A DNA stretch of 64,000 nucleotides, from contig NZ_AP014510.1 in assembly GCF_000828675.1 (NCBI RefSeq), positions 372,001 through 436,000 on the forward strand, written 5' to 3'. The notes beneath the pieces are model-generated. The model saw only the letters and a program-made list of their open reading frames with translations. It was not told where the DNA came from and did no database searches. Source of the stretch: Thermotoga profunda AZM34c06 (GTDB lineage: Bacteria > Thermotogota > Thermotogae > Thermotogales > DSM-5069). Positions 1 through 64,000 of the stretch are shown one piece after another. Made by a program: the position numbers and the translations under genes. Positions within the stretch are counted from its first letter, which is position 1, and every line of letters starts with the position of its first letter.

Positions 1-279
<279 letters not shown>

Positions 280-281
280 CT

Positions 282-500
282 GTGGTATACGAAAGATATG
301 CCAAAGCTATCGAGAAGGTTCTTGGTGGCATCGTTCAAAGAGAACATTATGATGTGGATATCAGTGAAATTTGGATCGAAACCTCTATCCCTCAAGACCT
401 GATAATTGAGATCATCGAGAAAATTCCCTTACAACTGCCCGAAACACTTCATTCAATAACCTTGGGTGATAAAATCCTTTGGAAACGCAAAGACAGTTGA
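282..500 (+). CDS. Small hypothetical protein (72 aa)
   Basis: A 72-residue reading frame starting with GTG two bases after the pyrR stop and ending directly against the start of priA. It is acidic and soluble, with no signal peptide, membrane segment or metal motif. It seems to hold a first helix (YAKAIEKVLGGIV) and a C-terminal helix-strand part (IIEIIEKIPLQLP). The tight fit between two real genes and the compatible codon use support it as a gene. I do not recognise the family. A small partner of PyrR or PriA would fit the position, but that is only a guess from context. Confidence 0.6.
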   Translation: MVYERYAKAIEKVLGGIVQREHYDVDISEIWIETSIPQDLIIEIIEKIPLQLPETLHSITLGDKILWKRKDS

Positions 501-2702
501 TTGTTGATGGTGTACGAAGTTGCCATCTCAAAAATCCCGTTGAGAAAGACTTTTTTATACTCCTTTGGGGATAATCTCGAGTTGGGAGAACGTGTGCTTG
601 TTGATTTCAATAACAGAGTCACCATCGGATATATTGTAGGATCGGTAGAATCTAAACCTGGTATTAAGACGATAACAGAAAGGATAGATGGTGCAAGTTT
701 CTTATCTGTTCATGACGTTAAGATGATCAAGTGGGCTTCTGAACGTTTTTATTCTCCCATTGGACAGTTATTTGATCTGATGATACCGACATTTGTTGAT
801 GAGTATGCCGAAGTTTTCGTCGAACCGATATCTGATTTGATAGGTTTAGAAAGATTGAGGTTGAAAGATTTTCTCTCTGTTCATGGAGAAAAAGTCCTCG
901 ACAATTATTTAAAAAAAGGTTTTGTGAAATTACGAAAAGTCCCTGCGATGAAAACTCCAAAGCCAAGGTTGAGAGAACTTTTTGTAATTTTGAATTCATC
1001 ACTTGGAGAATCACTTCGTATTGCGAAAACACCTGATGAGTATGATGTCATCAACTATCTTTTTTCAGGAGAAGGAGCCACAGTCGGTCAGGTGATCGAA
1101 GCGACTGGAGTGGGTATAGAAAAACTCAGGAGAATGGAAAAAAAGGGTTTGATAAGATTCACACAAACTCCTATTTTGCACAATCTTGTTTGGGAGAAAA
1201 ACGATCTGTCTTTACCATCTGGACTTGAATGTAAAGAATGGTTAGTGGTTAAAGGATCGATCGAAAGAAGGTTCAAAGTAATCTCTGATGTTTTAAGAAA
1301 AACACTTGAAGAAGGTAAATCGGTACTTTACCTTATTCCTCTTTCATCACAGATACCGTATTTAACAGGGATGCTGCAAAAGTATCTTGGTGTAGAAATC
1401 TGTGTCTATCATGGCGGAATATCAAAGTCTCAAAAAGCTATGACGTGGTTCAATGCAATCAAAGGAGAGCCAAAGATCTTCGTTGGTACACGAATAGGCG
1501 TTTTTTTGCCGATAAAAAACTTGGGGCTTGTTGTTGTAGAGAGTAATGAAGACGAGAGTTATTATCAATTCGATGAACCGGTTTATGATGCCGTTGAAAT
1601 GGCGAGAAGAAAGGCTCTAATGATGAATATACCGATCATCCTCTCTTCAACAACTGGTCGGATAGATGATTACCACCGTTTGGATAAATCCAGGATTTTC
1701 AACCTGCCAGATGACTCAAAGAATATCCTTGTTATTGATACAAGAAAGCAAACCAGTTTTCTTTCAGACAAGTTGCTCGAGCAGATGAGAGATACACTTG
1801 AAAATAACAGGGGAATTATTATAACCGTTAGAAGGAAAGGTTATGCACCTTTCGTCACTTGTGCGATTTGTGGATATACAGTCATATGTCCAAAATGTGA
1901 TGTGGCGATGTCTTTTCACAAATCTGCGAATTTGTATAAATGTCATCAATGCGGTCATACCGAACCTGTTGATGATCTGTGTCCGAAATGTGGAACTCGC
2001 GCTTTATATCCAAAGGGATATGGAACAGAGAGAATAGAGAAGATTATCAGATACCATTTTCCATCAGCGAGAATAGTGAGAATCGATAGTGATGAAATGA
2101 GTTATTCAACGATGTTTAATCGATTTGTTGAGTTCGAACGAGGAGAGATAGATATTCTCATAGGCACAAGATTGGTTTTGCATGGTTTTAGACTTGAAAG
2201 AGTTGGATTGATAGCCTTTTTAGATCTTGATGGATTGTTGTTTCAGCCAGACTATAACTCCAGAGTGCATATTTTTCAACAGCTTTGCCAAGGGAGCGAA
2301 ATGGTGAGAAATGGAAAAATGATCGTTCAGACTTCGGAGGTTGAGAATGAAGTTATAAAACATCTGTTTACTTTTGATACAGAAAAATTTTACTTCAAAG
2401 AGTTACAAAAAAGAAAGGACTTGGATTATCCTCCCTTTGGTGATTTAGTTCAGGTAGTTCTTGAAAGTGAGGATCCATCGATAGGATGGGAGATAGTGAG
2501 TTCTTGTGCAAACTCACTGAGTGATGAAAAGATCCTTGGACCTGTTGAACACCCTGTTTTCAAACTGAAGGGTAAGTACAGATTTCATTTTTTGGTCAAA
2601 ACAGATGCTCTCATGAGAACTTTGCAGAAGTTGGATGAGGTATTCACAAAACTTGGAAAGAAAGGTTGGAGGGTTTTAGTGAATCCTCCACGTCTATGGT
2701 GA
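501..2702 (+). CDS. priA: PriA primosomal protein N' with degenerate helicase motifs
   Basis: 733 residues, full length for PriA. PriA restarts stalled replication forks by remodelling branched DNA and loading the replicative helicase. The zinc-binding insert is intact: four C-x2-C pairs (CAIC, CPKC, CHQC, CPKC) at about residues 453-497, followed by GYGTERIEK. The ATPase core is not. Where the family has GVTGSGKTEVY this protein has VKGSIERRFKV (about 249-258). DEEH is ESNE (about 347-350), SATP is STTG, and the RAGRAGR arginine finger region reads QGSEMVRNG (about 596-604). It is therefore predicted to keep the DNA-binding and zinc modules but not to hydrolyse ATP. The start is one of TTG 501, TTG 504 or ATG 507. 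It lies between a small unknown gene and glmU. Confidence 0.9.
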   Translation: MLMVYEVAISKIPLRKTFLYSFGDNLELGERVLVDFNNRVTIGYIVGSVESKPGIKTITERIDGASFLSVHDVKMIKWASERFYSPIGQLFDLMIPTFVDEYAEVFVEPISDLIGLERLRLKDFLSVHGEKVLDNYLKKGFVKLRKVPAMKTPKPRLRELFVILNSSLGESLRIAKTPDEYDVINYLFSGEGATVGQVIEATGVGIEKLRRMEKKGLIRFTQTPILHNLVWEKNDLSLPSGLECKEWLVVKGSIERRFKVISDVLRKTLEEGKSVLYLIPLSSQIPYLTGMLQKYLGVEICVYHGGISKSQKAMTWFNAIKGEPKIFVGTRIGVFLPIKNLGLVVVESNEDESYYQFDEPVYDAVEMARRKALMMNIPIILSSTTGRIDDYHRLDKSRIFNLPDDSKNILVIDTRKQTSFLSDKLLEQMRDTLENNRGIIITVRRKGYAPFVTCAICGYTVICPKCDVAMSFHKSANLYKCHQCGHTEPVDDLCPKCGTRALYPKGYGTERIEKIIRYHFPSARIVRIDSDEMSYSTMFNRFVEFERGEIDILIGTRLVLHGFRLERVGLIAFLDLDGLLFQPDYNSRVHIFQQLCQGSEMVRNGKMIVQTSEVENEVIKHLFTFDTEKFYFKELQKRKDLDYPPFGDLVQVVLESEDPSIGWEIVSSCANSLSDEKILGPVEHPVFKLKGKYRFHFLVKTDALMRTLQKLDEVFTKLGKKGWRVLVNPPRLW

Positions 2703-2715
2703 GGGGGCTGAGGAT

Positions 2716-4068
2716 ATGGTGAGCCTCATACTTGCGGCGGGAATGAGCAGTAGGATGAAATCAAAATACCCAAAAGTTACTCATCGTCTGTGCGGCAAGC
2801 CCATGATTCAGTGGGTCCTCGATGCTGTTTTTGGAGTGGCAGACAAAGTATGTGTAGTTGTTGGTCATCAAGCAGAGATGGTGAAACAAGTTCTTCCTGA
2901 TAATGTAGATGTGGCGTATCAAGCAGAGCAGCTTGGTACAGCACACGCAGTTATGAGTGCAAAAAACTTTATAAACCCAACAGATGATGTGTTAATTCTA
3001 TACGGTGATATGCCATTGATAAGGCAAGAAACACTACAGAAAATCATTAGAGCACACCATTCTGGTGATTATGACGTGACAATTGTATCAGTGGATATGG
3101 CTGATCCGACAGGTTATGGGAGGATTATCAAGGATGATGCCGGTGAATTTGTAAAGATAGTAGAGGAATTCGATGCTTCAGAAGAGGAAAAAAAGATTAG
3201 AGAAATAAATACAGGTGTTTATGTTTTCAAAGGTGAGAAATTGTTAGAAGTACTTCCAAAGGTAAAGCACGAAAACCGTAAGAATGAATATTATCTAACA
3301 GATGCGGTCGGTTTGCTTGAAAAAGTTAATGTGTACAAAGATAGTAATGCCGAGGATTTCTCTGGTGTAAACAATCGAATTCAGCTTGCGGAAGTTGAGA
3401 GAATACTAAGACGGCGCATACTTGAAAAACTCATGCTTGAAGGTGTAACAATTATTGATCCACTGTCTACATACATAGATGCTAATGTTAAGATTGGTAG
3501 GGACACTGTCATATATCCGATGAGTTTCTTGGAAGGTGAAACTTCAGTTGGTGAAGATTGCGTGATAGGTCCAATGACTCGTATCGTAAACTGTGTGATA
3601 GAAGATCGAGTTACCGTGACAAGATCGGAATGTGTAGGTGCTCACATTATGTGTGATGTTTCGGTTGGACCATTTAGTAGGTTGAGAGAAGGTACAGTCT
3701 TGTATCCAAAAGTCAAGATTGGGAATTTTGTGGAAGTGAAAAATTCAAAGATAGGGCCAAATACGAAGGCACAGCATTTAACGTATCTTGGAGATTCGCA
3801 AATAGGTGAAAATGTGAATGTAGGAGCTGGTACGATAACATGCAATTTCGATGGTAAGAAGAAAAATCAAACAGTAATAGAAGATCAGGTTTTCATTGGA
3901 AGTAACACGGCATTAGTTGCACCTGTGCGGATTAAGAAGGGAGCATTCGTTGCAGCAGGCTCAACGATAACTCAGGATGTACCAGAATGGAGTTTGGCAA
4001 TAGCAAGAGCAAGACAGGAAAACAAACCAGATTGGGTTCTGAAGAAAAAACAAAAGGAGGAAGGCTGA
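2716..4068 (+). CDS. glmU: GlmU, bifunctional GlcNAc-1-P uridyltransferase / GlcN-1-P acetyltransferase
   Basis: 450 residues, the usual length. It makes UDP-N-acetylglucosamine, the precursor of peptidoglycan, in two steps: acetylation of glucosamine-1-phosphate and transfer of UMP. The N-terminal pyrophosphorylase domain begins with the nucleotide-binding LILAAGMSSRMKS (residues 4-16) and carries the GTAHAV, YGDMPL and GYGRI motifs. From about residue 240 the sequence turns into the hexapeptide repeats of a left-handed beta helix, with GNFVEVKNS and the acetyl-CoA region near GAGTITCNFDG. A GAGG site precedes ATG 2716. The last base of its stop codon is the first base of the prs start, so glmU and prs are translationally linked, as in Bacillus glmU-prs. 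Confidence 0.97.
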   Translation: MVSLILAAGMSSRMKSKYPKVTHRLCGKPMIQWVLDAVFGVADKVCVVVGHQAEMVKQVLPDNVDVAYQAEQLGTAHAVMSAKNFINPTDDVLILYGDMPLIRQETLQKIIRAHHSGDYDVTIVSVDMADPTGYGRIIKDDAGEFVKIVEEFDASEEEKKIREINTGVYVFKGEKLLEVLPKVKHENRKNEYYLTDAVGLLEKVNVYKDSNAEDFSGVNNRIQLAEVERILRRRILEKLMLEGVTIIDPLSTYIDANVKIGRDTVIYPMSFLEGETSVGEDCVIGPMTRIVNCVIEDRVTVTRSECVGAHIMCDVSVGPFSRLREGTVLYPKVKIGNFVEVKNSKIGPNTKAQHLTYLGDSQIGENVNVGAGTITCNFDGKKKNQTVIEDQVFIGSNTALVAPVRIKKGAFVAAGSTITQDVPEWSLAIARARQENKPDWVLKKKQKEEG

Positions 4069-5018
4069 TGCCATTTCAGCGGAACGATCTGAAGTTTTTC
4101 TCAGGTAATTCAAACCCCGAGCTCGCCAAACGTGTTGCCGACTATCTGGGACTAAGACTTGGAGATTGTCAGGTTTCTCGCTTTTCAGACGGAGAGATCA
4201 ATGTCAAGATAAATGAAACGGTTAGAGGACATGATGTTTTTGTTTTACAGTCTTTTTCACCACCGGTGAATGAAAATGTCATGGAACTTTTGATCATGAT
4301 CGACGCATTCAAACGTGCATCGGCAAATAGTATAGCAGTTGTGATACCTTATTATGGTTATGCACGCCAAGATAGGAAAGCCAAAGGTAGAGACCCAATA
4401 ACAGCTAAATTACTGGCAAATCTCATCACTGTTGCCGGCGCAACGAGAGTACTCACAGTTGATCTTCATGCAGAACAGATCCAGGGGTTTTTTGACATTC
4501 CGCTGGATAACCTGTACAGTTTTCCGGTTTTTAGCGAGGAAATATCGAAGATCTACAAGGAAGAGAAAGGTGATTTAGTTGTTGTCGCACCAGATGTAGG
4601 TGCTGTTCGTAGGGCAAGTAAGTTTGCAGAAAAACTTGGAGTCCCTTTGGCGATACTTGATAAACGAAGACCTGCTGATAATGTGGCTGAGGTTGTTCAT
4701 GTCATAGGTGATGTTAAAGATAAAATAACGCTTATGTTTGACGATATAATTGATACAGGTGGAACACTCGTCCAAGGTGCAGAGATCTTGAAAAAATCTG
4801 GTGCAAGGCGTATACTTGCATGTGCAACTCATGGTGTTCTTTCGGGTAACGCTGTCGAAAGGATTCAAAAAAGTGGCATCGATAAAGTCTATATAACTGA
4901 TACCGTGTATCACAAAGAGTTACCAGAGAAATTCTGTGTGTTCAGCATGGCTTCTTTGTTGGGAGAGGCAATCATAAGAATAAGAAAAAATCTTTCGGTG
5001 AGTATATTGTTCAGATGA
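4068..5018 (+). CDS. prs: Ribose-phosphate pyrophosphokinase (PRPP synthase)
   Basis: 316 residues. It makes PRPP from ribose-5-phosphate and ATP for nucleotide, histidine and tryptophan synthesis. Family motifs are present: FSDGEINVKINE, PYYGYARQDRK (ATP site), VVAPDVGAVRRA and the PRPP loop DDIIDTGGT (about 224-232). The reading frame is open further upstream inside glmU. I chose ATG 4068 because it is preceded by AAAAGGAGG with 7-nt spacing, overlaps the glmU stop as TGATG, and gives the family N-terminus (FSGNSNPELA). The gene follows glmU and precedes the L25 gene, the order seen in Bacillus. Confidence 0.97.
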   Translation: MPFQRNDLKFFSGNSNPELAKRVADYLGLRLGDCQVSRFSDGEINVKINETVRGHDVFVLQSFSPPVNENVMELLIMIDAFKRASANSIAVVIPYYGYARQDRKAKGRDPITAKLLANLITVAGATRVLTVDLHAEQIQGFFDIPLDNLYSFPVFSEEISKIYKEEKGDLVVVAPDVGAVRRASKFAEKLGVPLAILDKRRPADNVAEVVHVIGDVKDKITLMFDDIIDTGGTLVQGAEILKKSGARRILACATHGVLSGNAVERIQKSGIDKVYITDTVYHKELPEKFCVFSMASLLGEAIIRIRKNLSVSILFR

Positions 5019-5034
5019 GGAGGGACAAAAGGTT

Positions 5035-5691
5035 ATGCAACTTACAGCAAATTTAAGGACCAAGCAAGGAAAAAGGGCTGTCAGAAGATTTAGAGCAAAA
5101 GGCAATATACCTGCTGTGATTTATGGACCAGAGACAAAACCGATAAGCATCACCTTGAACAAATTTGAGGTAGAAAAGATATTTCACAAGATTTCTGAAG
5201 CCCTGCCTTTGAAACTTGAGTTAAACACAGGCGATCGCGTTGAGACATTAGAAGTTTTCATCAAAAATGTACAGGTCGACAAGGTTACAGATGAGATAGT
5301 TCACATTGATTTTTACAAACCTGCCAAAGGTCACACAATGAAGATAAGTATTCCGGTCCGTGTTGTTGGTAAAGCCGAAGGAGTTGAAAAAGGCGGGATC
5401 ATGGAAGTGTTACACAGCGAATTACCTGTTGAAACCTTGCCTTCAGCTGTGGTTGAGTACATAGAGATAGATGTGACAAAACTCGGACTTGGACAATCTA
5501 TTCATGTAAAAGATCTGAAATTACCAGAAGGTATGAAGGCTTTGTTGAATCCACAGGAAGCAGTAGTAACGATTGTTGTACCTCGCGGTCTCGCTGCAGA
5601 GGAAGAGGTCAAACCAGCAGAAACAACAGCTGAACCAGAAGTCATAAAGAAAGGCAAGAAAGAAGAAGAGGAAGCTGAAGAAGAGAAGTGA
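5035..5691 (+). CDS. rplY: Ribosomal protein bL25, long CTC/TL5 form
   Basis: 218 residues, so the two-domain CTC/TL5 type rather than the 94-residue enteric form. The N-terminal L25 domain binds 5S rRNA (residues about 1-90, with KGNIPAVIYGPE), followed by the beta-rich TL5 domain (about 95-185). The last 30 residues are a highly charged, low-complexity tail rich in Lys and Glu. A GAGGAGGG site precedes ATG 5035. The stop codon overlaps the pth start (GTGA). The order glmU-prs-ctc-pth matches Bacillus, where ctc is a stress gene; nothing in this sequence shows stress control. Confidence 0.96.
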   Translation: MQLTANLRTKQGKRAVRRFRAKGNIPAVIYGPETKPISITLNKFEVEKIFHKISEALPLKLELNTGDRVETLEVFIKNVQVDKVTDEIVHIDFYKPAKGHTMKISIPVRVVGKAEGVEKGGIMEVLHSELPVETLPSAVVEYIEIDVTKLGLGQSIHVKDLKLPEGMKALLNPQEAVVTIVVPRGLAAEEEVKPAETTAEPEVIKKGKKEEEEAEEEK

Positions 5692-6251
5692 AATTGGTTT
5701 TTGGCTTAGGCAATCCTGGTCCACGTTATGCTCTTAATAGGCATAACGTGGGCTTTATGTTTGTTGATAAGTACTGTCACTTGAAAAAATGTTTACAGTG
5801 GCAGAGAAATTCTTTATACAGCTTCAGCCTTTGTGACCAATTATCCCTAATAAAGCCACTGACTTATATGAATCTAAGCGGAAGGGCTGTGAAGCAAGCA
5901 CTGAGTGATTTTGATTGCACGATCAATGATATAATTGTTGTATACGATGATGTAGATCTGGCGATTGGAAGAATTCGGATAAGACCCAGTGGAAGCTCAG
6001 GTGGCCATAAGGGGCTGCAATCTATAATTGACAATGTAAACACCACTGATTTCATCAGAGTGAGGATTGGTATAGGACCAAAACCCAAAAACGTTGATTT
6101 GGTAGATTTTGTTCTTCAAGACTTTGAAGATGAGCAGTTGATTGTATTAGACCGCGTTTTTGATGTTACAGTCAATGCGGTTGAGATGATTATAAATGAA
6201 GGTGTTGGTAAGGCAATGTCTGTTTTCAACTCCTATGAGGTGATTTTGTGA
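5688..6251 (+). CDS. pth: Peptidyl-tRNA hydrolase
   Basis: 187 residues, normal for bacterial Pth. It releases peptides from prematurely dropped peptidyl-tRNAs so the tRNA can be reused. Motifs: GLGNPGPRYALNRHNVGF at the N-terminus with the catalytic His in RHNVG, KPLTYMNLSG, and the DDVDLAIG ... GSSGGHKGLQSI region. The GTG start at 5688 overlaps the stop of the L25 gene and gives the expected N-terminus two residues before the family motif. The 3' end overlaps the next gene in the same GTGA manner, so the run rplY-pth-6248 is translationally coupled. Confidence 0.96.
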   Translation: MKLVFGLGNPGPRYALNRHNVGFMFVDKYCHLKKCLQWQRNSLYSFSLCDQLSLIKPLTYMNLSGRAVKQALSDFDCTINDIIVVYDDVDLAIGRIRIRPSGSSGGHKGLQSIIDNVNTTDFIRVRIGIGPKPKNVDLVDFVLQDFEDEQLIVLDRVFDVTVNAVEMIINEGVGKAMSVFNSYEVIL

Positions 6252-6679
6252 AATGTGATTTTTGTGGAAGTTCAGATGCGAAAACCTATAGGTTTATAGC
6301 TGATGGTATGGTGAAAGAAATAGCCTTTTGTGAACGATGCATGAGAAACCAGTTGAGTGAAGCTTTGAATTTGTCAAAGGAAGGTTTGAAATATCTCGCA
6401 GGGCATATCGAGCTTGTTCAAGATACCGATTTAGGTGAGATATCTTTGGACATTTCTTTGTCGCATGAGTTAGTTTTTTCTGTTGCTCCTGTGGCTATTA
6501 TGAAAATCCTTTTTGGTAAGAGTGAGGTATCCCAGGAAGATTTGCAAGAGGTTGCAAGGCGTAGAATATATGTTTTACAGTACCGCTTGGAAAAAGCCTT
6601 AAAGCAAGAAGATTATAGAACTGCTAACAAGATCAAAAAACAGATAAACGAAATAAGAGAACATATCTTGGAGAAATAA
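6248..6679 (+). CDS. Zinc-finger and UVR-motif protein (McsA-like)
   Basis: 143 residues. Two C-x2-C pairs near the N-terminus (residues 3/6 and about 28/31) make a probable four-cysteine zinc site. The C-terminal 35 residues (about 110-140) form a UVR-type helical hairpin (YRLEKALKQEDYRTANKIKKQI) as in UvrB, UvrC and McsA. This pairing resembles McsA, the zinc protein that in Firmicutes activates the arginine kinase McsB. No McsB or CtsR is seen nearby, so a role in protein quality control is not supported here and the function is open. The GTG start overlaps the pth stop. Confidence 0.75.
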   Translation: MKCDFCGSSDAKTYRFIADGMVKEIAFCERCMRNQLSEALNLSKEGLKYLAGHIELVQDTDLGEISLDISLSHELVFSVAPVAIMKILFGKSEVSQEDLQEVARRRIYVLQYRLEKALKQEDYRTANKIKKQINEIREHILEK

Positions 6680-6682
6680 CTC

Positions 6683-7530
6683 ATGTTGAAGTTATTGATT
6701 TTTATCGTAATTTCAATTCTGTGCTCGATCTTTCTCATACAAGTGTTCCGTGGGGAACTCATTTTATCAAGTGCTATATTAAAATTCGGAAGATTCGAAC
6801 TTCGTTATTACTCTGTTTTAATTCTCTTCGGAATAGCCATTTCTTATTATCTTGCAAGAAAAAGTGCAAAAAGAGAGAATATCATTTTAGATCAACTTGA
6901 TGAACTCATCTTTTATGCCGTGATCTTTGGAATATTAGGAGCAAGGCTTTTTTACGTCATCTTCAATTGGAGGTATTATCAAAGAAATCCCATTGAAATC
7001 TTGATGTTGTGGCATGGGGGATTGGCAATACAAGGAGCAGTTGTTTTTGCCATAGTTACTTTTGCTTTCTACACCAAATTGAAAAAAAAGATCAGCTTTA
7101 GTACATTTCAAATTCTTGATCTTGGTGCTGCATACCTTCCATTAGGTCAAGCGATAGGTAGATGGGGAAATCTTTTCAATTATGAAGCCTTTGGAGCACC
7201 AACAAATCTGCCATGGAAGATGTATGTGCCAGCTAAGTTTCGACCATTTGGTTATTCTCAATTTGAGTATTTTCATCCGACTTTTTTATATGAGTGTCTT
7301 TGGGATCTTTTTGTCTTTTTTATTTTGACTCAATTCATGAAGAAATATCGAAAGAATTTTGGTGAGGTTTTTTCGCTCTATTTGTGTCTTTATTCACTTG
7401 GCAGAATCTGCATTGAAAAACTGAGGCTTGACAGTCTTTATTTGGGTAATCTGCGAACGGCACAATTGTTCAGTGCTTTGATGATACTGATAGGTTTTGG
7501 TCTGTTTTTGTACAGACGGAGGGACTTGAG

Positions 7531-7534
<4 letters not shown>
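6683..7534 (+). CDS. lgt: Prolipoprotein diacylglyceryl transferase
   Basis: 283 residues, multi-spanning membrane protein. It transfers diacylglycerol from phosphatidylglycerol to the lipobox cysteine of prolipoproteins in the inner membrane. The Lgt signature GRWGNLFNYEAFG lies near residue 160, and the conserved HGGLAIQGA stretch is about residues 112-120. The first about 20 residues form an additional hydrophobic segment. It starts 3 nt after the previous stop, and its own stop overlaps the next start (TTGA), so expression is shared with both neighbours. Confidence 0.95.
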
Positions 7535-8645
<1,111 letters not shown>

Positions 8646-8688
8646 ATGGCTCGGCTAATTTTGCCCAAGACTAAAAGGAGGTTTTTGT

Positions 8689-9285
8689 ATGGAGATAAGT
8701 GCAGAGATGGTAAAAAAACTCAGAGATATGACAGGTGCAGGAGTCATGGAATGTAAATCGGCTTTGAATGAAGCCCAAGGCGATTTTGAAAAAGCAATTG
8801 AAATACTCAGAAAACGTGGAGCTGCCGTCGCTCAGAAGAAAGCTGGAAGAGCAACTAAAGAAGGAGTAGTGACTTCTTATATTCATTTCAATGATAAGAT
8901 AGGAGTTCTACTTGAACTTGGTTGTGAAACGGATTTTGTTGCAAGGATGCCAGAATTCAAAGAATTGGCATATAACCTTGCAAAACATGTTGCTGCGATG
9001 AATCCCACTTATGTAACAAGAGAAGACGTTCCCGCGGATGTCATTGAGAAGGAGAAAGAGATTTATTTGGCACAACTAAAGGATTCAAATAAACCACAAG
9101 CTGTTCTTGAGAAAATAGTACAGGGAAAGCTTGAGAAGTTCTATGAAGAGGTATGTCTCTATGATCAAAAATATATTTTTGATGATACAAAAACAGTGAA
9201 ACAAATAATTGATGAACTCATAGGTAAGATAAGAGAGAACATCAGAGTTACCAGATTTGTGAGAATGCAGGTTGGAGCAGAATAA
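8689..9285 (+). CDS. tsf: Translation elongation factor Ts
   Basis: 198 residues, the short form of EF-Ts found in thermophiles (E. coli has 283). EF-Ts is the nucleotide exchange factor of EF-Tu. The N-terminal UBA-like part ([19 protein letters not shown], residues 6-24) and the core motif ETDFVAR (about 82-88) are clear. An AAAAGGAGGT site precedes ATG 8689. It is not next to rpsB here, which is unusual among bacteria. A bidirectional terminator follows directly. Confidence 0.96.
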
Positions 9286-9287
9286 AA

Positions 9288-9316
9288 AAGGCGCCTTAAG
9301 GCGCCTTAAATTTTTT
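9288..9316. terminator. Bidirectional rho-independent terminator between tsf and the convergent operon
   Basis: A perfect 8-bp stem, AAGGCGCC (9288-9295) and GGCGCCTT (9300-9307), with loop TTAA. It is followed by TTTTTT on the + strand at 9311-9316 and preceded by a run of A, which reads as a U-run on the - strand. It can stop transcription from both sides. The stop codon of the minus-strand gene lies inside the right arm. Confidence 0.9.
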
Positions 9317-10442
9317 CCAGTGCTTGTTTTAGATCTTCAACCAAGTCCTCCAAATCCTCTATTCCCACAGAAATTCTCACTCCACCTTTTGAAATTTGAG
9401 CTCTTTTGAGTTCTTCATCACTCAGTGAGGCATGTGAGGTCAAAGATGGGATTGTAACTAAGGACTCTACGCCTGCAAGTGAAGTTGCTTGTTTGAATAT
9501 TTTTAGGTTTTCGACAAAGTGTAAGGCTCTTTCTTGTGTTGAAAGATCGCAATAGACAACTGCTCCAAAACCTGGGCAATTTTCATAACACTTGGGAATT
9601 CGTGTATAAAATGTTGGGTATCTGACATTGGTCACTTTTTCATGGTTTGACAAAAACTGCGCAATTTGTTCTGCGTTGTGATTGTGTTTTTCCATTCTCA
9701 ATGCGAGAGTCTTAACAGATCTTCCCACTAAATATGCTTCAAAAGGATTGGGATTGAGCCCCAACGTATACATCTTCTGCCAAATCATATCGATGAGATC
9801 TTCTCTTTTGCTTGTCACAAATCCTAAGATTACGTCTGAATGACCGTTGATATACTTTGTGACACTGTGTATCTCCAAATCTGCACCGAATTCAAGTGGT
9901 CTGAAATTATACGGTGATAAAAAAGTATTATCTACAAAGAGTAGAGCACCATTTTCATGCGCGATTTTTGATAAGTATTCTACATCTGTGAGTTTCAAAA
10001 GTGGGTTCGTCAAGGATTCAACATAGATGACTTTTGCATCATTGATTGAGAGAGTTGATATATCATCCACTGAGAAAAAATCACACTTAATACCCAATGC
10101 AGGTAAAATTTTTTGAATTAAGCTGTGTGTGCCACCATAGAGCTCGGTTAGAAAGATTGCCTTGTCTTTTTCTGAAAGAACCGATAAAAGTGAACAAGTA
10201 ATCGCTCCCATACCAGATGAGAATAGAATACCTTCCTTTGCTCCGCACAAATTTGCCAATTTTTGTTCCACAGCCCTTACTGTTGGATTTGACATTCTCG
10301 AATAGATATAATTGTCACGGTAATTTACTCTGTACTTAGATGGGCTCATTAGAAAATTGGCGGTTTGATAGATAGGAGTGGTAACTGAATCGAGCTGATG
10401 GAGTTCCCCTATATGGATCGATCTTGTGGAAAATCCCTTCAA
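9306..10442 (-). CDS. Cys/Met metabolism PLP enzyme (cystathionine gamma-synthase / gamma-lyase type)
   Basis: 378 residues. A member of the fold-type I trans-sulfuration family that works at the gamma carbon of homoserine esters, cystathionine or methionine. Signatures: SRMSNPTVRAVEQKLA, SSGMGAI (PLP phosphate), FVDNTFLSP and the PLP lysine in HSVTKYINGHSD (about residue 196). The C-terminal TIPSLTSHASL ... GGVRISVGIE block is typical. Sequence does not separate synthase from lyase. It is the last gene of the 13975-9306 operon and overlaps the gene before it by 4 nt. No other methionine genes are nearby. Confidence 0.85.
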   Translation of the reverse strand: MKGFSTRSIHIGELHQLDSVTTPIYQTANFLMSPSKYRVNYRDNYIYSRMSNPTVRAVEQKLANLCGAKEGILFSSGMGAITCSLLSVLSEKDKAIFLTELYGGTHSLIQKILPALGIKCDFFSVDDISTLSINDAKVIYVESLTNPLLKLTDVEYLSKIAHENGALLFVDNTFLSPYNFRPLEFGADLEIHSVTKYINGHSDVILGFVTSKREDLIDMIWQKMYTLGLNPNPFEAYLVGRSVKTLALRMEKHNHNAEQIAQFLSNHEKVTNVRYPTFYTRIPKCYENCPGFGAVVYCDLSTQERALHFVENLKIFKQATSLAGVESLVTIPSLTSHASLSDEELKRAQISKGGVRISVGIEDLEDLVEDLKQALEKI

Positions 10443-11410
10443 AATATCACTTCCTTTCCATGTAGGGCTTCAGTGAGACTACAGTGTATATAAGATTGAT
10501 TGTAGAAATATCGATCTAAGTAACGCTCTAAAAAGATAACCGGTAGTGTATCTTCAGGTGTTCGTGGAATAAGTGAATGTTCATCTACTAATGAAGGTAA
10601 AGTTGAAGCAAGTTGATTGAAAGTCTCGAAAATGTCGTATTTTGTCTGTTCAAATCTATCTTCTTCGATGACTGTTTCCATGCGCACAAGACCCTTCAGA
10701 CCAGGAATATTAACCAACTTGATATATGACATTATTCTCAAAAGAGAATCACTGCCAACCAGTTTCGTAACAATGCACTTAGATCTCTGTGCTTTTTTCA
10801 TAGAGCCATATGTTTTGAAGACTTCCAGACTCACGAAGGCTTTTTGCACGTTTTTTACTAATCCAACAGGACCACGTGCCACACCGAAAGAAGGCGTTGT
10901 AAAATCAATGCTTCCATCTTTTATCGTTAAGAAATCACCGACATATTTACATACCTCATTTCGTTCAATTTGTTGCATATAGGAATCCAATGCGGATTTG
11001 GCATCGTTACCAATGGCAACATCACAGAGTAATTTGCCTATTCTTACACTTTTTTCACCCAGTTCAAGTATCTCTGATAATGCTCTTGGCATTGCAAGAA
11101 CCAACTTTGATTCTGGACCCTTATCTGGTGAAAAAAGCACTGTACACTTCCCATTCTTGAAAATAACAGCACCTGTAACGATCTGACTCAGCAAAACAAC
11201 ATATCCAAGGATATTTATTGATTCAAATGTTCTTCTTCTGCTGTCTATAAATACTATTGTTTCACAAGGTGATTCACTTTTCACAACATCTTCTTCGAGA
11301 ATCGATGCCGATTCAGCATAATCGATATCTGACGGTAACATGGTGCCTTCATTTTTAACGATTTCGATTCTTGGATTTAGCCCCTCGATCAATGTCGAAA
11401 GATCTATCAT
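10439..11410 (-). CDS. Unknown protein, possible NurA-like nuclease domain
   Basis: 323 residues with no signal peptide or membrane segment. I do not recognise it firmly. Three spots recall NurA 5'-3' nucleases: an acidic start of a core strand (IVFIDSRRR, about residues 51-59), a later acidic turn (TIKDGSIDF) and GPVGLVKNV before it moves into a long helical part. NurA works with the HerA helicase in DNA end resection; no HerA is present in this window. It overlaps the phosphodiesterase gene before it and the PLP enzyme gene after it by 4 nt each, so it is cotranscribed. Confidence 0.55.
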   Translation of the reverse strand: MIDLSTLIEGLNPRIEIVKNEGTMLPSDIDYAESASILEEDVVKSESPCETIVFIDSRRRTFESINILGYVVLLSQIVTGAVIFKNGKCTVLFSPDKGPESKLVLAMPRALSEILELGEKSVRIGKLLCDVAIGNDAKSALDSYMQQIERNEVCKYVGDFLTIKDGSIDFTTPSFGVARGPVGLVKNVQKAFVSLEVFKTYGSMKKAQRSKCIVTKLVGSDSLLRIMSYIKLVNIPGLKGLVRMETVIEEDRFEQTKYDIFETFNQLASTLPSLVDEHSLIPRTPEDTLPVIFLERYLDRYFYNQSYIHCSLTEALHGKEVIF

Positions 11411-11973
11411 AAGAACATCTCCTTGTACAATTCTCCTTCGATGGTATAGATAGATATTCTCAGATTCTGTGAAAATTCAAGCAAAGCACATGTCGGTGGG
11501 TAATTCATCTTTGGAAGGGAAGGACTGCCTGGATTGAGGACGATTTTTGATTTTACTGTTTCAAGTCTTGGGATATGAAAATGCCCGTAAACCAGTATAT
11601 CAGCACTGTATTTGTCAAGTAATTGCGTAATTTCATCGTCATTTTGAATATTCTCACCATGCAACAGAACCATTTTGAATCCTCTAAAGGTTAAAGACAT
11701 TATCTTGGGCATATCTTCGTTCTCAAGAACTAAAAGATCGACGTCTGCATCGCAGTTTCCCCTTACGTACGATATATTTGTCTTTGCCTTTAAGATACTG
11801 GCAAGTTCGGCTGGGTTATAACCATTGGGTAGAGGATTTCTCGGACCGTGATAAAGAATATCTCCGAGATGAAAGATTTCGTCAATCGATTGAAATGATT
11901 TTTCAATCTTATTCCAACTTGCGAGTGAACCATGTGTGTCTGAAACAATCAATACTTTGGACAAATCTTTCAC
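11407..11973 (-). CDS. YfcE/MJ0936-type metallophosphodiesterase
   Basis: 188 residues. Calcineurin-like fold with the two-metal motifs VSDTHGS (about 10-16), GDILYHGPRNPLPNGYNP, RGNCD, LLHG and YGHFHIP. The long GDxxYHGPRNPLP stretch is the YfcE subgroup mark; these enzymes hydrolyse phosphodiesters in vitro and have no agreed physiological substrate. It starts in a 4-nt overlap with the permease gene and overlaps the next gene by 4 nt. Confidence 0.88.
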   Translation of the reverse strand: MKDLSKVLIVSDTHGSLASWNKIEKSFQSIDEIFHLGDILYHGPRNPLPNGYNPAELASILKAKTNISYVRGNCDADVDLLVLENEDMPKIMSLTFRGFKMVLLHGENIQNDDEITQLLDKYSADILVYGHFHIPRLETVKSKIVLNPGSPSLPKMNYPPTCALLEFSQNLRISIYTIEGELYKEMFL

Positions 11974-13082
11974 CTTCTTTTGAAGTAAAAAATCCCTACA
12001 ACTGTTGTCAAAGAAACGATTATCGTTGAAACCACAACCATGGTGATCAATTCGTTTGTTCCAACCAAGCCATATATTTGGGTTTTTCTCAAAGTGTAAT
12101 TCACCAAAAATAGCGGGAAATACTTTGCAATTGTCTGGACCGATTGGGGCATTGAACTTATCGGTACTATCATTCCACTCAAAAAGAAGGAGACGACGAC
12201 CACGCTCAAACCAAAAAGGCTTGCTGTTTGTGTGCTCCCAGCTGAGTAAGAGAGAAGAACACCAACACAGGCGTGAAAAAAGGAATTCAAAAAGATCAGT
12301 AAAATAAGTAATCCAACGGGAAGATGAACCTTCAGAAAAATAAATAAGACAAAAGCAATGAAAGATTCTATGATACCCAATATGGTATAAGAAAAAATCT
12401 TCGATATGGTGTATGACATGTGATTCAAATTGCTTGAAAGGTATATATCTGTTAAGCCGTTTTCCTTTTCGTTAACTATCGATCCACAAGATAACGCAAG
12501 TACCACAAAGGCTGCCGATAAAAAAATAGCAATGGGGGTAAGCAGGGATTTGAAGCTGAGTAACTCTTCTTTCTCGCTCATTATCAATTTCGGTGCAGGA
12601 TAACCAGGAGAAGCAAATAAATATCTGATCACTTGTGGGTCGAAGAATGGGCTACCTTGAAGATCTTCGAACATGGATCTAAAAAGTTGATACATGATCG
12701 ATGATACCTGGAGATCTATTGGACTTGGTATGAAAGTCATAGTTGTTTGTCTTGCAGCATACAGATCCTTTGAAAAATCTCTTGGTATCACCACAATTGC
12801 GTTGTATTCACCATTCAACAGTCTCTTTTCGTAATCAGGTCCAGCATATGATATGGTACCTCCCCTGAAAAGAGACATGACTATACCCACTGTGAATCTT
12901 GAGAGTGGGTCAGTGTCTTGGTTGACTATGCCAATTCGAGCATGAAACAAACTGTAACTGTTGAACAAGATAGTAGTTAATAGTATCACAAGTAGTGGCA
13001 CGGTAATAATTGTGAAAAGAGACAGGCGATTCTTAAAGATGCGCTTTAAATCAGTTAAAATTAATCTTGAAATTTGCATCAT
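11970..13082 (-). CDS. ABC-2 type transporter permease
   Basis: 370 residues with the ABC-2 membrane topology. One N-terminal transmembrane helix (about 20-42) is followed by a large extracellular part with a nucleotide-independent beta region, then about five C-terminal helices beginning near residue 175. Such permeases work with a separate ATPase in drug, lipid or polysaccharide export. No ATPase gene adjoins it: the neighbours are thymidylate kinase and a phosphodiesterase. A lone ATPase of matching type lies at 39485-40327, but a link is speculation. The substrate is unknown. Confidence 0.85.
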   Translation of the reverse strand: MMQISRLILTDLKRIFKNRLSLFTIITVPLLVILLTTILFNSYSLFHARIGIVNQDTDPLSRFTVGIVMSLFRGGTISYAGPDYEKRLLNGEYNAIVVIPRDFSKDLYAARQTTMTFIPSPIDLQVSSIMYQLFRSMFEDLQGSPFFDPQVIRYLFASPGYPAPKLIMSEKEELLSFKSLLTPIAIFLSAAFVVLALSCGSIVNEKENGLTDIYLSSNLNHMSYTISKIFSYTILGIIESFIAFVLFIFLKVHLPVGLLILLIFLNSFFHACVGVLLSYSAGSTQTASLFGLSVVVVSFFLSGMIVPISSMPQSVQTIAKYFPLFLVNYTLRKTQIYGLVGTNELITMVVVSTIIVSLTTVVGIFYFKRR

Positions 13083-13690
13083 CTACTCTGTCCACCTCGT
13101 TTCTCAAAAATCCCAATGATTTGCTTGTGAATTTCCTCGACAGTTTTTTCTCCATCTATTATTACTATCCTGTCAGAAAATTTTCTTGCCAGATATAGAT
13201 ATGCGTCTCTGACCGTTTTGAGAAATTCATATCCTTCAGATTCAATTCTATCAAAGACTTTCTTCCTTTTCATTGAAGTTTCTACCGTGATATCTATATA
13301 AAACGTCAAGTCTGGCTTCAAACCACTTGTTGCAAAATCATTCAATTTTTCGACTTCTTCTAATCCTATATTCCTTCCTGCACCCTGGTAAGCAACACTC
13401 GAGTCTATGAATCGATCTGCCACAACTATTTTGTTTTCGATCAGAGCAGGTGATATTACTTGCGATACCAATTGAGCCCTACTTGCCAAAAACAGCAGAA
13501 GTTCTGCTCTTGGAGAGATCGGCATATCACGATTTTCTAAAAGTAATTTCCTTATTGCCTCACCGATTTCTGTGTCCCCAGGTTCTCTAACGTAAATAAA
13601 AGGGATATTTTTTTCTTTAAGATATTCCAAAAAGAGTCTTGCTTGTGTGCCCTTGCCACTACCATCGATCCCCTCAAACGATACGAACAT
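13079..13690 (-). CDS. tmk: Thymidylate kinase
   Basis: 203 residues. It phosphorylates dTMP to dTDP for DNA synthesis. Walker A is FEGIDGSGKGTQ (about 5-16). The DR(F/Y) substrate motif (ADRFIDSSVAYQGAGR) is clear, and the REPGDTEIGEAIR stretch binds the nucleotide. It starts 15 nt after acyP and overlaps the permease start by 4 nt. Confidence 0.97.
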   Translation of the reverse strand: MFVSFEGIDGSGKGTQARLFLEYLKEKNIPFIYVREPGDTEIGEAIRKLLLENRDMPISPRAELLLFLASRAQLVSQVISPALIENKIVVADRFIDSSVAYQGAGRNIGLEEVEKLNDFATSGLKPDLTFYIDITVETSMKRKKVFDRIESEGYEFLKTVRDAYLYLARKFSDRIVIIDGEKTVEEIHKQIIGIFEKRGGQSR

Positions 13691-13705
13691 TATTTCCCTC
13701 CTTTT

Positions 13706-13975
13706 TCAATCGAGAATTTCAAAGGTCTGAAAATCTTCCTCGCTGACCTCCTTGTATTCTACATTTGTGACTATTGCCGAGATTGGACCTCTACTCACTT
13801 GGTTTATAAATTCTCTTAATACATTTTCACTTGCTTGTGCGTGAATTTCCACAGAGCCATCGTCAGCATTTCTCACATAACCATTTACACCCATTTTCTT
13901 TGCAATTTTGTAAGCGAAATACCTAAATCCAACACCTTGTACACGACCGTAGATTTTTATGAAAAATGCCGACAT
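13706..13975 (-). CDS. acyP: Acylphosphatase
   Basis: 89 residues, the complete small alpha/beta fold. It hydrolyses acyl phosphates such as carbamoyl phosphate and 1,3-bisphosphoglycerate. The catalytic arginine is in GVGFRYFAY and the asparagine in VNGYVRNADDGSVE. A GAGGTGG site lies 7 nt before the ATG. It is the first gene of the 13975-9306 operon and diverges from guaB. Confidence 0.95.
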   Translation of the reverse strand: MSAFFIKIYGRVQGVGFRYFAYKIAKKMGVNGYVRNADDGSVEIHAQASENVLREFINQVSRGPISAIVTNVEYKEVSEEDFQTFEILD

Positions 13976-14052
13976 AAGTTAACCACCTCGATGATATAAT
14001 TTCTGCAAAACATAATACATCGAAAAATGCAAAATGTATAGGAGGTGGAACC

Positions 14053-15513
14053 TTGAATTTTCAAGAAGGGCTTACTTTTGATGATGTTCTTTTAATACCC
14101 CAATATAGTGAAATACTGCCGTCTCAGACTGATGTGAAAACGAGGTTGGTAAAGGATATCTGGTTGAATATACCACTTGTCAGTGCCGCTATGGACACAG
14201 TCACAGAAGCGGAACTCGCAAAAGCACTCGCCCGAGAAGGTGGAGTTGGAGTTATCCACAAGAATATGTCCATTGAAGAACAAGCTCATCAAGTCTCGAT
14301 TGTAAAAAGAACTGAAAACGGAGTCATCTATGATCCAGTGACTATTAATTCTGATGATACTATAGAGAAGGCCTTAGAACTCATGTCAACTTATCGCATA
14401 GGTGGTTTACCAGTTGTTGATGAAGACAGACATCTACTTGGTTTGATAACTAATAGAGATATCAGATTTGAGAAGGATTATACCAAACCCGTTAAAGAAT
14501 TGATGACACCGATGTCAAAACTCATAGTTGCGGAACCATCAATCAGTCTTGATGAAGCTAAGCAAATCCTGCATGCGCATAAAATCGAAAAATTACCCTT
14601 AGTTGATTCGCAAAAGAGATTAGTTGGTTTGATAACCATTAAAGACATTATGAGTGTCATCGAACATCCTTTTGCAGCTCGCGACTCGAAGGGAAGGTTA
14701 ATCGTTGGTGCGGCGGTTGGTACTGGTGAAGATACACTGAAAAGGGTACAGGCATTGAGAGATGCCCAAGTAGATTTTATCGTAGTTGATACGGCACATG
14801 GCCATTCTAAGAAGGTCTTGGAGACAGTCAGAAAAATAAAGGCAGATTTTCCAGATCTTCCTATCATAGCTGGAAATGTTGCAACAGAGGATGGTGCAAT
14901 AGCTTTGATCAAAGCAGGAGCTGATTCTGTGAAAGTTGGAATAGGACCGGGCTCGATCTGCACTACACGGGTTGTTGCAGGTATAGGTGTTCCACAGTTG
15001 ACGGCAGTCATGAGATGTGCAGCGGTCTGTAGAAATTACGGAGTGACCTCCATTGCAGATGGCGGTATAAGATATTCTGGAGATATCGTCAAAGCACTTG
15101 CAGCTGGTGCTGATTCAGTGATGATAGGTAGTATCTTCGCAGGGACGGAGGAAGCGCCAGGTGATGCGATTTTGTACCAGGGAAGGAAATATAAGGCATA
15201 CAGAGGAATGGGCAGTGAGGCTGCTATGAAAAAGGGCAGTGCAGACAGATATTTTCAAAATGAAAACTTCAAATTTGTTCCTGAAGGGGTTGAAGGGATG
15301 GTACCTTACAAAGGTGCCGTAAAAGATGTAGTCCATCAACTTGTTGGAGGTTTGAGAGCGGGGATGGGTTATATCGGTGCGAGAAATTTGCAGGAATTAA
15401 GAGATAAAGCAGTGTTCATGAGAGTAACTCAAGCAGGTGTTCGTGAAAGTCATCCACATGACATAATCATCACAAGAGAGCCATCGAATTACTGGTCGCC
15501 TTCTAACCAATGA
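14053..15513 (+). CDS. guaB: IMP dehydrogenase
   Basis: 486 residues. It oxidises IMP to XMP with NAD, the committed step of GMP synthesis. The TIM barrel is interrupted by a pair of CBS domains (about residues 93-205), which bind adenine nucleotides in the family. The catalytic cysteine is in [15 protein letters not shown] (about 296-310), and the flap region with GSEAAM and EGVEG follows. The TTG start is supported by TAGGAGGTGG at 14039-14048. It is transcribed alone: a divergent operon lies upstream and a terminator follows. A TATAAT is present at 13995-14000, but without a convincing -35 box. Confidence 0.97.
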
Positions 15514-15515
15514 AA

Positions 15516-15545
15516 AAGGGCGCATGGCGCCCTTATTCTCTTTTT
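15516..15545. terminator. Bidirectional terminator between guaB and glyS
   Basis: AAGGGCGC (15516-15523) pairs with GCGCCCTT (15527-15534) around a 3-nt loop. Upstream A-rich and downstream T-rich runs (TTTTT at 15541-15545) allow it to stop guaB on + and glyQS on -. The glyS stop codon overlaps the right arm. Confidence 0.85.
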
Positions 15546-17548
15546 ACTAATTGAGTTAGATCGCCTATTTCCATGAACAATTTATCGATATTCTTGAGAA
15601 AACCAAGTCTGTTTTTTCTTATATCTTCTCGGTCAGACATAACAAAAACTTCGTTGAAATAATTATCTATGTGTGGCTTTAACGAGATTAACGAACTCAC
15701 TGCCTTTTCGTAATCAAGTTCCTTCAGGCTCTCTGAGACAATAGATTTTGCATGAATGAATTGATTCAACAGAGATCTCTCAGCCTCTTTTTCAAACAAA
15801 GCACCGTCGAAATTCGTGTCAGTGTAATTCTTTGTAATGTTATGAACTCTCTCAAATCCGATACACAATTTATTGAAGTCTTCGGTATCCATCATTTTCG
15901 ACACTGCTTTAGCCGAGAGAAATCCTCTGAGTGGTCTTTTCCATAAGTGGACAACGGCTCTGGCTACATCATATGTAAATCCTTCGTTGATTAAAAATGC
16001 GTAATACCTTCCACTCATGAAATCCTCGATCGTTTGATTACTACATTTCATGTTTAAAAGCTTCAGTGCTGTATACAGTAAATCTTCGAGATCTATATCC
16101 CACCTTTGGAGTACAATTGCGCGCAAAATCGTATCCAACTTATTTCTCAAACCAAAAGGATCTTTCGAGCCACTTGGTATATTACCAACTGCAAGATTTC
16201 CAACGATTGTGTCGATTCTGTCAGAAATACCTATGATGGCACCAATCTTTGTTTGTAATTGCTCTGCGTATTGTTCTTCTATCGCGTAGGCAACCTCGCT
16301 GTCTTCTCCATTCAAGGTAGCGTAGATTCTTCCCATAACTCCTTGCAGTTCTGGAAATTCATATACAACGTGAGAAGCAATATCGGCCTTCGACAGTATA
16401 GCCGCTCTCCGAACCTTCTCAAGTAAAGTTTTCAGACCAAGTTTCTCAACGATATACACTGAAATTTCTTCAATTCGTTTGACCTTGTCAAATAGTGTGC
16501 CAAGTTCTTTTTGAAAGACCATCTCTTGTAACTTCTTGTTGAAATCCTCGAGTTTATATCTTTTGTCTATCTCGAGATAATAATGAGCATCTTCGAGACG
16601 TGCATTAACGACATTTTGATATCCTTGAATGATTTTGGAAAAATCCCCTTCTGGTCTGTCTACGAAAGCAATGAAAGAGGTTGTCATTTTGCCATTTTTT
16701 GATGTTGTGAATGCACTCAGGTGATGTTTTATGGTAACGGTTATGAGTTCGGGTGGCAAATTCAGATAATCTTGCTTAAAATCACTGACTATTGCAATTG
16801 GCCATTCTGTTATCTTTGAAATCTTGTCGATCATCTTTTCTTCTTTCTCACATTTGAATTCATTTTGTTTCTCAAGTTCATCGAGTTGTCTTCTTATCTT
16901 TTCTCTTCTTTCTTCCTCATCAACGATTACAAAATGTTCTCTGAGGATATCTATATAGTTCTCAGGCTTCTCAATTTCTATTTTCTTTCCAATATATGGA
17001 TGTGAATGAGTCTTATTCGATGATTTTATTCCAAACAACTCGAGTGGAAGAACACGACCGTTGTATATACATAAAATCCATTTCACAGGCCTTATGAACT
17101 CATATTCTCCATTTGCCCATTTCATTGGTTTAGTGAACTTAAGTGATAAAACTATATTTTTGAAAATTTCTGGTAAAACTTCTTCTGATTTTCTTCCTTC
17201 GATCTTCTTTTTCAGATAGATATAACCTTCCTGAACGAAGATATCATTTTCAGACGCTTGATTAGCCGATAAGAAACCCATCAGGGCTCTTGTGGGTTCA
17301 CCATTAGAGAAGGCTACTTGCTGAGATGGCCCTTTTTTCACAACAATCATGTCTTGCTGTTTTTCAGAGAGATTTTGTATTAATATACAGATTCTGCGAT
17401 TTGTCACAAAACAAAATAATTTCTCATAATCGATTTTTGATTCACGTAGAGAATTCTCCGATAACTCTTTGATCTGTTGTTTTATCTGATCGATTTCACT
17501 TGCTGGCAATTCTTCGACACCTATTTCAAATAGTGCACTTTTTGTCAT
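15533..17548 (-). CDS. glyS: Glycyl-tRNA synthetase beta subunit
   Basis: 671 residues, the normal beta-subunit length. Together with GlyQ it forms the alpha2beta2 (bacterial-type) enzyme that charges tRNA-Gly; the beta subunit recognises the tRNA. Recognisable: [14 protein letters not shown] at the N-terminus, the KPMKWANG and RPVKWILC region, the HD-like part ([15 protein letters not shown]) and the C-terminal anticodon-binding helices. It overlaps the glyQ stop by 4 nt. Confidence 0.97.
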
Positions 17549-18393
17549 TTTGATTGACCTCCCAAAAAGGCTTCCGCACAGCGTTTAGCCATAGACCTGA
17601 TAGATCTTATATACTGTTGTCTCTGAGCGACACTTATGGCATTTCTTGCATCGAGTAAATTGAAGGTGTGAGAACATTTTATCATATAGTCATATGCCAC
17701 AAGATAATTACCATTGTTGATCTGGTTCTCAAATTCAGAAGAATAGATATCGTATAACTGGAAAAGACTTTGTGCATTTGAAAGCTCAAAATTGTATTTG
17801 GAAAATTGTCTTTCGTTTTCCAGGTAGATCTGACCATATGAGATCTTCTCGTTCCACATCACATCGAAGATATTATTCTTTCCTTGGAGATACATAGCTA
17901 TTCTCTCAACACCATAGGTTATCTCGAGTGGAATAGATTTCAGAGGAATGCCGCCGATTTGTTGGAAATAAGTAAACTGCGTTATTTCCATACCATCAAG
18001 CCAAACTTCCCAACCGACACCCCACGCTCCAAGAGTCGGTGATTCCCAGTTATCTTCTATGAATCTGACATCGTGTTCATTCAGATTTATGTTTAAGGCG
18101 CGTAAAGAATCCAGGTACAAATTTTGGGAATCCTCTGGTGATGGTTTTATGATGACTTGATACTGAAAATATCTTTGAAGACGATTTGGATTTTCACCGT
18201 ACCTACCGTCTGCTGGTCTGCGGCTTGGTTGAACGAATGCAACTTTCCATTCTCCTTCTCTCAGTGATCCAAAAAAAGTGGCAGGATGAAAAGTACCAGC
18301 GCCAACTTCCATATCGTATGGTTGATCTATCATACATCCTACAGCTGCCCAGTAATTGTTGAGTCTCTCTATTACCTCTTGCAAGTACATCAA
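17545..18393 (-). CDS. glyQ: Glycyl-tRNA synthetase alpha subunit
   Basis: 282 residues. The class II catalytic subunit of the alpha2beta2 glycyl-tRNA synthetase. Motifs: [21 protein letters not shown] near the N-terminus, [20 protein letters not shown] (class II motif 2 region) and [12 protein letters not shown] (motif 3). A GGAGGTG site precedes ATG 18393. The promoter at 18414-18442 fits close to consensus. Confidence 0.97.
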
Positions 18394-18413
18394 AACACCT
18401 CCGTTTCATGCTC

Positions 18414-18442
18414 ATTATACGACTTTGTATAACACCTTTCAA
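18414..18442 (-). promoter_or_regulatory. Sigma-A promoter for glyQS
   Basis: Read on the minus strand: TTGAAA (18442-18437), 17-nt spacer, TATAAT (18419-18414). The -10 is perfect and the -35 differs at one base. The transcription start would fall a few bases before the glyQ Shine-Dalgarno site. Confidence 0.75.
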
Positions 18443-18454
18443 GAGTTTGTACCT

Positions 18455-18483
18455 TTGGTTTAATTGATTAATTTTGCTATACT
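18455..18483 (+). promoter_or_regulatory. Probable promoter for the aldehyde:ferredoxin oxidoreductase gene
   Basis: TTGGTT (18455-18460), 17-nt spacer, TATACT (18478-18483), with the gene starting 36 nt further on. Both boxes deviate somewhat from consensus but spacing and position fit. It lies back to back with the glyQS promoter. Confidence 0.5.
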
Positions 18484-18518
18484 CAAGTTGTGAATATCTA
18501 TTAAAGGGGGAAATATCT

Positions 18519-20333
18519 ATGATCCTAAGAGTGAATCTTTCGACAAAAAGTGTCACAAAACAAGAGATCGACGAAAAAATTCTGGATGACTTTATAGGCG
18601 CAAGAGGTCTCGCAAGTAAAATTATCTGGGATGAGGTAAAAAATGTTGATCCACTATCCAGTGAAAACAAACTCGTAGTGGCTGCAGGTCCATTCAATGG
18701 ATTGAGAACACCAAGTGGAGGGAAACTCGTCATAGCATCCAAAAGTCCATTAACAGGTGGATATGGTGATGGAAATATAGGAACAATGGCGTCTGTTCAC
18801 GTGAGAAAAGCTGGTTACATGGCAATTGTTATAGAAGGGGTATCCGACAAGCCTGTTTATCTTTATGTTGAAGATGATCACGTGAGTATATTGAGCGCAG
18901 AAGGTATTTGGGGACTGAGTACTTTTGAAACTGAAAGAAAATTAAAACAAGTTCATGGAGATCACATTGGAGTTCTGAGTATAGGTCCTGCTGGTGAGAA
19001 TTTGGTGAAATTCGCCGTGGTCATATCTCAGGAGGGGCGTTCTGGCGGAAGACCTGGTATGGGTGCGGTTATGGGAAGTAAGAAACTTAAAGCCATTGTT
19101 GTAAAGGGAACAAAAGATGTTGAGGTAAAAGATAAAAAGGCTTTTGAAGAATACACAAAAGAAGTCTATAAAATCATTCCCAAGTTACCTGCCTATGATT
19201 TTTGGATGAGACAGGGAACACTCGCCACACTCGAATGGGCTAACAAGAATCGTGCACTTCCCACGAGGAATTTCTCCCAAGTGAAATTCGAATATGCTCG
19301 ATCGGTTGATGGATATTCCATGGAAGCCATGAAAGTCAGTAAGCGAGGATGTCCCAATTGCAATATGATATGTGGAAATGTCGTTCTTGACATGGAAGGC
19401 AAGGAAAGTGAACTCGATTACGAAAATGTTGGTATGCTCGGTCCAAACACTGGTATGCCTTCACTGAATCGGGTAGCAGTCTTGAACAGATTGGCCGATG
19501 AATTTGGTATGGATACTATTTCACTCGGCGTGGTGCTGAGCTTTGCGATGGAAGCACATGAAAAGGGAATAATAAAAGATGCACCAGGTTTTGGAGAATA
19601 CGAAAAAGCCGTTGAATTGACGAAAAAAATTGCTTATCGCGATGGCGAGCTTGCCAATTTACTCGCTGAAGGTGTCAAAGTAGCTGCGGAAAAGATGAAT
19701 CTTGAAGATATTGCAATGCATGTTAAAGGCCTTGAGGTTTCCGCTTACAATTGTTATATATACCCAGCTATGGCTCTTGCTTACGGAACAAGTGCTATCG
19801 GTGCACACCATAAAGAAGCCTGGATCATCGCCTGGGAAATAGGTTCTTCACCTCTGGAGGAAGGTGCTGCATCTAAGTACGTAATGACTTATTCACCGGA
19901 AAAAGCCTCTAAGGTAATCGAGCAACAACGTATAAGAGGTGGCATGTTTGAGATTTTAACTGCATGCCGCTTGCCGTGGGTAGAACTTGGATTGGATCTT
20001 GAGTGGTATGCAAAGATCTTGAGTGCAATAACTGGAAAAGACTGGACTTTGCAAAAGATCTTTGAAGCTGCAGACAGGGTTTATTCTCTGATAAGATGCT
20101 ATTGGGTGAGAGAATTCAAAGGAAATTGGAACAGGTATATGGATTATCCTCCAAAGAGATGGTTTGACCAAGAAATAGATGGAATGAAGCTTGAAAGAGA
20201 TAAATACGATCAACTGCTCAGTGAGTATTACAAATTGAGAGGTTGGGATGAAAGAGGTATACCTACGGTTGAAACACTGAAAAAACAAAGACTTGACTTT
20301 GTTCTCGATGACCTAAGAGGTATTCTCAGTTAA
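18519..20333 (+). CDS. Aldehyde:ferredoxin oxidoreductase family tungsten enzyme
   Basis: 604 residues, full length for the AOR family. These cytoplasmic enzymes oxidise aldehydes to acids and reduce ferredoxin, using a tungsto-bispterin and one [4Fe-4S] cluster. Visible are [12 protein letters not shown] at the N-terminus, the cluster motif CPNCNMIC (C-x2-C-x3-C, about residues 282-289) with a later cysteine in LTACRLPW, and the pterin-site stretch [17 protein letters not shown] 18519 is chosen because AAAGGGGG precedes it and the protein then starts MILRVNLST, as in the family. No accessory ferredoxin or moa/mop cofactor gene is adjacent. The substrate cannot be read from sequence. Confidence 0.9.
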
Positions 20334-20404
20334 ATTTTTCCAACACGATACAAACGCTTAATCTTATTTAGAGACAAATGTTGTATCTTCAAATATGCAG
20401 TTCC

Positions 20405-20433
20405 TTGACAAGCAAAGTATCAGAGAATATAAT
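20405..20433 (+). promoter_or_regulatory. Perfect consensus sigma-A promoter of the tRNA-rpmG-secE-nusG-rpl operon
   Basis: TTGACA (20405-20410), exactly 17 nt, TATAAT (20428-20433). The tRNA-Thr begins 15 nt after the -10 box, so transcription starts only a few bases before the first tRNA. No other intergenic region in the window has an equally exact match. Confidence 0.92.
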
Positions 20434-20448
20434 TGACAAGGATGTGGT

Positions 20449-20524
20449 GCCAGCGTAGCTCAACCGGCAGAGCGGCTGATTTGTAATCAGCAGGTTGGGG
20501 GTTCGAGTCCCTTCGCTGGCTCCA
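20449..20524 (+). tRNA. tRNA-Thr (anticodon TGT)
   Basis: 76 nt with encoded CCA. Acceptor stem GCCAGCG / CGCTGGC, D arm GCTC...GAGC, anticodon stem GCTGA / TCAGC with loop TTTGTAA giving anticodon TGT, and T loop TTCGAGT. First gene after the consensus promoter. Confidence 0.97.
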
Positions 20525-20532
20525 AAATGGGT

Positions 20533-20619
20533 GGTGAGGTGCCCGAGCGGCCAAAGGGGGCGGACTGTAAATCCGCTGGCGGAACGCCTTCGGAGGTTCA
20601 AATCCTCCCCTCACCACCA
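20533..20619 (+). tRNA. tRNA-Tyr (anticodon GTA)
   Basis: 87 nt, type II tRNA with a long variable arm and encoded CCA. Acceptor stem GGTGAGG / CCTCACC, anticodon stem GCGGA / TCCGC with loop CTGTAAA giving GTA, T arm GGAGG-TTCAAAT-CCTCC. It follows tRNA-Thr by 8 nt. Confidence 0.97.
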
Positions 20620-20646
20620 TTTCTTACGAATAAGAGGTGTGAGAAA

Positions 20647-20793
20647 ATGAGAAATAAGATATCCCTTAAGTGTTCAGTCTGTGGTACAAAGAACTACTAT
20701 ACAGACAAGAGTAAGAACGACAAGGACAAGTTGAGTCTGAAAAAATACTGTCCAAAGTGTGACAAGCACACAGTTCATAATGAGGCTAAGTGA
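20647..20793 (+). CDS. rpmG: Ribosomal protein bL33
   Basis: 48 residues. Large-subunit ribosomal protein of the zinc-binding type, with CSVC near residue 9 and CPKC near residue 35. The reading frame is open further upstream through the tRNA-Tyr gene, which is an artefact. ATG 20647 after AAGAGGTGTGAG is the real start. It sits between tRNA-Tyr and tRNA-Trp, the arrangement known from Thermotoga maritima. Confidence 0.95.
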
Positions 20794-20798
20794 GACGC

Positions 20799-20875
20799 AG
20801 GGCCGTAGCTCAATTGGGTAGAGCACCGGTCTCCAAAATCGGGGGTTGCGGGTTCGACTCCTGCCGGCCCTGCCA
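20799..20875 (+). tRNA. tRNA-Trp (anticodon CCA)
   Basis: 77 nt with encoded CCA. Acceptor AGGGCCG / CGGCCCT, anticodon stem CCGGT / ATCGG with loop CTCCAAA giving anticodon CCA, T arm GCGGG-TTCGACT-CCTGC. It begins 5 nt after the rpmG stop. Confidence 0.97.
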
Positions 20876-20901
20876 ATTTTTTGTATCCTGGAGGGATACG
20901 A

Positions 20902-21099
20902 ATGGAGAAGATTAAAAAGTTTTTCAAAGAAATCCTCAGTGAGGCAAAAAAGACTCATTGGCCCAATAGAAATGAGCTTTTGACCTCCACTTCCGTAGTT
21001 GTTTTGATACTCTTAGTAATGGGAGTTTATTTCTTTCTACTTGATATGTTTTTCTCAGGGAGTATCAGAGCGTTACTGAAGGCCTTGGGCATAGGGTGA
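20902..21099 (+). CDS. secE: SecE preprotein translocase subunit
   Basis: 65 residues, the short one-helix bacterial type. SecE clamps SecY in the Sec translocon. The amphipathic N-terminal part ends in the conserved KKTHWPNRNELL, followed by one transmembrane helix (about residues 33-52). ATG 20902 follows CTGGAGGG. The stop overlaps the nusG GTG start. Confidence 0.95.
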   Translation: MEKIKKFFKEILSEAKKTHWPNRNELLTSTSVVVLILLVMGVYFFLLDMFFSGSIRALLKALGIG

Positions 21100-22169
21100 T
21101 AAATGTGAAGAAAAAATGGTTCATCCTTAGAACCATGGCAGGTTTTGAACAAACAGCGAAAGAAAACTTGGAGGCGAAGATAAAATCAACGGGGTCGAGT
21201 CGTTTCTTTGGCAGAATACTGGTTCCAGAGGAAACGATCTTGGATGCAACTGCAAAATCAGTAAAACGCTACGTTGTGTCTTTGAATGCAAAGATAACTG
21301 TGAAAAGTGGTACCGATGTCGAAAAAGGTGATTTGCTCGCTGAAGAACCGGCGATTCATGTCCGACACAGTGGCACTATAACTAATATCAGAAACTATAG
21401 AAAAGTTGTCGTTGAAACGATAGACAGAAAGTATTCCAAGACCTATTTTCTACCAGAGGGATCAAAACTCGAAACTGGTATAAAAATAGGTGCTCGAATA
21501 AAGCAAGGTATGCCTCTAACGAAGGATTTTGAATACTTATGTGAATTGGACGGGAAGATAGTCGAAAATGAAAGAGTTAAGCGTGTAGAAATTCAGAGAG
21601 AAGATGGAGAAATAGATGTGTACCATATTCCTCTTGAAGTTTTTGACTCGCAAAGGGTCAGTAAGGGTAAAAAAGTAAAGAATGGAGAACTTCTCGCAGA
21701 AGGCAGGAAGATTCAATCTGATACAAATGGTCGTGTTGAAATAGTCGATCTGGGAACAAGAAAAGAGATCAGAATAGCCAAAACTCATAAGAGAAGATTG
21801 TTCCCCGGTTACATCTTTGTTGAAATGATGATGAACGATGAAACATGGCAATTTGCGAGAACCGTTCCAAATATAATAGATTTCGTATCGTCCGGTGGAC
21901 AACCTTTAGAACTTAAAGCGAAAGAAGCCCGTGCTATCTTGAGACTTGCAGGATTAGAAACATATGAAGAAAAGGTAAGACCTGTCAAAGTTGAGTTTGG
22001 TTTCCGTGTTGGTGATGTTGTAAAAATAACATCAGGACCATTTGAGGACTTTGCCGGGGTAGTTAAGGAAATAGACCCAGAGAAACAAGAATTACGTGTT
22101 GCGGTTACTATATTTGGAAGAGAAACTCCTGTGACCGTTAAGACATCGGAGGTTGAAAAGATTCAATGA
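21096..22169 (+). CDS. nusG: NusG with large internal domain
   Basis: 357 residues, about twice the usual ~180. NusG binds RNA polymerase, affects pausing and termination, and links transcription to ribosomes. The NGN domain starts with KKWFILRTMAGFEQTAKENL and reaches RILVPEE (about 41-47). An insertion of roughly 180 residues rich in beta strands follows, then the NGN domain resumes at RRLFPGYIFVEM (about 230). A KOW domain with GDVVKITSGPFEDFAGVV ends the protein (about 300-335). The same extra domain is known in T. maritima NusG (domain II). Start GTG 21096 overlaps the secE stop; GTG 21105 is an alternative. Confidence 0.96.
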   Translation: MINVKKKWFILRTMAGFEQTAKENLEAKIKSTGSSRFFGRILVPEETILDATAKSVKRYVVSLNAKITVKSGTDVEKGDLLAEEPAIHVRHSGTITNIRNYRKVVVETIDRKYSKTYFLPEGSKLETGIKIGARIKQGMPLTKDFEYLCELDGKIVENERVKRVEIQREDGEIDVYHIPLEVFDSQRVSKGKKVKNGELLAEGRKIQSDTNGRVEIVDLGTRKEIRIAKTHKRRLFPGYIFVEMMMNDETWQFARTVPNIIDFVSSGGQPLELKAKEARAILRLAGLETYEEKVRPVKVEFGFRVGDVVKITSGPFEDFAGVVKEIDPEKQELRVAVTIFGRETPVTVKTSEVEKIQ

Positions 22170-22194
22170 GTGGGAGGGAATATTCCCAGACCAC
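22170..22194 (+). promoter_or_regulatory. Hairpin before rplK, candidate L1-binding autoregulatory site
   Basis: GTGG (22170-22173) pairs with CCAC (22191-22194). Inside, GGG (22176-22178) pairs with CCC (22185-22187), separated by an asymmetric internal loop of GA opposite AGA. The hairpin sits between the nusG stop and the rplK Shine-Dalgarno site. In bacteria L1 represses the rplKA message by binding a small stem with an asymmetric loop just before rplK, mimicking its 23S site. Place and form fit; binding is inferred. Confidence 0.45.
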
Positions 22195-22211
22195 CAAAGG
22201 AGGGAAACTGA

Positions 22212-22637
22212 ATGGCGAAGAAGGTTGTTGCAGAAGTCAAGTTGCAGCTTCCTGCTGGTAAGGCAACTCCTGCTCCTCCTGTAGGACCTGCTCTGGGTCA
22301 GCGAGGAGTAAACATAATGGAGTTCTGCAAGAGATTCAATGCCGAAACCGCTGACAAAGCTGGTATGGTTTTGCCAGTTATTATAACAGTTTACGAAGAC
22401 AGATCCTTCAGCTTTATCGTCAAAACACCACCAGCGTCGTTTTTGTTGAAAAAGGCAGCAGGTCTTGAAAAAGGCTCTGGAGAAGCAAAACGAAAAAGTG
22501 TAGGAAAGGTTACCAGAAAGCAAGTAGAGGAAATCGCAAAGATAAAGATGCCTGATCTAACAGCTAATGATCTTGAAGCGGCAATTAAGATAGTTGAAGG
22601 TACAGCCAGAAGTATGGGAATAGAAGTTGTAGACTGA
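22212..22637 (+). CDS. rplK: Ribosomal protein uL11
   Basis: 141 residues. Part of the GTPase-associated centre of the large subunit; binds 23S rRNA with L10. The N-terminal [31 protein letters not shown] is the family signature and the C-terminal domain ([28 protein letters not shown]) binds rRNA. AAAGGAGGG precedes ATG 22212. Confidence 0.98.
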
Positions 22638-22657
22638 CTTAAGAAAGGAGGAGGCGT

Positions 22658-23362
22658 ATGCCGAAGCACTCCAAAAGATATGAGGAAATAAGGAAGAAGA
22701 TCGATAGAGCACGATTTTATAAGATTGACGAGGCTCTTGATTTGGTGAAACAAACTGCTACAGCGAAATTCGATGAAACTATAGAATTACACATGTCAAC
22801 TAACATAGACACAAAGAGACCTGAACAGCAAGTTCGTAGTACTGTCGTTCTTCCACATGGAACAGGTAAAACTGTTAGGGTATTAGTTTTCGCAAAAGGC
22901 GATAAGGCAGAGGAAGCAAAAAAAGCAGGAGCGGATTTCGTCGGTGGCGATGAGTTGGTTGAAAAGATAACTAATGAGAATTTCACCGATTTTGATATTG
23001 CAATAGCGACACCGGATATGATGAAATCAATAGGTAAACTTGGAAAAATTCTCGGTCCCCGTGGTTTGATGCCATCCCCAAAATCAGGTACGGTGACTGA
23101 TGATGTTGAGTCAGCAGTCAGAGAGTTCAAGATGGGTAGAGTAGAAGTTCGAAGTGATAAGACAGGTTGTTTGCATGTTCCAATTGGAAAGCGGTCTTTC
23201 GATGTTTCAAAATTGAAGGAAAATTTGATTTCCGCTTATAAACAGATAATGGCATTGAGACCAGCAGGGGTCAAAGGACAGTTCATAAAAAAGGTTGTTG
23301 TAACTTCTACGATGGGAGTTGGAATAAAGGTCGATCAGGCAGATCTTGAATCGGCACAGTAA
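22658..23362 (+). CDS. rplA: Ribosomal protein uL1
   Basis: 234 residues. Forms the mobile L1 stalk at the E site and, in many bacteria, represses its own operon through a site before rplK. Family regions: [10 protein letters not shown]-like VELHM block, [24 protein letters not shown] and [30 protein letters not shown] precedes ATG 22658, 20 nt after rplK. Confidence 0.98.
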
Positions 23363-23482
23363 AGATAAAGTGAATAGCCGAAGAAAGTAGGTTTTCAGAA
23401 GAGGTACTCCCCGCCTACCGAGGCAAGATTGTGGATTACGCTTTTTGGCGTGGGGTCTCTTCTTGATTAAGAGACCTTTTTT
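23363..23482 (+). promoter_or_regulatory. L10-leader-type mRNA region with terminator-like hairpin before rplJ
   Basis: About 140 nt separate rplA from rplJ. The segment contains GTAGG...CCTAC and other pairing arms, then a strong hairpin GGTCTCTT (23454-23461) / AAGAGACC (23469-23476) followed by TTTTTT (23477-23482), just before the rplJ Shine-Dalgarno site. In many bacteria this interval binds the L10-(L12)n complex and lowers rplJL expression, in Gram-positives by attenuation. The U-run points to transcription attenuation or partial termination here, which would also reduce rpoBC readthrough. The class follows from position and fold only. Confidence 0.65.
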
Positions 23483-23503
23483 ATTGTGAAAGGAGGTGCG
23501 AAG

Positions 23504-24046
23504 TTGATAACAAAAGAGCAAAAGCAACAGATATTGGAAAGACTCAAAGAGGAATTCAGTGATTCTTCACTGATATTGTTTGTGAACTACACAGGTTTCA
23601 ACGTGGCAACGATGAGAGAAATTAGGCGCAGAATTTATTCTAAATACCAAAGAGCTGCTCATTTCACTGTAGCCAAAAACACCTTGATCGGCAAAGCCTT
23701 GTCGGAGGTTGGTTACAATTCGAGTGAGTTCGAAAAAGTTTTGTCTGGTCCAACAGCAGTTTTATATGTTCGCTCTGGAGATCCAGTTGATGCGATAAAA
23801 ATCATCAACTCATTTGCCAAGGAAAGAAAATTAGAAGGTATTTTCAAAGGAGTTTACCTTGAAAGAAAATGGTTTGATGGCGATCAAGTTAACAATCTGG
23901 CGAATCTCCCAACAAAACAAGAGCTCTACGCGATGGTACTTGGAAGATTGCAAGCACCTATTACTAACTTGGTCTACGTGCTGAACGGAACTATTAGGAA
24001 ACTTTTGTATGTTTTGAGTGCCGTACAAGAAAAGAAATCACAATGA
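23504..24046 (+). CDS. rplJ: Ribosomal protein uL10
   Basis: 180 residues. Anchors the L12 stalk to the ribosome. The N-terminal rRNA-binding part (SSLILFVNYTGFNVATMREIRRRI) and the long C-terminal helix that binds L12 dimers are present; in thermophiles the helix is long enough for three dimers. TTG 23504 is chosen as start because AAAGGAGGTG precedes it at the right distance. The in-frame GTG at 23486 would put the Shine-Dalgarno site inside the gene. Confidence 0.95.
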   Translation: MITKEQKQQILERLKEEFSDSSLILFVNYTGFNVATMREIRRRIYSKYQRAAHFTVAKNTLIGKALSEVGYNSSEFEKVLSGPTAVLYVRSGDPVDAIKIINSFAKERKLEGIFKGVYLERKWFDGDQVNNLANLPTKQELYAMVLGRLQAPITNLVYVLNGTIRKLLYVLSAVQEKKSQ

Positions 24047-24061
24047 CGGAGGTGTGGTAAA

Positions 24062-24454
24062 ATGAATGTGGAACAAATTGTTGAGGCGATTGAAAAGTTA
24101 ACAGTTGCTGAACTTGCTCAACTTGTTAAGGCTCTTGAAGAAAAATTTGGTGTTACAGCGGCTGCTCCCGTTGCTGTCGCTGCTGTTGCTGCCCCAGCTG
24201 CTGCTGGTGCACCACAAGCTCAAGCTGAAGAAAAGACAGAATTTGATGTCATATTGAAGAGTTTCGGCGCAAACAAAATAGGAGTTATCAAGGTAATAAG
24301 AGAAATAACTGGACTCGGTTTGAAAGAAGCGAAAGATTTAGTTGAAAAAGCAGGAAGCCCAGATGCAATCGTTAAGAGTGGCGTGCCAAAGAATGAAGCA
24401 GAAGATATGAAAAAGAAACTTGAAGAGGCTGGAGCAGAGGTTACTTTGAAGTAA
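24062..24454 (+). CDS. rplL: Ribosomal protein bL12
   Basis: 130 residues. The multi-copy stalk protein that recruits translation GTPases. N-terminal dimerisation part (residues 1-35), an Ala/Pro-rich hinge (about 37-60) and the globular C-terminal domain with [37 protein letters not shown] precedes the ATG 15 nt after rplJ. Confidence 0.98.
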
Positions 24455-24492
24455 TGTGAATAGCTTTTCTTGATGGAAAAAAATATGTATCA

Positions 24493-24531
24493 AACCTATA
24501 CCAGCTATGCTGGTATAGGTTGTTTTGTGTT
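24493..24531 (+). terminator. Strong hairpin between rplL and rpoB, probable attenuator
   Basis: A perfect 13-bp stem (24493-24505 with 24509-24521) around a 3-nt loop TAT, followed by a mixed T/G run (GTTTTGTGTT) rather than an unbroken U-run. It lies in the 161-nt gap between rplL and rpoB. Partial terminators or RNase III sites at this place are known in other bacteria and set the ratio of ribosomal proteins to RNA polymerase. Confidence 0.7.
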
Positions 24532-24615
24532 AACATATTTTGGTGTCTCTGCTACTCTGTAATTTTCTTGTCTTTTTGCTCCTAAGAAGATTCTACCACA
24601 AAATGGGGTGATTTG

Positions 24616-27600
24616 ATGCGAACCGTACGATATGGAAGAAGAGAACGACTCACCTTCGGTCGCATACAAGATGCAGTAAAGGTGCCTAACCTCATATCGA
24701 TGCAAATCGATTCCTACAGAGATTTCTTGGAGAATGGTATAATGGAAGTTCTCAAGAAATTCTCTCCGATTAGCTCTCAACCACATAAAGGTGACTTGAA
24801 AAGAGGTGAAAAAGGACTTCTTTTGGAGTTCATCTCAACCAAAATTGGAGAACCGAATGCGCCAGTTGAGGAATGCAAGCAAAAAGGATTGACCCACACT
24901 GTTCCTGTTTACACAACGGTAAGAATTACGGACGTTAACAGCGGTGAAATGCGTCAAGATGAAGCATTTTTGGGTTCTATACCATACATGACTCAGAATG
25001 GTACTTTCATCATCAATGGTGCTGAGAGAGTTGTAGTAAGCCAGTTGGTGAGAGCGCCGGGTGTTTATTTCGTGGACGAAATACCAAAGACTCAAGTAGT
25101 GGCACCCATATATGTTGCACATTTCTTACCAGTTAGAGGTGCTTGGCTGGAGATACTCTATCATACTGCGGAAAACATGTTTTATGCAAGAATTGACCGC
25201 AAAAGGCGAATAAATCTTTTCTTACTTTTCAAAGCACTTGGTTATGAGGATGATTTGAAGATCTTGGAACTTTTCCCTGATTCGATAGATGCTGACGACG
25301 AATATACCATGGAGAAAGCCGTTGGGTCCATTATTCTCCATGATGTTGTTATTGATGGAGAAAAGGTCGTTGAAAAAGGTGGCATTCTGACTAAGTCAGC
25401 TGCTAAGACCATCTTGGAGTCAAAATTGTCGACCATAGTGAGGGCTCATCCAGCAGCTCAGAAGACCCTGGAAAAAATGATAGATGCTTATGGTGAAGTT
25501 GATTCTGATAAAGCGCATATGGAAATATTCAGAAAACTAAAACCCGGGGAAATTCCAAGGGTTAATGCGGCAAGGGCTTATCTGGCAGGATTGTATTTTA
25601 GCACTGAAAGATTTGAACTATCAGATGTGGGACGTTATAAGATAAACAGAAGATTGAACCAAGCATACAAGAAGTATCTTGTACAGATAGAAGGACTTTC
25701 AGAAGAAGAAGCCGGGAAGAGAGATTATGAATCACAAGATCCCGTTCTAACAACACTTGACATTGTTCTTGCTACGAGATATCTGCTTGATGTGAGCAGA
25801 AACCCAGAGATAATGGATACCAAGGATCATCTTGGAAATAAAAGGGTGAGAACTGTCGGTGAGTTGATAAAAATCGAGTTTGAAAGAGCTTTTTCTCGTG
25901 CTCAGAGATTGATACAGGAACGCCTGACTCTTTACAACTCGCTGGATAAAATATCCGTCCAGAGTTTGATAAATGTCAAAACCATAATTGCAAGTATCAA
26001 CCAATTTTTTGCCACCAGCCCGCTATCGCAGTTCATGGAACAAGTAAATCCATTGGCAGAACTAACACACAAACGACGTTTGACTGCCGTGGGACCAGGT
26101 GGATTGAAGCGCGAACGTGCAAGATTTGAGGTAAGAGACGTTCACCATTCTCACTATGGAAGAATGTGTCCAATCGAGACACCTGAAGGTGCGAATATAG
26201 GTCTCATAACATCTCTGGCAGTATATGCAGATCTTGACAAATTTGGCTTTTTGACAACACCTTATAGGAAGGTTGTCAATGGTCGTGTTACAGATGAGAT
26301 AGTTTATCTCACAGCAGACGAAGAAGAACACTACAATATTGCTCCTTGTACTGTAAAGATTGACAAGGACGGGAATATCGTCGATGAAAAAGTACCTGTA
26401 AGGTTCATGGAAAGAGTCCAGTATGTTGATAGAGAAAAGGTTCAGTTCATGGATGTCTCGACAAAGCAAATTATCAGTGTTTCTACAGCACTCATACCAT
26501 TTCTTGAACACGACGATGCCAACAGGGCTTTGATGGGTTCTAACATGCAGAGGCAGGCTGTACCTCTTGTGAAGCCAGAAGCACCGTTTGTCGCCACTGG
26601 CATCGAGTATGACGCAGCTTTGTATTCTGGTTATGTCATATTGGCAAAACACGATGGAATAGTCAGAAAGGTAGATGCAAGAAAGATAGTTATCGAAAGA
26701 ATCAATAAAGATGGCAAGCCCATTGTTAGAGATGGTAAACCGGTTTTGGATGAGTATTACTTGATGAAATTCATACGTACCAATCAAGATACAACGGTGA
26801 ATCAGCGCCCAATAGTCAATGCTGGAGATTTGGTCAAAGCTGGCGATGTTATTGCCGATGGTCCTGCGACAGACATGGGAGAGCTTGCCTTGGGAAAGAA
26901 CGTACTGGTTGCTTTCATGCCATGGGAAGGTTACAATTTCGAAGATGCCATTCTCGTTAGTGAAGAGTTACTGGAGGAAGACGCATTCACATCGGTGCAC
27001 ATCGAAGTTTACGAAACCCAAGCGCGTGATACAAGGCTCGGTCCCGAAGAAATAACAGTGGATATTCCAAATGTCAGCAAAGAAGCCTTGAGAAATCTTG
27101 ATGAAAATGGAATTGTCAGAATAGGTGCTTATGTGGGTCCACAAGACATTCTTGTGGGTAAGGTGACACCTAAGGGCGAAGGTGAAACAACACCGGAAGA
27201 AAAAATCATAAGATCGGTCTTTGGCGAGCGTGGTAAAGATGTCAAGGATACATCACTTAGACTACCTCACGGAACCGATGGAAGGGTTATAGATGTAAAA
27301 ATCTTTGACAAAGAAGATGTATCGGATCTTGGAGCCGGTGTCAATAAACTTGTAAAAGTTTATGTTGCGTGCAGAAAAACACTTGAAGTTGGAGACAAAC
27401 TTGCAGGAAGGCATGGAAATAAAGGTGTAGTCTCAAAGATTTTGCCGAAAGAAGATATGCCATTTTTGCCAGATGGTACACCCGTTCAGATAGTTCTCAG
27501 CCCGCTTGGCGTTCCATCGAGAATGAATGTGGGACAGATTCTTGAGACCCACCTTGGGTGGTTGGCAAAATTAACGAACAACTGGTTCGCAACACCAGTT

Positions 27601-28134
27601 TTCGATGGAGCTAAGGAAAATGAAATATTGCCTTGGCTTTATGAAGAGAGACGAGTTCTCGGTCTTGACGAAGGAGACAACGATCAAGAGAGTTCTGGTA
27701 AAGTCGTACTCAGAGATGGAAGAACGGGAGAACCATTTGCAGAGCCCGTAGTCGTTGGATGTATCTACATGATGAAACTCATCCATATTGCAAAAGACAA
27801 AATACATGCTCGTTCCACCGGACCTTATTCTTTGATACATCAGCAACCTCTTGGTGGTAAGGCTCAATTTGGTGGTCAGAGATTTGGTGAAATGGAAGTT
27901 TGGGCACTGGAAGCTCATGGAGCTGCACACACTTTGAATGAAATGTTAACGATCAAATCAGACGACATCAAGGGTAGAAATGAAGTTTACAAGGCAATCC
28001 TCAAAGGCAAAAACATACCTGAACCCGGTATACCTGAAAGTTTTCGTGTGTTGATCAAAGAACTGAGAGGCCTTGCATTAGATGTGAGAGTCTATGATGA
28101 AAGCGGCAATGAAGTCGATATTGACCGGGTTTAA
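24616..28134 (+). CDS. rpoB: RNA polymerase beta subunit
   Basis: 1172 residues. Catalytic-core subunit of RNA polymerase; the fork loop and rifampicin pocket lie in the middle part ([22 protein letters not shown], about residues 466-487). Other family blocks: [27 protein letters not shown] and the C-terminal [21 protein letters not shown]. The sequence allows TTG 24613 or ATG 24616; the ATG is preferred with GGGGTG upstream. The last residues lie 26 nt before rpoC. Confidence 0.98.
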
Positions 28135-28160
28135 AAAGGTTGCCGAGGAGGGAAAGATGA

Positions 28161-31100
28161 ATGGCGATATCTACTTTTAAGAGAAAGATTGCATCGGTAA
28201 GAGTTGGCGTAGCTTCTCCGGAAACGATTAGAAGTTGGTCAAGCGGAGAGGTCAAGAAACCCGAGACGATTAACTACAGGTCATTCAAACCAGAGCGCGA
28301 CGGACTATTTTGTGAAAAAATCTTTGGACCGACCAAAGATTATGAATGTGTTTGTGGAAAGTACAAAGGTAAAAAATACGAGGGAACTGTTTGTGAGAGA
28401 TGCGGTGTGAGGGTGGAATCCAAGGAAGCTCGCAGAAAAAGGATGGGACACATAGAATTAGCGGCTCCTGTGGTTCATGTTTGGTATTTAAAAAGCAGCC
28501 CAAGTGTACTTTCTACTTTGTTGAATATACCCGCGCGAGACCTTGAAAATATCATATACCATGGCAGTAGAAGGATCATCGAGCGAACCTATATCATTGT
28601 GGATCCCAAAAAGACTCAGTTTGCTGCCGCAGACTCACTGTATGAAACAGAGTACGAGATTTACAGGAAAGCCTTGGATTTCGAGGCAGAGATAGCAGTT
28701 GTCGTTAAGAACCCAAAATCTCCAGTTATATCAGATATCGATGGTGAGGTAAAGATCAAAACCGAAAAAAGTAACACTGGAAGAGAAATCACATGGATAA
28801 TCGTTCGAAACAACCAACGCGTTCCTGTTCAGCTTCAACCAGGGATGATTTTGCTGGTGAAGAACGATCAATTAGTAGAAAAGGACACTCCTTTGGTTGC
28901 TCAAAAGCAGATTTCACCATTTTATGCACCCTTTGATGGAACTGTTGAAATAGATGAGCTGGCTTCTACAATGACGATAAAACCACTCGCGACGAGTAAG
29001 GAGCAACCTGTCACTATAACTATTCCATATTGTGTCAAAGTGCTTGTAAAAGATGGTAGCAAAGTAAAGGCTGCTGATGAACTTTTGAGTGCTGGTACAA
29101 TTCAACCTATTCAGAGTCCAAGCTCTGGTAAAGTAGTTTTCGGTAAGGAATTAAATGTTAGGCCAATGGAAGACGGTACTTACGAAGTCCTGTCGGCTGG
29201 TACATTATACATTGAACAAGTCATTCAAGAAAAGCAATACCCGATCTTTGAAGGTGCACTCCCATATGTTAACGATGGCGATACAGTTAAAGCCGGAGAT
29301 TATTTGGCAGATAGATTCTTGTTTGAAGATGAAGTTTTGTCTGCCCACGAATACAAAATCTTTGAAGAACATTATCCCGATCAATTCACAGTTGAAGCGG
29401 AAGTCGAAAACGACAGACCCATAGTGGCCATTACAGAGATCGATGAAGAGCTCTCAGAGAAAACTGGTTTGACTATTGGTTCGATAATCACTGAGAGTGA
29501 ATATGAAGCTTATCGAGAACTGTACCCTGGCAAAATAGAAGCCCATTATGGTGCAACAGCTGTAAAAAAGTTGCTCGAAAAGATTGATCTGGAAAAACTA
29601 AGAGCACATATCGAGTCGGAATTATCTCAGCTTCCAAAAAGTAGCGGAAGGGCGTTGAAATTATTAAAGAGATTGAAAATTGTGAAAGATTTGATCAAAT
29701 CCAACGTAAGACCAGAATGGATGGTTTTGGAAGCTGTACCTGTTATTCCACCTGAGCTCAGACCAATGATTCAAATAGATGGTGGTAGATTCGCCACCAC
29801 AGATTTGAACGATCTTTATCGAAGGGTTATAAACCGGAATAACAGGCTCAAGAGGTTATTAGAACTGAATGCACCAGATATCATCATAAGAAATGAAAAG
29901 AGAATGCTCCAAGAAGCCGTTGATAGTCTCATATACAACGGAAGAATTGGCAAGGCTGTTGCGGATAGAAATGGTAGAGCACTAAAATCATTGACAGATC
30001 TTGTTAAAGGCAAAAAAGGAAGATTTAGGCGAAATCTCTTAGGAAAGCGCGTAGATTATTCGGGTAGAGCTGTCATAGTCGTTGGACCTGAACTGAAAAT
30101 ACATCAATGTGGTCTTCCAAAAAAGATGGCTATGGAGTTGTTCAGACCATTCGTTTTGTCAAAACTCCTCGAAGAAGGTGGAGAGTCAAGCAAGGCAGCT
30201 CGTAAGATGAAAAAAGCAATCATAGAAAAAGAGATGCCAGAGGCATGGGATATACTTGAAGAGGTTATAAAAGGCCATCCGGTTTTACTTAATAGGGCAC
30301 CTACACTTCACAGAATGTCTATTCAAGCCTTTGAACCTAAATTAATAGAAGGTAACGCCATTCAATTACATCCTCTTGTTTGTCCACCGTTCAATGCTGA
30401 TTTTGATGGTGACCAGATGGCGGTACATGTACCACTCTCTGCGGCAGCACAAGCTGAAGCAAAATACCTGATGCTTTCAAGGTACAACATAATATCACCG
30501 GCACATGGGAAGCCTATATCGATGCCCGGAAAAGATATTATCGTTGGAGTATATTATTTAACAGCTGTAGGAAATGACTACAAAGATGTAAAACCCAAGG
30601 AAATAAAGTATCGTTTTGGATCAACCGAGGAAGCTGTGCTTGCTTATTCTCTTGGTTATGTTAAACTTCACACTCCAGTATTGGCTAAGGTAAGAACTGC
30701 CGATGGAGAAAAGGTGATCAAGACAACGATTGGCAGAATTATTCTCAATGAAATCATTCCACCAGACCTTAGAGATTATGAACGCGTTTTCGGTAAGAAA
30801 GAAATTAAAGATGTTATCTACGATACCTTTAAACGACACGGCATCGATGCCACTGCTGATTTACTTGATAATATGAAAGACCTTGGTTTCCACTATGCCA
30901 CGCTGTCTGGACTTACGATTTCTCTAAAAGATTTAACAATATCACCGAAGAAGAATGAAATAATTAATCAAACCAGACAAAGGGTGGAATATATTGAAAG
31001 CCAATACAACGAAGGTTTTCTCAACTTTGAAGAAAGGTACAGAGAGATAATAAAAGCTTGGAACAAAGCCACGGCAGATGTCCAAGTTGCAACTTATGAT

Positions 31101-33110
31101 GCTCTTGGTGAAAATCCTTTCAATCCTGTATACATGATGGTCAATTCAGGTGCGAGAGGTAATACCGACCAAGTTAAGCAACTTGCTGGAATGCGTGGTT
31201 TAATGGCAGATCCATCAGGTAGAACAATCGAAATACCAATTATTTCAAACTTCCGTGAAGGTTTAAGTAGTATGGAGTTCTTCATTTCGACACATGGTGC
31301 GAGAAAAGGTGCTGCAGATACAGCTCTAAGGACATCATCGGCAGGTTATCTAACACGTAGATTGGTTGATGTCTCTCAAAGTATTGTAATAACGACAACT
31401 GATTGTGGTACAGAAAATGGTATAAAAGCCCTTCAACTTGTAAGTGATGATCTGCCTGTGCAGAAATTGAAAGATTTCCTCTTTGGAAGAGTTTTGGCAA
31501 AGGATGTCCTTAATCCATTAACTGGAGAAGTCGTGAAAAACCCAAAGACCATGAAAGAGTATGTTAGAAATACTATGCTCTCTGACGATGATGCTGAATT
31601 CCTTGCAAATTATTCTGTGTCAGTGCCAGTTTGTGTTGAACAAACATTAGACTTACAGAGCCTGCACATACCTCGTTGTTATACCGAAATCGCAGAAGAA
31701 GTGAGAGTCGATGGTACTTACCTGGAAGTTGGAACAGAATTAACATGGGATGTTGTTAGAATGGCAAGAACTGCTGGTAAGAAATCGCTGAAGGTAAAAA
31801 TGTACCCAGTAGTGGGAACTATTTCACTGCAAGATCTGAATGACAAAAAAGGAGAAAGACAGTTAGTTGTGTTCCAAGAAGAGATAGACGAAACGACTGC
31901 AAAATTACTTGAAGAAAATGGCATCAGCCATATTCAAGTGAGACCAAACATATACGTACGTTCTGTATTAACCTGTGAATCTGAAAAAGGTGTCTGTGCA
32001 ATGTGCTATGGTATGGATCTGTCTAACCACAGGGTTGTGCAGGTAGGTGAGGCTGTAGGTATAATCGCAGCACAATCTATAGGTGAACCTGGGACACAGC
32101 TTACGATGAGAACATTCCATACAGGTGGTATAGCGACAACAGCAGATATAACACAGGGTCTACCAAGGGCAGAGGAATTGTTTGAGGCAAGGAAAAAACT
32201 CAAGGAACCAGAAGGTGTTTTCGCTTTAGAGGCTGGTTTTGTAAAAGACATAAAAGATGTGGAAGGTAAACAGAAGATCTATATTGAAGATTACCTTGGC
32301 GGTATACATGAATATGAAGTTCATGACAAAACAAAGGTCAAGGTCAAGGTTGGACAAAAAGTGTTGCCAGGTATGATGTTAACAACAGGAACTATAAGAT
32401 TGAGAAAGTTGATGGACACACTTGGAGTTGAGTCAACGGCAATGTATTTACTCAAGGAAACACAAAAAGTTTATGTAGAGCAAGGTGTTGAGATACACAA
32501 CAAGCATTTTGAGATCATTATAAAACAAATGCTTGGAAGAGTTGAAGTAATTGATCCTGGTGATACAGATTACTTACCTGGTCAACTCTTGACTATATCT
32601 GAAGCTGAAAGAATAAACGAAGAAATACTTAAGGCAAATGCGAACGTTCAGAGTAATAAGAATTTCGTAATCGGCAAGATTCTTGCAAGGAAAATAGTTG
32701 CAAAGATTGGCGATCAAATCGAGGAAATAGCGGCTGAAGGAACAGAATTGGTAGAGGAAGCAATTGAAAAAGCCATTCAAGCAGGGGTTAAAGAAGTCTG
32801 TATTTACGAAGAAGGCAAACCAACGTTCTATCAGATAGCACCAAAGGAACCTATGAGGTATAGAAGAAGACTCCTGAGAATAACGAAGGCTTCTTTGGAA
32901 CAAAAAGGATGGCTCAGTGCAGCATCATTCCAACAGACACCGCAGGTTTTGACCGAAGCTGCAGTTGAAGGAAGCGTGGATTTCTTGGAAGGTCTCAAAG
33001 AGAACGTGATCGTTGGTCAATTAATACCTGCTGGTACTGGCTTGGAGACCTTTGCAAATATTCAGATAGAAGAGACTCCAAGAGCAGCAGAGGCAGAAAA
33101 AATGGCATAA
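28161..33110 (+). CDS. rpoC: RNA polymerase beta' subunit with large N-terminal insertion
   Basis: 1649 residues, against about 1200-1400 in most bacteria. The N-terminal zinc ribbon has CVC...CERC (about 62-80). Between about residues 155 and 450 a long beta-rich segment with repeated sandwich-barrel-like units ([18 protein letters not shown]) interrupts the usual order, as known in T. maritima and Thermus. The core resumes near 475. The Mg-binding loop NADFDGDQM is at about 744-752 and carries the three catalytic Asp. The second zinc site includes [13 protein letters not shown] near 1272. The C-terminus runs through the bridge and jaw regions. A strong terminator follows at once. Confidence 0.98.
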
Positions 33111-33112
33111 AG

Positions 33113-33138
33113 GAAGGGGCTTTAGCCCCTTCTTTTTT
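33113..33138 (+). terminator. Terminator of the rpoBC operon
   Basis: GAAGGGGC (33113-33120) pairs with GCCCCTTC (33125-33132) around TTTA, followed by TTTTTT (33133-33138). A classical rho-independent terminator three bases after the rpoC stop. The convergent methyltransferase gene ends at its edge. Confidence 0.92.
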
Positions 33139-34211
33139 CACTCAAAGATATAACACCATGTCCAAATACCACTGTTTTGAAATCTGAATTTCTTTTTTGC
33201 TTTAACGGCAAAGAGTTTCTCTAAATCTTCTTTGGGCGTTATCAAACATATCTTGGAATTTGGAAACAGATTGATTATTTTCGAAAGATGTCTATAGAAT
33301 TTTGAGTCACCTTCTTTCAATCTGATTCCAAATGGTGGGTTACTGATGACATGAAATTGGTCTTTAAATGATTTTAAGTCCTCGAAAAAGACATGGCGAA
33401 AGATTACATTCTTTTCTACACCAGCTCTCTGAGCATTTTCATTTGCTATTTTTAGTATTCGTCGATCTTTATCAAAGCCCATTGCGATTATTTGATCTTT
33501 CATATCAACATTTCCTTGGGTTTTGATGGGGTATCTGTCAAATATGGGCCATCTTTGAAAGGCAAATTGTCTCTTGTTATTCAGAATTTTAAGATCTATT
33601 CTTGCAGCTTCTATTGGTATTGTGCCGCTTCCACAAAAAGGATCGACCAAAATAGTTTTTCCATCCCATTGGCTCAGCAATATGAGAGCAGCAGCGATAG
33701 TTTCGCGTAATGGTGCCACGGATGTTTTGATTCTATACGCTCTTTTATTCAACGCGTCCTTTCCAGTGGTGTCGATCATTATAGAAACAACATTGTTTTT
33801 CAGGTACACGTACAAGGGATATTCTGTCCCATCACTTTTTCCATCTGATTTGATCTTGTTGTAAATGGCTTTTTTAACAACAGACGCAACAGCACCAGTC
33901 GCAGAGAGTCTTGAATTTCTCACCTTGACTTTTTCAACCACAAGATTTGCCTTTTTATGGATTATCTCTTGCCACTGGGCACTGTGAACACCATTGTATA
34001 GATCATCAAAATCTTGAGCTTCAAAGGAAGTCATATGTATCAAAATTCTGTCAGCACTGTTTAGACTAAAATTGAGTAAAGGAATATCTTCTATTTTTCC
34101 AAGAAAGTGTACGTGCCCTGCTGTAACCATTTTTATCTTAAAGCCATGCTTTCTCAATTCAATACACACAGCTCCCTCGAGTCCAGAACTACACAAAGCA
34201 ACAAATTCCAT
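33138..34211 (-). CDS. THUMP-domain RNA methyltransferase (RlmL/Trm14 type)
   Basis: 357 residues. N-terminal ferredoxin-like and THUMP domain (about 1-155) for RNA binding, then a Rossmann methyltransferase with DPFCGSGTIPIEAA (about 198-211) and the catalytic NPPFG (N2-guanine methylation type). The family makes m2G in 23S rRNA or tRNA; the exact target is not shown. The frame is open upstream, but ATG 34211 has AGAGGTG before it and gives the family start MEFVALCSSGLEGA. It is divergent from tldD. Confidence 0.88.
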   Translation of the reverse strand: MEFVALCSSGLEGAVCIELRKHGFKIKMVTAGHVHFLGKIEDIPLLNFSLNSADRILIHMTSFEAQDFDDLYNGVHSAQWQEIIHKKANLVVEKVKVRNSRLSATGAVASVVKKAIYNKIKSDGKSDGTEYPLYVYLKNNVVSIMIDTTGKDALNKRAYRIKTSVAPLRETIAAALILLSQWDGKTILVDPFCGSGTIPIEAARIDLKILNNKRQFAFQRWPIFDRYPIKTQGNVDMKDQIIAMGFDKDRRILKIANENAQRAGVEKNVIFRHVFFEDLKSFKDQFHVISNPPFGIRLKEGDSKFYRHLSKIINLFPNSKICLITPKEDLEKLFAVKAKKKFRFQNSGIWTWCYIFE

Positions 34212-34230
34212 CTTAACACCTCTGTAGTTG

Positions 34231-34289
34231 ATTGTATCAAAATATATATATGAATTAGTTAGTTTTACTAACATTTAGCATGATACAAT
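34231..34289. promoter_or_regulatory. Divergent extended -10 promoters with central palindrome
   Basis: On the + strand TGATACAAT (34281-34289) precedes tldD by 20 nt. On the - strand the same 9-mer TGATACAAT (34239-34231) precedes the methyltransferase gene. Between them lies a perfect dyad GTTAGT-TTT-ACTAAC (34258-34272), which covers the -35 regions of both. It looks like an operator shared by two identical promoters; no regulator gene is adjacent. Confidence 0.5.
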
Positions 34290-34309
34290 TACCATAGGAG
34301 GTGAGTTTT

Positions 34310-35698
34310 TTGTTAGAGAATAGGATCGTCGAGCGGCTTATAAATGAAGGCATCCGCAAGGGGGCAGATTTTGTAGAGATCTTCGCCGAAGACAGATCGA
34401 GTACAGAGATGACCATGATCGATGGTAGAGTAGAAGTTGCCAGCAGTGGTCGGGAATTTGGGATAGGTTTGAGGGTTTTCAAAGACGAACAACAAGTGTA
34501 TGCCTATACGAATGATTTTTCTGAAAAACAGTTGTCTTTAGTGCTTAACAGATTAATAGATGCGCTCGAAATCAAAAATGGTGTGGAAAGGTCAATCAAC
34601 ATGATCAACAAAGATGTAAAAAATTCTCATTTAATTTTCTTCTATCCTCAGGATGTATCAAAATCTGAAAAAACAAAAATTATGAAAAGGGCGCATGAAG
34701 GGGCAAAGAATTATTCGAACCTTATAAGTCAAGTTGTTATAAGATATTGGGATTATGATCAAAAGATCTTTATAGCAAATTCAGATGGATTGATATCGCA
34801 AGATCGTCGTGTTCGGACAAGGCTTATGGTCAATGCTGTTGCAACAAAAGATTCAGAGCAAGAATCAGGCTTTTTTGGTCCTGGAGCAGCAATGGGTATA
34901 GAATTTTTCAATTTGCTTGATCCATATGATGTGGGGGTTGAAGCGGCCAGGATTGCAGACAGAATGGTCAGAGCAGATTATGCACCAGCTGGAAAAATGC
35001 CGGTTGTTATTTCAAATGCATTTGGTGGTGTTATATTCCATGAAGCATGTGGACACGCGCTTGAGGCAACTTCAGTGGCAAAAGGCGCTTCTGTCTTTGC
35101 AGGAAAACTTGGTCAGAAGATAGCGTCAGATTGCGTTTCTGCTGTTGACGACGGTACGATACCAAACGCTTGGGGATCGAATAATATCGACGATGAAGGA
35201 ACACCAACGCAAAGGAATTTACTCATAGAAAATGGGATTCTCAAGACATACCTTGTTGATCGTTTCCATTCCAAGAAAATGGGGATACAACCAAATGGAT
35301 GCGGTCGGAGACAGAATTATAAATTTGCACCAACCTCAAGGATGAGTAATACCTTTATACTGCCTGGAAAATTTTTGCCAGAAGAGATTATCGCTGCAAC
35401 AGAATATGGATTATACGCAAAAACAATGGGTGGAGGATCTGTTCACCCTGCCACAGGTGAATTCAACTTTGCCGTCGCTGAAGGTTATCTGATAGAAAAA
35501 GGTAGGATAACAAAACCCGTCCGCGGTGCTACTCTTATAGGCAAAGGTTCAGAAGTGATTCAAAAGATCGATATGGTTGGAAATGATCTATCGCGTGGCC
35601 AAGGAATGTGTGGATCTATGTCTGGTAGTGTTCCGGCAGATGTTGGACAACCCACGATTAGGGTAACTGAGCTCATAGTTGGGGGGCGAAGTAAATGA
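34310..35698 (+). CDS. tldD: TldD-type metalloprotease
   Basis: 462 residues. TldD is the zinc-carrying half of the TldD/TldE heterodimeric protease that degrades unfolded peptides and matures some RiPPs in other bacteria. The zinc motif HEACGH (HExxxH) is at about residues 244-249, and GSNNIDDEGTPTQRN, RMSNTFILPG and GGGSVHPATGEF are family blocks. TTG 34310 is used as start because TAGGAGGTG ends 7 nt before it; GTG 34301 would be inside the Shine-Dalgarno site. Its stop overlaps the pmbA start. Confidence 0.94.
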   Translation: MLENRIVERLINEGIRKGADFVEIFAEDRSSTEMTMIDGRVEVASSGREFGIGLRVFKDEQQVYAYTNDFSEKQLSLVLNRLIDALEIKNGVERSINMINKDVKNSHLIFFYPQDVSKSEKTKIMKRAHEGAKNYSNLISQVVIRYWDYDQKIFIANSDGLISQDRRVRTRLMVNAVATKDSEQESGFFGPGAAMGIEFFNLLDPYDVGVEAARIADRMVRADYAPAGKMPVVISNAFGGVIFHEACGHALEATSVAKGASVFAGKLGQKIASDCVSAVDDGTIPNAWGSNNIDDEGTPTQRNLLIENGILKTYLVDRFHSKKMGIQPNGCGRRQNYKFAPTSRMSNTFILPGKFLPEEIIAATEYGLYAKTMGGGSVHPATGEFNFAVAEGYLIEKGRITKPVRGATLIGKGSEVIQKIDMVGNDLSRGQGMCGSMSGSVPADVGQPTIRVTELIVGGRSK

Positions 35699-37026
35699 GG
35701 ATAGAAGATTTCAAAGATAAAGTTTTTTCTTACGCCAAAAAGAAGGGTTTTGACGAATGTGAATTGCGTTTCACTCGTGAGAGAGAATTTGGAGTTGTTG
35801 TGAGTAAGCAAAATATCGATAACTACAACGATGCAGATTCATTAAAAGTTACATTCAAAGGACTGAAAGATTCAAAAGCCGCTTTTTCATCATGTGAAAT
35901 TGTTGATGAAGACTCGGTGAAATTTTTGGTAGATAGTGCTTATGAGAATCTTTTGGTAACCGATACATTAGAAGAAGATTCTATATATGACGGATCTGGT
36001 GAATATCACAATCCACAATTTTTTAAAGACGAGTTTGAAAAACTACCTGTTAGGAACAAGATAGACATTGCAAAGACTATGGAGCAGAAGGCGATGGCAT
36101 TTGATAAGCGTATAGCCATGGTTATGATGAGTGTATACTCCCACGAGAGATATGAGGTTTCAGTGTTTAACACAAAGGGACTCAATCTTTCGGAGAGTGC
36201 TGGTCTTGGTGCAGCTTATGTATATCTTGTCGCATCAGATGGTAAAAAACCAAAAAGAGGATTCAAGGTGAAATTTGGATCAAAACCAAGCGATATCGAT
36301 CCAGAAAAAGTGGCTTTTGAAGCGTCTCAAGAAGCGCTTTCACAACTTGGTGCAGAAAGTATCCCAAGTGGTAAATACAGGGCTATACTCAGGCGAGATG
36401 TCTTTTCAGAGTTGTTTTTTGCCTTTATGCCGATTTTCTCTGCTGAATCGGTGCAAAAAGGTCTGTCTCCATTGAAAGGTAAACTCAATTCCAAGATTGC
36501 CAGTGAAATACTAACTGTTGTCGATGACCCACTTTTTGAGAAAGCACCTATAAAGAGATCTTTTGACAACGAAGGAGTACCTACAAGGAGAAAACCTTTC
36601 ATAGACCACGGTGTTTTAACAACGTATTTTCACTCACTGAAATCTGCAAAGAGAGATGGTGTCAAACCAACGGGCAATGTCTTCACTTATAAATGTACAC
36701 CATTGAATGTAGTTGTAGAGGTGGGTAAAAAAAGCTATGAAGATTTGATAAAGCAGCTTGAAAAAGGTGTGATAATAACTGCTCTTGATGGTTTGCACTC
36801 AGGAGTAAGAACTGTATCTGGAGAGTTTTCTGTGAGTGCATTAGGGTATTATGTTGAAAATGGCGCAATAATTAAACCCGTTGAACAGATAACTATCTCG
36901 GGAAATATTCTTGAGCTACTCAGGAGGATTGAGGAAATAGGTACTGATTGTGATTTGGTTTCGGGTTCTGCTTATTTTCCATCTATTTTGGTTGAAAATA
37001 TTGATGTAGCAGGTAGCGGTTCGTGA
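35695..37026 (+). CDS. pmbA: PmbA/TldE family protease partner
   Basis: 443 residues. The TldE half lacks the zinc motif but shares the fold: KFGSKPSDIDPEKVAFEASQEAL, FDNEGVPTRRKPFIDHGVL, and TALDGLHSGVRTVSGEFS. With TldD it forms a peptidase with an internal cavity. It overlaps tldD by 4 nt, and the two have the usual gene order. No peptide substrate gene is visible next to it. Confidence 0.93.
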   Translation: MRIEDFKDKVFSYAKKKGFDECELRFTREREFGVVVSKQNIDNYNDADSLKVTFKGLKDSKAAFSSCEIVDEDSVKFLVDSAYENLLVTDTLEEDSIYDGSGEYHNPQFFKDEFEKLPVRNKIDIAKTMEQKAMAFDKRIAMVMMSVYSHERYEVSVFNTKGLNLSESAGLGAAYVYLVASDGKKPKRGFKVKFGSKPSDIDPEKVAFEASQEALSQLGAESIPSGKYRAILRRDVFSELFFAFMPIFSAESVQKGLSPLKGKLNSKIASEILTVVDDPLFEKAPIKRSFDNEGVPTRRKPFIDHGVLTTYFHSLKSAKRDGVKPTGNVFTYKCTPLNVVVEVGKKSYEDLIKQLEKGVIITALDGLHSGVRTVSGEFSVSALGYYVENGAIIKPVEQITISGNILELLRRIEEIGTDCDLVSGSAYFPSILVENIDVAGSGS

Positions 37027-37033
37027 TTGACTC

Positions 37034-37062
37034 TTGACAGATTTGATTTGTCATAGTATGAT
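37034..37062 (+). promoter_or_regulatory. Promoter of the amino-acid transporter leader
   Basis: TTGACA (37034-37039), 17-nt spacer, TATGAT (37057-37062). A perfect -35 and one-mismatch -10. Transcription would start near 37068, giving a leader of about 200 nt before the binding-protein gene. Confidence 0.8.
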
Positions 37063-37067
37063 TATGC

Positions 37068-37251
37068 AAACAAGTTGAAAGGTGGCTTAGTGGTGATTGG
37101 TTTTTGCTGTTGGCTCCAACCTTCAATAGTTGAAATAAAGCATCATGCGAAGTACAGCCCGGTTGATCCCCGGGTGGTACTTCGTTAGGTGCCACCTGAT
37201 AGGGTAAAAGTAACAAAAAACCGGGCTGTGAAAAAACAGCCCGGTTTTTTT
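37068..37251 (+). promoter_or_regulatory. Structured leader with switchable terminator, candidate riboswitch
   Basis: A closing stem AGGTGGC (37080-37086) / GCCACCT (37191-37197) encloses about 105 nt. Inside is a long hairpin CGAAGTAC (37148-37155) / GTACTTCG (37177-37184), extended by CCCGG (37158-37162) / CCGGG (37170-37174). Then comes a strong terminator: CCGGGCTGT (37221-37229) / ACAGCCCGG (37236-37244) and a T-run (37245-37251). The same 9-mer ACAGCCCGG also lies at 37154-37162, so the terminator 5' arm can pair either with it (antiterminator) or with its own 3' arm. Folding of the upstream hairpin would block the antiterminator and favour stop. I cannot match the core to lysine, SAM, glycine, T-box or other common classes. 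It controls the downstream amino-acid ABC transporter. Confidence 0.75.
37090..37188 (+). other. Possible 32-codon leader peptide reading frame
   Basis: GTG 37090 (or 37093) opens a 32-codon frame that stops at TAG 37186-37188 and crosses both the aptamer-like hairpin and the early antiterminator arm. GAAAGGTGG (37077-37085) could serve as Shine-Dalgarno site. The frame has adjacent Cys-Cys-Trp codons at 37105-37113 and His-His at 37141-37146. It could be a leader peptide sensed by stalling, or a chance open frame inside a structured RNA. Confidence 0.22.
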
Positions 37252-37271
37252 ATTATACGGAGGTGATTTAG

Positions 37272-38027
37272 GTGAAAAGATTTTTGGTGGTGATGATTTT
37301 AGTTGTAGCAACACTGAGTTTTGCTTCACTGATCGAGGATATTCAGAAAAGAGGCGTTTTGAGAATTGGACAAGACGAGGGTTACATGCCGTTGTATGGT
37401 ACAGACGAAAAAGGAGAGCGTGTCGGGCTTGAAATTGAGTTGATCAACAAGATGGCAGAGATTCTTGGTGTAAAAGTAGAGTTCGTCATTGTCAATTGGG
37501 ACGGTATCATACCGGCTCTTATCTCTGGAAAATTCGACATGATCTTTTCTGGTATGACGATCACACCCGAACGCGCTCTAAAGGTGAATTTCTCGATACC
37601 ATATTTAACTGTCGGACAGGCTATATTATATAACAAAGCCACATTCAAGACTCCACCAACTTATGAGGAACTCTCTCAAAGGCAATTGACTATAGCTGTT
37701 CAACTTGGTACTACAGGTGAATTCACTGCAAGAAGGATGTTTCCAAAAGCCAAGATATTGACTTTTTCAACTATGGATGAAGCGGCTTTTCAGGTGGTTT
37801 CAAAGCGAGCAGATATCATGGTGAATGATTCAATTTATGTAAAGTTTTTAACGCAAAAATACGATACTCTCGGTATGGTTCAAGAATTGCTGAGTCTCGA
37901 AGATCTGGGGATTGCGATTAGAAAAGGAGATCTTGAAACTCTCAGATGGCTTGATACGTTCATTCAGTGGGCCAAGACGACTGGTTTGATCGATGAACTC
38001 TACAAAAAGTGGCTGACTGGTGAATGA
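37272..38027 (+). CDS. Amino-acid ABC transporter, substrate-binding protein
   Basis: 251 residues with an N-terminal signal peptide (about 1-19, hydrophobic core then SFAS). It is a periplasmic type II binding protein of the polar amino-acid family: RGVLRIGQDEGYMPL, GLEIELINKMAEILGVKVE, NWDGIIPALISGKFDMIFSGMTITPER, and VQLGTTGEFTA. GTG 37272 follows CGGAGGTGATT. The ligand cannot be read out; neither basic amino acids, glutamine nor cystine is excluded. It is first in the binding protein-permease-ATPase operon and is preceded by the switchable leader. Confidence 0.9.
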   Translation: MKRFLVVMILVVATLSFASLIEDIQKRGVLRIGQDEGYMPLYGTDEKGERVGLEIELINKMAEILGVKVEFVIVNWDGIIPALISGKFDMIFSGMTITPERALKVNFSIPYLTVGQAILYNKATFKTPPTYEELSQRQLTIAVQLGTTGEFTARRMFPKAKILTFSTMDEAAFQVVSKRADIMVNDSIYVKFLTQKYDTLGMVQELLSLEDLGIAIRKGDLETLRWLDTFIQWAKTTGLIDELYKKWLTGE

Positions 38028-38044
38028 GGGCAGAAGCCCTCATT
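38023..38044 (+). other. Intercistronic hairpin after the binding-protein gene
   Basis: AATGAGGGC (38023-38031) pairs perfectly with GCCCTCATT (38036-38044) around AGAA. The stem includes the stop codon of the binding-protein gene and no U-run follows. Such hairpins commonly protect the 5' mRNA part, so the binding protein is made in excess over the permease. Confidence 0.7.
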
Positions 38045-38059
38045 CTTGGAGGTGTATTC

Positions 38060-38779
38060 ATGAAAAAAGTCTATGCGATATTTCTTACAGTATTGGTTTT
38101 GGTGGTATTGTATTTTTCTATAGCTCAAGTTTATCCATTCAACTGGTTAATTGTATTGAAATATCGCACGGTATTTTTGAAGGGGTTACTCACAACGATG
38201 AATTTGAGCGGTTTCTCGTTGCTCATTTCATTTGCAATTGGTATTGTCTTTGCCTTGATGAGAAGATCTTCGGGGATTTTCAGAGAGTTTGCCGTGCTGT
38301 ATATCTTCTTTTTCAGAAATACTCCATTACTTGTCGTGATACTCCTGACTTATTATGGTCTTGGAAGTATTTTACCCTTTGATAGGTTTTGGGCCGCAGT
38401 CTTGGGTTTGTCAGCTTTTGAAGGTGCATACCTTGCCGAGATAATCCGTTCTGGTCTTGATGCAGTGGACAAGGGGGAATTAGAGGCGGGCTTTTCCTTG
38501 GGTTTGACGAATTTTGAGGTGTTTTTGTACATTCACTTCCCTCAGGCCATCAGGATCTCTTTACCTGCACTAATAGGACAATCGATAAGCCTTGTAAAGG
38601 ATAGCTCTTTGGCGTCAGTCATAGCATTAGCTGAGTTAACTATGACTGGTAGACAGGTTGGAACACAGACGTTGGCGTCTTTTGAAAGTTATTTGACCAT
38701 AGCTGTTTTCTATGTTGCTGTTACAAGTGTCCTCTCTGTTCTGGGGAATTGGTTAGAAAGGAGGCTCGCCATACCATGA
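38060..38779 (+). CDS. Amino-acid ABC transporter permease
   Basis: 239 residues, about five to six transmembrane helices. HisM/GlnP family: FLKGLLTTMNLSGFSLLISFAIG, FFRNTPLLVVI, and the EAA loop GLDAVDKGELEAGFSLGLTNFEVFLYIHFPQAIR. The frame is open upstream, but ATG 38060 has TTGGAGGTG at the right distance. The stop overlaps the ATPase start (ATGA). A single permease gene implies a homodimer. Confidence 0.93.
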   Translation: MKKVYAIFLTVLVLVVLYFSIAQVYPFNWLIVLKYRTVFLKGLLTTMNLSGFSLLISFAIGIVFALMRRSSGIFREFAVLYIFFFRNTPLLVVILLTYYGLGSILPFDRFWAAVLGLSAFEGAYLAEIIRSGLDAVDKGELEAGFSLGLTNFEVFLYIHFPQAIRISLPALIGQSISLVKDSSLASVIALAELTMTGRQVGTQTLASFESYLTIAVFYVAVTSVLSVLGNWLERRLAIP

Positions 38780-39507
38780 GTTTGTTGCAAGTAGTTGATG
38801 TTCACAAAAGATACGGGAAAACTGAGGTTTTAAGAGGGATTTCTTTCGAAGTTAGTCAGGGGGAGATAGTTGTCATAATGGGGCCATCTGGTGCTGGTAA
38901 ATCAACATTACTTAGAACGATAAACTATTTAGTGAAGCCAGATAAGGGTGAGATATTTTTTAAAGGTCAAAGGATTACTGATGATCAATCAATCTTGAGA
39001 CAAATAAGATCGCAGATTGGTTTTGTCTTTCAACATTTCAATCTTTTCAGCCATATGACAGCCTTAGAGAATGTCATGCTTGGTCTGACGAAGGTCAAAA
39101 AGTTTTCTAAAGACAAGGCATACCAAGTAGCGAGAGAATGCCTTGAAGTCGTTGGTTTGACTGGAAAGGCTCAAAGTTATCCTTCTCAACTCTCTGGAGG
39201 CCAAAAACAAAGGGTGGCAATCGCGCGTGCACTCGCAATGAAACCAGATCTCATACTCTTTGATGAGCCCACATCGGCACTCGATCCCACATTAGTTGGA
39301 GAAGTTCACCAAGTGATGAAAAAACTTGCAAATCAAGGTCACACAATGGTGGTAGTAACACACGAAGTGAATTTTGCAAAAAGTGTGGCTTCCAGGATAT
39401 TGTACATGGAAAACGGTATCATCGTCGAAGATTCGGATCCAATTAGTTTTTTCACACAACCAATGTCTCAGAATGCAAAAAATTTTATAGCAACCGTTTA
39501 TTCTTGA
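38776..39507 (+). CDS. Amino-acid ABC transporter ATP-binding protein
   Basis: 243 residues. Complete ABC ATPase: Walker A GPSGAGKST (about 37-45), Q-loop VFQHFNLF, signature LSGGQKQRVAIARAL, Walker B LILFDEPTSALDP and switch His in VVTHE. GlnQ/HisP subfamily. It starts with ATG 38776 overlapping the permease stop. Its last 23 nt overlap tail to tail with the minus-strand gene ending at 39485. Confidence 0.95.
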   Translation: MSLLQVVDVHKRYGKTEVLRGISFEVSQGEIVVIMGPSGAGKSTLLRTINYLVKPDKGEIFFKGQRITDDQSILRQIRSQIGFVFQHFNLFSHMTALENVMLGLTKVKKFSKDKAYQVARECLEVVGLTGKAQSYPSQLSGGQKQRVAIARALAMKPDLILFDEPTSALDPTLVGEVHQVMKKLANQGHTMVVVTHEVNFAKSVASRILYMENGIIVEDSDPISFFTQPMSQNAKNFIATVYS

Positions 39508-40327
39508 GCTCGATCAACTCTCTCAGCCCGATACTCTTGACGTTCAGCACTTTGTGCTGAGTTATTAGTTTTGGTAATTCTTCATCTTTAACAAGAAGGA
39601 CGATTTTTCCATTTAAATTAGATAGTACATGATTTTGAGAATTAGATACTTCCTGTAGCACCTGAACGGCATAGAATTTTCCAACTGGCAAATCCTGTAC
39701 TTTTCCTGTAAGGAGAATCCTACCTTCACTCAGCAAGATTAAATAATCCGCGAGTACTGAAACCTCTTCTTCGTCATGTGTACTCAGCAAAATCGTCGTA
39801 CCTTCATTTTTCATATTAATGAGCAATTTCCACAACAATTCTTTTGATTCACGATCAAGGCCACTCGTAGGTTCGTCGAGTATTAACAGTTTTGGATTGT
39901 TCATCAGGGCAATTGCAATCATCAATCTTTGTTGGACTCCCTTAGAAAGGGTTCTGACAGGATTTTTTGTAATTGGTATATAAAACTTCTCCATGATTTG
40001 CACAGGATTAACTCTCATCTTTTTCAAGGCGGCGAAGTGTTTTATGTTTTCAACAACATTCAGTTCTTTCAATAATGAGGGATTTTCTGGGACAAAACTG
40101 AGTATTTTTCTGAGCCTTTCGGGGCTTTTCACCACATCGATTTGCTCGATTTTTATATTACCTCGATCGGGTTTGAGAATTGTAGCAAAAATCTTGAGCA
40201 AGGTAGTTTTACCTGCTGAATTAGCACCCAGGATTGCTATACAATTTTCTTCAGACTCAAATGAGATATCTTCAAGTACTCTCTTGGTTGAGAAAGTTTT
40301 ATAAATGTTTGTACATGATATTTTCAT
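39485..40327 (-). CDS. ABC transporter ATP-binding protein (ABC-2 export type), orphan
   Basis: 280 residues. Walker A GANSAGKTTLL, signature LSKGVQQRLMIAIAL, Walker B LLILDEPTSGLD and STHDEEE. The signature and the about 70-residue C-terminal extension are typical of ATPases of ABC-2 exporters. No permease is adjacent; it is the last gene of an operon with dnaN (gap 3 nt). The transported substrate is unknown. Overlaps the convergent amino-acid ATPase gene by 23 nt. Confidence 0.88.
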   Translation of the reverse strand: MKISCTNIYKTFSTKRVLEDISFESEENCIAILGANSAGKTTLLKIFATILKPDRGNIKIEQIDVVKSPERLRKILSFVPENPSLLKELNVVENIKHFAALKKMRVNPVQIMEKFYIPITKNPVRTLSKGVQQRLMIAIALMNNPKLLILDEPTSGLDRESKELLWKLLINMKNEGTTILLSTHDEEEVSVLADYLILLSEGRILLTGKVQDLPVGKFYAVQVLQEVSNSQNHVLSNLNGKIVLLVKDEELPKLITQHKVLNVKSIGLRELIELKNKRLL

Positions 40328-40330
40328 TTT

Positions 40331-41431
40331 TCACACAATCCTTATGGGCATGACTATGTATAGATATCCTTCTACATTCAATGGGTTGATCTGTAAAGGA
40401 CTTGTACTGTCTACGAAATTGAACTCAACTTCATCTGTGTGAATATGCCTCAAAGCCTCCATCAAAAAAAGAGGGTTAAAAGCAGCAACGATGTCTTCGC
40501 CTTCTTTTCTAATAGGTAATTCTTCGTTTACTTCACCAGAGTCTGGGCTCCTACTGCTCAGAGACAAGATATCTTCACCAACTTCTACTTTAACCGACTC
40601 ACTACCTCTCCTTGCTATGACCATTGTTCTTCGGAGTGCTTCAATTAGATCATTCTTTGAAAAGATAACTTTACTTTTAAAGGCTTTGGGTAAGACTTTC
40701 CTGTAATCTGGAAAATCTATTTCTACAACTCTCATGACTGTTTCGATGTTTGGTGTACTCAAAGATAGTCGCTTACCATCGTAATGAATGGTTATATTTG
40801 TTTCAGAGCAACTTTGAACTATACTTTGAAGTTCCTTCATGCTCTTGAGTGAAATCAGAAAACTCGATTCACTTTGTGTTGATAGCCTTTCCTCCGCCAA
40901 GGCTAAGCGAAAGCCGTCAGATGCAACAAGTCTGAGAAAGCCATTTCCTATTTCCCAGAAAACACCGTTGAGATTTCTCATGAATTCGTCTTTGGCAGCG
41001 CAGAAGATAACTCTTTCAATCATCTCTGAAAGTGTCTTAGATTCTATATCAAGCGCATATCCTTCAGACGGTAAAGAGATCTCTGGAAATTCACTTGGAT
41101 CCATGGTTGGAACCCTGAATTTACTGCGTCCACACTCGAGAGCCAGCAAACCAGATGAAAAATTCAATTGAATTTTCCCTTCATTGGGCAAGGTCTTAAC
41201 TATTTCATAGAGAATCTTTGCATCGACTGCAAATCTTCCTTCACTATCAGTTTCACATTCTACGCGGGCTTTAACTCCTGTTTCCAGATCGGTGGCATGT
41301 AGGTATGTTCCTTTCTGTGAAACATCAAATAAAATACATGCCATTATAGGTTTGATGGTCTTCGAGGGCACAGTCTTTGAGACAATTGAGATCTTATTCG
41401 AAAGTTCACTTGCTTCTACGTTGATCTTCAT
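40331..41431 (-). CDS. dnaN: DNA polymerase III beta sliding clamp
   Basis: 366 residues, three clamp domains. Encircles DNA and holds the polymerase. Family stretches: KPIMACILF, DLETGVKARVECE, AAKDEFMRNLNGVFWE, VASDGFRLALAEE and the C-terminal YIVMPIR. Two ATGs compete. ATG 41437 lies 0-1 nt after GGAGGG, while ATG 41431 has correct spacing and gives the same 366-residue length that I recall for the T. maritima clamp, so I choose 41431. It is in an operon with kamA and not next to dnaA. Confidence 0.96.
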   Translation of the reverse strand: MKINVEASELSNKISIVSKTVPSKTIKPIMACILFDVSQKGTYLHATDLETGVKARVECETDSEGRFAVDAKILYEIVKTLPNEGKIQLNFSSGLLALECGRSKFRVPTMDPSEFPEISLPSEGYALDIESKTLSEMIERVIFCAAKDEFMRNLNGVFWEIGNGFLRLVASDGFRLALAEERLSTQSESSFLISLKSMKELQSIVQSCSETNITIHYDGKRLSLSTPNIETVMRVVEIDFPDYRKVLPKAFKSKVIFSKNDLIEALRRTMVIARRGSESVKVEVGEDILSLSSRSPDSGEVNEELPIRKEGEDIVAAFNPLFLMEALRHIHTDEVEFNFVDSTSPLQINPLNVEGYLYIVMPIRIV

Positions 41432-41433
41432 TC

Positions 41434-42330
41434 TCATCCCTCCTGAGAGTCGGCAAAAAGTATATCACATACATCATATCCAAATGATTTCACAATATTT
41501 AGGACTTTATCTTTGAGCCATAGTTTGTCAAAGAGATTCACATATACTCTATCGAGTTGCAATTTTTTCATCGTATATATATTATCAAATTTCGAAGGAT
41601 TTCCGAAAAATGAAAAGGGATTCGATATGCATAATTTCGTCCGACCAAGCTTTTTAACCGCTTCTTCCAAGAGAGCACCCGAAACAAAGAGCCATTCGTA
41701 TTTCTCGTGTTTTGAGATTGTGATATCCAATAATGATGAGCCAAATTTTCGTACTGTACCATCACTTTTCAAGCCACAAACACCGGTGCAATTTTTGAAT
41801 ATCTCTTTAACAAATAGTGGTGCAAGGGGAATTTGAATTGCACCCAAAACTCGTTCAATAGATCTTTGAAGTTCTGTTTCTCCTTGCTGCGTGCCAATTA
41901 CAAAGATGATGTGCGCATCCTCGATGAATCCAGCGTGTACAAGTCTATCCAAGGCTCCATCAACTATAAGTGTTTCAAAACAATCTTTTTTGGAGGCGAT
42001 TTCGATGGCTTTAGGTGTTGCTCCAGCGATCATTACAGAAGTAGGGAGTATGGATTGAGCCAGAAAGACCGTGCCAGCCAATGGATTTTCATCGACTGCT
42101 TCGATTATTGAGAAATGAGAACCATTAAGGAATCTTTCACATGTTAGGACAAAATCACCTTGTTTAAGCTCCACTAAGGGCTTGGGTGATCCAGTTATGG
42201 TATCGGTCTCTTCTCCATCAAAGCCGATGCTCGTAACACAAATCTTATTCATTTCTTTCAAGAGATGCTTAACAACTGTTGTTTTTCCAACATTTTTTGC
42301 ATTACCGACAACGTAAATCACTTTTGCCAA
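41434..42330 (-). CDS. P-loop protein, KamB-like
   Basis: 298 residues. P-loop GNAKNVGKTTVV at residues 9-20, then TSIGFDGEETDTITGSPKP and LIVDGALDRLVHAG. This pattern and the place right after kamA recall KamB, one of the accessory proteins that in lysine-fermenting bacteria helps reactivate B12-dependent lysine 5,6-aminomutase; the gene order kamA-kamB is the same as there. KamC (MutS-like) and the aminomutase KamDE are absent from the window. TTG 42330 is supported by GGAGGTC upstream. Family assignment is from memory of motifs and context. Confidence 0.55.
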   Translation of the reverse strand: MAKVIYVVGNAKNVGKTTVVKHLLKEMNKICVTSIGFDGEETDTITGSPKPLVELKQGDFVLTCERFLNGSHFSIIEAVDENPLAGTVFLAQSILPTSVMIAGATPKAIEIASKKDCFETLIVDGALDRLVHAGFIEDAHIIFVIGTQQGETELQRSIERVLGAIQIPLAPLFVKEIFKNCTGVCGLKSDGTVRKFGSSLLDITISKHEKYEWLFVSGALLEEAVKKLGRTKLCISNPFSFFGNPSKFDNIYTMKKLQLDRVYVNLFDKLWLKDKVLNIVKSFGYDVCDILFADSQEG

Positions 42331-43574
42331 CCTTTTGACCTCCGAATTCTGTCACTTTCCTTAGGAAGTAAATACCTGCGCTTTCCTGTCAGTAAGGAAG
42401 CAACCCCATCGGTGCTCTTTCTTTCCTCTTCAATATAGTTTTCGTCACATTCACTCCTGTAATCTCGAGGTTCGTTGTATACAAAAATACCTCCTTCGTA
42501 ATTTCTCACTATGACTTTTCCTTCACCCATCGAGATTAGATACTGGGGTTCGATCGGAATCTTACCACCTCCACCTGGCGCGTCGATCACATAGGTAGGT
42601 ACGGCGAAACCCGAAGTATGACCTCTGAGATATTCTATGATCTCTATACCTTTTGAAACAGTCGTTCTGAAATGTGACAACCCTCTGGAAAGATCACACT
42701 GGTATATGTAATATGGTCTCACTCTGTTTTTCACCAGTTCATGTACCAGTTTTTTCATGATTTGTGGACAATCGTTGATGCCTCTAAGCAAAACACTCTG
42801 GTTACCAAGTGGAATTCCAGCATCTGCCAATCTTGCAAGTGCCTTAGTTGACATTTCAGTGAATTCTTTGGGGTGATTAAAATGTGTGTTTATCCATATT
42901 GGGTGATATTTCTTTAACATTTTTGTGAGTTCTTCAGTAATTCTCATTGGCAACACCACAGGAACACGAGTACCTATTCTTATAATCTCAACATGATTGA
43001 TCTCCCTAATTCGAGATATTATGCTCTCAAGTCTTTCAGTCGAAAGGGTTAAAGGATCTCCGCCAGAGATTAAAACATCTCTGATCTTTTTGTTGGCTCT
43101 TATGTACTCGATGGCTTTGTTCAAATGTTCATCTGAAAGTGGTGCATCGGTCTCACCAGCAAATCTTCTTCTGGTACAATGTCTGCAATACATCGAGCAT
43201 TGATCTGTCACCAGTAACAAAACACGGTCTGGATATCTATGTGTCAATCCTTTTACTGGTGAATCTACGTCTTCGTGTAAAGGATCTAACATCTCCTCAC
43301 TGGAGATATTCAATTCTTTCGCGGTTGGAATAGCCTGCATTCTCACAGGACATTTTGGGTTATCTGGATCCATTAGGGTTGCGTAATAAGGTGTTATGGC
43401 CATTCTTAAAAATTTGAGAGAGTGTTTCACACCTTCTCGTTCTTGTTCGGTTAGGTTCACGATGTGTTGCAGCGTTTCAAGATCCATTACTCTGTTACTC
43501 AACTGCCAGTGCCAGTCATTCCATTCTTCTTGCTTCACATCTTTCCAGATCGAGATTTCTCTGTAATCTCTCAT
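42318..43574 (-). CDS. kamA: Lysine 2,3-aminomutase (radical SAM, PLP)
   Basis: 418 residues, same as clostridial KamA. It converts L-lysine to L-beta-lysine. Radical SAM cysteines are C126, C130 and C133 (CSMYCRHC), PLP lysine in DAPGGGGKIP, and the two Asp that bind the lysine side chain are present (QCDLSRGL and the D of DAPGGGG), which separates it from glutamate 2,3-aminomutase. A GAGGAGGTC site precedes ATG 43574. Beta-lysine can be a fermentation intermediate or, when acetylated, a compatible solute; no acetyltransferase (AblB) gene is nearby. Confidence 0.94.
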   Translation of the reverse strand: MRDYREISIWKDVKQEEWNDWHWQLSNRVMDLETLQHIVNLTEQEREGVKHSLKFLRMAITPYYATLMDPDNPKCPVRMQAIPTAKELNISSEEMLDPLHEDVDSPVKGLTHRYPDRVLLLVTDQCSMYCRHCTRRRFAGETDAPLSDEHLNKAIEYIRANKKIRDVLISGGDPLTLSTERLESIISRIREINHVEIIRIGTRVPVVLPMRITEELTKMLKKYHPIWINTHFNHPKEFTEMSTKALARLADAGIPLGNQSVLLRGINDCPQIMKKLVHELVKNRVRPYYIYQCDLSRGLSHFRTTVSKGIEIIEYLRGHTSGFAVPTYVIDAPGGGGKIPIEPQYLISMGEGKVIVRNYEGGIFVYNEPRDYRSECDENYIEEERKSTDGVASLLTGKRRYLLPKESDRIRRSKGWQK

Positions 43575-43587
43575 ATCAAAGACCTCC

Positions 43588-44061
43588 TCAGATAAGTTTT
43601 TCTCCTCTGAGCATCTTTTCTATCTCCGATTTACTGATCAAAACAACTTTTTTGATGAAGGTTTTTCTACAGATTTCTTGGGCAAGATCTCTCACCGATT
43701 GTGGTATCTCAGCGTTAGTAACGATTCCAATTCTGTCGATTCCATACAATGTAGCAGCCATGAGTACCTCTTCAAGTGCTTTTGGTGATATTGAGTTGCT
43801 GTAATATTTTGCCTGGAATACATAAGTAGCTTTGCCGTTTTTGACTATCAAATCGACTCCAAAGTCATGAGATCCCTTGGTCGCTGCAGCCCGATACCCA
43901 AGGCTTGTGAAAAGATCTGCCATGAACTGCTCAAAACTCCACCCATCTTTGAACCCACGTTCCCATTTCTTTCTCAATTCTGATAATTTTGGTGATCTTC
44001 TTTTGAAAATTAAATAAAGTGCAATTGACAAAACAAATGTCACTAAAAGTACGATCAGCAT
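43588..44061 (-). CDS. Membrane-anchored Mrr-type restriction endonuclease-like protein
   Basis: 157 residues. One N-terminal transmembrane helix (about 1-19), a charged linker, then a Mrr_cat-type nuclease fold: FEQFMADLFTSLGY, catalytic GSHDFGVDLIV (Asp) and VFQAKYYS (Q-x-K). Such anchored Mrr proteins are common and uncharacterised; cleavage of modified or foreign DNA at the membrane is one idea. It overlaps the upstream small membrane-protein gene by 7 nt and precedes kamA by 13 nt. Confidence 0.85.
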   Translation of the reverse strand: MLIVLLVTFVLSIALYLIFKRRSPKLSELRKKWERGFKDGWSFEQFMADLFTSLGYRAAATKGSHDFGVDLIVKNGKATYVFQAKYYSNSISPKALEEVLMAATLYGIDRIGIVTNAEIPQSVRDLAQEICRKTFIKKVVLISKSEIEKMLRGEKLI

Positions 44062-44453
44062 TTTGCAAGCTCCCGCGTGGTCAATTTTATTCCATGAGAC
44101 TTGCGCGACTTCGAAAGCATGTGAAGTGCCTTCCTTGCATGAGGAGTGGTTTGATAGTAGTATATTTCAATATGATACACGTTTGACAAAAGCGCCATGA
44201 TTACAACCTTTCTCAAATCATCGAATGTCAATTGATCTTCGTTGACAAGAACTATTTGTCTTTGCAACAGTTTCTTATAAGTAGCTATCCAGCTCTTGCC
44301 GTAATAGGTGTGTTCTAAACAAACCCAACCTGCTTCTTGAAGCGATCTTTGTACTCGTGCCTTTAGTGTTTTTTGGCTTTTCAGGGATCTATTTGCGATT
44401 TTTATAAGTACCCAACTCAGTATTACGAAGATGGTCAGTTTCAATAAAAACAA
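44055..44453 (-). CDS. Small membrane protein of unknown function
   Basis: About 132 residues. Hydrophobic N-terminal segment (LFLLKLTIFVILSWVLI) followed by a basic, soluble part. I do not recognise the family. TTG 44453 is used because GGAG stands 8 nt before it; ATG 44480 would be longer by 9 residues but has no Shine-Dalgarno site and would lie on a possible -10 (TACAAT, 44484-44479). It overlaps the Mrr-type gene, with the same topology (helix then cytoplasmic part), so the two may work together. Confidence 0.6.
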   Translation of the reverse strand: MFLLKLTIFVILSWVLIKIANRSLKSQKTLKARVQRSLQEAGWVCLEHTYYGKSWIATYKKLLQRQIVLVNEDQLTFDDLRKVVIMALLSNVYHIEIYYYQTTPHARKALHMLSKSRKSHGIKLTTRELAKC

Positions 44454-44513
44454 TTGTATCACTCCATTACCAATACACATTGTACAACTTTGAATGGTAA
44501 AATTCCATTGGAG

Positions 44514-45710
44514 GTGCAAAAACTGCGAAAGGTTACACTAATTATTTTGTTTTCAGCTATTTTTATCGGCATCACCATGCTCATACTCAGTTTTTTAGTG
44601 CCGAGCAAGATATTGCTGGAGATGCTTTACAAAAAGGTGGAGAAAAATCCGTATTGTTTGCTTGTTGTGGGGACAGATGCTGTCATAGAAAAAACAGTTA
44701 GAACTGATGCGATTATGATTTTGTTGGTTGATCATCAACGTGGAAAGGTTTTGATAAGCAATGTTCCAAGGGATTTATTGGTTGGGAAGAACAAGATAAA
44801 TTCATTGTATGAAAGATCTGGCATGGATGGTCTTCAAGAAACACTGAAGCAGTTGTTGAACCTTGATTTTGATGGATATGCAATTGTGAATTATGAGGTC
44901 TTCAAGTATCTTGGTGACAAACTTGGTCCTATTGAGATACAAATAAAAGAACCCATGAAATACTCCGATACAGTTCAGAATCTTTACATCGATTTTCAAC
45001 CGGGGATTTACCAGATGAAGGGAGACGAATTACTTGCCTACATAAGATATCGTCGGGAAGCAATGGGTGATCTTGCGAGGATAGAAAGGCAAAAAGAAGT
45101 GCTCATAAAGCTTGTTGAAAAGGCAAGAAATCTTGATGTTTTTCAGATTGCATCTATATTCTCGAGTGTTCGAAAGAATGTTTCTATGAACATTGATATA
45201 GGTGAATTGATATACCTTTTCCTGAAACTGAAAAAAAGTATGAGTATCGGCTTTGTATCGTTTCCTTATGTGATTAATAAAGATGGTGATGTAGTTGCTG
45301 ACCCACAGAAACTTGCCGATTATAAGAATGTTCTTATGTCCCTGAATGTACCTGAGACTAAATCGATGCCAAAGGTTCTTTTACTCAATTGTTCTTCGGA
45401 TAAGTCAAGGGGATTTCTCGTACGATCTCAAGATCTTTGGAATCAAAAAGCAGGTGTTTTGCCAAATCAAATTGTGTGGGAAGATGTGGGAATAAATTTG
45501 AATAGGGACACGGTTATAATACTCAATAAAGCAAAACAAGAAGAGATAAAGTCGCTCATAAAAAAGGTGTATCCTAACTACGATTTTGTTTTCAAACTCT
45601 CCTCGGATCAAGACGTATTTGTACAGTATCTATCTATTGTTAAAAAGATGTCTGAAAACAGAATCTATCCAGCATTTCCATACGATGCAGTTGTGATGGT
45701 GACTAAGTAA
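44514..45710 (+). CDS. LytR-CpsA-Psr (LCP) family protein
   Basis: About 398 residues. One N-terminal transmembrane helix, then the extracellular LCP domain with GTDAVIEKTVRTDAIMIL, NVPRDLL, KINSLYERSG and ELLAYIRYRRE; a C-terminal part of about 120 residues resembles LytR_C. LCP enzymes attach secondary polymers to peptidoglycan from lipid carriers. GTG 44514 is inside the Shine-Dalgarno site GGAGGTG (44510-44516). CTG 44523, 6 nt after it, is the likelier start and costs three residues. First gene of the 44514-51288 operon. Confidence 0.88.
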   Translation: MQKLRKVTLIILFSAIFIGITMLILSFLVPSKILLEMLYKKVEKNPYCLLVVGTDAVIEKTVRTDAIMILLVDHQRGKVLISNVPRDLLVGKNKINSLYERSGMDGLQETLKQLLNLDFDGYAIVNYEVFKYLGDKLGPIEIQIKEPMKYSDTVQNLYIDFQPGIYQMKGDELLAYIRYRREAMGDLARIERQKEVLIKLVEKARNLDVFQIASIFSSVRKNVSMNIDIGELIYLFLKLKKSMSIGFVSFPYVINKDGDVVADPQKLADYKNVLMSLNVPETKSMPKVLLLNCSSDKSRGFLVRSQDLWNQKAGVLPNQIVWEDVGINLNRDTVIILNKAKQEEIKSLIKKVYPNYDFVFKLSSDQDVFVQYLSIVKKMSENRIYPAFPYDAVVMVTK

Positions 45711-46390
45711 TGAGACAACTTCATTCATGGGATTTGACACCACAGCAAGCCAAGGAACAACAGCTGAAGTTAAGGCAGTTGCTTAAACAGGTACCATTGG
45801 AAAATATCGATTTAGTAGCTGGTGTAGATCTGTCTTTTCCAAAATTTGATCAGGGATATGCCGTGATAGTAGTGATCGATGTCAAAACGATGAAAACAAT
45901 CGAGTGTGTCACAGAAAGTTCGCCAGTTTCATTTCCATACATTCCTGGATTGCTCGCCTTCAGGGAAGGTCCTGTTTTTCTCAAAGCATGGGAAAAGTTG
46001 AAATCAAAACCAGATGTGATTATGTTTGATGGTCAGGGAATAGCTCATCCCAGACATATGGGTATAGCAGCACATATGGGACTTTTCTTGGAACTTCCCA
46101 CGATAGGTGTTGCAAAATCTCATCTTTATGGTAAGTATCAAGAACCTGGAAATAAAAAAGGAGATTATGAATATCTGTACGACGATAGCGGCGAGATCAT
46201 TGGGGCTGTTCTAAGGACCAAAAACGATTCCAAACCTTTGTTTGTATCGCCGGGTCATATGAGTGATCTCAAATCATCGATCGATCTTGTACTGAAATGT
46301 TGTACATCATACAGATTGCCTGAACCAACCAGAATTGCGCACATAGTTTCTCAGAGATGGAAATCTAAAAGTGATAAACTTTCATTTTAG
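45710..46390 (+). CDS. nfi: Endonuclease V
   Basis: 226 residues. Cuts the second phosphodiester 3' to deaminated bases such as hypoxanthine, in DNA repair. Catalytic and binding motifs match T. maritima Endo V: GVDLSF (Asp), the wedge PYIPGLLAFREGP (Tyr, Glu) and FDGQGIAHPRHMGIAAH (Asp, His). ATG 45710 overlaps the LCP stop (TAATG). The alcohol dehydrogenase follows. Confidence 0.97.
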   Translation: MRQLHSWDLTPQQAKEQQLKLRQLLKQVPLENIDLVAGVDLSFPKFDQGYAVIVVIDVKTMKTIECVTESSPVSFPYIPGLLAFREGPVFLKAWEKLKSKPDVIMFDGQGIAHPRHMGIAAHMGLFLELPTIGVAKSHLYGKYQEPGNKKGDYEYLYDDSGEIIGAVLRTKNDSKPLFVSPGHMSDLKSSIDLVLKCCTSYRLPEPTRIAHIVSQRWKSKSDKLSF

Positions 46391-46402
46391 GAGGTGTCAA
46401 AG

Positions 46403-47491
46403 ATGTGGCAATATTTTATGCCAACGAAGATTTTATTTTCACAAAAGGTGATTGAGAAAAACAAAGAAATATTCAAAAAATTCGGGAAAAAAACTCTCAT
46501 TATAACAGGTAAGACTTCGTCCAGAATAAATGGGTCCTTGAGAGATGTCGAAGATGCTCTTAGATCTTTATCTATTGAATATTACATCTACGACAAAATA
46601 GACGAAAATCCAACATTTGAGCATATTCGTCAAGCGGTGAAAGAGTGTAGAATCCATGATTTTGACTTTGTCATAGGTGTAGGAGGAGGCAGTCCACTTG
46701 ATTCGGCAAAGGCGATAGCTGTTTTGCTTAAAAACAAATCATTATCTGTAGAAGACTTATACGATGCCACAAAATATGACTCATCACTTCCCATAATAGC
46801 CATTCCAACAACGTCGGGAACGGGGAGTGAAGTAACCCAGTACTCAGTTTTGACAGACGATACAGGTTTCAAAAGAGGATTTGCACATGATGTAATTTTT
46901 CCAATAATTGCTTTGATAGATCCTTTGTACACTGTGAGTATGAGCGTTTCTTTGACAAGATCGACGGGCCTTGATGCGCTGTGTCATGCAGTGGAAGGCT
47001 TTCTCTCAAAAAGATCCACTCCGATATCCGACTTGTACGCAGTTGAAGCGATGAAAATGATAAAAGAAAATCTACCAAGGGTGCTTCAAAATCAAAACGA
47101 TCTTGAGGCAAGAACGGCCATGTCCTTTGCGTCTTGCTTGGCGGGTATGGTGATAAGTCAAACGAGTACAACTCTTGCACATGTACTTGGATATCCTTTG
47201 AGCACCTTCAAAGGAATTAGACATGGTGATGCGACAGCAGCATTTCTTGATGCAGTTGTCCAAGGTGCGCAGAGTGAAGTACCTCAAAAAGTGAATGTGG
47301 TAAAGGAGATTTTTGGTGACATAAGAGATTTCATAACAGCATCTGGTTTACAGATTAAATTGCGAATAGATGACGAAGAACTCGAAGGATGGGTTAAAAG
47401 GGCTTTAACCGCCAAACACATGCAATGGACTCGTGGCTCATTTGATGAGTCAAGTATAAAAAAACTGTATGAAAGGATGAGGTCAAATTAG
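46403..47491 (+). CDS. Iron-containing alcohol dehydrogenase
   Basis: 362 residues. Group III NAD(P)-dependent dehydrogenase: GGGSPLDSAKAIA (about 92-104), IPTTSGTGSEVTQYSV, and the metal ligands in DALCHAVEGF and LAHVLGYPLSTFKGIRHGDA (three His). The substrate is not readable. ATG 46403 has TAGGAGGTG upstream; GTG 46394 lies inside that site. Its stop overlaps a possible start of the next gene. Confidence 0.93.
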   Translation: MWQYFMPTKILFSQKVIEKNKEIFKKFGKKTLIITGKTSSRINGSLRDVEDALRSLSIEYYIYDKIDENPTFEHIRQAVKECRIHDFDFVIGVGGGSPLDSAKAIAVLLKNKSLSVEDLYDATKYDSSLPIIAIPTTSGTGSEVTQYSVLTDDTGFKRGFAHDVIFPIIALIDPLYTVSMSVSLTRSTGLDALCHAVEGFLSKRSTPISDLYAVEAMKMIKENLPRVLQNQNDLEARTAMSFASCLAGMVISQTSTTLAHVLGYPLSTFKGIRHGDATAAFLDAVVQGAQSEVPQKVNVVKEIFGDIRDFITASGLQIKLRIDDEELEGWVKRALTAKHMQWTRGSFDESSIKKLYERMRSN

Positions 47492-47504
47492 TGCACGCGT
47501 TGTT

Positions 47505-48650
47505 TTGAACAAGATCAAGAGAAATTATCATCCGTGGATATATTCAACTGAGATATCGAAGATAGATGGAGAGTTTGAAGAAGGTCAGATTGTAGATGTT
47601 TTTCTTCAAGATGGGAAATTCTTTGGACGTGGATATATAAATACAAAATCAAAGATAACAATTCGTCTTTTAACGACTCAGCCAAAGACAGCTCAGCAGA
47701 TTATTGAAGAAAGAATCGATCAGGCTATTAAAAGGCGAGAATACATACTCAGATCTGAGCAAGCTTGCCGATTGATTTACAGCGAGTCAGACTGGCTTGC
47801 TGGTTTGATCGTTGATAAGTACGATTCGTATATAGTTATTCAGATTAACACCCTTGGCATGGATAAATTAAAAGATCTGGTTGTAAGAACTCTTGTGAAG
47901 AAACTAAATGTTACCGGTGTCTATGAAAAATCTGATTCTTCTGTGAGATCAAAAGAAGGATTGGGTCAAATATGTGAATGGCTTTATGGTACAGGACCAG
48001 AGGTGATATTCTATCGCTCTGAAGATTTAACACTTGCTGCAGATCTGAAAGGGCAAAAGACTGGGACCTTTCTGGACCAGAGATTCAATGCAAGAGCTGT
48101 TTTACCATATGCGAAAGATAAGGCGTGCTTGGATGTCTTTTCTTATACTGGTAACTTTTCTTTACATCTATTGAAATACGGTGCAAAGCATGTGAAGTTG
48201 ATCGATTATTCAGAACGTTCTTTGCAAATCGCGGAACAATTATTGAAATTAAATGGCTTCGATGGAAAATACGAATTGATCAAAGAAAATGCCTTTGATT
48301 GGCTCAAGCAAGAATCTTCACAGGAGAAATATGATTTAATCGTACTTGATCCACCTTCTTTTGCAAAATCTGCAAGTTCAAGAATATCAGCTCAACGCGG
48401 ACATAAAGAGATAAATCTCCGGGCAATGAAATTGTTGAGAAAACCGGGAATTTTAGTCTCTTCATGTTGTACACAGGTTCTATCAGAGCAGGATTTTGAG
48501 CAAGTTTTACAGGATTCCGCCGAAGATTGTAAAGTTCAGGCATGTATACTCTATAGAGGGTCTCAACCGGCCGATCACCCGGTTCTACTCGATGTACCTG
48601 AAACAAGATATTTGAAATTTTACATAATGCAAATTTGGAGGCGAGCATGA
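47505..48650 (+). CDS. RlmI-like class I SAM RNA methyltransferase
   Basis: 381 residues from TTG 47505. N-terminal PUA-like part (HPWIYSTEI) and a SAM methyltransferase with TGTFLDQRFNAR, ACLDVFSYTGNFSLHLLKYGA and LDPPSFAKS, as in the RlmI/RlmK m5C methyltransferases of 23S rRNA. TTG 47505 has no Shine-Dalgarno site and clips the first beta strand of the PUA domain. ATT 47487, in the same frame and close after GGATGAGG, adds the family-like SARVVL start and may be the true initiator. The stop overlaps the next ATG. Confidence 0.88.
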   Translation: MNKIKRNYHPWIYSTEISKIDGEFEEGQIVDVFLQDGKFFGRGYINTKSKITIRLLTTQPKTAQQIIEERIDQAIKRREYILRSEQACRLIYSESDWLAGLIVDKYDSYIVIQINTLGMDKLKDLVVRTLVKKLNVTGVYEKSDSSVRSKEGLGQICEWLYGTGPEVIFYRSEDLTLAADLKGQKTGTFLDQRFNARAVLPYAKDKACLDVFSYTGNFSLHLLKYGAKHVKLIDYSERSLQIAEQLLKLNGFDGKYELIKENAFDWLKQESSQEKYDLIVLDPPSFAKSASSRISAQRGHKEINLRAMKLLRKPGILVSSCCTQVLSEQDFEQVLQDSAEDCKVQACILYRGSQPADHPVLLDVPETRYLKFYIMQIWRRA

Positions 48651-49843
48651 TGAATATTTCCAACAGGGCACAGCAGGCTCCAGCAAGTCCTATAAGGAGA
48701 CTGATACCGTTCGCAGAGGAGGCCGCAAAAAAAGGTAAAAAGATTTATTATCTGAACATTGGACAACCCGATATCCCTACACCGAGTATTTATTTTGAGT
48801 ATGCAGAAATGTATAAACCAAAGGTTGTTGCATACACTCATTCAGCGGGTCTTTTGGAACTCCGTGAAGCCTTCACAAAGTATTACGAAAAATTCGATAT
48901 ACATGTATCTTCCTCTGAGATCATCGTTACAAATGGAGGAAGTGAGGCTGTGTTATTTGCCATGGCCGTTGTTGCAGATCCAGATGATGAGATATTGGTA
49001 CTTGAACCATTTTATGCCAATTATGCTGGTTTTGCGGCACAACTTGGTGTTAAATTAGTTCCTGTGAGGACCTACCCAGAAGATGGATATTCTGTCCCCA
49101 AAAAGGGAGCATTTCTTGAAAAAATAGGACCAAAGACAAAAGCCATTATCTTTTCCAATCCATGTAACCCAACAGGAGCGGTTTATGATGAGCAACAACT
49201 TAGAACTATAGCAGATGTGGCATTCGAAAAAAATCTGTGTGTGATCTCTGATGAGGTTTACAGAGAGTTTGCCTTTGATGGATACAAAGCGATATCGATG
49301 ATGACTTTTGACAAGATTATTGATAAAACAATTATTGTAGACAGTATCTCCAAGAGATATAGTGTGTGCGGTGCAAGAATTGGTACATTCTTGACAAAGA
49401 ACAGGGAATTTTACCAAGCGGCATTGAAATTTGCTCAAGCGAGATTGTGTCCGGCCATGACATCACAGTATGCAGCGATTGGACTTTTGAAACTCGATAA
49501 TGATTACATCGAGCAAATCAAAAAAGAGTATGAAAATAGAAGGGACGCCGTCTATGAAGAACTCAAAAAGATAGAAGGAGCAGTCTTCAAAAAACCACAT
49601 GGAGCCTTCTATGTCTCTGTGAAACTTCCCATAGACAATTCTGAAAAGTTCGTCAAATTCATGTTGGCTGATTTTGAAGTTGATGGCAAGACAACGATGG
49701 TGTCACCACTTGATGGTTTCTATGCAACACCTAATGCGGGATTGAACGAAATCAGAATCGCCTATGTACTTGATCAAGAAAAGTTACGTGATGCCGTTAG
49801 AATATTGTCTCTTGGTTTAAAAGCATACTCAGAAAAGAGATAA
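48647..49843 (+). CDS. Class I aminotransferase (aspartate aminotransferase type)
   Basis: About 398 residues. PLP fold-type I: LNIGQPDIPTP, TNGGSEAVLFAM, SNPCNPTG, ISDEVYREF and the PLP lysine in DSISKRYSVCGARIG (about residue 240). The substrate is probably an acidic or neutral amino acid with 2-oxoglutarate. ATG 48647 overlaps the previous stop; ATG 48650 is also well spaced from GGAGG. murJ follows by 2 nt. Confidence 0.92.
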   Translation: MMNISNRAQQAPASPIRRLIPFAEEAAKKGKKIYYLNIGQPDIPTPSIYFEYAEMYKPKVVAYTHSAGLLELREAFTKYYEKFDIHVSSSEIIVTNGGSEAVLFAMAVVADPDDEILVLEPFYANYAGFAAQLGVKLVPVRTYPEDGYSVPKKGAFLEKIGPKTKAIIFSNPCNPTGAVYDEQQLRTIADVAFEKNLCVISDEVYREFAFDGYKAISMMTFDKIIDKTIIVDSISKRYSVCGARIGTFLTKNREFYQAALKFAQARLCPAMTSQYAAIGLLKLDNDYIEQIKKEYENRRDAVYEELKKIEGAVFKKPHGAFYVSVKLPIDNSEKFVKFMLADFEVDGKTTMVSPLDGFYATPNAGLNEIRIAYVLDQEKLRDAVRILSLGLKAYSEKR

Positions 49844-49845
49844 AA

Positions 49846-51288
49846 ATGACACAGATGTTGAAGTATGGTACTCTTTTTGCCATAGCTACTTTGATCTCTC
49901 GAGTAACTGGTCTGTTGAGAGATGTGTTGCTTGCACATAAATTCGGTGCAGGTATAGAATTTGATGCTTATGTGATTGCGATTTCCTTCCCATTTTTGCT
50001 TCGCCGGGCTTTTGCCGAAGGTGCCATGACTTCGGCGTTTGTGCCACTGTACAATGAAAAGAATAAAAGTAATGAATTTGCTTCTTCTGTTATCACAGTA
50101 CTTGGGATTGTGACTGTTTCATTGACTGTTTTAGTTGAGATCTTTCCTGGGATTGTTCCTACTTTGTTGTCGGGTGGCGCCAATGAACAGACCAGAGTCT
50201 TGGTATTATTACTTGCAAGAATAAGTATGCCTTTTATAGTTTTCATCTTTTTGTGGGCTGTTTTATATGCCATTCAAAATTCCTATAATATCTTCTTTAT
50301 ACCAGCACTTTCACCAACATTGATGAACATTGGTGTGATCTTAGGGACATTGTCTGCCGATATCTTTAATACTAAGATAATTGGTCCCACTTTGGGTTTT
50401 ACACTTGGTGGGCTTTTCATGTTCATTTCTTTGGTACCTGCATCAAAAAGAGTTGGTTTTAAATATAAACCGAGCTTTGCGGGTATTCAAGAATTTTTAA
50501 AGCTTTTCTTTCCTGCACTCTTGGCGATGACTGTCTCGGAATTCAATGTTTTGATTGATGTGAATGTCGCTTCTTTACTTGGACCAGGCAATGTTTCGGC
50601 TATGCAATATGCTAATAGATTCTATCAGTTGCCTTTTGGTGTTTTTGGAGTCGCCATGGCAACTGTGGTCTTACCTATGATGGTGAATGAGTCAGAGAAA
50701 TTCGAAAAGCATCTCTTTGATTCAGTTAAACTATCTTTATTCTTGACTGTCCCATCCATGTTAGGTTTGATGATTTTGAGCAAAAGACTCATCATTCTTG
50801 TTTATCAGCATGGTGCTTTCACATACCAAGACACACTCAGAACCAGCATCGTTCTTTTTTATTATTCGATCGGTCTGCCTCTTTATTCGATCATGGCTGT
50901 TCTTTCGCGAGCCTGCCATGCAAGAAAAGATATGAAAACACCATTTAAAGCAACACTCGTTTCATTCATTGTCAATGGTATCTTGGATTTCACGCTGGGT
51001 TTGACCATTGGTGTGGCTGGGATAGCACTGGCAACGTCCATTGCAGGCTTTTGTGGTATGATGTATCTTGTCTATAAAGTAAAACCAAAGTTCGATACAC
51101 TTCATTTGCTAAAGATAACCCTTGCCTCTATTGTAATGGTTTGTACCATATTAATCGCATCGACTTACAGTAATTCGCGTCTTTTCACCATTTTACTTGT
51201 TCTGTTTGGCATAGCTGTTTACATGTTAATGTGTAGATTACTTAAAGTCCCAGAACTCAGAGAGCTTTTCAAGCTGGTTCGCAGATAA
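49846..51288 (+). CDS. murJ: MurJ/MviN lipid II flippase
   Basis: 480 residues, about 14 transmembrane helices. Flips the peptidoglycan precursor lipid II across the inner membrane. SRVTGLLRDVLLAHKFGAG (residues about 14-32) and RRAFAEGAMTSAFVPL are the family marks; arginines in these stretches are needed for function in E. coli. The last 20 nt overlap tail to tail with the minus-strand MEMO gene. Confidence 0.95.
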   Translation: MTQMLKYGTLFAIATLISRVTGLLRDVLLAHKFGAGIEFDAYVIAISFPFLLRRAFAEGAMTSAFVPLYNEKNKSNEFASSVITVLGIVTVSLTVLVEIFPGIVPTLLSGGANEQTRVLVLLLARISMPFIVFIFLWAVLYAIQNSYNIFFIPALSPTLMNIGVILGTLSADIFNTKIIGPTLGFTLGGLFMFISLVPASKRVGFKYKPSFAGIQEFLKLFFPALLAMTVSEFNVLIDVNVASLLGPGNVSAMQYANRFYQLPFGVFGVAMATVVLPMMVNESEKFEKHLFDSVKLSLFLTVPSMLGLMILSKRLIILVYQHGAFTYQDTLRTSIVLFYYSIGLPLYSIMAVLSRACHARKDMKTPFKATLVSFIVNGILDFTLGLTIGVAGIALATSIAGFCGMMYLVYKVKPKFDTLHLLKITLASIVMVCTILIASTYSNSRLFTILLVLFGIAVYMLMCRLLKVPELRELFKLVRR

Positions 51289-52108
51289 AACTCGCATAAC
51301 CAACTACCTGTGCTGTGTCTTTTGTGACATCACCGCTTGTTGCGTGTTTCAACAGTTTTGGCTTGTCAAAATGTTTCATGAACAACAAAGCCGCGATTGA
51401 TGAAAGCCCGCACATAGTGATTTTGTGTTTTGCGACAACTGTGTAAAGACCAAGTGGATCCTTTTCAGCTATCTTTTCTATTGCCATTTCATCTTTTCTT
51501 TTTGTTATTTCGGCACTTTCATAGTGATTGAGATCCGTAGAAAACACAAACAGAGTTGATGGATATTGTCTGGCGATTTCGTCCAAGCCAGTCGCTATTT
51601 TTTGACAGACATTTATGAATATTGGAAAAACAGAGATAGGAAGTATTTTGAATTCTCCAAACAAATATTGTAAAAATGGTAATTGTACTTCAAGTGAGTG
51701 TTCGTTCATATGTGCTTCATAATCTACGAGAGCTTCATCACAGTTTTTCAAGAATTTTTGTGCCGCATCTGTAGAGATTTCCAAAGATCCGAACGGAGTC
51801 AACCATTCACCTTGGTCCCAAACACCCACCTGTGAGCCAAAACCAGTGTGGTTGGGACCAACCAGGACTACGAGTTCTGGCTTTCCAAATTTTGCGGCCT
51901 CGGCATAGGCATGTGCCGCAACTGGTCCACTGTAGATATAGCCTGCATGCGGTACAATTATCGCCAGATTTTTCTCAAGTGATTTAACACTTTTATCTGG
52001 GATATAGCCAGGACCGAGTGGTGATAAAAAGCACTCTTCGATATTCGATTTCAATCTGGCAACTGATCCGGGATAAAAACTGCCAGCTACCACAGGAGAT
52101 CTTTTCAT
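51269..52108 (-). CDS. MEMO1 family protein (AmmeMemoRadiSam protein B type)
   Basis: 279 residues. MKRSPVVAGSFYPG, VPHAGYIYSGPVAAHAYA, GPNHTGFG, MNEHSLEVQLPFLQ and STDLNHY are hallmarks of the MEMO family, which binds copper or iron through His, Asp and Cys and is related to LigB dioxygenases. The typical partners AMMECR1 and the radical SAM gene are not adjacent. It starts within the secretin stop (4-nt overlap), last gene of the pilus operon. Confidence 0.9.
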   Translation of the reverse strand: MKRSPVVAGSFYPGSVARLKSNIEECFLSPLGPGYIPDKSVKSLEKNLAIIVPHAGYIYSGPVAAHAYAEAAKFGKPELVVLVGPNHTGFGSQVGVWDQGEWLTPFGSLEISTDAAQKFLKNCDEALVDYEAHMNEHSLEVQLPFLQYLFGEFKILPISVFPIFINVCQKIATGLDEIARQYPSTLFVFSTDLNHYESAEITKRKDEMAIEKIAEKDPLGLYTVVAKHKITMCGLSSIAALLFMKHFDKPKLLKHATSGDVTKDTAQVVGYASFICEPA

Positions 52109-55100
52109 TGTTCAATCACCTTTGCTGTTATGAAGATTATCAATTCACGTTTATCTTTTTCGTCGGTCTTCGTTCTGAACAACTGTCCGATGAAAGGTAG
52201 ATCTCCAAGAATGGGTACCTTTGAATGAGTTTGTTCATCCGTTTCTCTGATCAAACCACCGATTACTAATGTATCTCCATTCTTAATGATTACTTTTGTC
52301 TGTGCTTCGCGTGTGCTCTCACCGGGTATATCTATATTTGGATAATAGGTCGCTTTACTCACCTTGGTAAAAACAGAAAGTTCAATAGTATTATCCATTC
52401 GCACATATGGAGTTATCTTAAGCTCAATACCAGTATCTAAGAAATTCACAGTAACATTACCTTCTGCATCAACTGTTTGATATGGTATTCTGTCTCCAAT
52501 CAATATCCTTGCTTCTTGTCCACTACTTGTTACAATTCTTGGACTTGCAAGCAAGCTGTTCAAGGTGTTTGAGTCGCTCAAATTGGCATTTACAGAGAGA
52601 CTGGCTTTTGGTATGAGTGATAGTAGTTGTTGATAATCGAACATGTTTATGACGTTTGTCGTGATATTGAGTGTTCCATCGGTTAGACTGACGCTTGTAT
52701 CTGTTCCAGCCAAACTGAATCCAAAAGAGAATGATCTTTCAAGACTGTCAAGCAAAGATCTGTCTATCAACCGCGCCTCGATCTCCACTTGTTTCAAAGG
52801 TTTTGAGATATCTACCATCAATTGTTCAACGCGTTCCTTTGCCTCAGCGTTCAAACCAGTTATGATGATCAAATCTTTCAGATCGTCCACGTAAACTTTG
52901 CCACCATAAAATTCGACCATGGATTTAACTTTATCAAGGTTATGAGGTAAGTTGTAAATGAATTTTTGCTCTAAAGTTCGATCGACGACTACTTCAACTT
53001 TTGGTTTTATGAAGACTGTAGCACTATCTGTTTCAACGAACGAATAACCATACTGCTCTTGAATTAATTTTTTGAACTGTTCCCAGTTCATTGAGGAAAC
53101 ATTCATTGTTATGTTTTCAGATGGTGTACTCACAAATATCAAAGATACTTCTAATGTTTGAGCAACAGCAGTTATCACTTCTTTCAAAGATTTGTCATCA
53201 CAAACTATTGATACTGTACCGTCGCTGTTTTTTCTCACCTGAATAGGTTGAGTTTCTGCCTTCAGTATTTCTGCCTTTTGTTTTAATTTTTCAGAGAATT
53301 TTTCATACTCTAAGATTGCTTTTTCAACATCTAAAGATGGACCTGAAATCACGATGATACCAAGTTTTGGATATGCACTTATCTTCACCGTATTACCGAT
53401 TGATTGTAGAAAACTCTGAAATTCATCAACGGGGATTTCTTCTTTGTACTCAAGGACTCTTGCTACTAATTCCGGCTTTGATTCTTCTGGTTTTATCTTG
53501 GGTAGAACAGATTGAATCTCGTCCAACAAAATCTGTGCTTTTTCTATTGCCTTTTTTTCACCGTGTAATATCATTATCTGATCTGCTGTATAGATATTTA
53601 TCTGTGCTATCTTGCTCAATATGTCTGATATGTCTTTTAATGCAAAATCTTCCGGGACACGGACTATAGTGTATGTTTCTTCTTCTTGAAGGGATTTTCT
53701 GATTCCTTCCAAGAAATCACTTGCTTCTCTTATCTTCTCTTCTGTACCTGTGATTATGTAGAATAGTTCTGTCTTTTCAAGCTCGATTTCATAGAGTTTT
53801 GAAAGCATCAACTTTGCATCTTCAAAACTCAATTTTTGCACTATTGGTATAAGCTTCACTACTTTCTGAGGAACGATTGGTGTGATTAATGAATAAATTT
53901 TTTGTAGCTCCTCGATGGCTTTTTGTAGATTTTCCTGGTTATAAGAGCTGATTATAACTCTTCTGAGGGATTTCAGATTTGCTTCAATTCGAACATCAAA
54001 TGTACTCTCAATCAAGGTTTTAACTTCAGTGTAAGTCTGATCATCGAATGCAACATTCACAGTCCTTATAAGCCTATCTTTGACAAAAGTCTTTAAGAAG
54101 GTTTTGGTTTTGTTCAGATCTTCTTCTGATCCTGTGACCTTTAGGATGTTTTGAACTGTAATACTCTCTATTCCATATATTTGATTCAATATTTGTGATA
54201 CCTGTGTTGCGGTCTGTTCGTCATTCAAAAAGAAGACTTCGGATTGTTTTAGTGTGTAATAAAAACGAGTCAATTCAGATGCAATACTTCTGATGGCATT
54301 TCTTATCTCTAACGGAGCTATTATAAACAAGCCATCCTGCAGATCAACAAACCTCGATATTGGGACACCAAAAACTGTGCTGAGAGCCGAGATGACTTTT
54401 TCCTGGATGGGTTTTGGAATATTGAGTGGTTCTACCTGAATTTGCTCTGTGAAACCTAAGTCGCGTAGAACTGCTTCTGCAAGTTGTAATTGAATCTCTG
54501 AACCCTTGATTTCCAAAACGCCAAAAGGTAGTTCTATCACTTGAAGTCCTATATTTTCCAATATTCTCGATGCTTCCTGTGGATAGATCACTTTGAGCTG
54601 CTTTGATTGAGTTTGAGTTTCTGTTGTCTTTGTGGCTTGATCGGTAGGTAACTCTATTTTTGTCTTTTTAAACCTTTCTTCCAATTGCATGATATAGTTC
54701 ACGACAGTTTGAACTGTTTTTGAGTCTCCTGTGATTATAAATTTATCAAGGCCTTCGAGCAAATTGAATTCAAAGGTGTAGACATTCTTCAGTGAAGTGA
54801 GGAGTCTTGAGACATCTTCTACTGGAACAGAAACAGTTATTTCTCTTGTCACAGAAGGGGGAGCAACAGAAAGAATTTTGGAGATGAGTTCTTGCTCGTA
54901 GATGTCACCATACACGAACAACAGAGCTTTGTTAGGAAGGTAGGTCATGATCGTCGTTGGAGAAAGGATTTTTTCTATCTTTTGAACGATATCTTCACTG
55001 ACTTCGTAGATACCCCAGAATTGGGCAAATCTCTGTGAGATTTCTTTTTTCGTTCCTATGTGAAGTGTACCATCAGGCATATAACTATAAGCCAGCGGTT

Positions 55101-55659
55101 CTGTACCTATTTTAATGGTCAAAAGTAAATTTCTCAAAGCTTCTTCAGGTGTTATGTTTGAAAGTTTTAAAGCCAATTTGGCAGTTTTTACCGTGTCAGA
55201 TAAAACAACGTTCAAATTGAGTTCTTCGGAAAGAAACTTCACAGCAGTTTCAAGATTGCTTCCTTCAGTTAGAGCAAGATCTATGCGTTTATCAGAGCCT
55301 TTAAATGCCACCTTCAGTGTTTTTCCAGCGATCTCTATTGATGGTTCTCTTGGTATCAGCAATTGAAATAGAACCAATGAACCTTGGTATGTACCAATAG
55401 CTCTGAGTGAATCAACAGGCCCATAGGCAACTGGTAAAAAGAAAGGGGAATTTGCCAAGTTCACATTCTTGAGATGTATCGAAACAAGAGAACCGGCAGC
55501 ATTTTTCTCAACAAAGATGTTATCTTTGGTAAGGCTTGCATCGGTATCGATGCGAAAAATCACCTGCCCATCTTGAAAACTTGGGCCGATACTTGTAATC
55601 TGTGCTCCGTATGCGATTGCTATGAGCAGCACCAGGATTAATGCAAGGGTTTTCTTCAT
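52105..55659 (-). CDS. Very large secretin (PilQ/GspD type)
   Basis: 1184 residues; typical PilQ/GspD are about 600-750. An N-terminal signal peptide (about 1-18) is followed by a long chain of repeated N-domain-like modules (patterns such as VKLIPI... and TGSEEDLN...), then a C-terminal secretin domain from about residue 960: EIEARLIDRSLL, LLASPRIVTSSGQEARILIGDRIPY, NGDTLVIGGLI and VPILGDLPFIGQLF. It forms an outer-membrane gated channel for pilus or secretion. The extended periplasmic part could span the wide periplasm under the toga. It follows a PilP-like gene by 12 nt. Confidence 0.92.
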   Translation of the reverse strand: MKKTLALILVLLIAIAYGAQITSIGPSFQDGQVIFRIDTDASLTKDNIFVEKNAAGSLVSIHLKNVNLANSPFFLPVAYGPVDSLRAIGTYQGSLVLFQLLIPREPSIEIAGKTLKVAFKGSDKRIDLALTEGSNLETAVKFLSEELNLNVVLSDTVKTAKLALKLSNITPEEALRNLLLTIKIGTEPLAYSYMPDGTLHIGTKKEISQRFAQFWGIYEVSEDIVQKIEKILSPTTIMTYLPNKALLFVYGDIYEQELISKILSVAPPSVTREITVSVPVEDVSRLLTSLKNVYTFEFNLLEGLDKFIITGDSKTVQTVVNYIMQLEERFKKTKIELPTDQATKTTETQTQSKQLKVIYPQEASRILENIGLQVIELPFGVLEIKGSEIQLQLAEAVLRDLGFTEQIQVEPLNIPKPIQEKVISALSTVFGVPISRFVDLQDGLFIIAPLEIRNAIRSIASELTRFYYTLKQSEVFFLNDEQTATQVSQILNQIYGIESITVQNILKVTGSEEDLNKTKTFLKTFVKDRLIRTVNVAFDDQTYTEVKTLIESTFDVRIEANLKSLRRVIISSYNQENLQKAIEELQKIYSLITPIVPQKVVKLIPIVQKLSFEDAKLMLSKLYEIELEKTELFYIITGTEEKIREASDFLEGIRKSLQEEETYTIVRVPEDFALKDISDILSKIAQINIYTADQIMILHGEKKAIEKAQILLDEIQSVLPKIKPEESKPELVARVLEYKEEIPVDEFQSFLQSIGNTVKISAYPKLGIIVISGPSLDVEKAILEYEKFSEKLKQKAEILKAETQPIQVRKNSDGTVSIVCDDKSLKEVITAVAQTLEVSLIFVSTPSENITMNVSSMNWEQFKKLIQEQYGYSFVETDSATVFIKPKVEVVVDRTLEQKFIYNLPHNLDKVKSMVEFYGGKVYVDDLKDLIIITGLNAEAKERVEQLMVDISKPLKQVEIEARLIDRSLLDSLERSFSFGFSLAGTDTSVSLTDGTLNITTNVINMFDYQQLLSLIPKASLSVNANLSDSNTLNSLLASPRIVTSSGQEARILIGDRIPYQTVDAEGNVTVNFLDTGIELKITPYVRMDNTIELSVFTKVSKATYYPNIDIPGESTREAQTKVIIKNGDTLVIGGLIRETDEQTHSKVPILGDLPFIGQLFRTKTDEKDKRELIIFITAKVIEQ

Positions 55660-55671
55660 AGATGTCCCCCC

Positions 55672-56142
55672 TCATCTTATCGTTAATAAATTTCCCGTTT
55701 GTAAATCGAGAATCGCTACAGCAAAACTCGTTACGTGCAAGATCAGATATCTGCCATCGAGCACATCATCTGGTGATTTTTTGAAGGCCTGCCCTCCTGT
55801 ACTAAGCAAGACAAATCTCTCAGTTTCACCCCTCGCATAACCCACAAATTTGTAACCAGACAAAGGTTCAATTGATGAGAGCATATCTGCATTCAATTTT
55901 TCTTTATCGAATTTGAGTAAAAAAGGTTCAAACGGATTTATGTTTTGCACAGTTTGCTGGAATTTTTCTGATATGTTCTTCAAATCGTCAGGTCCCAATC
56001 TCTTCCTAAGTGGTGGGATTTGCTGGTTTGTCTGAGCAACCGTGACAGGCTTTACTGTCTTTCCATAGAAAAACAGAAAATAGATAGCTATGCCCCATAC
56101 ACCGATTAACAATATCAGCAAAAGGACAATTCTTCTATTCAT
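55672..56142 (-). CDS. PilP-like pilus assembly protein
   Basis: 156 residues. N-terminal transmembrane anchor (about 5-26), a Pro-rich linker, then a small periplasmic beta domain (GYKFVGYARGETERFVLLST...) comparable to PilP or the HR domain of GspC, which bind the secretin. Position right before the secretin gene agrees. The family match is by context and fold, not strong motifs. It overlaps the PilO-like gene by 4 nt. Confidence 0.65.
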   Translation of the reverse strand: MNRRIVLLLILLIGVWGIAIYFLFFYGKTVKPVTVAQTNQQIPPLRKRLGPDDLKNISEKFQQTVQNINPFEPFLLKFDKEKLNADMLSSIEPLSGYKFVGYARGETERFVLLSTGGQAFKKSPDDVLDGRYLILHVTSFAVAILDLQTGNLLTIR

Positions 56143-56609
56143 TCGATCATCACACCCGTAAAAACGATCTTGAAAGTCACAGAACCTTTTTCGGTGATGC
56201 CAAGAACCTCTACTGGCACTTTCAGATTGTTTGTGACTGTCAGTGATTTGATGCTCACATTCGCCGAGTTGAGAATTTTGTAGAGTATATCTGAAAAGTC
56301 TTGAGATGAACTCTCTCCTTGGATGACATACGTTCCATCTTTCTGAGCCGTGAAGTCCAATCCCAATTTCTGTACAAGATCTTTGATCTGGTTGAGTTTT
56401 ATCCTTGGCTCTATTGTTTTTTCGAGCTGATCAACATAATCTTTTTTTGCCGTGACATTCTTATCGTATTCAAGAAGTCTCACAAGTTCGGCATCTATTT
56501 TCTCGGCAAAAGTGTTGAATCTGAGATAATCATAGACATCGAAATAAGCTGCGAGAGCTACGAAGATCAAAATAGCCAACAAAATACCGACTTTGCGCGG
56601 CATGATCAT
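56139..56609 (-). CDS. PilO-like pilus assembly protein
   Basis: 156 residues. One N-terminal transmembrane helix (about 8-22), a coiled-coil section (EKIDAELVRLLEYDKNVTAKKDYVDQ), and a C-terminal ferredoxin-like domain. This matches PilO, which forms the inner-membrane alignment complex with PilN and PilM. Starts ATG 56609 in overlap with the stop of the PilN-like gene; ATG 56603 is an alternative. Confidence 0.7.
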   Translation of the reverse strand: MIMPRKVGILLAILIFVALAAYFDVYDYLRFNTFAEKIDAELVRLLEYDKNVTAKKDYVDQLEKTIEPRIKLNQIKDLVQKLGLDFTAQKDGTYVIQGESSSQDFSDILYKILNSANVSIKSLTVTNNLKVPVEVLGITEKGSVTFKIVFTGVMIE

Positions 56610-57184
56610 CGCCTACCTTGAACGGTAACCTTTGTGAGTTGCATTGACAAAAAGCTCATCGGTGTATTGTATTCTACTAATTTATCCACTTTGTAACCAA
56701 GATCGATCAATTTTTGAGCGAGTTTTTCTATCGTTGACTGAGTATCAGGTTGGTACAATTCATAAATTGTAAACAACAACTGTCCATCGAAGTTCATTTG
56801 TGAAAGCATCATCCAGTCTTTTTGCTCTTTATTCCAAAGGTTCAGTATTTCTTTTATATGAGCACTGCTGTTTGAATAATCGAGCATATGCGTTTCGAGC
56901 AAATCTATTCTCTCCTGTAATCTCTTACTCATATTGTAGAGAGTTTGATTCTGGCTAATCACGTTTTGTAACTGATCTTTCAATCCAGAGACCTTCAACT
57001 CAATTTTGTATTTTTGCAACACATAACTGTGCTCGGCTTTCAGAGAATCTATGACAGATTTTTTGTAAAATTCACTTGTGAATCTCACTGCAAAGACTGG
57101 AGCAAGGAGCGCCGCTAACAGTATGAAAAAAGATGATAGCTTTAGAACCTGTTTCTTATGCCTGTACAAGTTTATTTTTTCCAA
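56606..57184 (-). CDS. PilN-like pilus assembly protein
   Basis: About 192 residues. The short cytoplasmic start (EKINLYRHKK) resembles the PilN peptide that binds PilM, followed by a transmembrane helix (about 18-36), coiled coil and a small periplasmic domain. TTG 57184 is chosen because AGAGGTGG precedes it; GTG 57196 would lie in that site. It overlaps the pilM end by 29 nt. Confidence 0.72.
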   Translation of the reverse strand: MEKINLYRHKKQVLKLSSFFILLAALLAPVFAVRFTSEFYKKSVIDSLKAEHSYVLQKYKIELKVSGLKDQLQNVISQNQTLYNMSKRLQERIDLLETHMLDYSNSSAHIKEILNLWNKEQKDWMMLSQMNFDGQLLFTIYELYQPDTQSTIEKLAQKLIDLGYKVDKLVEYNTPMSFLSMQLTKVTVQGRR

Positions 57185-58142
57185 ATTCAGCACCACCTCT
57201 CACCAAAAGCCCAAGCACACCAATCCCCACTTCATTACATTTTACAGAAAATTTGGTACCTTGAACTTTACCTTGGAATGATTCAAATTGATTGAATACT
57301 CTGACGTAAAACTCGATCAACGCTGGTGGATCACACAGAACGTAAAAATTAGATACATCCCTTATTGAAGTGTTGGGCAAAACAGTATTCAACAAAAATA
57401 TTATCTCTCGTTCCACTGTATAAGGTAAATCGGTGAGAAGTGAACTTGTCAAAGATGCGATATTTGATGTGCTTAGTGCATCTACTTTCTTATGTATATC
57501 TTCCTGGGTGATACCAGTTTCTTCCACAAGAATATCCATTAGTTCCCAAGTTGAGTAGGCAAAGGTCCTAATTGCTACGGGAATCTTTGCTATGAATATC
57601 ACGACTGCACCGTATTCAGGTGTGAATAATAATAAAACAGATGTGGAAGTGGTTGGTAAATCGATCAACTCAAAATACTTGAACAAGTCTGGTAAAACAA
57701 CATCTGGTTCCAAGAAACCTGCCTGAGCTATTGTGGATACAACTTGGTTTATATCCCTTTGTCTTGATACCACAATAAGCATCTTATTCAATGTATTTCT
57801 AATTGATTCTACAACAATTTCATTGGCTGGTAGATTCAAAAGTCTTGAAACCTCGGTTCGTGCATAATCTTTATCTTCTTGGGGTTTAAGACCAGATGGT
57901 ACATCGATAGTATAGAACAACAAGTTCTCATTGGGAAAATTTACAGTCACTATATCTTCGATATCTGGTCGGATCTTATGAGAGAACTCTTTGAGCAACT
58001 CAGATGGATTTTCATCTTTCTTGAGATCCTTATAAAAATCTTGTATTAGGGTGAGAATACCTCTCGACTTTCTACCTCTTGCGAGTGATACATATCGACT
58101 GGTTATATCTATTGCTGTAATCATTTTATGAAATATTTGCAT
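57156..58142 (-). CDS. pilM: PilM-like actin-fold pilus assembly ATPase
   Basis: 328 residues. Actin-like fold beginning with MITAIDITSRYVSLARG; cytoplasmic component that binds the N-terminus of PilN and links it to the motor. Phosphate-loop-like motifs are weak. ATG 58142 follows AGAGGTGATT; it overlaps the PilN gene. Its context between pilC and pilN is as in other Thermotogota and Thermus. Confidence 0.8.
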   Translation of the reverse strand: MQIFHKMITAIDITSRYVSLARGRKSRGILTLIQDFYKDLKKDENPSELLKEFSHKIRPDIEDIVTVNFPNENLLFYTIDVPSGLKPQEDKDYARTEVSRLLNLPANEIVVESIRNTLNKMLIVVSRQRDINQVVSTIAQAGFLEPDVVLPDLFKYFELIDLPTTSTSVLLLFTPEYGAVVIFIAKIPVAIRTFAYSTWELMDILVEETGITQEDIHKKVDALSTSNIASLTSSLLTDLPYTVEREIIFLLNTVLPNTSIRDVSNFYVLCDPPALIEFYVRVFNQFESFQGKVQGTKFSVKCNEVGIGVLGLLVRGGAEFGKNKLVQA

Positions 58143-58146
58143 TTAA

Positions 58147-58515
58147 TCACCTCTTTATATTGATCTTTGTTACAACAGGTGGAAATGTGATAGTCCAATC
58201 GACTGCTTCGATCGTTCCAGCTCTTAAGACACTATTTGGCGAAATCAATATTGCCAGATTATCCTTTCCTCTTACCTTGACTCCACTGTCTATTTCCATA
58301 ATTATTGTCTTTGGTTGTCTGCCATTTCCAATTGTAACTGCTCTGATTCTCAAATCTTTTTCGTGTTGTCCAACCGTTACCGTCCCTGGTATCTCGCCAT
58401 CAACCCATTCTAAGGCTTTGTAGATAGTACATTTGATGTAATATGGTTGAATTTCATTTCGTATCTTGTCTATCCAAGAGAAACTGTAGATCATACAACA
58501 TACAAAGCCAAGCAT
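58147..58515 (-). CDS. Small membrane-anchored protein, possible pseudopilin-like
   Basis: 122 residues from ATG 58515. The Shine-Dalgarno site (GGAAGGTG, 58566-58559) lies far upstream, at the pilC stop; 7 nt after it an in-frame CTG (58548) would give a longer N-terminus MSLELLFKVLIMLGFV. That sequence has the Glu and hydrophobic run of type IV pilin-like proteins, but no preceding Gly is present to make a prepilin cleavage site. The rest is a beta-rich domain without known motifs (DSGVKVRGKDNLAILISPN). No function is assigned; it is part of the pilus operon. Confidence 0.6.
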   Translation of the reverse strand: MLGFVCCMIYSFSWIDKIRNEIQPYYIKCTIYKALEWVDGEIPGTVTVGQHEKDLRIRAVTIGNGRQPKTIIMEIDSGVKVRGKDNLAILISPNSVLRAGTIEAVDWTITFPPVVTKINIKR

Positions 58516-58554
58516 TATAAGAACTTTGAACAGTAACTCTAACGACAGACATCT

Positions 58555-59748
58555 TCACCTTCCTATCGTTTGCTGCAATTGAAAGATGGTACTGTACATT
58601 GTAAAAGCCATAAAGGCTATGAATCCACCTACTCCTGCGATTAACATTGGTTCGATCAGAGACACCAGTTTCTTCACGCCTACTCTAACTTGATCTTCAT
58701 AAAAATCTGCAACCTTTGCCAATACTTCTTCGAGCTTTCCCGTTTCTTCTCCTGTACCAACCAATTCATAAACAATTTGTGGAAAGATCCCTGCTTCTAT
58801 CATTGCCTGTCTCAAACTCGCGCCTTCTTTAACTCTTTCACTTACTTGTTTACTTCTCTTTATAACCCGTGGACTGTTAGAAGCTGCAGCAGCCATTTCA
58901 ACAGCCTTTGTCAGTAAAACACCGCTGCCTGTCAGCACAGAGAGAGTCCTACAGAAGCGTTCGATACCCATCATATTTCGCAGTTTAGCAGCTGGTGGAA
59001 ATAGAGTAGAGAAAAACTCCTTCACATAAGCTGAGAATCTGGTTTTCATAAAGATCACAAGCCCAATGACCACAAAGATAGCTGCGATCAATGAGCCAAG
59101 CCAATGATTGCTCAAAAATTTGTTTACATTCATGAGAAAACTTATGATGCCAGAAGTCGGTATACTTCCAAAGGCACTTATCAATCTCGGCAGTATATAA
59201 AACGATATGATGAATATCACACCTATTGCAAACACCAAGACAAATATTGGATAAGCCATGGCAGATTTAACTTCATCTTGTAAACGTTTGGAGGACTCAT
59301 AAAAATCAGCAGCCTTTTCGAGTGATTTATCGAGTACACCACCTTCTTCTCCCGCAGAAACCAGGTTTATGAAGATCGAATCAAAGACTTTCTCGTTTCT
59401 CAAGGCTTCAGAAAAGGTCGAACCAGCTTCCAATGAAACAACAAGGTGATTTATGGTCTTACGAAATCTACTCGAAAAAACTACCTGGTTTGATAAAATT
59501 GCCAGTGCGTCTTTGATTCTCACTCCTGCACTCACCATAGTTGAAAGTTGCCTTGAAAAAATCACCAATTCGGCAAGTGATATACCAAAAAACGCGTGTT
59601 CTTTTCTTGAACCTGTTTGTTCAACACTTAAGACTGCATATTGTCTTTTCTTCAGTAGATCTATGAGTTGTGACTCGCTGTCAGCTTCTAAAACACCTTT
59701 GACTTTCTTACCTGTTCTGTCAACGGCAATGTATTTGTAAAAGGCCAC
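58555..59748 (-). CDS. pilC: PilC/GspF inner-membrane pilus assembly protein
   Basis: 397 residues. Two T2SSF domains (about 60-185 and 265-385), each with a membrane helix, three helices in total. SLAELVIFSRQLSTMVSAGVRIKDAL, SAGEEGGVLDKSLEKAADFYE and the repeat VGTGEETGKLEEVLAKVADFYEDQV are family marks. Platform protein of type IV pili. GTG 59748 after GAGGGTGG. First gene of the pilus operon; pilB and pilT are not in the window. Confidence 0.95.
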   Translation of the reverse strand: MAFYKYIAVDRTGKKVKGVLEADSESQLIDLLKKRQYAVLSVEQTGSRKEHAFFGISLAELVIFSRQLSTMVSAGVRIKDALAILSNQVVFSSRFRKTINHLVVSLEAGSTFSEALRNEKVFDSIFINLVSAGEEGGVLDKSLEKAADFYESSKRLQDEVKSAMAYPIFVLVFAIGVIFIISFYILPRLISAFGSIPTSGIISFLMNVNKFLSNHWLGSLIAAIFVVIGLVIFMKTRFSAYVKEFFSTLFPPAAKLRNMMGIERFCRTLSVLTGSGVLLTKAVEMAAAASNSPRVIKRSKQVSERVKEGASLRQAMIEAGIFPQIVYELVGTGEETGKLEEVLAKVADFYEDQVRVGVKKLVSLIEPMLIAGVGGFIAFMAFTMYSTIFQLQQTIGR

Positions 59749-60164
59749 TTATCCACCCTCTTGTCATAGAGTATACCACTTTGTAAAATTTGGAAATCGT
59801 TACAAAATAGCTTTCCTAAGATTTTGGTAAATGAATTTATGTGAGACATAGTTTTGCTCTCGTAAATCTATTATATTTTATATCATTTAATCTATATGAT
59901 TTTTCAATCTGATATGTCGATGTTTTTTGATGATACTCTCTAATTTTTGACTACTGTGGTTCTTTAGGACACTTTGTTCTCGTTTTTCTTCTTTTGTGAG
60001 ATATAAGTTACAAAGTGATGCTATCGTTACATTTAAGCAATTATAATGTAATACAAACCGCACCAAGGTTGCGGATGTGAAACATTGGTTGGATAAAATT
60101 CTTTTACAGATGGTACAATAAACATTAGAAAGAAAAAATTATTTTTAATGGGGAGGTGTGGTAA
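59749..60164 (+). other. AT-rich intergenic region with divergent promoters
   Basis: 416 bases, the largest gene-free stretch. On the + side TGGTACAAT (60111-60119) is an extended -10 for tctC with TTGGAT (60089-60094) 19 nt upstream. On the - side the complement of 59770-59775 gives TATACT with TG before it for the pilus operon. A short stem CCGCA/TGCGG (60058-60074) may be an operator. I see no coding frame, tRNA or repeat array. A RNA gene cannot be excluded. Confidence 0.5.
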
Positions 60165-61133
60165 ATGAAAAACAGGTTCTTCGCATTAGTTCTTTTGATC
60201 GCCTTGATAGTTCCATTTATGGGATTGGCTGCGGATTTTCCAACAAAACCCGTGACGATCATTGTCCCATGGTCTGCTGGTGGAGCAACTGATTTGATCT
60301 TCCGAGCCATTGCTTCGGTTTTTCCAAAATACGCGAATGGTCAGCCACTTGTAGTGAACAACATACCTGGTGCCGGTGCGGTGACAGGTGTCATGGAATT
60401 TTTGAAGGCAAAGCCAGATGGGTACACGCTACTTTCTTTCGCAACGCCTATTGTCACAAAGATTCACTGGAGCGAAGTCAAATTCACCATTGATGATTTT
60501 GTCACAGTAATCAATATCGTCAACGATCCAAGTTATATATTGGTGAGGGCTGATTCACCATACAAAACACTTAGTGATCTTGTCGAGGCAGCCCGGAAAA
60601 ATCCCGAGACGATCACCATGGGTAATGGTGGTGCCGGTGGAGGTAACCATCTTGTCGCGGTGGCATTTGAAGAATTTGTTGGTGTCAAATTCATACATGT
60701 TCCACACAGTGGAGGAGGTCCAGCAGTTACAGCACTTCTCGGTGGACATGTTGATTGTGTGATGGCGGCGGCTCCAGAAGGAATGTCGAATGTTCAAAAT
60801 GGTGATTTGAGAGTTCTCGCAGTTATGGGACCATCAAGACTCAGTATCTTCCCAGATGCACCTACGGCATTAGAACAAAGTTATGACTTCAGACTTGGTA
60901 TGTGGCGTGGTGTTGCAGTACAAAGGGGAACACCATTAGAAACCATCAAGGCACTTCACGATATCTTCTACAAGTGTATGAATGACCCTGAGTTTCTCGC
61001 AAAAGCTAAAGAACTTGGTAGTGTCTTGGCTTACATGGACTCTGCAACATTCCAAAATTTTGCAAGACAGCAAAGCCAGTTCTGGGAAAATCTCATGAAA
61101 TCCAAAAAACTCGGTGAAAAGTACGGCCAGTGA
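60165..61133 (+). CDS. tctC: Tripartite tricarboxylate transporter substrate-binding protein
   Basis: 322 residues with signal peptide (about 1-23). TctC/Bug family: FPTKPVTIIVPWSAGGATDLIFRA, NNIPGAGAVTGVMEF, GNGGAGGGNHLVA and HVPHSGGGPAVTALLGGHVDCV. Binds carboxylates or related ligands in the periplasm and delivers them to TctAB. GGGGAGGTG precedes ATG 60165. Followed by a hairpin and tctB. Confidence 0.93.
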   Translation: MKNRFFALVLLIALIVPFMGLAADFPTKPVTIIVPWSAGGATDLIFRAIASVFPKYANGQPLVVNNIPGAGAVTGVMEFLKAKPDGYTLLSFATPIVTKIHWSEVKFTIDDFVTVINIVNDPSYILVRADSPYKTLSDLVEAARKNPETITMGNGGAGGGNHLVAVAFEEFVGVKFIHVPHSGGGPAVTALLGGHVDCVMAAAPEGMSNVQNGDLRVLAVMGPSRLSIFPDAPTALEQSYDFRLGMWRGVAVQRGTPLETIKALHDIFYKCMNDPEFLAKAKELGSVLAYMDSATFQNFARQQSQFWENLMKSKKLGEKYGQ

Positions 61134-61146
61134 GAAATTTAAACTT

Positions 61147-61174
61147 CCTCCGCCCTTTTATGGGCGGAGGTTTT
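61147..61174 (+). terminator. Hairpin after tctC, probable partial terminator
   Basis: CCTCCGCCC (61147-61155) pairs with GGGCGGAGG (61162-61170) around TTTTAT, followed by only four T (61171-61174) and then the tctB Shine-Dalgarno site. It can terminate part of the transcripts or stabilise the tctC message, so that the binding protein is in excess over the membrane subunits. Confidence 0.75.
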
Positions 61175-61185
61175 GGAGGAGAAAG

Positions 61186-61632
61186 ATGGCAGTCAAGAAG
61201 TCTGATCTTGTTAATGGTTTGTTGATAGTCATTTTGGGGTTGGTATTCTACATCAGTACTCTGAAGATAAAGCCTGCTAAATTGGGATTGAGTCCTGCGG
61301 ATTTTCCAAGACTTATCACGATTGCGATGATGATTTGCGGTGTGGCGCTTGTTTTGAAAAGTTTTTTGTCAAAGAGTTCTTCTAAGAAAGAAATCGATTT
61401 TGGTTTCATAAAAAAATTCGTCGCACTTATTGTGGTGTTCATCGTATATGTGTGGTTACTAAATAAGATTGGTTTCTTATACCTAACACCTTTTTTCGTA
61501 TTTGGAACGGCGTACATTTTTGGAATGAAAAAAATCTATGTGAATATCTTACTGAGTATTGGTACGACAGTTGTTGTTTATTATATTTTCTCGAGAGTTT
61601 TTCTTGTTCCTCTACCTGATTTTTCTCTCTAA
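61186..61632 (+). CDS. tctB: Tripartite tricarboxylate transporter TctB subunit
   Basis: 148 residues, four predicted transmembrane helices. Small membrane subunit of the tripartite tricarboxylate transporter, as in SLAC-type TctB with PADFPRLI. The frame is open upstream; ATG 61186 follows TTGGAGGAG. tctA follows by about 10 nt. Confidence 0.9.
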   Translation: MAVKKSDLVNGLLIVILGLVFYISTLKIKPAKLGLSPADFPRLITIAMMICGVALVLKSFLSKSSSKKEIDFGFIKKFVALIVVFIVYVWLLNKIGFLYLTPFFVFGTAYIFGMKKIYVNILLSIGTTVVVYYIFSRVFLVPLPDFSL

Positions 61633-61641
61633 GGGGTGCAT

Positions 61642-63141
61642 ATGATGTTGAGTTACTGGATTGATGGAATAAAGATAGCTTTGCAGCCATCGAATTTTAT
61701 GTTAATACTCTTAGGGGTTGTCGGCGGAATCATAGTTGGTGCTTTACCCGGTGTGACTTCTTCGATGGGTATAATCCTTCTTTTACCTTTCACATATTAT
61801 CTTGGCCCAAAGATTGCGCTTTTGATGCTTGTAGGCATGTATTGTGCATCGATGTTTGGTGGGTCAATATCTGCAATTTTACTACGAACACCTGGTACAC
61901 CTTCTGCAGCAGCAACAGCGTTAGATGGATTTCCTTTGGCTCAACAGGGTAAAGCTGGGAAGGCTCTGAGCGCCGCATTGATAGGATCTTTTATTGGTGG
62001 AATTGCAAGCGGTGTCTGTATGGTTTTACTGGCACCATTTTTGGCGAAGATGGCTCTTAAATTTGGACCTGCGGAATATTTTTCGTTGGCTGTTTTCGGT
62101 TTGACTATCATAGCGAGTGTTTCGGGTAAGAGTTTATTGAAGGGAGCCATTTCGGGTCTCATTGGCTTGTTGCTTGCGATGATAGGTATAGACAATATCA
62201 GAGGGACAGAACGTTTAACCTTGGGAATCCCACAACTTGAAAGCGGCTTTGAATTTTTACCAGTTCTTATAGGTGTTTTTGCCGTTTCTGAAGTCATTCA
62301 AAGACTGGAGAAAAAACAGCAAATCGAGCAAGTTACAAAGAATATTTCTGGAATATGGCTGAACTGGAGTGAATTTCGATCGATTCTGATTCCAATTTGT
62401 TTTGGTGTTGTCATAGGCACAATAATAGGGGTGATACCAGGTACAGGTGGGACGATTGCGACGTTTCTTGCTTATAATGAGCTGCGAAGGTGGTCTAAAA
62501 ATAAAGAGAAATTTGGTCAGGGAGCACTTGAGGGTGTGGCTGTGTGTGAAACAGCAAACAACGCAGTAACAGGTGGCGCAATGGTGCCGATGTTGGCCTT
62601 GAGTATACCTGGTGATGCCGTCACAGCGGTGATGCTTGGAGCGCTTATACTCATAGGTGTTCGACCAGGTCCAATGATGTTTGCTCATAATCCCGATATG
62701 ATCTACACGCTCTTTGCAGGATGGTTTATTGTGCAATTTTTGATGTTGATCGTTGGCTTTGCTTCAATTTTAATTGCACCAAATATCTTGAAGATATCGG
62801 ATCGCGTACTCATGCCGATTGTTCTTGTGCTTTGTATAGTTGGGTCCTTCTCGCTGAGAAACAACATTCACGATGTTGCGGTTGCACTTATCTTCGGTGT
62901 CATTGGCTATCTGATGCGAAAGGGTGATTTTCCACTTCCACCCCTTGTACTTGGGATGATCCTTGGTCCTGAGGCAGAACAGAATTTGAATCGGGCACTT
63001 TTGGTATCAAAAAACGACTGGACAATTCTATTCAAGCGACCAATATCTCTTGGTTTGTTAGTACTTGCAATCATATCTGTGACTATCAGTTTATTAGGAT
63101 CTTATAGGGCTTCAAAAAAGAAAGGAGCTGCCAATGCATGA
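61642..63141 (+). CDS. tctA: Tripartite tricarboxylate transporter TctA subunit
   Basis: 499 residues, about 12 helices. Large permease: GALPGVTSSMGIILLLPFTYYLGP, GSISAILLRTPGTPSAAATALDGFPLAQQGKAGKALSAA (conserved LRTPGTP region), and PGTGGTIATFLAYNELRRWSK; a family block GGAMVPMLALSIPGDAVTAVMLGAL follows. Sodium or proton coupled carboxylate uptake. The AGGGGTG site fits ATG 61642 or 61645. The stop overlaps the next gene. Confidence 0.93.
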   Translation: MMLSYWIDGIKIALQPSNFMLILLGVVGGIIVGALPGVTSSMGIILLLPFTYYLGPKIALLMLVGMYCASMFGGSISAILLRTPGTPSAAATALDGFPLAQQGKAGKALSAALIGSFIGGIASGVCMVLLAPFLAKMALKFGPAEYFSLAVFGLTIIASVSGKSLLKGAISGLIGLLLAMIGIDNIRGTERLTLGIPQLESGFEFLPVLIGVFAVSEVIQRLEKKQQIEQVTKNISGIWLNWSEFRSILIPICFGVVIGTIIGVIPGTGGTIATFLAYNELRRWSKNKEKFGQGALEGVAVCETANNAVTGGAMVPMLALSIPGDAVTAVMLGALILIGVRPGPMMFAHNPDMIYTLFAGWFIVQFLMLIVGFASILIAPNILKISDRVLMPIVLVLCIVGSFSLRNNIHDVAVALIFGVIGYLMRKGDFPLPPLVLGMILGPEAEQNLNRALLVSKNDWTILFKRPISLGLLVLAIISVTISLLGSYRASKKKGAANA

Positions 63142-64000
63142 ATCGGCAAGAAGAGGTAAATGTGAAATTTGAGAGGATTAGAAAATTCATGGATCAACAC
63201 AATCTTTCTGGAATTCTCATCAAGAAACAACCGAATTTTTCTTGGATAACTGCCGGTGGATTGAACATGGTTGGTATAGCTACAGAAATGGGAGTTGCTT
63301 CTGTATTGATTACCAAAAGCAGGTGCTATGTGATAGCAAATCGCATAGAAGCACCGAGGATGAGAGACGAAGAAGTAGGAGAACTTGGATTCGAGATTAT
63401 TGATTATGAGTGGTTTGAAAACAAGGAGATCGAGTTGGTAAAAAAGATCGTTGATGGAGAAGTTGGTTCTGACTTTCTTGTAGCGGGTTTTCGTTATGTA
63501 GAATCTGATTTGAACAAACTGAGATATGAGTTAACTGAAGCTGAGATTGAAAGATATCTGTATCTTGGTGAAAAGCTCTCAAAATCTCTCGAGAGTGTTT
63601 TACTTTTTACAAAACCAGGTGATGTAGAAGCAGAGATTGCCGGGAGAATAAGTGCAGAACTGTGGAAGTACAGAATTGATCCAACAGGTTTTATGGTGGC
63701 GGCGGATGAAAGAGCCAGGTTGTATCGACATCCTATTCCCACAATGAAAAAGATAGAAAAATCTGTGATGGTTTCTGTAAATGCGCGATACAAAGGTTTG
63801 ATAACAACTGTAACTCGCATGGTGTATTTTGGCAAGATCCCAGATAGTTTTCTCAAACAGTATAGACAGAATGTTGAGATTGAATGTGTGATGATTGAAA
63901 AAACAAAAGTCGGTGAAAAAATGAATGTTCCCGTTCTTGCAGCCATAGAGGAGTACAAAAGACGAGGTTATCCTGATGAATGGAAGTTACATCATCAAGG
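63138..64000 (+). CDS. M24-family creatinase/aminopeptidase-like protein (partial, probably non-metal)
   Basis: The first 287 codons are visible; the gene runs out of the window. The N-terminal creatinase-like domain (residues about 10-120) begins with RIRKFMDQHNLSGILI. The second domain is the pita-bread fold. The usual first metal ligand (V-D-x-G) reads SVNARYKG (about 212) and the second (S-D-x-TR-T) reads TTVTRM (about 225), so two Asp ligands are lost; HHQG at the right edge recalls the HHQGG variant of Xaa-Pro-like proteins. It may be a non-catalytic or altered hydrolase. ATG 63138 overlaps the tctA stop; GTG 63162 with AGAGGT is an alternative. Confidence 0.78.
   Translation, partial: MNRQEEVNVKFERIRKFMDQHNLSGILIKKQPNFSWITAGGLNMVGIATEMGVASVLITKSRCYVIANRIEAPRMRDEEVGELGFEIIDYEWFENKEIELVKKIVDGEVGSDFLVAGFRYVESDLNKLRYELTEAEIERYLYLGEKLSKSLESVLLFTKPGDVEAEIAGRISAELWKYRIDPTGFMVAADERARLYRHPIPTMKKIEKSVMVSVNARYKGLITTVTRMVYFGKIPDSFLKQYRQNVEIECVMIEKTKVGEKMNVPVLAAIEEYKRRGYPDEWKLHHQ

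Follow-up and report, generated by a model that had tools for sequence, protein, structure and literature searches.

The leader analysed here lies on the forward strand of a 64,000-nucleotide stretch of the genome of Thermotoga profunda AZM34c06 (hereafter the window, with positions counted from its first letter) and precedes an operon that, as the original prediction had it, encodes an amino-acid ABC transporter. The operon comprises genes for a periplasmic substrate-binding protein of family 3 and basic/polar amino-acid type (37272-38027; PF00497 at 1.1e-36; best NCBIfam match TIGR01096 for Lys/Arg/Orn, below its cut-off), an amino-acid ABC permease (38060-38779) and a GlnQ/HisP-like amino-acid ABC ATPase (38749-39507), with the transporter gene's ribosome-binding site, GGAGGTGA, at 37259-37266. 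Upstream, a promoter-like site (TTGACA-17 nt-TATGAT, 37034-37062, 11 of 12 matches to the consensus) and an intrinsic terminator (37215-37250, dG about -25 kcal/mol) were both found as proposed. The duplicated 9-mer is equally real: ACAGCCCGG occurs exactly at both 37154-37162 and 37236-37244, and 37221-37229 is the complement of either copy. The fold of the leader is much more stable than that of shuffled sequences (z -7.3). The terminator is almost perfectly symmetric, and the minus strand would read as a terminator too; elsewhere in the window, a ribosomal protein L10 leader (RF00557, 49.4 bits, 23360-23491) is an ordinary known element.

The leader DNA matched three other genomes of the genus, and the leader was recovered, as anticipated for homologous transporters, ahead of the orthologous transporter in all four comparable Pseudothermotoga species, in an alignment that spans promoter to transporter start, brings the promoter hexamers into register and keeps the terminator. 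No Rfam covariance model matched the leader at gathering score and a relaxed score returned only chance-level terminator matches, none of them convincing, in agreement with the earlier statement that the leader resembles none of the lysine, SAM, glycine, TPP, cobalamin, purine, THF, fluoride, guanidine or c-di-GMP cores; the T-box model (RF00230) was unmatched in the leader even at the relaxed threshold. Two other families of the same class, f2 and f11, carry orthologous transporters of 57-67% identity. A lysine riboswitch (RF00168, 98-106 bits) stands ahead of six of the f2 copies but was not found in the window leader or in any of the four genus members. Judging from this regulation and from its protein family, the transporter very probably serves lysine or basic amino acids in general.

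Within the leader, the inner hairpin predicted at 37148-37184 was found as P3 (strand 1:2; 37147-37185, arms 37147-37155/37177-37185 and 37157-37162/37170-37175, dG -24 kcal/mol), which would represent the OFF state. The switch strand at 37153-37164 can instead act as the 5' strand of an antiterminator and pair with 37219-37230, which overlaps the terminator 5' arm. An alternative hairpin that had escaped the original prediction, P4 (strand 2:3; 37173-37196, arms 37173-37180/37189-37196), would belong to the ON state; it excludes P3, and its stability across the four species ranges from dG -8.0 to -13.7 kcal/mol. Covariation was counted in four sequences only, three of them close, and amounts to two-sided changes at six pairs of P3 (98% of cells paired), at two pairs of the antiterminator (12 of 12 pairs in 4/4 species) and at two pairs of P4 (94% of cells paired), which persists in 4/4 species, with mostly different bases in the most distant one. 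P3 and the antiterminator are mutually exclusive, yet both covary, and the on/off logic originally proposed, in which one strand is contested between the inner hairpin and the 5' arm of the terminator, is supported.

The interpretation of this switch as riboswitch-like fared less well. In a riboswitch reading, a closed multi-stem domain at 37080-37197 would bind a basic amino acid and stabilise P3, leading to termination, and the open frame that runs through the domain would be accidental. The fold is very stable, equilibrium folding switches without a ribosome, the f2 ortholog of the transporter is under a lysine riboswitch, and helix P1 (AGGTGGC/GCCACCT, 37080-37086/37191-37197) is present at the predicted place and retained in three of the four species. 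P1 forms only 5 of 7 pairs in the most distant species, however, and P2 is not conserved (19 of 19 pairs in the window; 15, 12 and 8 of 19 in the three relatives). Of P1 and the inner hairpin, in both of which covariation was sought, it was obtained for the latter, and P1 is only partly kept. The leader therefore shows no conserved aptamer fold with a conserved unpaired core: the unpaired bases kept in the proposed aptamer are mostly ATAAAGCA, i.e., Lys-His codons, and leader ORFs with K/H runs occupy the same place in another family. We dropped P2/P1 as an aptamer because the fold is not conserved among the four species, and a new riboswitch at this locus appears unlikely. Conservation is instead seen in a short ORF whose Lys/His codons keep a constant spacing to the switch strand, in another family as well.

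This ORF, like P4 absent from the original prediction, starts with GTG and comprises 32 codons (37090-37188, peptide VVIGFCCWLQPSIVEIKHHAKYSPVDPRVVLR up to the stop codon). Its ribosome-binding site, AAAGGTGG at 37078-37085, doubles as the 5' arm of the weak helix P1 and has AAAAGGGTGG, AAAGGTGG and GATAGGAG as counterparts in the relatives, where the frame is open as well. In 4/4 species, an ORF of 32-36 codons crosses P3 in the same frame and has a start codon preceded by a ribosome-binding site. The putative control codons AAG CAT CAT (Lys17-His18-His19, 37138-37146) lie 5-7 codons ahead of the switch-strand CCG, and across the species the codons directly 5' of P3 are ATA AAG CAT/CAC CAT/TAC (Ile-Lys-His-His/Tyr), giving peptides that read IKHHAKYSPV, IKHHTRYGPV, IKHHAKYSPV and IKHYNRGSPV. 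Relative to the other species the window ORF carries a 1-nt deletion after SPVDP, so the C-terminus of its leader peptide differs. Shuffled leaders produce an ORF of at least 26 codons preceded by a Shine-Dalgarno sequence in 5-8% of cases, and an RNAcode-like substitution test within the genus gave p 0.07-0.15 against the distant species, which by itself is no proof of coding; the case for coding consequently rests on a wider comparison. Single-protein and profile searches also gave near matches to the leader peptide beyond the genus (L009, L063, L064 and others); these resembled chance hits or fell inside long genes and were discarded. A literature text search with the peptide motif returned only unrelated papers.

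The f11 orthologs of the transporter supply this comparison, with leader ORFs at the same distance that read SKKHVKRCC, IKKHVKRCC, KLHHHRLRR, ALHHHKLWR and MPHHRLWR, as well as KKHVKG. Counting codons back from the switch-strand proline, K, H or R fills 46 of 65 codons at positions -8 to -4 in the 13 transporter leaders and 36 of 333 elsewhere, and His occurs 25 times within this interval, never outside it, and at codon -6 in 13/13; the 13 leaders form three related clusters, and the interval was picked by eye after looking, so the p-value computed for this enrichment should be taken as indicative only. The control codons of the window are few, two tandem His and one Lys, and KHH in the window as well as KKH or HHH in the relatives stand before a transporter with a predicted basic-amino-acid-type substrate. 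From this placement of codons across two families we infer that the ORF is translated. Translation would also be at the heart of an arrest peptide like TnaC or SpeFL, in which the nascent chain senses a free metabolite and stalls the ribosome near PV..PG or the stop codon. The recurrence of PV and PG/GG in three of the four genus members and in f11 would suit such a mechanism, as would the antiterminator strand being left free by a ribosome on the last codons. Yet PV and GG are a consequence of RNA pairing (CCCGGT and the hairpin 3' arm), the residues not so imposed vary while the basic codons at -8 to -4 stay constant, and the C-terminus of the window peptide is altered by the deletion, all of which makes an arrest peptide quite unlikely.

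Instead, the leader is very likely a ribosome-mediated transcription attenuator that senses charged tRNA-His and/or tRNA-Lys, as far as can be told from sequence, with histidine the likeliest sensed amino acid and lysine the second. The RNA would start near 37070 and a ribosome would enter the leader ORF at 37090. With charged His and Lys tRNAs at hand, the ribosome would pass the control codons and leave, P3 and then the terminator would form and the operon would be off. With uncharged tRNAs, the ribosome would wait with its A site on Lys17, His18 or His19 and its front edge over the lower 5' arm of P3; strand 2 would then pair downstream as P4, the upper strand at 37153-37164 would be available to the terminator 5' arm, and the antiterminator so formed would let RNA polymerase read through into the transporter. 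Stalling would thus be the signal and starvation the state in which the transporter is expressed.

Folding with a masked ribosome footprint (14 nt upstream and 15 nt downstream of the P site) is consistent with parts of this scheme. When the A site holds His18 or His19 of the window leader and the terminator arm has yet to be transcribed, P4 reaches 0.89 or 0.95, P3 drops to 0.11 or 0.07, and the antiterminator strand is free (1.00). A ribosome at codon 20 or beyond covers the antiterminator strand of the window leader, so the range of effective stall positions is narrow. Placing Lys17 in the A site leaves P3 intact in the window at the early stage, which makes histidine the better-placed signal there; in PG001, Lys17 switches too, at the later stage. 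Stalling on KHH destabilises P3 less distinctly in the relatives than it does in the window. Ribosome-free equilibrium folding favours the antiterminator in three of the four species before the terminator 3' arm appears, so the OFF state would need P3 to be kinetically trapped. A masked ribosome parked on the stop codon exposes the antiterminator strand too and would favour readthrough, similar to the basal readthrough that has been considered at the trp attenuator (PMC1183508).

The type of control is most likely a variant of a known mechanism for which we found no earlier report in this phylum or for a lysine regulon. Proteobacteria, Actinobacteria and some Firmicutes have been described as controlling amino-acid genes by leader-peptide attenuation. 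With the his and trp attenuators of enterobacteria (RF00514 His_leader and RF00513 Trp_leader) the leader shares an ORF with cognate codons, exclusive hairpins, an intrinsic terminator and biosynthesis or uptake genes downstream. Unlike them, it has mixed His/Lys control codons, a transporter gene and a Thermotogota host, its sequence matches neither model, and its antiterminator uses strand 1, inside the ORF just past the control codons, alongside a 2:3 hairpin. T-box leaders (RF00230) also respond to amino-acid starvation via tRNA and choose between terminator and antiterminator, but an ORF with control codons here takes the place of their specifier loop. The lysine riboswitch (RF00168) controls lysine genes and precedes the orthologous transporter in six f2 genomes, but this leader differs from it in sequence, fold and sensing principle. 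Histidine attenuators predicted in Firmicutes similarly place a leader peptide, with 3-5 His codons, before attenuator/terminator structures and control the his operon or a his transporter (PMC9413887); they are from another phylum and of other sequence, and Thermotogota are unmentioned in that work. Attenuator motifs have been suggested to originate in gamma-proteobacteria, and most Thermotogales have lysine riboswitches (PMC3766115), which were found at the lysine operon of all surveyed Thermotogae (PMC5584792). We found no report of leader-peptide attenuators in Thermotogota in the open-licence literature, an absence that is weak evidence.

A covariance model of P3 and terminator was derived from the window leader and used to scan 103 genomes of the class. 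It returned the window leader, its three orthologs and then a series of weaker full-length matches; most of those inspected consist of a leader ORF with a run of a single codon followed by a switch hairpin and terminator. Leaders of dapH in the window's genome and family read KNAKKCNRPV, followed by GG, and variants thereof, and dapA leaders read IIKKTKHNCP and IIIIKKRNRPP. The segment that follows the control codons pairs with the terminator 5' arm in nearly all listed leaders, a check from which L124 was left out because its terminator had been split wrongly by the automatic procedure. The runs of codons ahead of dap, trp, his, asn and aspartokinase genes would go unexplained if the leader were constitutive or controlled by an RNA-binding protein on P3, with an ORF that arose by chance. 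The upper stem of P3 is invariant within the genus, as such a protein site might be, but this invariance follows from the sharing of its strand with the antiterminator and terminator, and we regard this explanation as very unlikely.

The leader is best read as a His/Lys leader-peptide attenuator that is one member of a Thermotogota set. It seems reasonably likely that this set is broad and unreported, covering Lys, His, Trp, Asn and Met, and that in Pseudothermotoga such attenuators have replaced the lysine riboswitch, at the basic-amino-acid transporter as well as at genes for lysine biosynthesis, and include a lysine-codon attenuator, of which we found no described example. In one family the orthologous transporter has a lysine riboswitch, whereas in two others it has a putative leader-peptide attenuator, which makes a clean natural example of one principle of RNA control taking the place of another. 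It would also imply that transcription and translation are coupled tightly enough for attenuation in thermophiles.

Several of the individual leaders are worth describing. In the window's own genome, though outside the window (contig 1, 157596-157794, minus strand), L099 combines the leader ORF MVKDLVEQISIQMKNAKKCNRPVVTQGGVHAL, ending in a stop codon, with a terminator and an antiterminator ahead of dapH, the gene for tetrahydrodipicolinate N-acetyltransferase, and is likely a lysine-codon attenuator; its orthologs are L100, L101, L103, L104, L105, L121, L122 and L128. The matches L120 and L123 (both R1) and L113 have no leader ORF and were set aside as plain terminator matches. The dapA leaders L102 and L109 contain IIKKTKHNCPLF and IIIIKKRNRPPV, respectively, in the same switch layout as the window leader. 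Five or six Asn codons (NNNNN/NNNNNN) stand ahead of asparagine synthetase A-like genes in L107, L119 and L127, a WWW leader ORF precedes trpD in L106 and a ferredoxin-like gene in L112, and an HHH leader precedes a hisZ-like gene in L114. Finally, L118 is a Met-rich leader, NVNMMIMCGMWKN (MMIMCGM), ahead of an aspartokinase gene.
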